Assembly: GCA_014380425.1 (NCBI GenBank)
Contig: JACMJX010000008.1
Coordinates: 1-38,646 of the forward strand
Reading direction: 5' to 3'
DNA from: Chitinophagaceae bacterium
Lineage (GTDB): Bacteria; Bacteroidota; Bacteroidia; Chitinophagales; Chitinophagaceae
DNA: 38,646 nt
Shown one piece after another: positions 1 through 38,646 of the stretch; position 1 is the stretch's first letter, and every line of letters begins with the position of its first letter. A program made the translations under genes and the position numbers. The notes under the pieces were generated by a model. The model made no database searches, was not told the DNA's origin, and worked only from the letters and a program-made list of their open reading frames with translations.

Positions 1-1038
1 AATTTTGACAGTTTTCTCAACCCCATAGTAATACAGGGGCTTTCATTTCAATGGATCACTTATGAAAGCCGCCAGAATGTACAGTGGTCTCCAGTGGTGC
101 AGATTCTGGATAACTACAACCTGGGGGTTGTTCAACCCGTGGTATACGAGCACCCGGGACTAATACGTACTGCAGGCGGTAAGCCTTATTTAAGCCGTAA
201 TTATTCTATAAAGCCAGAGATAAATCCCAATGGAGCGGCTACGATAAGTGTACGCTTTCTGTTTACCACAGCTCAATTCGATGCGTTGAGAGCCGCTGAC
301 GCACGCATAACTAATCCGGGAGACCTGGCTATTGTTAAGCAACCCAATGTAGTGGGAATATTGATTCCGCAGGTTTATACCCCGGCAGCTTCTGATGAAT
401 TCATAACGCCGATGACATGGCAGCAGATAAATGGGGGATATTACATAGAGTTTCAGGTTACCAGCTTCAGTAATTTCTTTATTACAGGGCCACAGGTGGT
501 ACTACCCGTTCGATGGGTAAATGCGGAAGCGCAATGGATCAGTGCTACGGCTGCAAGAGTAAGCTGGCAGGTAGCCGACCAGCAGCAGGTGAAAGACTAC
601 ACCGTGCAGCATAGTACAGATGGTATCCGGTTTAGCGATGTGTGTACCGTTGCCGCCAGCAATAGTACTACGTATAGTTGCGAAGTGAATCCAGGAGTTG
701 AGGAACGTCATTATTACCGCGTGCTTCAAACCGACGTGGATGGAAAAAGCAGTTATAGCAAGACGGTAACGCTGAAAGCGAATCCACAGGAGAATATGTT
801 TACTATTTTACCGAATCCTTCCAGCGGCCCTACAACACTGCGCTATAACGGAGCAGCAGTGCGCATCGGTTCGCTCATATTGTATAACGTAAACGGTGTA
901 GAAGTATGGCGGCAAACAAGGCCACAGGTAACAGGCAATACAGTTACAATACCCCTGGAACGCTTAGGAAGTGGATTGTATATGTTGCATGTAAACAGCA
1001 ACAAGGGCACAGAGATTTATAAGATTATAAAGCAGTAG
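1..1038 (+). CDS. T9SS type A sorting domain-containing protein, C-terminal part (5' end outside window)
   Basis: Frame 1 is open from base 1 through the listed ORF (94..1038). The C-terminus FTILPNPSSGPTTLRYNG...LYNVNGVEVW...LGSGLYMLHVNSNKGTEIYKIIKQ is typical of a Por/T9SS sorting domain. Confidence 0.85.
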   Translation, partial: NFDSFLNPIVIQGLSFQWITYESRQNVQWSPVVQILDNYNLGVVQPVVYEHPGLIRTAGGKPYLSRNYSIKPEINPNGAATISVRFLFTTAQFDALRAADARITNPGDLAIVKQPNVVGILIPQVYTPAASDEFITPMTWQQINGGYYIEFQVTSFSNFFITGPQVVLPVRWVNAEAQWISATAARVSWQVADQQQVKDYTVQHSTDGIRFSDVCTVAASNSTTYSCEVNPGVEERHYYRVLQTDVDGKSSYSKTVTLKANPQENMFTILPNPSSGPTTLRYNGAAVRIGSLILYNVNGVEVWRQTRPQVTGNTVTIPLERLGSGLYMLHVNSNKGTEIYKIIKQ

Positions 1039-1253
1039 GCAATACGGTGCAAAACAACGCACCGTCATTCCAGCAATTGCCACAGAACGACTTTCGATAT
1101 ATAAGGTATTACGTGGCAATTGTTGGAATCTCCGAGCCCCATGGAGCGCGAACTATGTCGTTTAAAAAGTTTGAACACTTGGCAGTGGGAGATCCCAAAG
1201 GGAGACACGGAGGATGGTTTTATGGTGAAGCCCTTTAGATTTGTAGGTTCTTT

Positions 1254-2081
1254 TTAAAAAGCAAAGTCGGAAGCAATGAACGCGGAAGGCTTGATGCCAA
1301 GGAAGTGCTTGAAATCTTTTACAAGATGCATCTGGTCGAAGTACTCGGCTTCGAGGGCAAGGGAAGTCCAGTTAGTACCGGGATCGGCAATGCGCGATTT
1401 GATTAAGTGCTCGAAACGGAGCATGCGTGAATAGATTTTCGGAGAGATACCTACTTCCTTCAAAAAGTTTCGCTCCAGCTGGCGAAGAGATAAGTTGTTT
1501 TCCTCCGCAAGAGAGGTGATATGAACATTGCCTTTTTTAATAAAAATCGCCTGGGCTATGTTTTCAATAGTCAAAGGGATTTGCGTAAGGTTGGTAGCCA
1601 GCTGCAACAGGTAGGGCTCCACAATGCCTATGCAATCTTCTATACCTTCAGCACCGGCCAGCCTTGCTTGCATTTGCTCAAGGGGGAGAGCGGTTATATC
1701 TTTACCGTCCGATGCTATATTGGCAAAATGTTGCATCGGCATACGAAGTAAGCGATAAAGACCCGTAGGATGAAATTTGATGATAAAAGACCTGAAATCG
1801 CCTTTAATCCGGATGAAATATTTGCAATACGTTCGAGGCCCGCGGATGGTGCAGCGCAGGAAGGGCTCTTTCTCGCCCGTAACAAGGTTGATTGTATCGT
1901 ATTCTTCACCAGGAAAAAAGTCGATGGAGCTGGTATGCCGTAAAGGCATTGCCTTCTCCATAAAATGGCCAGAAGGAACGGTCATGCTCCTGTAAACGTA
2001 CTGGCTGATGAAGGGCTTTAACAGTAAATGAGGATCGCGGTTGCACGATTTTATTGATTCAGGTATATTTAAAGAGCTCAT
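1254..2081 (-). CDS. AraC family transcriptional regulator
   Basis: 275 aa with a C-terminal AraC-type HTH (LAEENNLSLRQLERNFLKEVGISPKIYSRMLRFEHLIKSR). Confidence 0.85.
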   Translation of the reverse strand: MSSLNIPESIKSCNRDPHLLLKPFISQYVYRSMTVPSGHFMEKAMPLRHTSSIDFFPGEEYDTINLVTGEKEPFLRCTIRGPRTYCKYFIRIKGDFRSFIIKFHPTGLYRLLRMPMQHFANIASDGKDITALPLEQMQARLAGAEGIEDCIGIVEPYLLQLATNLTQIPLTIENIAQAIFIKKGNVHITSLAEENNLSLRQLERNFLKEVGISPKIYSRMLRFEHLIKSRIADPGTNWTSLALEAEYFDQMHLVKDFKHFLGIKPSAFIASDFAF

Positions 2082-2119
2082 TTGATTGATTAAGGCGCTT
2101 GCTAATTACAAAAACCGGG

Positions 2120-3457
2120 CTATTTTTTCTTGGCTCCCCGGGTTTTAGGCTTGCCGTACTTTTCCTTCATCTTGTCAGCGTACCGCACTTTATGGTTGAC
2201 TTTCTTGTTTTTAGCTGATTTCTCATGAAATGCAGCACCCGCGGCCTCTCTTTTAGGCCTCTTTACCTGGATCTCCTTCATATTAACTTTCGGTTTCTCC
2301 TCTTCCGTAAGTATACTGGAAATTTCAACACCCGCAGGAATATCCTGCCCGGGAACCCCATAGTTCATCAGAGATTCGATAGCTGCCAGGTTTTCTTTTT
2401 CTTTTTCAGTATTGAAAGTAATAGACCGTCCCTTTCTATCTGCCCGGCCGGTTCTGCCGATGCGATGAATGTAATTCTCCGGCACTTCCGGCGTATCGAA
2501 ATTAATGACATGGCTTACTTCTGAAATATCGAGGCCTCGTGCTATAATATCGGTGGCTATTACAAACCGGTAAGTGCCATCTTTAAATCGTTTAACCGTA
2601 TTAAAGCGATGGTTCTGCTCCTTGTTGGAATGAATGACACCCGCCTGGTCTGGGAATCGCTGCGACAACTGTTCGTAAAGCTGGTCGGCCAATTGCTTCG
2701 TGGCTGCGAAGATAAGCACTTTGTTCATGCCTATATCCTGTTCCAGCAGGTATTCCAGCAAGTTCACTTTTGTATTGAAATTAGGAACATGATACACTGT
2801 TTGTTCTATATTTTCCAGTGGCGTGCCCACCGGCGCGGCTTCGATCCGTACGGGATTATTGAAGTATTCTTTCAGCAAAGCCTCTACTTCATCCGTAATT
2901 GTAGCTGAGAACATCAGGTTCTGCCTCTTAGGTGGCAGCAGGTCGAGGATATTCTTCAACTGCGTACGGAAGCCGAGATTGAACATTTCATCCACTTCAT
3001 CCACCACAAGTTTTTTAATGCCGTTCAATTTTAGGGAACCCGTCAGTGCCAGATCGTACAGCCTTCCAGGAGTGGCTACGAGGATATCCATTCCCTGCTC
3101 TACTTCCAGTCGCTGGGTATTCATGTTTACCCCACCATACACGCCTACGGCCTGCAGCGTTAGGTAAGGAGTTAGTTTCCTGGCAGATTCTACCACCTGC
3201 GCCACCAGCTCCCGCGTGGGTACTATTACCAGCAGCTGCGGCGACCGTCCACGGGAAAATGTAAGTTGCCGGAGCAGCGGTAGCAGGTAAGCAAATGTTT
3301 TACCCGTTCCTGTTTGCGCTATGCCACATACGTCTCTGCCAGACATCAATACTGAAAATACCTTAGCCTGGATGGTAGTAGGAGTTGTGTAACCGAGATC
3401 GGAAAGCGCATTAAGTAAAGGTTTGCTGAGATTTAGATCGCCGAACGTCATATACAC
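2120..3457 (-). CDS. DEAD/DEAH box RNA helicase
   Basis: Motifs AQTGTGKT, PTRELVAQ, DEVDEM (DEAD-box variant), SAT, HRIGRTGR; basic C-terminal tail. Confidence 0.93.
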   Translation of the reverse strand: MYMTFGDLNLSKPLLNALSDLGYTTPTTIQAKVFSVLMSGRDVCGIAQTGTGKTFAYLLPLLRQLTFSRGRSPQLLVIVPTRELVAQVVESARKLTPYLTLQAVGVYGGVNMNTQRLEVEQGMDILVATPGRLYDLALTGSLKLNGIKKLVVDEVDEMFNLGFRTQLKNILDLLPPKRQNLMFSATITDEVEALLKEYFNNPVRIEAAPVGTPLENIEQTVYHVPNFNTKVNLLEYLLEQDIGMNKVLIFAATKQLADQLYEQLSQRFPDQAGVIHSNKEQNHRFNTVKRFKDGTYRFVIATDIIARGLDISEVSHVINFDTPEVPENYIHRIGRTGRADRKGRSITFNTEKEKENLAAIESLMNYGVPGQDIPAGVEISSILTEEEKPKVNMKEIQVKRPKREAAGAAFHEKSAKNKKVNHKVRYADKMKEKYGKPKTRGAKKK

Positions 3458-3471
3458 TGTATAAATAGGGG

Positions 3472-3479
3472 CAAAGGTA
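3472..3479 (-). promoter_or_regulatory. Candidate Bacteroidota -7 element (minus strand TACCTTTG) for the helicase gene
   Basis: Exact TAnnTTTG match on the minus strand upstream of the helicase start; no clear -33 element. Confidence 0.35.
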
Positions 3480-3508
3480 ATCTTAAAAAAAAAGAAGGGT
3501 AGTTGTTG

Positions 3509-3530
3509 TTTCGTACGAAATATTTCCTAC
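3509..3530. promoter_or_regulatory. Overlapping dyads, candidate BlaI-family operator
   Basis: TTTCGTACGAAA (3509-3520) is a perfect palindrome. It overlaps GTACGAAAT|ATTTCCTAC (3513-3530), an 18-bp dyad with one mismatched pair. Both lie 10-31 nt upstream of the BlaI-family start. Confidence 0.5.
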
Positions 3531-3539
3531 CTTCAATTT

Positions 3540-3938
3540 ATGAAAGAGAAAACGGAAGAAAAGCACTCATTTTCGGAGCCGACAAAGTCGGAGCTGGAGA
3601 TACTGCAAGTGATCTGGAAGCACGGAGCAGCTACGGTTCGGTTCGTAAACGAGCAGCTCAATGAGCAGAAAAGGGAAGTGCAGTACACATCCACGCTGAA
3701 GCTGATGCAGATCATGGTAGAAAAGGGATTGCTTAAGCGAGATGAAACACAAATGAAGCATGTTTACAGCTCCGCCGTGGAGGAGGCGAAGACCAAGAGT
3801 CTTTTGCTGGACAAATTCGTGGAGAACATGTATAACGGTTCTGCATCTTCCCTTATGATGCAATTGCTGGGGAACAAGAAGACGACAAAAGAAGAACTGG
3901 ATGCCATCAAAAAACTGATCGATCAATTGAATAAATAA
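3540..3938 (+). CDS. BlaI/MecI/CopY family transcriptional regulator
   Basis: 132 aa; winged-helix signature LTKSELEILQVIW..-like (EPTKSELEILQVIWKHGAATVRFVNEQL...YTSTLKLMQIMVEKGLL); adjacent M56 gene. Confidence 0.9.
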   Translation: MKEKTEEKHSFSEPTKSELEILQVIWKHGAATVRFVNEQLNEQKREVQYTSTLKLMQIMVEKGLLKRDETQMKHVYSSAVEEAKTKSLLLDKFVENMYNGSASSLMMQLLGNKKTTKEELDAIKKLIDQLNK

Positions 3939-3959
3939 TTCACACTTAAAACTGTTTTT

Positions 3960-5831
3960 ATGCCGAGCGCCGTCAACAACTGGGTGATTAACCCGCAGGT
4001 ATCAACATCTTTATACCATACACTGCTGCATTCCTTGTGGCAGGGCCTTGCTGCCGCTGTAGTTGTTTCATTAATTTTAATGTGTACCAAAAAGGCCCGT
4101 TCTTCAGTGCGGTATAATCTGATACTTACCGTCTTTTTCTTGTATCTGGCAGGGTCTGTCATTACCTTTTTAAGAGTATGGAGTAACGCATCATTTGTGG
4201 CACCGGTGGGTTTCGATATTGCTGCATTGGCTGTAGGAGAAGCGGATTTGAATAGTACTATGCAAGACACTTTATACAAGCCATGGGTAACCGTAAAGCA
4301 AGTATTCAACTGGTTGTTGACGCATTCTTCTCTTTTACTGAGTATATGGTTTGTTGTTTTTACGATCAAGCTGGCAAGAACTTCCTGGAACCTATACCTT
4401 ACTAACAGGATGCGAAGCCATCGTATTACGTCCAATATGCTATGGCAGGTAAAGGCGTTAAAGCTTGCTGAAGCCATGGGTATAAAAAAGACGGTATTGC
4501 TGCTGGAATCGGCAGTGGCGAAAACCCCGCTAACCATTGGGTTTTTAAAACCGGTGATATTGGTACCTGCGGGGCTTTTAACCAGTTTGCACCCTCAGGA
4601 AGTTGAAGCCGTTCTTCTCCATGAACTGGCGCATATAAAGAGGAACGATTATCTCGTGAACCTGCTACAATGTGGCGCGGAGATCGTCTTTTTCTTCAAT
4701 CCCGCTCTTTTATGGATCTCCTCGCTGCTAAGAAGAGAACGCGAATTCTGCTGTGATGATCTGGCTGTTTCGGGCACTACAGATAAAAGAAATTACATTA
4801 AAGCACTCGTTGCCTCAGGCGAGTACATACCAGCTTCAAAAACGGCTATGGCGTTTGCGGCGGTGAAAGGGCACCTGATCACGAGGGTTAAAAGAATCAT
4901 TGGCAATGAACAAGGCAAATCAGGCGTGCCAGAAAGATCGGTACTTGTACTGGGCGTACTCCTGATCGCTATAACGGTGCTGGCCATGCGCCCACAGCCT
5001 GCCATAATACTCAAGCCAGGCCTTGAAGGTAGTAGGGGCGATGCTAAAAGCAATAAGCCAGGTAAGGCAATCAGTTTGCAGATGACTACGTTTTATAACA
5101 ACAATAACTCCATGCTGCCAGACATCTGCTTAGTTGCTACCGATACCATTCCAACAGCACCTTCAGCTCCGCCACCACCCCCTGTGCCCATTATTTCAGA
5201 ACTACCACCAACACCACCAGCACCGCCTGTACCACCCACACGCGGGGCCGATACCCTACCTGGAAATGCAATCAGCGAAGAAATAGCCAGGGAGATCAAC
5301 CGGGCAATGAGAGAGCAGTTGAATATAGACTCCATCGTTCAAAAAGTGATGATTGAAGTAAGAGAGCAGAAAGTGATGAACGATTCGGTGATGATCCGGA
5401 TGAAAGAAGCACGCAAGTATGCCAATGATGCACGCGGGCAGGCAAAGCGCGAAGAGCAGTGGTTAAAAAACATGAATAGAAGTAGAATAGATTCCATTGT
5501 AAACGAGTCAAGGAAGGCGGCGAGCAATGCTGCACGGGCTGCGCATGAAGCCCGGAAGACGATGAAAGAAAAGATGATGTTGAGGGAACAGCAAGAGGAG
5601 TTAAGAAACCAGATGAACCGGCTGAGAGAACAGTTGAACAACTTAAAGCTCGACTCCCTTTTCAACAAAGAAATAGCACAATCATTCAATTTCAACTTTG
5701 ACTTTAAAATGGTTCCTCACCATTTCAACTTTGATATGGAGATCCCCGAGCTGCATTATTATTTCAGCCCGAAGGGCAAGCAAAAAGGTAAGGCCAAGAC
5801 TCTGAAAAAGGACAAGCCCCAAGGTAAATAG
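3960..5831 (+). CDS. M56 family (BlaR1-like) membrane metallopeptidase
   Basis: N-terminal TM segments, HELAHIKRND zinc motif, and RREREFCCDDLAV; long proline-rich and coiled-coil C-terminal region. Confidence 0.88.
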   Translation: MPSAVNNWVINPQVSTSLYHTLLHSLWQGLAAAVVVSLILMCTKKARSSVRYNLILTVFFLYLAGSVITFLRVWSNASFVAPVGFDIAALAVGEADLNSTMQDTLYKPWVTVKQVFNWLLTHSSLLLSIWFVVFTIKLARTSWNLYLTNRMRSHRITSNMLWQVKALKLAEAMGIKKTVLLLESAVAKTPLTIGFLKPVILVPAGLLTSLHPQEVEAVLLHELAHIKRNDYLVNLLQCGAEIVFFFNPALLWISSLLRREREFCCDDLAVSGTTDKRNYIKALVASGEYIPASKTAMAFAAVKGHLITRVKRIIGNEQGKSGVPERSVLVLGVLLIAITVLAMRPQPAIILKPGLEGSRGDAKSNKPGKAISLQMTTFYNNNNSMLPDICLVATDTIPTAPSAPPPPPVPIISELPPTPPAPPVPPTRGADTLPGNAISEEIAREINRAMREQLNIDSIVQKVMIEVREQKVMNDSVMIRMKEARKYANDARGQAKREEQWLKNMNRSRIDSIVNESRKAASNAARAAHEARKTMKEKMMLREQQEELRNQMNRLREQLNNLKLDSLFNKEIAQSFNFNFDFKMVPHHFNFDMEIPELHYYFSPKGKQKGKAKTLKKDKPQGK

Positions 5832-5868
5832 AGGGCATAAGGTGTATAGTTTTCATTAATTTTGATTA

Positions 5869-6762
5869 ATGAATCTAATCAACCCCGGAAGCATCATCCG
5901 GATCAGGAATACGGAGAGGAGTACTTTCAACGAACTCGCGGTTTTATTTCTTAAATTAATTGTTTACGGTGTGCTTCTGTTCATTCATCAGAAGTACCCT
6001 GAAGTTTACGCAAAAGCCCCGCTGCTTGGTCAGTCCTTGATGGTATTCATCGGCGCAAGCCTGATCGTTTCGGTAATAAGGTTGATTCTGGTTACCTGGT
6101 ATATCAGGAAGAACCGGCTTAACAGCAACATAAAAGACAATTTCATCCTTGGGATCAACAGTATCGTTTCTGTTTTAAATACTGTTTTACTGGTACTGGC
6201 CTTCATGGTTTTTATAGGGATAGATCCGAAAGAATTTCTGACGAGCATTACGATTGTTGCAGCAGCCATAGCCCTTACGTTTAAAGATTATATCACTAAC
6301 ATGATCAATGGGTTGATCATCATGTTCTCTGATCGGCTGTCTCTCGGTGATTATATAAAAGTACTTGATCAGGAGGGCCGGATTCTGGATATCACCTTGG
6401 TTAATATCGTTCTTCAGAACCAGGATAACGATATGGTACTGATTCCCAATTCGCTGGTATTTTCAGTGATGATCGTGAACCAATCGAAGCAAAATGTAAG
6501 GAAGTTGACCGTAGATTTCGAGCTGGATCTTCTACATGGCCATACGCCTTCTTCGTTGGAGGATTACTTCTTACAAGTGCTGGCTCCCTATACGGAACAA
6601 CTGGTAAACGACGGTTTTTCGGTAAAGACTGTTGAAATCAGGAAAGACCTGGCGCGGTTTAAAATACAGGTGCTGCTGAAGATCCGTGACCGACAAAAAG
6701 AGCGGGAAATTAAAAGGATGCTGAATACGGCCGTACTGCAGCTTACAGCGCAGAAGCGTTAG
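5869..6762 (+). CDS. Mechanosensitive ion channel (MscS) family protein
   Basis: 297 aa; TM region followed by an MscS-like core (AAAIALTFKDYITNMINGLIIMFSDRLSLGDYIKVLDQEGRILDITLVNIVLQNQDNDMVLIPNSL). Confidence 0.87.
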   Translation: MNLINPGSIIRIRNTERSTFNELAVLFLKLIVYGVLLFIHQKYPEVYAKAPLLGQSLMVFIGASLIVSVIRLILVTWYIRKNRLNSNIKDNFILGINSIVSVLNTVLLVLAFMVFIGIDPKEFLTSITIVAAAIALTFKDYITNMINGLIIMFSDRLSLGDYIKVLDQEGRILDITLVNIVLQNQDNDMVLIPNSLVFSVMIVNQSKQNVRKLTVDFELDLLHGHTPSSLEDYFLQVLAPYTEQLVNDGFSVKTVEIRKDLARFKIQVLLKIRDRQKEREIKRMLNTAVLQLTAQKR

Positions 6763-9243
6763 CTATTGATTTTGCAGGCTGTCGCTCCGCGCTGCCCTGT
6801 CTTTCTCTTTATTGTATTTATTAAAAAGATCCAGTTTGAATTTGACCGTACCATCCTCTCCCGGTCTTCCCCGTATAAAGATACTGCCCCCTGTTTTAGC
6901 TTCTGTGCCTATGTTCTCCGGGTTATAATCTTCGTTTCTTTTTTTGAGGTTGCTTAGCGGCACCTGGATACTCATATCTGTTTTTCCAGTCTGGCTATAA
7001 ACGCCTTCTACAAAAAGTGACAGTACGGTAGATTGAATTTCCATCCGGTTTATCTTTATTTGCCGGTTACTTATTTCCAGGCGGTTCTTCAGTTCCGCAA
7101 ATCGGATACTGTCGAAGTCGCGTTTCTTAAAGATAAAGCGCTGTAATTTCTTAAGCGGTTCATAATTATTAAGAGCGCCGTCTTTTAATGAGAAATTCAC
7201 TTCACTTACTATGCTCGATGGCAGAAGAGTGCCGCTGTCATTAAGAGTCATGGATGCTTCTACATCTGCATCCAGTAAACCCTCCAGGCTTTCGCTGGTG
7301 ATACCATCCTGCCCGAAGTTTTCGAAAGCACTGAATATTTTGCTTACATCCACCCGCTTTACATCGGCATTGATTCTGGCCTCGTGTAGATTCTTTCCTT
7401 TGTTAGCAACAGAACCCTTTAGCGCAACACTACCTCCTGCATGGTTCATGCTAACCTGGTTAATCACGTATTTATCTCGCAACAGGGTAATATCCGCCAC
7501 TGCTTTCGAGGCTTCGAACTTACGGTAAAGAAGCTTGTCTGCATTCAATGTTACCTGCAGCTTGCATTGCTCCAGCAGGTTATCGATTCTTGTGGCCATA
7601 TTAGCCACACTTTTCTTGTTGCCTTTATTCTGCGTGGTTCCTATCCTGGATTGAAGCAGGTAAGTGAAGGCACCCAGGTTGAGCGAGGGGCAGCCGATCT
7701 TCCAATCGATACTTGCTTTTCCTGGTTCCGTATTAATAAGATTCAAAAGGTTTTTTGCCTGCCCTTGCATGGTTACCTCATTGCCCAACACAACGCATTG
7801 CAGATTTTCCACGAAGAGATCGGAATTTCTGAAAGTAAGTTTACCATTCAGTTTCTCGAGCTCCACGTTTCTAGGTGCATAAAGGATCATAGCATCCTTG
7901 AACGACATCACTCCATTGAGGTGCGAGTTCGTATTGTTATTTCTCGTTATAGGCCCCTTATACACAACCTGTATAGCGCCTGTGCCCTTTTTGAACCGGA
8001 TGGCCTCGCTGCCTACGATATCGTTCAGGATGGTAAGCGGAAACCGGCTTCCTATATCGCAGCTAACAATGGGCTGAAACAGGTTGAGGATCTCTATCTT
8101 GTTGGAGCTTAGCTTGAGATCGTGCCAGTCCGCAGTAAATTCCGTAACCTCGATCTTCGAATTGGGGTCCAGCCTGGGCGATCCTGCAACTACTTCATTA
8201 GTGAAGTAGCCCTTGAAAGAGGCATTTTCAAAATCGAGGAAGGGAGTTTTTACATTAGCATTTTTAGTGGCCCATTTGATATACACCTTAGGCTCCCCAC
8301 CTTTTAACGGTCCGCTTACCATTGCATCTGCGTCTATCGGGCTGTCCAGATCCACTATGGAAAGACTGCGTTGCACATGGGCGGGCAGGAGCTTTCTGGT
8401 AAACTGGTAATAGATCTGCCTGGTATGGAACTTCATGTCGAACTGAGGATTTTCTCCTTTAAGCTCGAAGTTTCCGGTAACATTAAAATCATGACCAGAG
8501 ATGACCAGTTTAACATCCTCGAAATGGAGCACACCTGTGTTTTTATTGTACTGGATTTCAAAGGCACTGGTGAATGCATTGTCTTTCAGAAAACTTCCCC
8601 TTTTCAGGTTGAATGAAAGGCTTTTAACAAGAATATCTGCTTTGGCGTTTAGTGATAAGGTGACACTGTCTCTGTCTTCGACGCCGATATCGAGTCGGTT
8701 AACGAAGAGGTCATGCAGTTTTTTATTCTTGTTATCCTCGATAGTTACCCGGATGTTTTTCAACAGGCCCGACTTCAATTCATTTTTTGTGCGGGTGACT
8801 GCGGTGTCTGTAGTACTTTCTTTTTTGGGTCGGAGCAGGTAAGTATTTGTGTACCCGGATATATCGGTATATAAATAAATCTGGCCGCCCTGCAGCCTCA
8901 AACCTTTAAGAGGAGGCTCTTTCTTTATCAGTTTTCTTAGGCTGATATTGATAAATACCTCATCACCTTTAAACAAGGCATGGTGGTGCTTTTGATACAG
9001 GCTGTCGGTAATCACGACGTTTTTTAGTAACACAGAAACTTCAGGGAAACTTCGGAAAAAGCTGAGTTCAACATCCTCCACTTCTATCTTGCCATTCAGC
9101 TTTTTACCGATCTCGGTGGTTACCTGACCAATGATCTTTTTCTTGTTAACAGAAACATATATGAAAATGGCCAATGCCAGCAAAAGGAGCATCCCGATAA
9201 TGACAAGGATAATCTTTGATATGATTTTAAGTGCTTTAGGCAA
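6763..9243 (-). CDS. AsmA-like protein (AsmA/DUF3971 type)
   Basis: 826 aa; single N-terminal TM, IEVEDVELSFFRSFPEVSVLLKNVVITD, and the long beta-rich body typical of AsmA. Confidence 0.85.
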   Translation of the reverse strand: MPKALKIISKIILVIIGMLLLLALAIFIYVSVNKKKIIGQVTTEIGKKLNGKIEVEDVELSFFRSFPEVSVLLKNVVITDSLYQKHHHALFKGDEVFINISLRKLIKKEPPLKGLRLQGGQIYLYTDISGYTNTYLLRPKKESTTDTAVTRTKNELKSGLLKNIRVTIEDNKNKKLHDLFVNRLDIGVEDRDSVTLSLNAKADILVKSLSFNLKRGSFLKDNAFTSAFEIQYNKNTGVLHFEDVKLVISGHDFNVTGNFELKGENPQFDMKFHTRQIYYQFTRKLLPAHVQRSLSIVDLDSPIDADAMVSGPLKGGEPKVYIKWATKNANVKTPFLDFENASFKGYFTNEVVAGSPRLDPNSKIEVTEFTADWHDLKLSSNKIEILNLFQPIVSCDIGSRFPLTILNDIVGSEAIRFKKGTGAIQVVYKGPITRNNNTNSHLNGVMSFKDAMILYAPRNVELEKLNGKLTFRNSDLFVENLQCVVLGNEVTMQGQAKNLLNLINTEPGKASIDWKIGCPSLNLGAFTYLLQSRIGTTQNKGNKKSVANMATRIDNLLEQCKLQVTLNADKLLYRKFEASKAVADITLLRDKYVINQVSMNHAGGSVALKGSVANKGKNLHEARINADVKRVDVSKIFSAFENFGQDGITSESLEGLLDADVEASMTLNDSGTLLPSSIVSEVNFSLKDGALNNYEPLKKLQRFIFKKRDFDSIRFAELKNRLEISNRQIKINRMEIQSTVLSLFVEGVYSQTGKTDMSIQVPLSNLKKRNEDYNPENIGTEAKTGGSIFIRGRPGEDGTVKFKLDLFNKYNKEKDRAARSDSLQNQ

Positions 9244-9270
9244 AAAGAAGGATTTACAGGTAAAACTTAC

Positions 9271-9369
9271 TGTTCAGTATCATAGATGCAATAATGAGGC
9301 CTGGGTTTTCAGGTACTCGAACCTTCGTTCACCATGCACGCTGAGTAATAGTCTCAACTCTACTGAACA
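9271..9369. repeat. Cloverleaf-like inverted-repeat element in a divergent intergenic region
   Basis: Perfect 9-bp closing arms TGTTCAGTA (9271-9279) / TACTGAACA (9361-9369). Internal hairpins are CCTG-ggtttt-CAGG (9300-9313), GAAC-CTTC-GTTC (9319-9330) and TGAG-taatagt-CTCA (9342-9356). Confidence 0.45.
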
Positions 9370-9417
9370 TATATATTTTCCAGACGTTAATTTAGCAAAC
9401 AGCCCATCCCATTACAA

Positions 9418-10062
9418 ATGACAAAGAAATTCCTGCTGCTTTGTTCTCTGTTGACTCTATGTTTTTCTTCCCGGGCACAGAAAGAATGGACACTGAAGCT
9501 GAATAAGGACAACGTGTTTGTTTACACGAAGAATCAGCTGCATTCCAATTTGAAGGCTATTAAAGTAGAGTGTACACTCAATACGACGCTCACCCGCCTG
9601 GTAGCGGTTATTCTGGATGTTAACTCCGGCGCGGAATGGGTTTACAGTACTAAATCGAGTGTTTTATTGAAGCAGGTGTCGCCCGGTGACTTGTACTATT
9701 ATTCCGAGCTAAGTTTGCCCTGGCCCGTGAGTAACCGCGATTTTATCGCTCATCTTATGGTGACGCAGGATCCCGTAACTAAAATAGTTACTATCAACGG
9801 CCCTACGGTGCCCGATTATCTGCCGGCAAAAAAAGATATTATAAGAGTTAAGAATTCTTCCGGGCAGTGGATTCTTAAACCCCTTCAGAAAAACCAGGTA
9901 AAGATCGAGTACGTCCTCGAAACAGATCCGGGAGGTTCTCTTCCTGCCTGGCTGGTGAATCTTTTTGTAACAAAAGGCCCTTTCGAGACTTTCAAGAAAC
10001 TGAAAGGCCATGTTAACAAACCGGCTTATACGAATGTAAAACTTGGTTTTATAATGAATTGA
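9418..10062 (+). CDS. START domain-containing (lipid-binding/SRPBCC) protein with signal peptide
   Basis: 214 aa; signal peptide then KEWTLKLNKDNVFVYTKN...YSELSLPWPVSNRDFIAHL, typical of START-domain proteins. Confidence 0.8.
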   Translation: MTKKFLLLCSLLTLCFSSRAQKEWTLKLNKDNVFVYTKNQLHSNLKAIKVECTLNTTLTRLVAVILDVNSGAEWVYSTKSSVLLKQVSPGDLYYYSELSLPWPVSNRDFIAHLMVTQDPVTKIVTINGPTVPDYLPAKKDIIRVKNSSGQWILKPLQKNQVKIEYVLETDPGGSLPAWLVNLFVTKGPFETFKKLKGHVNKPAYTNVKLGFIMN

Positions 10063-10065
10063 GTA

Positions 10066-10641
10066 CTAGTACAAACTTCCTGAAATAACCTGCTCTATCA
10101 CTTGCGGGAAATGAGCATATTCCAAAGTATGAACTTTTGCGGCGATCGTTTCAGGTGTATCGGAAGGGTCGACAGGGCAGCTTACCTGCAAAATAATATC
10201 TCCGTTATCGTATTTCTCATCCACATAATGAATGGTTATGCCCGTTTCCGTGTCACCCGCAGCCTTAACTGCCTTATGTACGAATGAGCCATACATTCCC
10301 CTTCCACCATATTTCGGTAGCAGGGCTGGGTGCACATTAATAATGCGTAGGGGAAATGATTGAATGAGTGGTGCCGGTACTTTCCATAGAAAGCCTGCAA
10401 GAACGATGAATGAGATGCCGGATTCCTTTAATTCATGTACATAGGCATCTCCCCTGAAGAACTTTTCTTTTTCAATGAACAGAACAGGAATATGAGCTGC
10501 TTTTGCAATTTCAACAACTCCCGCGTCTGGCTTATTGCTAACAATTAGGCCAACTTGTATCGTAACATGTTGCCTGAAATGATCTATTATTTTCTGTGCG
10601 TTAGAACCTGCCCCTGATGCGAAAACCGCTATTTTATGCAT
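10066..10641 (-). CDS. purN: Phosphoribosylglycinamide formyltransferase
   Basis: 191 aa; KIAVFASGAGSNAQKII, VLAGFLWKVP, IINVHPALLPKYGGRGMYG, GITIHYVDEKYDNGDIILQ. Confidence 0.93.
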   Translation of the reverse strand: MHKIAVFASGAGSNAQKIIDHFRQHVTIQVGLIVSNKPDAGVVEIAKAAHIPVLFIEKEKFFRGDAYVHELKESGISFIVLAGFLWKVPAPLIQSFPLRIINVHPALLPKYGGRGMYGSFVHKAVKAAGDTETGITIHYVDEKYDNGDIILQVSCPVDPSDTPETIAAKVHTLEYAHFPQVIEQVISGSLY

Positions 10642-10705
10642 GCGTCAAAACTACAGTTTTTTAGTCCGCATAACTACTTTTAAAGCTTTATGGAACATGT
10701 TTTTT

Positions 10706-10722
10706 AACAGCAGAAAGCTGTT
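10706..10722. repeat. Inverted repeat AACAGC-agaaa-GCTGTT between purN and actA
   Basis: Perfect 6-bp arms in the purN/actA divergent intergenic region. A TAAAGCTTTA palindrome lies nearby at 10681-10690. Confidence 0.4.
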
Positions 10723-10806
10723 GACAAAAGCATGACATAACAATCAGACATTTTAGCACAAATCGTTGAAAAGCAAGCTAGACAAGGTAAAAAAAAGTTT
10801 AAGAAT

Positions 10807-10840
10807 GTTGATACATTGTTGAAATCCTGGCTTATTTTTG
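10807..10840 (+). promoter_or_regulatory. Candidate promoter for the act/cox cluster
   Basis: TATTTTTG (10833-10840) matches the Bacteroidota -7 consensus TAnnTTTG. GTTG at 10807-10810 is a weak -33 with 22-nt spacing. actA starts at 10888. Confidence 0.5.
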
Positions 10841-10887
10841 CATCCGATTAGGGTATAATCCGTCGTCATCATCGATATTTTGAGCTT

Positions 10888-12174
10888 ATGATTCAGTTTA
10901 GACCAATAGCCAGAGTTTTTTTATCATTCTTTCTTCTGCTCACCGTACTCTCTATAAATAAAGTTTCGTTTGCCCAGGATGCAGCTGCCGGAAAGGTAAT
11001 TTTTCAAGGGCAGTGCGTGCAGTGTCACCAGGTAAACAGGAACGCTACCGGTCCTGCTCTTGCCGGCATCGAAGAGCGGGTTCCTGATAAGAAACTGCTG
11101 TACGACTGGATCCGCAACAACCAAAAGGTACTCGCTTCAGGTAATCCGTATTTCACCAACCTATACAATGAATGGAATAAGACACCGATGAACGTGTTTT
11201 CGGGGCTTTCCGACACCGATATCGATAACATACTTGCTTACATAAAGGCTGAAGCTTCAAAGGGAGACGCAGCCAAGGGTGGCGCTGCCGGTGGCGGCGA
11301 TGGTTCGAAGGAACAGGCTGATAAAGCACAAAGTTCTGACAATACCCTGCTCTTCGGGATTCTTACACTTATCCTCGCCATTATAGCCCTGATCCTGCTT
11401 CAGGTAAATGCTAACCTGAGAAAACTGTCAGACGATAAAGAAGGTGTACCGGCATTTGAACCTGTTCCTTTCTATAGAAATAAGGTTTATATCTCGTTAC
11501 TGACCATCTTGTTATTCGTGATTGGCGGCTACTTCACCATCCAGGGTGCTATTGGCCTGGGCCGTAATAAAGATTATCAGCCGGAGCAGCCGATCTATTA
11601 TTCCCATAAAGTACACGCAGGCGCCAACCAGATCAACTGTCTTTACTGTCATGGAGGAGCTGAAGAGAGCAAACACGCTAATATACCTTCTGTAAATACC
11701 TGTATGAATTGCCACATGGCTATCAATGAGTATACAGGATCTGCGGGTAAATTATACACCGAATCTGGCCAGGAAGTGAACGGCACGGCGGAAATACAGA
11801 AATTATATGAATACGCAGGTTGGGATCCCGCGGCAAAGAGGTATGTAAACAATGGCAAACCCATCGAATGGGTACGTATTCATAACCTGCCCGACCACGT
11901 TTACTTCAATCACTCTCAGCACGTAAAAGCCGGGGGAGTTGCCTGCCAAACATGTCATGGTGCCATTCAGGAAATGGGTGAAGTGTACCAGTTTACAGAT
12001 TTAAGCATGGGGTGGTGTGTTAACTGCCACCGCGAAACGAAAGTCAAGTTCACGGAGAACAAGTTCTACAGCATCTACGAAAAGTTCCATGAAGATATTA
12101 AGAACAAGGGCAAAGACAGTAGTATTACGGTAGAAGCGATCGGAGGAACAGAATGTCAGAAATGCCACTATTAA
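10888..12174 (+). CDS. actA: Alternative complex III multiheme cytochrome c subunit ActA, fused to an N-terminal class I cytochrome c domain
   Basis: Six CxxCH motifs: CVQCH, CLYCH, CMNCH, CQTCH, CVNCH, CQKCH. First gene in the canonical actABCDEF order. Confidence 0.92.
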   Translation: MIQFRPIARVFLSFFLLLTVLSINKVSFAQDAAAGKVIFQGQCVQCHQVNRNATGPALAGIEERVPDKKLLYDWIRNNQKVLASGNPYFTNLYNEWNKTPMNVFSGLSDTDIDNILAYIKAEASKGDAAKGGAAGGGDGSKEQADKAQSSDNTLLFGILTLILAIIALILLQVNANLRKLSDDKEGVPAFEPVPFYRNKVYISLLTILLFVIGGYFTIQGAIGLGRNKDYQPEQPIYYSHKVHAGANQINCLYCHGGAEESKHANIPSVNTCMNCHMAINEYTGSAGKLYTESGQEVNGTAEIQKLYEYAGWDPAAKRYVNNGKPIEWVRIHNLPDHVYFNHSQHVKAGGVACQTCHGAIQEMGEVYQFTDLSMGWCVNCHRETKVKFTENKFYSIYEKFHEDIKNKGKDSSITVEAIGGTECQKCHY

Positions 12175-12279
12175 TAACCAGCCGCTAAAGCAAAAGTGGC
12201 CAGCAGGCAATGGGTTAGAATAATAATTCGGAATAATTCAAACGAACTACTCCTGCGCGGGTAGCGGTAAATTGAAAAT

Positions 12280-15200
12280 ATGGAGCAAAAAAAGTACTGG
12301 CAGAGTTACGAGGAATTAAAGAACCCTAAGGCATTTCAAAAGAGTGCGGAAGACGAGTTTAAAGAGGATTTGCCTTTTGCAGATATCGATGATAAAGGTT
12401 TGCAGGACAGTAAAACGCCTCGCAGGGACTTTCTAAAGTATCTTGGGTTTAGCACTGCAGCCGCTATGGTAGCTGCCAGTTGCGAAACTCCCGTTAGAAA
12501 GGCGGTACCGTTTGTGAACAGGCCTGAGAATATAATTCCCGGGATACCGGATTATTATGCTACTACCTATGTTTCAGGAGGAGATGCCGTATCCATTGTT
12601 GCAAAAGTAAGAGACGGAAGGCCTATCAAAATAGAAGGTAATGAACTGAGCAGCGTTAACAAAGGAGGCACTACAGCACGCGTGCAAGCATCTGTGCTCG
12701 ACTTGTATGATACATCACGCCTTCGTTTCCCGAAGGCCAATAATAAAGAAGTAAGCAGTTTTGAGGCACTTGACAAGATGGTGGGTATGGAACTGGGTGG
12801 AACGATAGCGATACTTACTGGCACTATCAATTCACCAACAACGAGGCAGATCATGGCTGACTTTCTGGCTAAGTATCCAGGTAGCCGCCACGTGCAGTAC
12901 GATCCCATTTCTTATTCCGGTCAGCTGCTTGCCAATGAAGCAACTTATGGTAGCAAGGCCATCCCCTCTTACCAGTTCGACAAGGCTAAGGTGGTGGTAA
13001 GCCTGGGAGCCGACTTTCTTGGAGAATGGCTGAACGCGGTGGAATACCAGAAAGGTTATTCTGCGGGCCGTAAATTGAATCAGGCCAATCCGCAAATGAG
13101 CAAGCATTACCAGTTCGAGAGTTTCCTGAGCATGACCGGTGCGAATGCGGACGATCGCTTTACGCACAGGCCTTCGGAAGCAGGCGCAGTTGCGCTTGGC
13201 TTGCTGAATGCCCTTACAGGACAACCTGTAAACGGAGTGCCGGAAAAAGTAAAGAAAGGAATTGCTAAAGTAGCAGCTGACCTGAATGCCAACAAAGGCG
13301 CAGGCCTGGTGATCAGCGGGAGCAATAATGTAAACATCCAGATTATCGTTAATGCCATCAACGAAGCTATCGGGGCCAATGGTACCACGATCAACTGGGG
13401 CGCTAACTTGCTTACCAAACAAGGCATCGACAGCGACATGGTGACGCTGGTTGCAGACATGCAGGCCGGAAGAATCAACAGCCTTCTGATATACGATGCC
13501 AACCCTGCTTATGATTATCATAACGCAGATGCTTTTAAACAAGCCATCAAGAGAGTAAAGACGACTGTTTCATTTAGTGAAAAGATGGATGAGACAACTG
13601 CTTTATGTAAGTACGTGATCCCTTCTCACCATTACCTGGAGAGCTGGGGAGATGCTGAGCCAAAGGTTGGCTACATTAGCATCATGCAGCCTACTATTTC
13701 ACCATTGTTCAAAACACGCCAGTTTCAGGATTCCCTTCTTAAATGGAGTGGCAACCCTGTTACTTATGATAATTACTTCCGCGAGTACTGGATGGGTAAA
13801 CTCGGTACCGCCGATCTTTATAATAAGGCATTGCAGGACGGAGTTATTGAACCAGCTACTCCTGTAACTGCTTCCGTACCTTTTAATGGCGCTGGCGTTG
13901 CAGCTGCTTCTGCTGCTATAGCTGCTGCAAAAAAGGGTGGAAAGATGGAACTGGTGCTTTATACTAAAATAGGAGTTGGCGATGGCAAGCAGGCTAACAA
14001 TCCCTGGTTGCAGGAACTACCTGATCCTATCACCAAGGCTACCTGGGATAACTATGCAATGGTTTCTCCGCAGTACGCCAAGCAGTTTCTCGACATCGAC
14101 CTCACTGATGATGGAGAGCGCGATGATAATGAATATGAAGCAAATCCTCCAAAACCGGTAGTAAGGATCAAGTCGGGCAATAAAGTACTTCTGCTTCCGG
14201 CCATGATTATACCGGGTATGAACCCTGATACGGTGGCAGTAGCGGTTGGTTACGGCCGTGGCGTGAACAATGATGCGTCTGAACCGGAACTGGACCAGGC
14301 TAAAATTAATATAGGAAGGGCAGGCGCGGGTGTTGGTAAAAACGCTTATCCTTTTGCCTTGTATAATGGTACTACCGTAGAATGGTTTGCATCGGATGTA
14401 ACGGTGGAACCAACGGGGGACAAGTTCGATATCGCCACTACTCAAACCCATAGTTCTTACGAAGGGCGTCATGAAGTGATGAAGGAAATGACTTTTGCCA
14501 ATTACAAGAAGAACCCGAAGGAAATTCTTGAAGAAAGGGCAAAGGAGCTGGCTCCATGGGGCGGCCTCGACAACTTCGCTGCAGCGGGTACCTTGTATCC
14601 TGCGGACATGCTGGAAAGACCCGGCATCAAATGGGGGATGTCTATCGATCTTAATAGTTGTCATGGTTGCGGCGCCTGTGTGGTAGCCTGCCAGGTGGAG
14701 AATAATGTTGCTATCGTCGGTAAGTCGGAAGTGCTGCGTTACCATGATATGGCCTGGCTGCGGATCGACCGTTACTTTAGTGGTAATCCCAACGATCCTG
14801 AAAGCATTCAGACAGTATTTCAACCCATGCTTTGTCAGCATTGCGAGAATGCTCCTTGCGAGAATGTTTGCCCTGTAGCGGCAACCAATCACAGCAGTGA
14901 AGGGCTCAACCAGATGATTTATAACCGTTGTATCGGTACAAGATATTGCGCGAACAACTGTCCTTATAAAGTACGTCGCTTCAACTGGGCAGATTACCAG
15001 GGTGCAGACAGCTTCGCGGACAATCAGAAGGGTCATGTTAGTGAGGCTACCCTGATGATGAATGATGATCTTACGCGTATGGTGCTGAACCCTGACGTTA
15101 CAGTGCGCAGCCGTGGTGTTATCGAGAAATGCACCTTCTGCGTGCAGCGTTTGCAAGCGGGTAAATTACAGGCTAAAAAGGAAAACAGGGTATTGACAGA

Positions 15201-15468
15201 CAGGGATGCACAGACGGCTTGCCAGCAGGCATGTTCTTCGGAGGCAATCGTGTTCGGTAATGCCAATGATGCACAAAGCATCGTTAGCAGAACGAGAACT
15301 GAAAATGCTGGCAGGATATTTTATTCCCTCGAGCAGATACACACGTTACCCAATGTAAGTTATCTTGCCAAGATCAGAAATACAGAAGTATTAAACAATG
15401 AACACGGTGATCATATCAGGTTCGAGAACACGGAAGGGTCTGCATCACCAGGATCGACGAATCATTAA
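12280..15468 (+). CDS. actB: Alternative complex III iron-sulfur/molybdopterin-like subunit ActB (TAT-variant-translocated)
   Basis: 1062 aa; RRDFLKYLGFSTAAAMVAASC N-terminus, molybdopterin oxidoreductase-like region, and C-terminal ferredoxin-type clusters (CHGCGACVVACQ, CQHCENAPCENVCP, CIGTRYCANNCP, CTFCVQR). Confidence 0.93.
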   Translation: MEQKKYWQSYEELKNPKAFQKSAEDEFKEDLPFADIDDKGLQDSKTPRRDFLKYLGFSTAAAMVAASCETPVRKAVPFVNRPENIIPGIPDYYATTYVSGGDAVSIVAKVRDGRPIKIEGNELSSVNKGGTTARVQASVLDLYDTSRLRFPKANNKEVSSFEALDKMVGMELGGTIAILTGTINSPTTRQIMADFLAKYPGSRHVQYDPISYSGQLLANEATYGSKAIPSYQFDKAKVVVSLGADFLGEWLNAVEYQKGYSAGRKLNQANPQMSKHYQFESFLSMTGANADDRFTHRPSEAGAVALGLLNALTGQPVNGVPEKVKKGIAKVAADLNANKGAGLVISGSNNVNIQIIVNAINEAIGANGTTINWGANLLTKQGIDSDMVTLVADMQAGRINSLLIYDANPAYDYHNADAFKQAIKRVKTTVSFSEKMDETTALCKYVIPSHHYLESWGDAEPKVGYISIMQPTISPLFKTRQFQDSLLKWSGNPVTYDNYFREYWMGKLGTADLYNKALQDGVIEPATPVTASVPFNGAGVAAASAAIAAAKKGGKMELVLYTKIGVGDGKQANNPWLQELPDPITKATWDNYAMVSPQYAKQFLDIDLTDDGERDDNEYEANPPKPVVRIKSGNKVLLLPAMIIPGMNPDTVAVAVGYGRGVNNDASEPELDQAKINIGRAGAGVGKNAYPFALYNGTTVEWFASDVTVEPTGDKFDIATTQTHSSYEGRHEVMKEMTFANYKKNPKEILEERAKELAPWGGLDNFAAAGTLYPADMLERPGIKWGMSIDLNSCHGCGACVVACQVENNVAIVGKSEVLRYHDMAWLRIDRYFSGNPNDPESIQTVFQPMLCQHCENAPCENVCPVAATNHSSEGLNQMIYNRCIGTRYCANNCPYKVRRFNWADYQGADSFADNQKGHVSEATLMMNDDLTRMVLNPDVTVRSRGVIEKCTFCVQRLQAGKLQAKKENRVLTDRDAQTACQQACSSEAIVFGNANDAQSIVSRTRTENAGRIFYSLEQIHTLPNVSYLAKIRNTEVLNNEHGDHIRFENTEGSASPGSTNH

Positions 15469-15498
15469 TAAAAGCTTCCAGCTAAACGATTACAGAAT

Positions 15499-16950
15499 AT
15501 GGCAGTATTAAAATACGAATCGCAGACAAGAGATCCATTAGTGGATGGGCATAAAGATTATCACCAGGTAACTGAAGATATTATCCGGCCCATCGAGGCC
15601 AATCCGAGCCGCCTGTGGTGGATTGGATTCATTATATCGGTTTGCCTGCTACTGTTCGGAGTGTACTCCGTGTATCGTGAAGTAACTTATGGTATCGGCC
15701 AGTGGAATCTAAATAAAACGATCGGTTGGGGTTGGGATATTACCAACTTCGTTTGGTGGGTAGGTATCGGCCATGCCGGTACACTTATCTCTGCCATCCT
15801 GCTGTTGTTCCGCCAGGGCTGGAGAACAGGAGTGAACCGTGCTGCGGAAGCGATGACCATCTTTGCCGTAATGTGTGCGGGTCAGTTCCCGATCTTTCAC
15901 ATGGGAAGGGTATGGATGGCCTTTTATGTATTGCCTTATCCCAATACAAGAGGCCCTTTATGGGTTAACTTCAATTCCCCGCTTTTATGGGACGTATTCG
16001 CGATTTCCACCTACTTCACCGTTTCCTTGTTATTCTGGTACAGCGGTTTGCTGCCTGATCTCGCTACCGTAAGAGACAGGGCCAAATTGAAATGGAGAAA
16101 GCGTATGTATGGCCTGCTTTCCTTTGGATGGACTGGTTCTACCAAGCACTGGCAGCGTCATGAGAGTCTTTCACTGGTACTGGCCGGCCTTTCAACGCCG
16201 TTAGTACTTTCAGTACATACCATCGTATCTTTTGACTTTGCCACTTCCGTTATACCAGGCTGGCATACAACAATCTTTCCACCTTACTTTGTAGCAGGTG
16301 CGGTATTCTCCGGTTTTGCCATGGTGCAGACGCTTTTGCTGATCACCCGTAAAGTACTGGGCCTGAAGGACTATATTACCCTGAACCATATCGACGTGAT
16401 GAACAAGGTAATTGTGCTTACCGGCTCTATAGTGGGTGTGGCATATCTTACCGAATTGTTTATAGCCTGGTATGGCCAGAACGGGTACGAGTGGTACGCA
16501 TTTAAAGAAAACAGGGCGAACCTGTTCTCCCCTTATGGCTGGAGCTACTGGCTGATGATGGGCTGTAACGTATTATCGCCCCAGATATTCTGGATTAAGA
16601 AAATGAGAACGAATATCACCGTTACTTTCTTTATGAGTATTCTGATCAATATAGGGATGTGGTTCGAACGTTTCGTAATTATCGTAACCTCTATTTACAG
16701 AGATTACCTGCCAAGCAGCTGGTCTACTTACTATGCGCCCACAATTTGGGAAGTTGGATTTTACCTGGGTACGTTCGGGTTATTCTTTACCTGTTACTTC
16801 CTGTTCTCCAAGTTCTTCCCCGTAATTGCGGTAGCCGAGATCAAGCACATACTCAAGAAGAACGGAGAAAGTTATAAAGCAAAAATGGATGTTATCGAGA
16901 ATAAGCCGGCTGAGAAATTTTATGAAGAAACACATGCTGTTCCTCACTAA
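15499..16950 (+). CDS. actC: Alternative complex III NrfD/PsrC-like quinol-interacting membrane subunit ActC
   Basis: 483 aa polytopic protein, NrfD-type (WWVGIGHAGTLISAILLL...RAAEAMTIFAVMCAGQFPIFHMGR); synteny. Confidence 0.93.
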   Translation: MAVLKYESQTRDPLVDGHKDYHQVTEDIIRPIEANPSRLWWIGFIISVCLLLFGVYSVYREVTYGIGQWNLNKTIGWGWDITNFVWWVGIGHAGTLISAILLLFRQGWRTGVNRAAEAMTIFAVMCAGQFPIFHMGRVWMAFYVLPYPNTRGPLWVNFNSPLLWDVFAISTYFTVSLLFWYSGLLPDLATVRDRAKLKWRKRMYGLLSFGWTGSTKHWQRHESLSLVLAGLSTPLVLSVHTIVSFDFATSVIPGWHTTIFPPYFVAGAVFSGFAMVQTLLLITRKVLGLKDYITLNHIDVMNKVIVLTGSIVGVAYLTELFIAWYGQNGYEWYAFKENRANLFSPYGWSYWLMMGCNVLSPQIFWIKKMRTNITVTFFMSILINIGMWFERFVIIVTSIYRDYLPSSWSTYYAPTIWEVGFYLGTFGLFFTCYFLFSKFFPVIAVAEIKHILKKNGESYKAKMDVIENKPAEKFYEETHAVPH

Positions 16951-17008
16951 GTGCAGCCATAGTATTTTTTGATAGCAGAATTAGTACTTACAATTTGAAA
17001 ATTAATAT

Positions 17009-17602
17009 ATGGGAGTTAAGAAATTTATTGTAGGATGTTTTGATAATGAGGATGTATTGTTCCCCGCTGTTAAGAGCGTGCGGAAAGCAGGGTATAAGAT
17101 CCATGATGTTTATACCCCCATGCCGATCCACGGGCTTGATCATGCCATGGGCCTCCGGGAAACCAGCCTTCATACGGCAGGGTTTATATATGGCATCATT
17201 GGTACTACAACCGCCCTTACAAGCATTACCTGGATATTTACCAGGGACTGGCCTTTAAATATAGGCGGCAAGCCCCATTTTTCACTGCCTGCCTGGATCC
17301 CTATTATGTTTGAGCTGACTGTTTTGTTTGCGGCCGTAGGGATGGTGCTCACTTTTTGTTACCTGTGCCAACTGGCTCCGTTTGTAAAAAAGCACCATTT
17401 TCACCTTAGGGCCACTGATGATCTTTTTGTGATGGTACTGGAAGTTACTTCTAAAACAAACGAAGCCGATACCATTAACTTTCTCAAAAAAGCAGGAGCG
17501 GTAGAAGTGAATGTGCAGGTAGCTGAAGACGGATGGTGGCTGGGGCGGTATGATAAGGAACAGAAGCTTTATCAAGGACACGGTGAAACTGTTATTGTTT
17601 AA
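17009..17602 (+). CDS. actD: Alternative complex III subunit ActD (DUF3341)
   Basis: 197 aa; DUF3341-like (VYTPMPIHGLDHAMGLRETSL) and synteny. Confidence 0.9.
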   Translation: MGVKKFIVGCFDNEDVLFPAVKSVRKAGYKIHDVYTPMPIHGLDHAMGLRETSLHTAGFIYGIIGTTTALTSITWIFTRDWPLNIGGKPHFSLPAWIPIMFELTVLFAAVGMVLTFCYLCQLAPFVKKHHFHLRATDDLFVMVLEVTSKTNEADTINFLKKAGAVEVNVQVAEDGWWLGRYDKEQKLYQGHGETVIV

Positions 17603-17605
17603 ATA

Positions 17606-18271
17606 ATGAAACGAATTGAACTACTAATGAAGAAATTACCGATACTATCACTTTTGCTGGTTGTTGTTACAGGCAGCATCGTGAGTTGTAGTGATGTAAA
17701 GCGTGAGCCGAGCCGTAACTATATGCCAGACATGTGGCAAAGCCGGGCTTATGAAACCTACGCTCCGCACAAGAACCTGGAGGATAGCCAGATTCACTAT
17801 ACCAATATGCCTGTATCGGGTACTATCAAGAGAGGGGAGATTTTTCCTTTTCCTTTAAAAAGAGATGGAGTTGGAGACAGTTCGAATTATATAGGCTCAA
17901 AGCAGATCGTTAATCCGCTGCCTATGCCTGATACATTGAGGCTGAAAGAGTCTGAAAGGCTTTACCTGATTCATTGCGGTATTTGTCACGGTACGAAACT
18001 GGATGGTAACGGTCCGCTTTACAAGGATGGATCCGGGCCTTATGCCGCCAAACCAGCTACGCTTGTAGGAGATGCAAAGTATGAGAATATGCCAGAGGGC
18101 CAGATGTTTTATTCAATTACATATGGTAAGAACCTGATGGGCCCGTACGGCTCCCAGTTAAGTACCACGCAGAGATGGCAGATTATTCATTATATAAAAT
18201 CGAAGCAGGCTAAAAGTGTTCCGAAAACAGACACGGCGGCTCCGGATTCAACGGCTACAGCAGCGAAATAG
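17606..18271 (+). CDS. actE: Alternative complex III monoheme cytochrome c lipoprotein subunit ActE
   Basis: Lipobox-like N-terminus (VVTGSIVSCSD), CGICH heme motif, RNYMPDMWQSRAYE; synteny. The start may be the internal MKKLP. Confidence 0.9.
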   Translation: MKRIELLMKKLPILSLLLVVVTGSIVSCSDVKREPSRNYMPDMWQSRAYETYAPHKNLEDSQIHYTNMPVSGTIKRGEIFPFPLKRDGVGDSSNYIGSKQIVNPLPMPDTLRLKESERLYLIHCGICHGTKLDGNGPLYKDGSGPYAAKPATLVGDAKYENMPEGQMFYSITYGKNLMGPYGSQLSTTQRWQIIHYIKSKQAKSVPKTDTAAPDSTATAAK

Positions 18272-18322
18272 TCAGCAGGCGTATAGTTAAGTATTGATTT
18301 AAACGGTCATAAATTTTTGAGA

Positions 18323-19555
18323 ATGTCTTTAAAAGAACAGTTTACGGTACCTGGCAGATTTAGAACCATATCACTCAGCTTGATGGCAATTGGTATAGTA
18401 TCCCTGGTTGCCGGGTATTTTCTCTACGGCACTGGCGATGAACATTATCAGGTCAGGTTCTGGGGAACTTTAATACATAACAGTGTTTTCTTCCTTTTGG
18501 TAGTAAACGCTGCAATGTTCTTTATTTGCGCTACCACCCTAGCCATGGGTGGCTGGCAACTGGCATTTAGAAGGGTTTCTGAGGCAATTACGGTCGCCGT
18601 TATTCCATTGGGAGTTATTGCGCTTATAGTACTGCTTGCACTGGTGCTTGGTCATCAGCACCATATTTATCATTGGCTCACTCCCGAAGGTGATAAGATT
18701 CTGGAAGGTAAAAGCGGCTTTTTGAACCCTAGATTCTATATTATCTGGACTATTCTCACCATCGGCGGCTGGATTATATTAGGCAGGAAGATGCGTTTGG
18801 TTTCCGCGGAGCTGGATAACGGTCCTGTACCTGTTGAGCAGGGAAGAAAATATGTATTCCGGAGCACGGTATGGGCTTCTCTTTTCCTGGTTTGGTTTGC
18901 TTTAACGGTATTGTCTACCGCACCCTGGCTCTGGTTGATGAGTATTGATGCGCACTGGTATTCTACTATGTTCAGCTGGTACACTTTTGCAAGCACATTT
19001 GTATCTGGAATCGCTGTTATGACTTTATTTGTGATTTATCTGAAGAATCAGGGCTATCTGGAATTGGTAAACCGGGAGCATATTCATGATCTTGGAAAGT
19101 TCATGTTCGCATTTTCCATATTCTGGACTTACCTTTGGTTCTCGCAATTTATGCTGATCTGGTACGCTAATATCCCGGAGGAAACGGTCTATTTTAAACC
19201 AAGAGTAGAAGGAGCATTTAAAGGGCTTTTTTGGTTCATGTTTGTGATCAATTTCCTCGCTCCGTTGTTAATATTAATGCGCGCTGGCTCGAAAAGAAAC
19301 TATACTACCGTTACTTTCATGGCTATTCTGATAATTATCGGTCACTGGCTGGATGTTTATCAGATGGTATTCCCTGGGTTAAGCCAGGATCCGGAGACAG
19401 GTAAGTATCATGTACCGTTGAATTTTTTTGATATTGGCGTAGCTTTGGGCTTTGTAGGATTAATAATGTACTCCACCGGCAATGCCCTTGCAAAACGTCC
19501 GTTATATGTTAAGAATCATCCATTCTTTAAAGAAACTATTATTCATCACACATAA
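18323..19555 (+). CDS. actF: Alternative complex III membrane subunit ActF (quinol:cytochrome c oxidoreductase, NrfD-like)
   Basis: Polytopic protein of about 410 aa in the canonical act order. The ORF track starts at a TTG (18317); ATG at 18323 (MSLKEQF) is more likely. Confidence 0.9.
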   Translation: MSLKEQFTVPGRFRTISLSLMAIGIVSLVAGYFLYGTGDEHYQVRFWGTLIHNSVFFLLVVNAAMFFICATTLAMGGWQLAFRRVSEAITVAVIPLGVIALIVLLALVLGHQHHIYHWLTPEGDKILEGKSGFLNPRFYIIWTILTIGGWIILGRKMRLVSAELDNGPVPVEQGRKYVFRSTVWASLFLVWFALTVLSTAPWLWLMSIDAHWYSTMFSWYTFASTFVSGIAVMTLFVIYLKNQGYLELVNREHIHDLGKFMFAFSIFWTYLWFSQFMLIWYANIPEETVYFKPRVEGAFKGLFWFMFVINFLAPLLILMRAGSKRNYTTVTFMAILIIIGHWLDVYQMVFPGLSQDPETGKYHVPLNFFDIGVALGFVGLIMYSTGNALAKRPLYVKNHPFFKETIIHHT

Positions 19556-19618
19556 TAGCTCTTCGAGGAAGGGATAAGGTGAGAGGGAACGTAAACAAAC
19601 TAAAATTTTTTAAGCATC

Positions 19619-20680
19619 ATGTCTACATTTTTTCTAATAGCGATCTTCTTACTTGGCTTTCTGGTTACTTTCCAGATTGCCAAAGCAAGCGAGTATGTGG
19701 GAATATTGAAGGGCGAGAAGAAAAACTTTGAACAGAATAACCGCATCAACGGCTTCCTTTTGCTCGCCTTCTTGGTATTTGGCCTGTTGGGCGTTTATTG
19801 GTGCAATGAGGCGCTGAAAGGCAGAATATTGGGCGAGGCCGCTTCCGAGCACGGGCAGAACATCGATAGAATGCTTTACATCACCATTGCTGTAACCGGC
19901 GTTGTATTTGTGATCACGCAGATCCTGTTGTTTTGGTTCGCATTTAAATATCAATACAAGGAAACCCGTAAAGTATACTTCTTTTCTCACGATAATAAGC
20001 TGGAGCTTATTTGGACCGTTGTTCCTGCAATAGCACTTTCCGTGCTGGTTGGGTTCGGGCTTTACTATTGGCTGGGTATTACAGGTGATGCACCTAAGGG
20101 AGCCCTGGAAGTAGAAATAACCGGTAAGCAGTTTGCCTGGATATACCGGTATCCTGGCGACGATAAGATTTTTGGTAAAAAATACTACAAGAATATTAGT
20201 GATGCCGAGGACAATTCCCTGGGTATTTTATGGGATGACAAGTCATCACAGGATGATATTGTTAACGAGCAGGCTATGTACCTTGTCAAGAACCGGCCTG
20301 TGAAGCTGATCATTGGGGCGCGCGATGTGATTCATGATGTTGGACTGTCTCATTTCAGGATGAAAATGGATGCTGTGCCGGGAACGCCGACCACAATGTG
20401 GTTCACCCCGTTGTACACTACCAAGGAAATGAAGAAAATGACCAATAATCCTGATTTTGTCTATGAAATCTCCTGCGACCAGATGTGTGGCAAGGGGCAC
20501 TTTTCGATGAAGGGGCTTATTGAAGTGGTTACGCAGGAAGAGTACGACTTGTGGATGGCGCGGCAGAAACCTAAATATTTGGCAGTGTTCCCGGATAAGG
20601 ATCCTGCGAATGCAAAGAAAGACAGTACAGTTGCTACCGCTGCGGCAGTGGATACACTTAAGATGGCGGCAAGCAAGTAA
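19619..20680 (+). CDS. coxB: Cytochrome c oxidase subunit II (CuA)
   Basis: TM hairpin plus cupredoxin; CuA ligands in DVIHD...CDQMCGKGHFSM; extra N-terminal TM segments. Confidence 0.93.
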   Translation: MSTFFLIAIFLLGFLVTFQIAKASEYVGILKGEKKNFEQNNRINGFLLLAFLVFGLLGVYWCNEALKGRILGEAASEHGQNIDRMLYITIAVTGVVFVITQILLFWFAFKYQYKETRKVYFFSHDNKLELIWTVVPAIALSVLVGFGLYYWLGITGDAPKGALEVEITGKQFAWIYRYPGDDKIFGKKYYKNISDAEDNSLGILWDDKSSQDDIVNEQAMYLVKNRPVKLIIGARDVIHDVGLSHFRMKMDAVPGTPTTMWFTPLYTTKEMKKMTNNPDFVYEISCDQMCGKGHFSMKGLIEVVTQEEYDLWMARQKPKYLAVFPDKDPANAKKDSTVATAAAVDTLKMAASK

Positions 20681-20747
20681 GGATAAGAAACGCCGGAAGG
20701 CGGATCTGAAGATGGAAATATAATAGGTTCATTTTAAAGATTTAATA

Positions 20748-22577
20748 ATGAGTAACGAAGCGATTTTGCAGAAACCCGCGGATGCGGTAGTAACCCATGG
20801 TGATCATCGTGAGGGGAACGGCCATAGTGAACACCATCATAAAGAGACTTTTATTTCGAAATATGTATTTAGTATGGATCACAAGATGATCGCCAAACAG
20901 TTCCTGATAACAGGGATTATATGGGCTATCATCGGGGGTCTGTTTTCTGTATTGTTCCGTTTGCAACTTGGATATCCAAACGACTCCTTCCCGATTCTGG
21001 AGACGCTTCTGGGTAAATGGGCCAAGGGCGGTAAGATACAGCCTGAATTCTACTATGCCCTTGTTACCATGCATGGTACGGTACTGGTATTCTTCGTACT
21101 AACTGCCGGGCTTAGCGGTACCTTCGCCAATTTCCTGATTCCGCTTCAGATAGGGGCCAGGGATATGGCTTCTCCTTTCATGAATATGCTTTCCTACTGG
21201 TTCTTTTGGGCAGCCAGCGTTGTTATGATATCTTCTCTTTTCGTGGAAACAGGCCCTGCAAGTGGTGGATGGACTTCGTATCCGCCTTTAAGCGCCCTGG
21301 GAGGCGCTTCGGAAGGGTCGAAAACAGGAATGGATCTCTGGCTAATATCGATGGCGCTGTTCGTGGTTTCTTCACTGCTGGGCGGACTGAACTATATTTC
21401 TACGATACTTAATATGCGTACGAAGGGAATGAGCATGACAAGGGTGCCACTTACCATCTGGGCGCTCTTCTTCACCGCTGTTCTTGGCGTGTTATCTTTC
21501 CCCGTGTTGTTATCGGGCTTCATACTACTGCTGTTTGATCGACATGGCGGTACCAGCTTCTATCTCTCCGATATATACCTGGCTTCCACTCAGCAGGCAT
21601 TACCGAACGAGGGTGGAAGTGCCATCCTTTACCAGCACTTGTTCTGGTTCTTAGGTCACCCTGAAGTTTATATTATTCTGCTTCCGGCGATGGGAATGGT
21701 TTCCGAGATTATGAGCGTGAACTCCCGTAAGCCGATCTTTGGTTACATGGCGATGATCGGCTCACTGTTTGCGATCACCATTCTTGCCTTCCTGGTTTGG
21801 GCACACCATATGTTCGTGAGCGGCCTGAATCCGTTCCTCGGCTCGGTGTTCGTATTGCTTACTCTGCTGATCGCTGTACCTTCGGCCATAAAGGTTTTTA
21901 ACTGGCTCACCACACTCTGGAGAGGTAATATCCGCTTTACACCGGCGATGCTGTTCTCCATAGGTTTTGTAAGTTTATTTATCTCCGGGGGTTTAACGGG
22001 TATTTTCCTGGGGAACTCTACGCTCGATATTCATCTTCATGATACATATTTTGTGGTAGCTCACTTTCATATAGTAATGGGTGTGGCTTCTTTCTTCGGT
22101 TTGTTCGCCGGAGTTTACCACTGGTTTCCCAAAATGTATGGCCGTTATCTTAATAATACGATGGCTTATCTCCATTTCTGGGTTACCCTGATAGGAGCTT
22201 ACCTTATCTTCTGGCCTATGCACTACGAGGGGCTTGCAGGTATGCCACGTCGTTATATGGACTTCAGCCAGTGGGTTTCTTTCAACCAGTTCGGTGATCT
22301 CAACAGGTTTATTTCAATCGTTTCTATCATAGTATTCGCGGTTCAGTTGTTGTTTGTGTTTAACTTCTTCTATTCCATTTTCAAAGGCAGAAGAGTTACA
22401 ACATCCAATCCATGGGATTCCAATACTCTTGAGTGGACAACACCCATCCGTCCGGGACATGGTAACTGGCCTGGAGAGATTCCGGAAGTTCACCGCTGGC
22501 CTTATGACTATGGCAAGGATGGAAGAGAGTTTATACCACAGACAGAACCTGTGGGGGCGCAGGAGACCGCTCATTAA
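20748..22577 (+). CDS. coxA: Cytochrome c oxidase subunit I (heme-copper, A1-like)
   Basis: 609 aa; FWFLGHPEVYIILLPAMGMVSEI, WAHHMFVSGLNPFLGS, HDTYFVVAHFHIVMG. Confidence 0.96.
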   Translation: MSNEAILQKPADAVVTHGDHREGNGHSEHHHKETFISKYVFSMDHKMIAKQFLITGIIWAIIGGLFSVLFRLQLGYPNDSFPILETLLGKWAKGGKIQPEFYYALVTMHGTVLVFFVLTAGLSGTFANFLIPLQIGARDMASPFMNMLSYWFFWAASVVMISSLFVETGPASGGWTSYPPLSALGGASEGSKTGMDLWLISMALFVVSSLLGGLNYISTILNMRTKGMSMTRVPLTIWALFFTAVLGVLSFPVLLSGFILLLFDRHGGTSFYLSDIYLASTQQALPNEGGSAILYQHLFWFLGHPEVYIILLPAMGMVSEIMSVNSRKPIFGYMAMIGSLFAITILAFLVWAHHMFVSGLNPFLGSVFVLLTLLIAVPSAIKVFNWLTTLWRGNIRFTPAMLFSIGFVSLFISGGLTGIFLGNSTLDIHLHDTYFVVAHFHIVMGVASFFGLFAGVYHWFPKMYGRYLNNTMAYLHFWVTLIGAYLIFWPMHYEGLAGMPRRYMDFSQWVSFNQFGDLNRFISIVSIIVFAVQLLFVFNFFYSIFKGRRVTTSNPWDSNTLEWTTPIRPGHGNWPGEIPEVHRWPYDYGKDGREFIPQTEPVGAQETAH

Positions 22578-22584
22578 ACATATA

Positions 22585-23487
22585 ATGATGCAGGAAGAAA
22601 CGGTGCAGGGTTCCAGTTCTTTTACATTGGCCAGCAAGCTGCGGGACTATCTGATGTTGTTTAAACCGACACTTAACGTGATGGTTGTTTTCTCGGCAGT
22701 GATAAGTTACCTGCTTGCTCCAAAAGTTGTTGAATATGACGTGGTAATGATCACCTTGTTCTTTATAGGAGGGTTTCTGGTAGTAGGTAGTGCCAATACA
22801 GTTAACCAGGTAGTGGAGAAGGATACGGATGCGAAGATGATGAGAACGGCAAAACGCCCGGTAGCATCTGGAAGAATGTCGGAATCGGAAGGATGGATGG
22901 TTGCTCTTGTTACAGGCTTCGCCGGTATTCTGATACTGGGATACTTTTTTAATTGGCTCTCTGCTGGCATTGCCTTGTTTAGTTTGTTCCTGTATGCATT
23001 TGTTTATACCCCACTAAAAAAGGTGAATTCCATCTCTGTATTGGTTGGCGCGGTGCCTGGTGCACTTCCCTGTCTTATAGGATGGGTAGCCGGTAACGAC
23101 GCCATAAGTGCCGGTGGCTGGGTAATGTTCGCCATTCAGTTTGTATGGCAATTCCCTCACTTCTGGGCGATAGCCTGGTTGGCGCATAAGGACTACTCGA
23201 ACGCTGGTTTTCGGCTCTTACCATCTGTACAGGGACCTACAAAATACTCAGCTATACAATCGATTATATATTCTCTACTGCTGATCCCGGTAGGGATACT
23301 TCCCTACCTAATTGGAATGAGTGGAATTGTGAGCCTCCTGGTAGTGCTGCTTGCTAATCTGCTGATGGTGTGGCAATCGGTAAGATTGTTTAAAGAGATG
23401 GAGGCAAAAGCAGCCAGAAGAGTAATGTTCAGCAGTTATATACATTTGCCAGTTGTATTACTGGCTTTATTAATGGATAAGATTTAA
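22585..23487 (+). CDS. ctaB: Protoheme IX farnesyltransferase (heme O synthase)
   Basis: UbiA-family motifs NTVNQVVEKDTDAKMMRTAKRP and VYTPLKKVNSISVLVGAVPGALPCLIGW. The listed ORF extends 5' into coxA; the likely start is ATG 22585 (MMQEETVQ). Confidence 0.93.
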   Translation: MMQEETVQGSSSFTLASKLRDYLMLFKPTLNVMVVFSAVISYLLAPKVVEYDVVMITLFFIGGFLVVGSANTVNQVVEKDTDAKMMRTAKRPVASGRMSESEGWMVALVTGFAGILILGYFFNWLSAGIALFSLFLYAFVYTPLKKVNSISVLVGAVPGALPCLIGWVAGNDAISAGGWVMFAIQFVWQFPHFWAIAWLAHKDYSNAGFRLLPSVQGPTKYSAIQSIIYSLLLIPVGILPYLIGMSGIVSLLVVLLANLLMVWQSVRLFKEMEAKAARRVMFSSYIHLPVVLLALLMDKI

Positions 23488-23489
23488 TT

Positions 23490-24062
23490 ATGGATACCGT
23501 TATGATTAATGATTCACAGAGAAAAAAGATGCATCCTCATAAGTTTACCTTATGGGTGGGTCTTGGAAGCATTATCATGATGTTTGCAGGATTAACGAGT
23601 GCTTACATTGTAAAGCGCGACCAACCTTCCTGGATAGCTGTGGATATGCCGCTTACTTTCTGGTATTCGACGGCGGTCATTTTACTGAGCAGTTTAACCG
23701 TACATACGGCGAGAGCGGCTTTTAAGGAGAGGAACATGCTGAAATACCGCAGGCTGATAAGTGTTACTGTATTTCTGGGCCTGCTTTTTATCGTGTTACA
23801 GTATGTAGGATTCAATCAATTATGGAACAGCGGGCTGCGTATGAATGGATCAGGTGGAGTGCAGTTTTTGTACATCATTTTCGGTTTGCATGGTTTACAC
23901 GTACTGGGCGGCATTATTGCCTTGCTGGTGATGTTCATTAATGCTTATAGCAGGAGGAGCCGGAGTTATAACATGGTGCCGGTAGAGGTGGCTAGCACTT
24001 ACTGGCATTTTGTAGATATTTTGTGGATCTATCTTTTCGTTTTCTTTCTGGTGATAAAATAG
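23490..24062 (+). CDS. Cytochrome c oxidase subunit III family protein (copy 1)
   Basis: 190 aa, 5 TM; FGLHGLHVLGG...STYWHFVDILWIYLF. Confidence 0.88.
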   Translation: MDTVMINDSQRKKMHPHKFTLWVGLGSIIMMFAGLTSAYIVKRDQPSWIAVDMPLTFWYSTAVILLSSLTVHTARAAFKERNMLKYRRLISVTVFLGLLFIVLQYVGFNQLWNSGLRMNGSGGVQFLYIIFGLHGLHVLGGIIALLVMFINAYSRRSRSYNMVPVEVASTYWHFVDILWIYLFVFFLVIK

Positions 24063-24132
24063 AGGCGAGAGATTAAAATCGAAGAGCTTTGGTAAATCTG
24101 AATTAAATTGCGAATAATTATAACAAAGTAAT

Positions 24133-24804
24133 ATGGCACAAACAGTACCAATGGCTCAGAAATGGTGGAGCGGGGGTAAAAGTCCGTTCAACACGGAATA
24201 TGGCAAGTTGATGAGGTGGTATTTTTTAATGAGTGACGCTTTTACTTTTGGAGCATTTCTCATTTCCTATGGTACAATACGATACTCAAGCAATGGATGG
24301 CCTGACCCTAACGAAGTGTTTCAGAGCTTTCCAGGGCTGGGAAGCGGCTTTCCACTACTGTTTGTGAGTTTAATGACTTTTATTCTGATCATGAGTTCGG
24401 TAACGATGGTACTGGCCGTACATGCAGGGCATAGTAATGATAAGAAAACAGTGATTAAAATGCTTGTATGGACCATAATCGGTGGATTTGCATTTCTTGG
24501 CTGCCAGGCTTGGGAATGGAGCCACCTTCATCATGAAGGTGCCTGGTGGGGTATGAATCCGTTTTCTAATGCAGATGGAACACAATCCACAACCAACTTC
24601 ACTAATTTCTTTTTCACCATTACAGGCTTTCACGGGTTTCACGTTTTCTCGGGTGTCGTCATCAATATAATTATGCTGATCATGACGCTTAACGGCGTTT
24701 TTGAAAGACGCGGACATTATTTGATGATTGAAAAAGCTGGGTTGTATTGGCATTTCGTGGACCTGGTTTGGGTTTTCGTTTTTACATGTTTTTATCTTCT
24801 ATAA
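24133..24804 (+). CDS. Cytochrome c oxidase subunit III family protein (copy 2)
   Basis: 223 aa; GCQAWEWSHL, TGFHGFHVFSG...LYWHFVDLVWVFVF. Confidence 0.9.
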   Translation: MAQTVPMAQKWWSGGKSPFNTEYGKLMRWYFLMSDAFTFGAFLISYGTIRYSSNGWPDPNEVFQSFPGLGSGFPLLFVSLMTFILIMSSVTMVLAVHAGHSNDKKTVIKMLVWTIIGGFAFLGCQAWEWSHLHHEGAWWGMNPFSNADGTQSTTNFTNFFFTITGFHGFHVFSGVVINIIMLIMTLNGVFERRGHYLMIEKAGLYWHFVDLVWVFVFTCFYLL

Positions 24805-24843
24805 TTTATTATAATCACCAGGCAGCACCTGAAATACTATACT

Positions 24844-25299
24844 ATGGAACAGCATCCGACGCATACACACACAGAGCATCAAGATACCGGAACCAAAGAG
24901 ATCTGGAGAACGTTCTGGATTCTTCTCGGCCTCACGATTGTTGAACTCGCCATTGGCTTTTATATGTACAAGGCAGGTTTACAACCGGGCTTTTTCAAAA
25001 ACTTCCTAAAAGGTCTTATCGTCGTACTGATGCTGATGAAAGCTTTTTACATAGTAGCTTATTTCATGCACCTGAAAGCAGAGATCAACAACCTGATCAT
25101 GACAATTGTGGTTCCCTTGCTTCTTTTTGTATGGTTCATTATTGCGTTCCTGATGGAGGGCAGTTCTTACAATAGTCTTAGAAATTCCCTGGATAGGAAC
25201 CACAATGAAAAAAGTACTGCCCCGGTATCGCCTGAGATGAAGGGTAGTAAAGAAACACCTTCTAAGGTAACCAACGAAAAACCTGCGCATACTGAATAG
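24844..25299 (+). CDS. Cytochrome c oxidase subunit IV family protein
   Basis: 151 aa; His-rich N-terminus then three TM segments (KEIWRTFWILLGLTIVELAIGFYMY...AFYIVAYFMHLKAE). Confidence 0.87.
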   Translation: MEQHPTHTHTEHQDTGTKEIWRTFWILLGLTIVELAIGFYMYKAGLQPGFFKNFLKGLIVVLMLMKAFYIVAYFMHLKAEINNLIMTIVVPLLLFVWFIIAFLMEGSSYNSLRNSLDRNHNEKSTAPVSPEMKGSKETPSKVTNEKPAHTE

Positions 25300-25318
25300 A
25301 CAGTATGGGCACTTTAAC

Positions 25319-26038
25319 ATGAGTAAGACAGCTTTGTGGGCTTTGTTTGTGGCGGTGATTATACCAGTTAGTAGTTACCTGATAGTTAAAAGTTATAGTG
25401 AGGATGCAGTGCCAATGCCCAGGCGGTATTATTTCGACTCTGTAAATACCAACGTGGTAAATGGCAAGGAAGTTACTGATACGGTATGGCATAAGGTTAA
25501 TGATATTACGCTTACCAATCAGTTAAGCGATACGGTGTCTCTTCATGATCTTAAAGGGAAAGTAATAGTGGCTGACTTTTTCTTCACCCGGTGCCCGACT
25601 ATCTGCCCTACGCTTACCCGTAATATGAAGAAGCTGCAGGATGCGCTGAAGGTAAGAGATGAAAGAAAGCTCATAGACACCACATTCGTTCACTTTCTGT
25701 CCTTTAGCGTTGATCCGGAAAGAGATACAGCGGAAGCGCTCAAGAAATACGCAGATCACTATGGCGTGAACCATGATTTGTGGTGGATGCTTACAGGCCC
25801 TAAAAAAAAGATCTACGACTTTGCGATCAATGAGCTGAAGTTGCCAGTGGAAGACGGAGGCATCGTAGATTCTAATTTCATTCATACCAGCAGGTTTGTT
25901 CTGCTAGACAGAGACCGCGTAGTTAGAGGGTATTATAACGGGCTTGATAGTATGGCACTGAACCGGCTGGCTAAAGATATTGTGTTCATCATGCTGGAAA
26001 AGGATAAGAAGAAGAAAAGAAACCTCTTTAGAAAATAG
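25319..26038 (+). CDS. SCO family copper chaperone/thioredoxin-like protein
   Basis: VIVADFFFTRCPTICPTLTRNMKKLQ (CxxxCP), SVDPERDT, and the downstream conserved His region. Confidence 0.93.
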   Translation: MSKTALWALFVAVIIPVSSYLIVKSYSEDAVPMPRRYYFDSVNTNVVNGKEVTDTVWHKVNDITLTNQLSDTVSLHDLKGKVIVADFFFTRCPTICPTLTRNMKKLQDALKVRDERKLIDTTFVHFLSFSVDPERDTAEALKKYADHYGVNHDLWWMLTGPKKKIYDFAINELKLPVEDGGIVDSNFIHTSRFVLLDRDRVVRGYYNGLDSMALNRLAKDIVFIMLEKDKKKKRNLFRK

Positions 26039-26077
26039 CGCCCCATTACAGCCGGCATTTCAATTAATAACTACATC

Positions 26078-26662
26078 ATGTTAACTGCATCTATTAAAAG
26101 GAACGATACCAGGGCGAGATGGCTGATAGGTATTGTTTCGGTCGTGGTATTCACGGTGGTCGTTATTTTGAGCCAGGTAAAGCTGGATGCTAATCTCGGA
26201 TTCAATCCCCATATTTTCGCAAAAGCGAATGCTGTTATCAATTCCCTGGTAGCGGTTCTGCTCATCGCCGGGCTGTTCTCGATAAAAGCTGGAAAACAAC
26301 TGCAGCACAAGCGGATTATGGTGAGTGCCATTATCTTATCGGTACTTTTCCTTGTTTCTTATATTTGTCATCACCTGTTAAGCGGCGACACCCGTTTTGG
26401 CGACCTGGATCATAACGGTATTTTAAGTGAAGCCGAAAGAACTACCGCCGGGTCTGCAAGAATGATTTACATTATTATTTTACTAACCCATATTCCACTT
26501 GCAGGAATCATTCTTCCCTTTATATTATTTACTGCTTACCGGGCCCTTACGGCAGACTATTCTGCGCATAAGAAACTGGCGAGAATTACATGGCCTATAT
26601 GGCTTTACGTCTCCATTACGGGTGTTATCGTTTATATAATGATCAGCCCCTACTATGGTTGA
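26078..26662 (+). CDS. DUF420 membrane protein, CtaM-like oxidase assembly factor, with EF-hand-like loop
   Basis: 194 aa, about 5 TM; NAVINSLVAVLLIAGLFSIKAGKQLQHKRIMVSA, typical of DUF420. Insert GDLDHNGILSEAE at 26402-26437. Confidence 0.87.
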   Translation: MLTASIKRNDTRARWLIGIVSVVVFTVVVILSQVKLDANLGFNPHIFAKANAVINSLVAVLLIAGLFSIKAGKQLQHKRIMVSAIILSVLFLVSYICHHLLSGDTRFGDLDHNGILSEAERTTAGSARMIYIIILLTHIPLAGIILPFILFTAYRALTADYSAHKKLARITWPIWLYVSITGVIVYIMISPYYG

Positions 26663-26667
26663 TAGCA

Positions 26668-27063
26668 CTAAAGCTGCTCCATAGGGTCCCAGAAATGTTG
26701 TTTAAAATCGAGCACCTGGTCGTCCTGCACTTTTATGCCTTCTTTTTCAAGCAGTTCCTGCATCAGCGTTTCGGTAGCAAAATGGTGCCTTCCACTTAGC
26801 ATACCGTTTCTATTCACTACCCGATGCGCAGGTACTTTTGGCCTTACTTTGTGTGCCCCGTTCATTGCCCAGCCTACCATACGCGCTGAAAGTTTCGTGC
26901 CGAGGCAGGCGGCTATAGCACCATAGGATGTTACCCTGCCTTTGGGAATTTGCCTCGCTACCTGATACACAAGCTCGAAAAAGCTTTCTTCCCGGGTGCC
27001 GGATGGCCTCAATGTCATGGCTTTTTCTTGAGCCTTTACTGTTCTTTTTTTAGGTGTTTTCAT
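26668..27063 (-). CDS. MGMT-family (alkyltransferase-like) DNA-binding protein lacking the catalytic Cys
   Basis: IPKGRVTSYGAIA...RMVGWAMNG...VPAHRVVNRNGMLSG; the PCHRV motif is PAHRV here. Confidence 0.88.
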   Translation of the reverse strand: MKTPKKRTVKAQEKAMTLRPSGTREESFFELVYQVARQIPKGRVTSYGAIAACLGTKLSARMVGWAMNGAHKVRPKVPAHRVVNRNGMLSGRHHFATETLMQELLEKEGIKVQDDQVLDFKQHFWDPMEQL

Positions 27064-27247
27064 TCCTGCTGCGTTGTTCTAACAGGCTGCTGCGCCTTGG
27101 TTCAGGTACTCTGTCATAGTTAAAGGGGCAATGACGGCACCAGTTGCCGCAGCATGTGCCTCTTTCCAGATGATACTTTTCCGTAAGCACCAGCAGACCC
27201 TTGCTATTATAATAAAAATCCTCCCCCTCAACTAGCTGCGTTTTCAT
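27050..27247 (-). CDS. DUF5522-like small cysteine-rich protein
   Basis: 65 aa; EGEDFYYNSKGLLVLTEKYHLERGTCCGNWCRHCPFNYDRV. Overlaps trmB (20 nt) and the MGMT-like gene (14 nt). Confidence 0.82.
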   Translation of the reverse strand: MKTQLVEGEDFYYNSKGLLVLTEKYHLERGTCCGNWCRHCPFNYDRVPEPRRSSLLEQRSRNENT

Positions 27248-27938
27248 TCAATTTAATAAATTCTTGTAAGTGTTCATCTAAATCCGGCAAAGGTTCCGGA
27301 GGCAATGCAAACCGTAAATAATGAGTGCGGTTACTACCCGCAATGTCCAGCAACTCATAATGTGTTTTAATCTTCAACTCATCGCTCAAAGCCGGATCTT
27401 TGTAAATATCGTCATTCTCTTCCACTAATTTCAGCCCATACATCTCTATCACCCTTTTCGTGAACTCGAACAATGCCGGGGAGTCCGTCTTCAGGTGCAC
27501 AAACCCATCGCAGGAAAGTATTTGCTGATACAAACGCAGAAACCGGGGATGTGTTAATCGCTTTCTGGCCCGGGACGTGCGTAACTGAGGGTCAGGGAAT
27601 GTGATCCATATATGCTGCACTTCTCCCTTTGCGAAATAAGTAGCTATCTTATCGATATGCGTGCGAAGAAAACCGGCATTTCTCAGGCCTTCATTCAGCA
27701 CCTGCCGCGCGCCTACATAAATGCGGTTTCCTTTTATGTCTACGCCAATAAAATTCTGCATAGGATGTAATCTGGCTAATCCTACTGCATATTCTCCCCT
27801 GCCACAGGCGAGCTCTAAGGTAATTGGATGATCATTACCAAAAAAATCCCTCCATTTTCCGGGCATGTTATCCGGGTACTCCAGCACATGGGGATAAGTC
27901 TTTATTGCTGCAAAGCGCACTAATTTTTTCTGAGCCAT
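27228..27938 (-). CDS. trmB: tRNA (guanosine(46)-N7)-methyltransferase
   Basis: ITLELACGRGEYAVGLA, NFIGVDIKGNRIYVGA, IWITFPDPQLRTSRARKRLTHPRFL. Confidence 0.93.
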   Translation of the reverse strand: MAQKKLVRFAAIKTYPHVLEYPDNMPGKWRDFFGNDHPITLELACGRGEYAVGLARLHPMQNFIGVDIKGNRIYVGARQVLNEGLRNAGFLRTHIDKIATYFAKGEVQHIWITFPDPQLRTSRARKRLTHPRFLRLYQQILSCDGFVHLKTDSPALFEFTKRVIEMYGLKLVEENDDIYKDPALSDELKIKTHYELLDIAGSNRTHYLRFALPPEPLPDLDEHLQEFIKLNENAAS

Positions 27939-27990
27939 AAGCCTATAAAGATACTATCTAATGGTTTTGCCGGGAAACAAGAGCCCCATA

Positions 27991-28791
27991 TTACTCCTTT
28001 CTGTCAGAAATCGTGATCTGGTTTTTATGATATACAGTACTTCGCGGAGGAATGCTTTCTGTTATCCAGGTGTTTCCGCCAACCATACTGTTTCGGCCAA
28101 TGGTGGTTTTGCCTCCAAGAATAGTGCTTCCGGCGTAGATCACCACATTGTCCTCAATAGTTGGATGACGTTTGGTTTGGGCAAGTTCCTTTTTAACAGA
28201 CAGAGCTCCCAGGGTAACGCCCTGGTAAATCTTCACATGGTCGCCTATAACCGATGTTTCGCCAATTACTACGCCCGTGCCGTGATCTATGAAGAACGGG
28301 CATCCGATGGTGGCTCCTGGATTGATATCGATACCGGTACGGCTATGCGCCCATTCTGCCATCATCCGGGGAATTAAAGGGATCTTTTCCTTATATAATT
28401 CATGGGCTATGCGGTACACACTGATAGCAGTAAAACTGGGATAGGTAAGGATCACTTCCTCCAACGAATAGGCTGCAGGATCGTAGGCAAGAATTAATTC
28501 CGCATCCAGGATCAGTTTATCCCGGATTTCGGTAAGCTTCGCAAACAGTTGATCGACTATAGTGTAGATATCCAGATCTTCCCGGCTATTAAGCGGTAAC
28601 AGGATAGAAGTCAGCTGATTTTTTAAAGCGTCCTGCACTAACATGTGGCGTCGCAGAAACTCTTTTTCGTTATTTACCACCGGGAACAGGTAGTTGATCA
28701 TGCCCTCTGTAAATGAAATTACCTGTTCCTTGGAGTGAATGGTGTTTGTAATTATAAAGCCGGGATATTTATCGGACTCTTTTACTGCCAT
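27991..28791 (-). CDS. Serine O-acetyltransferase (EpsC/CysE-like)
   Basis: Left-handed beta-helix hexapeptide C-terminus ([46 protein letters not shown]). Confidence 0.9.
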
Positions 28792-28856
28792 AACACAAAT
28801 CTATTTTAATCTACCTACAAAAACAGACGGGGAATTGTTGCAATAAGCTTAAAAAC

Positions 28857-28905
28857 AAAGCACCTGATCTATTCTTCATTTTCATGAAGCGTCGAAAGGT
28901 GCTTT
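28857..28905 (-). terminator. Terminator/attenuator-like two-tier hairpin upstream of the serine acetyltransferase
   Basis: Minus strand AAAGCACCT-ttcgacg-[CTTCAT GAAA ATGAAG]-aatagatc-AGGTGCTTT followed by GTTTTT. It lies about 65 nt upstream of the start codon. Confidence 0.6.
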
Positions 28906-29079
28906 ATTTTACCATTATACCATCCCGAAAGGGACTAAGAAACCCCGAACCGATGTAAAAGTACCAGGTATTTGGCAAAATAATTACGAAATTTCTAATG
29001 AATATCAATGTCTTTTATAGTAATATTTAAATAAATACAATTATTATTGACTATTTTTTAAATAACGATATTGAGCGTG

Positions 29080-29895
29080 CTAGCGTTTTCTTCCTGTTTT
29101 TAAAGTATAGCCAAAGCTCAGAATAAGTTCCCCCGTGCCAAAGTCGTGACGGGCATCTCCCTTATAAACTTTCAATTTGGAATATCGGGCATAATCGAGC
29201 TTGCCTGCAAATTCAAGGTAAACATGTTTAAAAAAAGTGGAACGTATAGCCAGCTCCGTTCCCATGTTCCATCCCCCGATCTGAAACCCGGGTTCATTAG
29301 CATTACCAAAGAAGCTGTTGTCAACATGTGGTATTACAGGCCCTACACCAGCTTTACCTATAACATCAAACTTGATATTCTCGTTTGAACGGGTATGCCA
29401 ATGCCAACGCTTCATGATATTGAAAAGAAGGAAATTGGCGCCGTTGTTTAAATAATAATGAAATCCATCGACACTTGAAAAGTTGAGGGAGGTATCGACC
29501 TGTTTATTATTAAGAGTACCTTTAATCCTTACCGGTCCATCGCCAAAAATGAATTTCGTATGGTCGAAGTTGATCTCGATACCCAAGTCTTTCTTATCGT
29601 TAAAAAAGTATCCAAGCCGGTAACTGTATTGAGGTATTGTAATAGCTACCGAAAAAAGCTTTTTATCCCATCCTGGCCGATCGTGACCCTTTACTTTTTT
29701 GAAACTGTAATTATTTCCCAGCTCTGGCTGTGAAATTTTAATGGTACTGGGTGCGTACCATTCCTTATTGTATCCCCAGGAAAAATAAAGTTCGCCTTGC
29801 TGTCGGGGTTTTGAGGTTTGAGCAACAGTATTCGAGGAGAAAAAAAACATGCTTGCAACAAAGGCCATGAGAAAGCCACTCATTTTAATGTTCAT
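29080..29895 (-). CDS. Hypothetical exported outer-membrane beta-barrel-like protein
   Basis: Signal peptide (SGFLMAFVASMFFFSSNTVAQ) and alternating aromatic strands ending LILSFGYTLKTGRKR. Confidence 0.65.
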   Translation of the reverse strand: MNIKMSGFLMAFVASMFFFSSNTVAQTSKPRQQGELYFSWGYNKEWYAPSTIKISQPELGNNYSFKKVKGHDRPGWDKKLFSVAITIPQYSYRLGYFFNDKKDLGIEINFDHTKFIFGDGPVRIKGTLNNKQVDTSLNFSSVDGFHYYLNNGANFLLFNIMKRWHWHTRSNENIKFDVIGKAGVGPVIPHVDNSFFGNANEPGFQIGGWNMGTELAIRSTFFKHVYLEFAGKLDYARYSKLKVYKGDARHDFGTGELILSFGYTLKTGRKR

Positions 29896-29921
29896 CGGGT
29901 TCAGAATTGTAATTTAAGTCA

Positions 29922-29941
29922 AACAGCATCTTCTAGCTGTT
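29922..29941. repeat. Inverted repeat AACAGC-atcttcta-GCTGTT upstream of the OM protein gene
   Basis: Perfect 6-bp arms; same half-site as the repeat at 10706-10722. Confidence 0.35.
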
Positions 29942-30185
29942 CGCTACAAATGGAAGTTCAACAATAAAGGATTTAAAATGTTGCAGAATAATAGAAAATA
30001 GTTGTTCAATTACTTAAAAGGATGCGTTCAGGTAGCCAAATAGAAAGATGACGGTTAGGTAGGCCAACAACCTTCAGATCTTTTTCCATTTAAAATAGTG
30101 GAGAAAGACGATATGGATATTGTACTATTAACGTTCGAAGTCCTTAAAAATTTCAGGGTTCACCTGGTATTAATTGAAGCGACCC

Positions 30186-30578
30186 TTAACGGGGTTTCTT
30201 TTTCATCTTTGCTTTCTCTTCATTCTCTAACACCCTAAATTCAACCAGCTGTTTAATAAGCTTCAAAGGCATAGGTTGATCTAAGGGGAACTGAATGGAA
30301 CCCCTGCCTGTTTTATATGCAGCGATCTCTTTTTGGAACACATCATTACCTGAAGGAGTGGCATAGAAACCAATATGGCTTTTAAAGGCTGCAAAATGTA
30401 CCAGGTTACCATGGTATTTAAAAGTTGGAATGGCATAACTGATAGCCTCTTCCGCATCGGGCGCGGCGCGTTTAATAGTGCTCCTTACCTGTTCCAGAAC
30501 TTTCTGAACATCTTTTGGAAAACCAGCTATATATGCATCGATGTTGTTGGCAACCGTAGAATTGATCTTTCTATCCAT
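30186..30578 (-). CDS. DUF1801 / YdhG-like protein
   Basis: 130 aa; IDAYIAGFPKDVQKVLEQVRSTIKRAAPDAEEAISYAIPTFKYHGNLVHFAAFKSHIGFY. Confidence 0.87.
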   Translation of the reverse strand: MDRKINSTVANNIDAYIAGFPKDVQKVLEQVRSTIKRAAPDAEEAISYAIPTFKYHGNLVHFAAFKSHIGFYATPSGNDVFQKEIAAYKTGRGSIQFPLDQPMPLKLIKQLVEFRVLENEEKAKMKKKPR

Positions 30579-30691
30579 CTTTTAATAGTTTATGATAGTA
30601 TGAAGTTACTATGTTTCGTAAGGGAATAGAAGGTCTGGAAGCGACATTATAAGGGGTTAAATAAGACAATCGTTTAATGCCTTACAACGGA

Positions 30692-30699
30692 TATATTTG
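30692..30699 (+). promoter_or_regulatory. Candidate -7 element TATATTTG for mnmH-selD
   Basis: Exact TAnnTTTG match, 20 nt upstream of the mnmH start (30720); -33 not clear. Confidence 0.4.
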
Positions 30700-30719
30700 T
30701 CTTTTAATGATTTGGGAAT

Positions 30720-31739
30720 ATGATTCATACGGTTACTATAAAAGAGTTCTACAGTTTGCCCGATCCGCCACTTCTCGCCGATGTTCGCACTCCTGCAGAG
30801 TTCCTTAATGGCCATATTCCTGGCGCCTGTAACCTACCGCTTTTCAGCAACGAGGAGCGCGTGCAAGTAGGCACCACTTATAAGCAGGTAGGTAGAGAAG
30901 CTGCCATAATGCTGGGCTTCGATCTCACCGGCAATAAATGGTCGGGCTTTATAAAGCAGGCATTAGAGTGGGCTTCCGATAAAAGAATAGGCCTGCACTG
31001 CTGGCGGGGCGGCATGCGCAGCGGAGCTATGGCCTGGGCCTTGGACCTTTACGGATTTGACGTGTATTTGTTACAGGGAGGTTATAAAGCCTACCGGCAA
31101 TGGGTACTGCAACAGTTTGACAGGTACTATGCACTTATGATTCTGGGTGGCATGACGGGCTCCGGCAAAACAAGCTTGCTTCATGAACTCCGCAATATGG
31201 GCGAACAGGTAATCGACCTGGAAGCATTGGCCCAACACCAGGGCTCAGCCTATGGAAGCCTCGACAGACTGGTGCAGCCATCGCAGGAACAGTTCGAGAA
31301 CGATCTTGCTTGTCAATTGAATGTTTTGAACACAGATAAAACTATATGGGTAGAAGATGAAAGTAATTCCATCGGAAAATGCTTTATTCCCCGGTTATTC
31401 TGGCTACAGATGCAGCAGGCAACTTTAGTGGATGTGCAGGTACCGATTGAACAACGCGTGCAAAACCTGCTGTTGGAGTACGGATGCCTGCCACAAGATT
31501 TCCTGGTAACATCTACCGAGCGCATCCGGAAACGACTGGGCCCCGAACAAACAAACCACGCCATTATTGCCATTCGGGAAAACCAGATGGAAGACTTTAT
31601 AAAGATCGTTCTGGTATATTATGATAAGACGTATAAAAATGGATTGGCCAAACGCGATAAACAGAAGGTATTTGTTTTGCCTGTAGATGGTAAGTATCCA
31701 GCAGGGCATGCAAAACAGGTTTTACAAATGGTGAAGTAA
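30720..31739 (+). CDS. mnmH: tRNA 2-selenouridine(34) synthase
   Basis: Rhodanese domain with catalytic [16 protein letters not shown], then a P-loop [12 protein letters not shown]; adjacent to selD. Confidence 0.94.
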
Positions 31740-31767
31740 GCAAAAAGTACAAATAAATACGAAACTC

Positions 31768-32826
31768 TTGATTATGAACAACAACAATGATATAAAACTG
31801 ACACAGTATTCGCACGGTGCCGGTTGCGGCTGCAAGATAAGCCCCTCTATTCTCGATAAGATCCTTCACAGCACAAGCAGCAATGTTCCCGATGCCAGGT
31901 TGCTGGTAGGTAACGATAAGCGGGATGATGCCGCCGTACTGGATCTTGGAAATGGATCTGCCCTGATCTCGACAACCGATTTTTTCATGCCTATAGTAGA
32001 TGACCCCTACGATTTTGGCCGTATCGCTTCTGCAAACGCCATTAGCGATGTATATGCTATGGGCGGTAAGCCCGTACTTGCCATCGCTATCCTCGGCTGG
32101 CCCATAAGCAAGCTGGCCCCGGAAATCGCGCAGCAGGTACTGGAAGGGTCGAGGGCCATATGTACGGAAGCAGGAATCACACTGGCAGGAGGGCACAGTA
32201 TTGACTGCCCCGAGCCCGTTTTCGGACTTGCTGTCAATGGGCTGATCAACATACAACATCTAAAACAGAATTCTACTGCCACTACTGGTTGCAGCCTGTA
32301 TCTCACCAAACCCCTGGGTGTCGGTATTCTTTCTACCGCACAGAAAAAAGGGGTACTGAAAAATGAAGACGCTGCTATTGCACTTGAAAGCATGATAAGG
32401 CTTAATAAAATAGGCGAAGCTTTCGGTAGACTGGAATATGTAAAGGCCATGACCGATGTAACAGGTTTCGGCCTACTCGGCCATCTTGCCGAAATGTGCA
32501 GCGGCAGCAGCCTTTCTGCTTCCATCGAATTTGAGAAAGTGCCGAAGATTGCGTCGTTGCCCTACTATCTGGAGAACCGCTGTTTCCCCGGTGGCACACA
32601 ACGCAACTGGGATAGCTATGGCCATCAGGTAAGCGCACTGCCAGACGAACAGCGCTTTATTCTTGCGGATCCGCAAACAAGCGGGGGATTGCTGGTTGCT
32701 GTAGAAGAAGCTTATACAGAAGAATTTGAAGACTTGCTGAAGCAGGAAGGCCTTCCGGCGCAATGCTGTCAATCCTTCGGCACCTTAACAGGTTCCCACG
32801 ATGGTGCAATGATCCGCGTTGCATGA
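31768..32826 (+). CDS. selD: Selenide, water dikinase
   Basis: [17 protein letters not shown]-terminus (Cys form), [36 protein letters not shown]. Confidence 0.96.
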
Positions 32827-32843
32827 TAAGCTATATCTCTAAT

Positions 32844-33998
32844 TTATGGCAAAGGCTGTGGAGTGGTAGTAGGCCCATGAACCACCAGGGAGCCGTCTTT
32901 CCTAATCTCCATCCGATCGATAAACACAACACGTTCATCACCGCTGGCCGTAGTACGACCGTGATAAACACAAAACATTTGCTTTCCATCAACAGAGTAG
33001 GCAACACTGTTATGACCCGTACCGGTAACAGATCCTCCTTCACCGGTATCTTTCTGCAATACCGGATTGTTGTTCGATTTAATGAACGGGCCTAGTGGTG
33101 ACTTTGAAGTGGCATAACCAACCGCATAATTCTTGCCCCCGAAATGATTCGCTGAATACATCATATAATAAACAGCCCCCTTCTTTAACATGTAGGATCC
33201 TTCCGTCCATCTCCTGTTAGCCTCGGCATCAGTAACAGAGCGGCTTTCCCATTCCGATTGCTTATCTTTCATCGTAATTGGCGGACGTAACATCAGTACT
33301 GCTTTGCCGATCGTTCCGGTAAGATCGGGCTTTAATTCTATACCATAAATCCAGCTTTCTTCTATTTCCTTGTAAAGGCCTTGGTTTTTAGCCCAGTCTG
33401 CGATCTCCGATTGCACGGGATGCTTATAACAACACCTCGAATAATACAGGTACACCCTTCCATCCGTATCGAACAGAACATTCGCATCAATAATAGGGTA
33501 TCCGGGATCGAAGAGAGGCTTGTTAACCATATCCTTAAAGGGGCCAGTTGGCTTGTCGGATACTGCCACCCCTATACGGAAGTTTTCCAGTTCGCCTTTA
33601 GGGTTATCGCGCCATTGTGCACTATAGAATAGATAAAAAGTATCCTTCACTTGGTAAACTTCCGGTGCCCAGAAATCACCTGTGCACCAGGAGTCATTGG
33701 TATTGCCATGATAGATCTGGCCTTCGAACTTCCAGTTCACCAGGTCGGTGGACGAGTAGGTTACAAAGCCGTCTTTTGCGCCTGCACCGGTTCCATACAT
33801 ATAATAGCGGCCGTTGGCCGAAAGCACATACGGGTCGCCCATTGAAACAGGAAGCGGATTCTTATAGGTTTGGCCGGCAACAGTATCAACGGGCGCTTTG
33901 CCCGGTTGTGCAGCTGCCCGTTCGGCATTCATTATAAAGAGCGCCATGGCAAAAAGTGTTATCGTTGACTTGATCATAAAATCTGGTTTCAGTATCAA
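32844..33998 (-). CDS. Glycoside hydrolase family 43 protein
   Basis: Signal peptide; YKNPLPVSMGDPYVLSANGRYYMYGT, WAPEVYQVKDTFYLFYSA, IDANVLFDTDGRVYLYYS, TEGSYMLKKGAVYYMMYSANHF. Confidence 0.92.
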   Translation of the reverse strand: MILKPDFMIKSTITLFAMALFIMNAERAAAQPGKAPVDTVAGQTYKNPLPVSMGDPYVLSANGRYYMYGTGAGAKDGFVTYSSTDLVNWKFEGQIYHGNTNDSWCTGDFWAPEVYQVKDTFYLFYSAQWRDNPKGELENFRIGVAVSDKPTGPFKDMVNKPLFDPGYPIIDANVLFDTDGRVYLYYSRCCYKHPVQSEIADWAKNQGLYKEIEESWIYGIELKPDLTGTIGKAVLMLRPPITMKDKQSEWESRSVTDAEANRRWTEGSYMLKKGAVYYMMYSANHFGGKNYAVGYATSKSPLGPFIKSNNNPVLQKDTGEGGSVTGTGHNSVAYSVDGKQMFCVYHGRTTASGDERVVFIDRMEIRKDGSLVVHGPTTTPQPLP

Positions 33999-34072
33999 GA
34001 TACGAAAATAATCAGAGAGGTTGCAGGCGTTTCAGATAGATACATCTTCTTATCTAAATAGTCCGCTATCCG

Positions 34073-34843
34073 TTATTTTACCTGGTACTCGAACTTCACA
34101 GGGTCTCGGCCGCTGATGATCTTTGTAACGAGCCCTTGCTGATTGTATTCGTAAGTCAACGTATCAAAACGTGGTGCACCAGATCCCCTTAAAGTGGTAA
34201 CAATACCACGATTGTTCCTGGAAGATGGAAGAAAATCGTTCCCGCCCGTTATCATGTCAACGGAAGCGAGTGCATTGGGATGATCATCGTAATTGCTGAA
34301 AGTAACAGTGTCGGTTTTGGAAGTATTTCCCTGGCTGGTAATGATTTGAATGATGTTGCCCGAATCATTATAAGTGGCAATTTTGGAGAAAAGGCGGTTA
34401 CCATCTTTGTCCTGTGCAACAATACCCACGTTGTTGGCATCATAATCCAGAAACGTTGTTTTGAGTACCTGCTCTACAGCGTTTTTTCGAGCCCTTATTT
34501 CTACAACCTGTAGCCGGTCTGCAGAATAGGTAAAATTCGATATCTCGAATTCGTTGGGGGTGCTGGATCTTGAAGCACTCATGCTCACTATCTGGTCCCT
34601 ACTGTCAAAAGCGAAGTCTTCGTAGGTTGTAGGTACCCCGTTTCTACTGAACTCTTTTAAAATAGCTATCTTGTTGCCGATATACCCTATATCGAGAATA
34701 AGTTCCTGATTGATATCACTTCTAACAGTAGTAAGAATCAACTCATTTTCAGGATCGGCATCATTGTCTTTTTTACAAGAGGCGAGCACGGCTAAAGCAA
34801 GGGCAAAGATGACGATCTGAATGTATATACCAGATTTCCGCAT
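34073..34843 (-). CDS. Hypothetical lipoprotein (DUF4595-like)
   Basis: Lipobox (LALAVLASCKK) and YD-repeat-like strands (LTYEYNQQGLVTKIISG). Confidence 0.65.
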   Translation of the reverse strand: MRKSGIYIQIVIFALALAVLASCKKDNDADPENELILTTVRSDINQELILDIGYIGNKIAILKEFSRNGVPTTYEDFAFDSRDQIVSMSASRSSTPNEFEISNFTYSADRLQVVEIRARKNAVEQVLKTTFLDYDANNVGIVAQDKDGNRLFSKIATYNDSGNIIQIITSQGNTSKTDTVTFSNYDDHPNALASVDMITGGNDFLPSSRNNRGIVTTLRGSGAPRFDTLTYEYNQQGLVTKIISGRDPVKFEYQVK

Positions 34844-34887
34844 TATTTGATTTTAAGTACAAACTTCTGATAATGCACGAATGCGCG

Positions 34888-34909
34888 CAATGGTAGATTT
34901 GTACCATTG
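34888..34909. promoter_or_regulatory. Dyad CAATGGTA-gatttg-TACCATTG containing a TAGATTTG -7-like core
   Basis: Perfect 8-bp arms with a 6-nt spacer, between the divergent lipoprotein and hydrolase genes. Confidence 0.4.
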
Positions 34910-35092
34910 GGAATGGGTCGGATTGTAAAAGAGGTAATTACTGGTTTTAAATAATTTAATGTGAATTTATATGACCAAGGGGATAATGCTTCTTCAGCAG
35001 ATAGCGAATGGAGTAAATACCATATTAGATGAGTACTTTTACAAATGCAATTGAAAAGCACTTTTTTCTCACTACCAATCCAAACTTTTATA

Positions 35093-36493
35093 ATGAAACT
35101 TTATCTGAAACAATCAATTCTTTTCTGTGCCCTGGCCGCTTTATCATGTAACCATTCCTTTTCGCAAGTGGTGCAGCAAAATTCTCCAACGGGCATATGG
35201 GAAGGAAAGATCATCATCCCGGGAAATGAATTAAGGGTACTCTTCGATATCCGCAAAGATGAAACAGGTAACCTGACCGCAAAAATGGCCAGTCCCGATC
35301 AGGGCGCTAATAATATCCCCGTGGAAAGCGTTCTGTGGAAAAACGATAGCCTGATTCTTCTGGTCAAGGTAATTGGAGGTGTGTTCAGCGGTAAAATACA
35401 AGACAGTACACGAATTAATGGCGAATGGAGACAAGGAGGTGCATCTTTACCATTGGAAATACGGAAGGCAGATAAAGTAGTACTGTATCCAAAACGTTCC
35501 CAGGAGCCTGCAAAACCTTACCCCTATGCCGAAGAAGAAGTTCAATATGAAAATAAGGAACAAGGCATATCATTGGGAGCAACGCTTACATTACCGAAGG
35601 GCAAAGGGCCCTTTCCTGCGGTGGTATTAATTAGTGGCTCAGGTTCCCAAAACCGAGACGAAGAAATCATGGGTCATAAGCCTTTTCTGGTACTCTCCGA
35701 TTATCTTACCCGGCAGGGAGTTGCTGTGCTGCGATACGACGACCGGGGGGTAGGTAAATCTACTGGAAATGCCGCAATTGCTACCACTGCCGATAACGCT
35801 ACCGATGCAATGGCAGGAGTGAATTTTTTTTAAACCAGGCCCGAAATCAACAGGAAGCAGATAGGCCTGGTGGGTCACAGTGAAGGTGGGATGATCGCGC
35901 CTATGATTACTAAAAACTCGAAGGATATTGCCTTTATAGTACTGCTTGCAGCACCCGGCCTGAGTGGAGATAAACTGCACCGGCGTCAAAGCTTAGACGC
36001 CTTGACGAAACTGGGTGTAAAGCAGGAAGACATTCAAAAAGCACTCGCCTTGAACGATGAACTGCACAAGGTGTTGAAATCGAAAGATACCACCAACCTG
36101 GCAGTAAGGCTCAGGAGTTTGATAGAAAAAGATGGATCTACACCTCAGGAGAATATAGATATGACCATTCAATCTCTTTCCACACCGTGGTTCAGATATT
36201 TTGTCAATTATGATCCCCGACCTGATCTGAAACAAGTCAGGTGCCCGGTGCTTGCATTAAATGGAGCTAAAGATGTTCAGGTGGCTTCGGCTGAAAACCT
36301 GTCGGCTATTTCCGCAGCATTGAAAGCAGGAGGAAATAACAATGTCGAAATACGCGAACTCCCTGACTTGAACCATTTATTTCAAACAGCCAAAACCGGT
36401 GATATATCAGAATATACCCGGATCGACGAAACTTTTTCGCCAGCAGCATTGAAGATAATCGGAGACTGGATTCTTTCTACTACCAAGCAGTGA
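35093..36493 (+). pseudogene. Alpha/beta hydrolase, interrupted by one in-frame TAA (35831-35833)
   Basis: ORFs 35045..35833 and 35870..36493 are in the same frame. Reading through gives ...AGVNFF*TRPEINRKQIGLVGHSEGGMIAPM..., 467 codons. Signal peptide MKLYLKQSILFCALAALSC starts at 35093. Confidence 0.8.
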
Positions 36494-36510
36494 TGATAAA
36501 ACAGGAAGCA

Positions 36511-36539
36511 TTTGCCATTTCAATGGCACAGTATTTTTA
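36511..36539 (+). promoter_or_regulatory. Candidate Mn-catalase promoter TTTG-N17-TATTTTTA
   Basis: TTTG 36511-36514, 17-nt spacer, TATTTTTA 36532-36539 (7/8 match to TAnnTTTG). Confidence 0.45.
36513..36528. repeat. Inverted repeat TGCCATT-tc-AATGGCA
   Basis: Perfect 7-bp arms within the putative -33/-7 spacer. Confidence 0.5.
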
Positions 36540-36563
36540 GTTGTACGTTTTCAACTAAAATAC
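36531..36563. repeat. Inverted repeat GTATTTTTAGTTG-tacgtttt-CAACTAAAATAC
   Basis: Perfect 9-bp core arms, extending to 12 pairs with one bulged T; ends 6 nt before the catalase ATG. Confidence 0.6.
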
Positions 36564-36569
36564 CTTGCA

Positions 36570-37511
36570 ATGTTTTATCATGTTCAATCTCTCATTAATG
36601 AAATAGTGGCTGACGAACCAGATCCATCGGCAGCTAACGCATTACAGGAAGGATTAGGTGGTCAATTCGGGGAAATGCGCACTATGATGCAGTATCTTTT
36701 TCAAAGTTTCAACTTTCGGGGTACCGCAACTCCTTACCTCGATCTGATTCAGGGTGTAGGAATCGAAGAAATCAGCCATGTGGAGCTTATATCTAAAACG
36801 ATCGCCCGTTTGCTGGATGGAGCCCCGGAGTACAACGGAAAGAAATTCGACACTCCCGGAAAAGGTGGAGTACCTACCATGGAAATGGCAAAAGAACAAC
36901 AGAATCCCCATCACTTCATTGTAGGCGCCCAGGGAGCACTTCCAGTAGATGCCGCGGGTAATCCATGGAGCGGGTCGTACGTACACAATCATGGCAATCT
37001 TGTTCTTGACCTGATGGACAACCTGGTGTTGGAAGCAACCGGCCGCTTACAGAAATGCCGGATCTATCAGATGTCGGATAACAAAACACTTCGTGCCACT
37101 GTTGCATTCCTGATTGTTCGGGATGAGGCCCACCAGGCTGCCTTTGCCAAAGCTCTTGAAACACTTGGTGTGAATTGGGGTAAAGTACTACCTGTTCCTA
37201 AATTCGATTCATCCAAGTTTCCGGAAGTAAAAAAACTGCTGGATGCGGGCATACACCGCGAGCAATATCATTTTCGCCTGGACGGATCGCAAATGGAAAA
37301 AGTCTTCAGTGGAGCTGCACCCCTGAACGACGGCTCCGAACTGGTCACGTTAAAAGAACCGAGAGAAAGCTATCCGATTCCTATGGCACCAGAACGTCCT
37401 GAAGAATTTGCACCTGGCCTGGATCCGGAACTCCAAGAGCTTGCGGATGCATTTACAGAGTTTAAAGCTACTATGAGGGCCCCTAAAAAGGGTAAGAAGA
37501 AACTGGGGTAG
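36570..37511 (+). CDS. Manganese catalase family protein
   Basis: 313 aa; GQFGEMRTMMQYLFQSFNFRG, IEEISHVELISKTIARLLDG, VRDEAHQAAFAKALETLG. Confidence 0.93.
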   Translation: MFYHVQSLINEIVADEPDPSAANALQEGLGGQFGEMRTMMQYLFQSFNFRGTATPYLDLIQGVGIEEISHVELISKTIARLLDGAPEYNGKKFDTPGKGGVPTMEMAKEQQNPHHFIVGAQGALPVDAAGNPWSGSYVHNHGNLVLDLMDNLVLEATGRLQKCRIYQMSDNKTLRATVAFLIVRDEAHQAAFAKALETLGVNWGKVLPVPKFDSSKFPEVKKLLDAGIHREQYHFRLDGSQMEKVFSGAAPLNDGSELVTLKEPRESYPIPMAPERPEEFAPGLDPELQELADAFTEFKATMRAPKKGKKKLG

Positions 37512-37685
37512 TATATAAGAAGATTTGTCTGCTTTAGTAACAGTTGCGCTGGTTACGGCACGAACATAACACTAGTAAGAACTTATTAATGTGTTTTGTT
37601 AGAAAAATCCTAACTTCATCTCACCATTCGTAAATGATCCCACACCTTATCGAACTCAGATCACGAAAATGAAATGAATAACCAT

Positions 37686-37699
37686 CAAACATATGTTTG
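37686..37699. repeat. 14-bp perfect palindrome CAAACATATGTTTG
   Basis: Located 62 nt upstream of the CheB/CheR start. Confidence 0.5.
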
Positions 37700-37761
37700 C
37701 TGCTAAGTGGGATGTTTCTAATATCACAAATTAATTATTGGTACACTAGTAAAGACAATAA

Positions 37762-38646
37762 ATGGAGCATGTTAAGGAAGAATCCTCAATAAATGGTTCC
37801 ATCAACCAGTTCCCGGTGGTCGGTATCGGTGCTTCAGCAGGAGGACTGGATGCCTTTAAATCATTCATAAAGGCCATACCTGACAATTGCGGTATGGCCT
37901 TTATTCTAGTACAGCATCTACATGCAGACCATGCCAGTTCATTGCCGGAGATACTCCAACGCGAAACATCTATTCCGGTACAGGAGATTAGCGATCGGGT
38001 GACCGTACAACCCAACACGATTTACGTGATTCCTTCCAATAAAATGCTGGTGGCTTCTGACGGCATTTTGGAACTAAGCCCGCGACCAGAAAAAGGTCAG
38101 CCCAATAACGTGATTGATGTCTTTTTCTCTTCCCTGGCCGAAGTTCACCAAAGCCGCTCGATTGGTATCATCTTATCGGGAACCGGTTCAGATGGAACGG
38201 CAGGGCTCAAACAAATCAAAGACCAGGGCGGCATTACCTTTGCGCAGGAAGTGGCAGGAGCTGAGTTTGGAGCGATGCCGCAAAGTGCAATAGACCAGGA
38301 CGTTGCTGATTTTGTAGCGAATCCGGAAAAAATGCCGGAGCAGTTAATGCGCCTAAACCAGGCCCTGCATGTACCTGTGATTGCTGGCACAGAGTCTTCT
38401 GTTAACAGTAGTGAAGAAGAAAGCTTCAAACAGATTCTTACGGTGCTCCGCACACGCAAGGGGATGGATTTTACATATTACAAACAAACTACGATTCGTC
38501 GTCGTATTCTGCGTCGCCTTGCCCTGATAAATAAAGAGTCGGTGAAGGAGTACATGGAATTTCTGCATCAAAATAACCCGGAACAGGACATCCTGTTTCA
38601 GGATATGCTCATACCCGTAACCACGTTCTTTCGCGATACGAAATCA
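37762..38646 (+). CDS. CheB/CheR fusion protein (chemotaxis-type methylesterase plus start of methyltransferase), 3' end outside window
   Basis: Open frame from ATG 37762 to the window end, absent from the ORF track. FPVVGIGASAGGLDAFKSF, FILVQHLHADHAS, IILSGTGSDGTAGLKQI (CheB), then FKQILTVLRTRKGMDFTYYKQTTIRRRILRRL...FQDMLIPVTTFFRDTKS (CheR). Confidence 0.92.
   Translation, partial: MEHVKEESSINGSINQFPVVGIGASAGGLDAFKSFIKAIPDNCGMAFILVQHLHADHASSLPEILQRETSIPVQEISDRVTVQPNTIYVIPSNKMLVASDGILELSPRPEKGQPNNVIDVFFSSLAEVHQSRSIGIILSGTGSDGTAGLKQIKDQGGITFAQEVAGAEFGAMPQSAIDQDVADFVANPEKMPEQLMRLNQALHVPVIAGTESSVNSSEEESFKQILTVLRTRKGMDFTYYKQTTIRRRILRRLALINKESVKEYMEFLHQNNPEQDILFQDMLIPVTTFFRDTKS

Follow-up and report, generated by a model that had tools for sequence, protein, structure and literature searches.

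An optional EF-hand-type loop in the DUF420/CtaM proteins of Bacteroidia

Introduction

Why should a membrane protein implicated in the assembly of a respiratory oxidase carry a loop that reads, position by position, like the calcium-binding loop of an EF-hand? The question is raised by a 38,646-nucleotide stretch of DNA from a Chitinophagaceae bacterium (contig JACMJX010000008.1, assembly GCA_014380425.1), hereafter called the window, in which a respiratory gene cluster ends with a gene of the DUF420/CtaM family. If the resemblance is real, we wish to know whether the loop is likely to bind Ca2+, how it is distributed among related proteins, and what it might do for its carrier.

The DUF420/CtaM family is required for the function of aa3/caa3 oxidases (PMC4958251, PMC9145763, PMC13344008), a requirement established for Firmicutes only. 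Two of these papers place CtaM late in oxidase assembly, with hemes a and a3 forming in its absence, and voice the suspicion that it inserts or delivers copper (PMC9145763, PMC13344008); export or delivery of copper is proposed in the second (PMC13344008). Since all of this work concerns Firmicutes, the function of CtaM in Bacteroidota is assigned by homology throughout this paper, and the copper context is one that we infer from papers on Bacillus subtilis.

A full-text search of the open-licence literature for an EF-hand in DUF420/CtaM turned up unrelated papers and no earlier description; an earlier mention may exist elsewhere. To our knowledge, no factor of oxidase assembly has been connected with Ca2+ before, and the loop would be the first such case.

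Results

The DUF420 gene and its neighbourhood

The features of the locus are collected in Table 1. The loop-bearing protein scores 138.7 bits against PF04238, where the curated cut-off is 30.5. It has five transmembrane (TM) helices in its structural model, within the four or five expected of DUF420/CtaM, and conserved histidines, of which His77, His138 and His164 are invariant in 94 DUF420 sequences; and its gene lies near those of a heme A-type oxidase. In the alternative complex III portion of the cluster, ActD and NrfD are recognised by Pfam.

Table 1. Features of the respiratory cluster and of the DUF420 protein, in window coordinates.
Feature	Position	Strand	Evidence
Alternative complex III: multiheme cytochrome, Fe-S subunit, NrfD, ActD, cytochrome c, sixth subunit without Pfam match	10888..19555	+	
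COX2, COX1, CtaB (heme O synthase, UbiA family), two COX3-type, COX4-type	19619..25299	+	
SCO1 copper chaperone, directly upstream of DUF420	25319..26038	+	PF02630, E=2.3e-24
DUF420/CtaM-like protein, 194 aa, 5 TM	26078..26662	+	PF04238, E=1.8e-40; AlphaFold mean pLDDT 93.8
TM3, ending in the His98-His99 pair beside the loop	26297..26383	+	Model; H99 in 90/94, H98 in 76/94
EF-hand-type loop DLDHNGILSEAE, residues 109-120	26402..26437	+	Conservation in 220 carriers; EF-hand register in profile search
14-codon stretch absent from non-carriers	26405..26446	+	Codon alignments with L013 (same genus) and others; boundaries alignment-dependent by about 1 codon
Short exiting helix, residues 118-124, with invariant Glu120	26429..26449	+	DSSP of model; absent from non-carrier model
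TM4, with invariant His138 (94/94)	26453..26548	+	Model and alignment

A preliminary description of this DNA, made from the sequence alone, had called DUF420 the last gene of the respiratory cluster, and so it is: the next gene downstream (26668-27063) lies on the opposite strand. SCO1 occupies the position directly upstream of DUF420 in 72 of 86 loci. In the f62 family, the carriers L172, L173, L175, L176, L179 and L182-L185 have no SCO1 directly upstream, unlike nearly all others.

The same features recur in the characterised members of the family. CtaM/YozB of Staphylococcus aureus and Bacillus subtilis likewise belongs to PF04238, is predicted to have five TM helices, is encoded with oxidase genes and lies next to SCO1. 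The window protein differs in having a 14-residue EF-hand-type insert between TM3 and TM4, which is absent from the Pfam model and from many Bacteroidota homologues.

The loop is not a chance resemblance

The preliminary description had also reported a canonical EF-hand loop in this gene. The codons concerned do encode DLDHNGILSEAE within the DUF420/CtaM reading frame. This peptide fits the PROSITE EF-hand pattern over positions 1 to 12, and no second match of the PROSITE type occurs in any window reading frame of at least 60 amino acids, taken over six frames. In shuffled proteins, by comparison, the pattern is matched about 5 times per million residues. A stricter version of the pattern, applied to DNA, has 3 matches in total in the 3.36 Mb genome from which the window comes; across 11 genomes it finds 0-13 sites per strand, compared with 0-2 when the pattern is reversed. 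The observation of an EF-hand loop in the window's CtaM is correct, and it is not an accident of composition.

We then ask to what known loops it is related. A 28-column profile, built from DUF420 loops alone and run against PDB sequences, retrieves EF-hand proteins at E-values between 3e-6 and 4e-3: calcium-binding protein 2 comes first (3e-6), followed by the EF-hand protein 8fns and lanmodulin, 6mi5 (6e-5 and 9e-5), with calmodulins appearing from 2e-4. In each match, position 1 of the loop falls on the first Asp of the EF-hand, in exact register. The profile is needed for this result, as the window's loop peptide on its own finds no match among PDB sequences. In Pfam, EF-hand_5 is matched by 6 of 94 members, the best at E=0.006; single members score so weakly that automatic annotation will usually miss the loop.

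With calmodulin-type EF-hands the DUF420 loop shares the 12-residue arrangement D-x-[DN]-x-[DN]-G-x-[hydrophobic]-[STD]-x-x-E and the helix that exits from it. It departs from them in being a single copy, in having no entering helix in the model, in lying between two TM helices, and in favouring His at position 4. No second EF-hand is found with which it could pair: the protein, and the window as a whole, contains one pattern match. Lanmodulin and the related 8fns, the third and second best profile matches, are both soluble bacterial EF-hand proteins, whereas the DUF420 loop sits in a membrane protein and, in the alignment, does not have the Pro at position 2 that is lanmodulin's hallmark.

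Conservation of the ligand positions

Among 220 carriers of the loop, position 1 is Asp in 217 and Glu in 3; position 3 is Asn in 141 and Asp in 79; position 5 is Asp in 174, Asn in 40 and some other residue in 6; position 6 is Gly in 200; position 8 is hydrophobic in 216; and position 12 is Glu without exception. The loop has the oxygen ligands of an EF-hand at positions 1, 3, 5, 9 and 12, with Gly at position 6. When near-copies are removed (142 carriers), the entropy at positions 1, 3, 5, 6 and 12 is 0-1.0 bits, compared with 2.3-2.7 bits at the variable positions 2, 7, 10 and 11. Glu120, at position 12, is one of 16 residues invariant in 94 diverse proteins whose identity to the query falls as low as 35%. 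Codons behave in the same manner: the share of differing codon pairs that are synonymous is 0.93 for D1, 0.76 for G6 and 1.0 for E12, against 0.11-0.22 at non-ligand codons (0.11-0.16 at positions 2, 10 and 11).

Positions 3 and 5 do not vary independently. In our first set of carriers, Asn occurs at both positions once, where 19.4 instances are expected; by comparison, 28 of 67 other EF-type loops from the same genomes have Asn at both. On phylogenetically independent pairs, 7.0 of 13 change in opposite directions and 0.3 in the same direction (median p 0.03). Opposite changes are expected if a Ca2+ site must keep a minimum of negative charge, and judged by these counts positions 3 and 5 exchange D and N in a compensatory way. 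Together with the conservation of the ligands, this exchange makes it likely that the loop binds Ca2+.

There are exceptions. In a small clade (L005, L137, L147 and L155) the insert is kept but ligand 5 and Gly6 are lost (D/E-TDG[IV]KGLS..E), and Glu replaces Asp at position 1 in three of the four; here the site is possibly decaying or altered. The Flavobacterium-type loop of L355, DLNHNRILEDTE, has lost ligands as well. Because the ligands are broken in these proteins, binding cannot be under constraint everywhere.

Topology and structural model

The flanking loops are basic, with a mean of 4.3 Lys and Arg residues between TM2 and TM3 and 3.6 between TM4 and TM5, while the region of the EF loop has 1.6, along with 5.3 acidic residues. 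By the positive-inside rule, the flanking loops are therefore cytoplasmic and the EF loop is predicted to be periplasmic.

A search by sequence found no solved structure of a DUF420 protein, and we rely on an AlphaFold model built with 94 sequences, whose confidence is about 87 over the loop. Its helices span residues 10-31, 46-70, 74-102, 118-124, 126-157 and 161-192. As the preliminary description had it, the loop lies between TM helices, namely TM3 and TM4. The model bears out one half of the EF-hand geometry: the helix 118-124 begins at loop position 10, as expected of an EF exiting helix. The other half, an entering helix, is missing, for TM3 ends at 102 and residues 103-108 are non-helical. 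We therefore speak of an EF-hand-type loop rather than of a full EF-hand, which would be a helix-loop-helix. In the model of a non-carrier, a short turn joins TM3 and TM4.

A separate observation concerns the fold as a whole. For both DUF420 models, nearly all of the top fold matches in the PDB are subunit III chains of oxidases, with probabilities up to 1.00, TM-scores of about 0.5 and E-values of 0.05-0.3, which are not significant. Profile comparison of DUF420 with the family of the window's COX3 (the COX3-type gene at 23490-24062) gives P of 1.7e-4 to 1.7e-3, and the same comparison with COX3b and CtaB gives 0.04-0.2. It may be, then, that CtaM is a diverged relative of subunit III, and perhaps it holds that subunit's place while the oxidase is assembled.

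The insert is present or absent as a unit

The preliminary description had tied its calcium reading to ligands conserved within an inserted loop, and both points hold. The loop is a clean insert of 14 residues relative to its relatives and to the Pfam model, and its ligands are kept wherever it is kept, one small degenerate clade excepted. In alignment with relatives the insert is in frame and falls in the TM3-TM4 turn between ...FG and xG; the Pfam model passes over it, fitting 142 residues of the protein on 129 profile positions. Non-carriers mostly link the two helices through FG-G-x-G. Of 316 aligned loop regions (near-copies included), 220 have the insert and 96 do not, and none is of intermediate length.

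In the window's family, 380 of 399 genomes have a DUF420 gene. Judged by match length, about 140 of the best 150 of these 380 matches carry the insert; the number in the whole family is at least this large, the genomes beyond the best 150 being covered by inference. Named carriers are Niastella, Ferruginibacter, Sediminibacterium, Flavisolibacter, Chitinophaga, Flavobacterium, Mucilaginibacter, Pedobacter and Phaeodactylibacter, and a sample of the class adds several further families of Bacteroidia. In a sample of 297 genomes from the phylum, of which we read the best loci in their entirety, the full-length loop matches are all within Bacteroidia, and among the sample's matches we saw no insert outside that class.

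The preliminary description had framed its suggestion for the window's lineage, and the distribution is wider than that. The loop is no oddity of a single lineage, since its carriers fall in many families of Bacteroidia, and yet it is absent from many Flavobacterium and also from G001, a genome of the same genus as the window, whose DUF420 gene (locus L013) has the same COX4-SCO1-DUF420 setting. Because of these absences, we regard it as an optional module, not one that is obligate for oxidase maturation.

How often has the insert come or gone? On a tree of 221 sequences, from which the loop columns were excluded, the insert changes state 33 times, of which at least 13 changes are forced by well-supported branches; this is a quick, unrooted tree with many weak branches. 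Within Flavobacterium, a careful tree of DUF420, SCO1 and COX4, also unrooted, forces at least 5 changes. Such trees count switches only; loss or gain, either of them repeated, or an exchange of the segment may lie behind them. One pair hints at segmental exchange: with the insert set aside, the carrier L353 and the non-carrier L346 have 91% identity, and their nucleotide identity is 0.73 just downstream of the insert, as against 0.80-0.93 elsewhere.

A histidine at position 4

Position 4 of an EF-hand loop is normally free and exposed to solvent. In DUF420 it is occupied by His (residue 112, 26411-26413 in the window) in 106 of 142 non-redundant loops. The other EF-type loops that these genomes encode have His there in 1 of 67 cases (Fisher 2e-26, without correction for kinship). 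The remaining quarter or so, which includes Mucilaginibacter lineages, has Gly, Leu or Phe. An excess of this kind goes beyond what Ca2+ binding needs, and therefore argues for a second role, perhaps contact with a partner or with a second metal.

Discussion

From the observed sequence, conservation, topology and on/off distribution of the loop, we propose that it works as a lone EF-hand site for Ca2+ and serves as an optional structural clip on the periplasmic side of CtaM, a reading to which we give a probability of roughly 0.6. Ca2+ would be held by residues 109, 111, 113, 115 (through its backbone), 117 and 120. Once bound, it would order the turn between TM3 and TM4 and, via the exiting helix, cap the start of TM4; the ordered turn would in turn stabilise the outer face of CtaM beside the conserved His98 and His99. 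CtaM itself would act late in the assembly of heme-copper oxidases, probably in copper delivery together with SCO1. In sister proteins a short GGxG turn stands in place of the loop, and the clip would be optional because that turn does the same job.

Given that the loop binds Ca2+, a structural role is likelier than that of a switch, because Ca2+ is usually plentiful in the periplasm and because the loop has neither an entering helix nor a partner EF-hand. The same considerations weigh on the first alternative, in which the loop is a Ca2+ sensor whose occupancy, set by external Ca2+, switches CtaM, so that oxidase maturation follows the calcium of the environment. A true EF-hand ligand set, placed in the periplasm beside the likely working face of the protein, is what a sensor would have, and its repeated presence and absence could track habitat. 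Against it are the lone site, the usually high Ca2+ of the periplasm, the sister proteins that function without the loop, and the lack of any genetic sign of regulation; we consider a sensor unlikely.

The histidine at position 4 suggests another alternative, in which the loop, together with the nearby His98 and His99, handles copper, and Ca2+ acts as a scaffold or as a competitor. Copper is a reasonable guess, though only a guess, because SCO1 so commonly adjoins DUF420 and because published work links CtaM to the export and delivery of copper (PMC13344008). On the other side, the ligand set is that of Ca2+, and about a quarter of the loops do without His4, those of Mucilaginibacter lineages among them; a dual-metal site is, in our view, a little less probable even than a sensor. 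A bolder proposal would make the CtaM of Bacteroidia a Ca2+-gated copper-delivery factor, in which a swappable periplasmic EF-hand cassette with His4 couples external Ca2+ to the handoff of copper from CtaM to SCO1 and the oxidase, toggled many times by recombination or by repeated loss. We hold this to be improbable, and more so than either of the foregoing.

Alternatively, the Asp/Glu/Gly pattern could reflect protein contacts and the geometry of a turn, the loop being a docking surface for SCO1, COX2 or some other partner. Those carriers that retain the insert after losing ligand residues would fit such a surface; nevertheless, the conserved positions are precisely those of the ligands in an EF-hand, two of which exchange D and N in a compensatory way, and a profile of the loop retrieves EF-hands, so that docking is the least credible of the functional alternatives. 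That the loop is a chance resemblance in an unimportant turn we reject with near certainty, in view of the match rate in shuffled proteins, the pattern counts in genomes, and conservation across 220 proteins, at identities as low as 35%.

Oxidases of the aa3 type need CtaM, and export of copper is the newest proposal for its mechanism. Where close relatives differ by the clean presence or absence of a metal-binding cassette, attention is drawn to its site, the periplasmic turn between TM3 and TM4, as a part of the protein that matters. Its on/off distribution constitutes a natural gain-and-loss experiment, laid out in the culturable genera Flavobacterium and Niastella.
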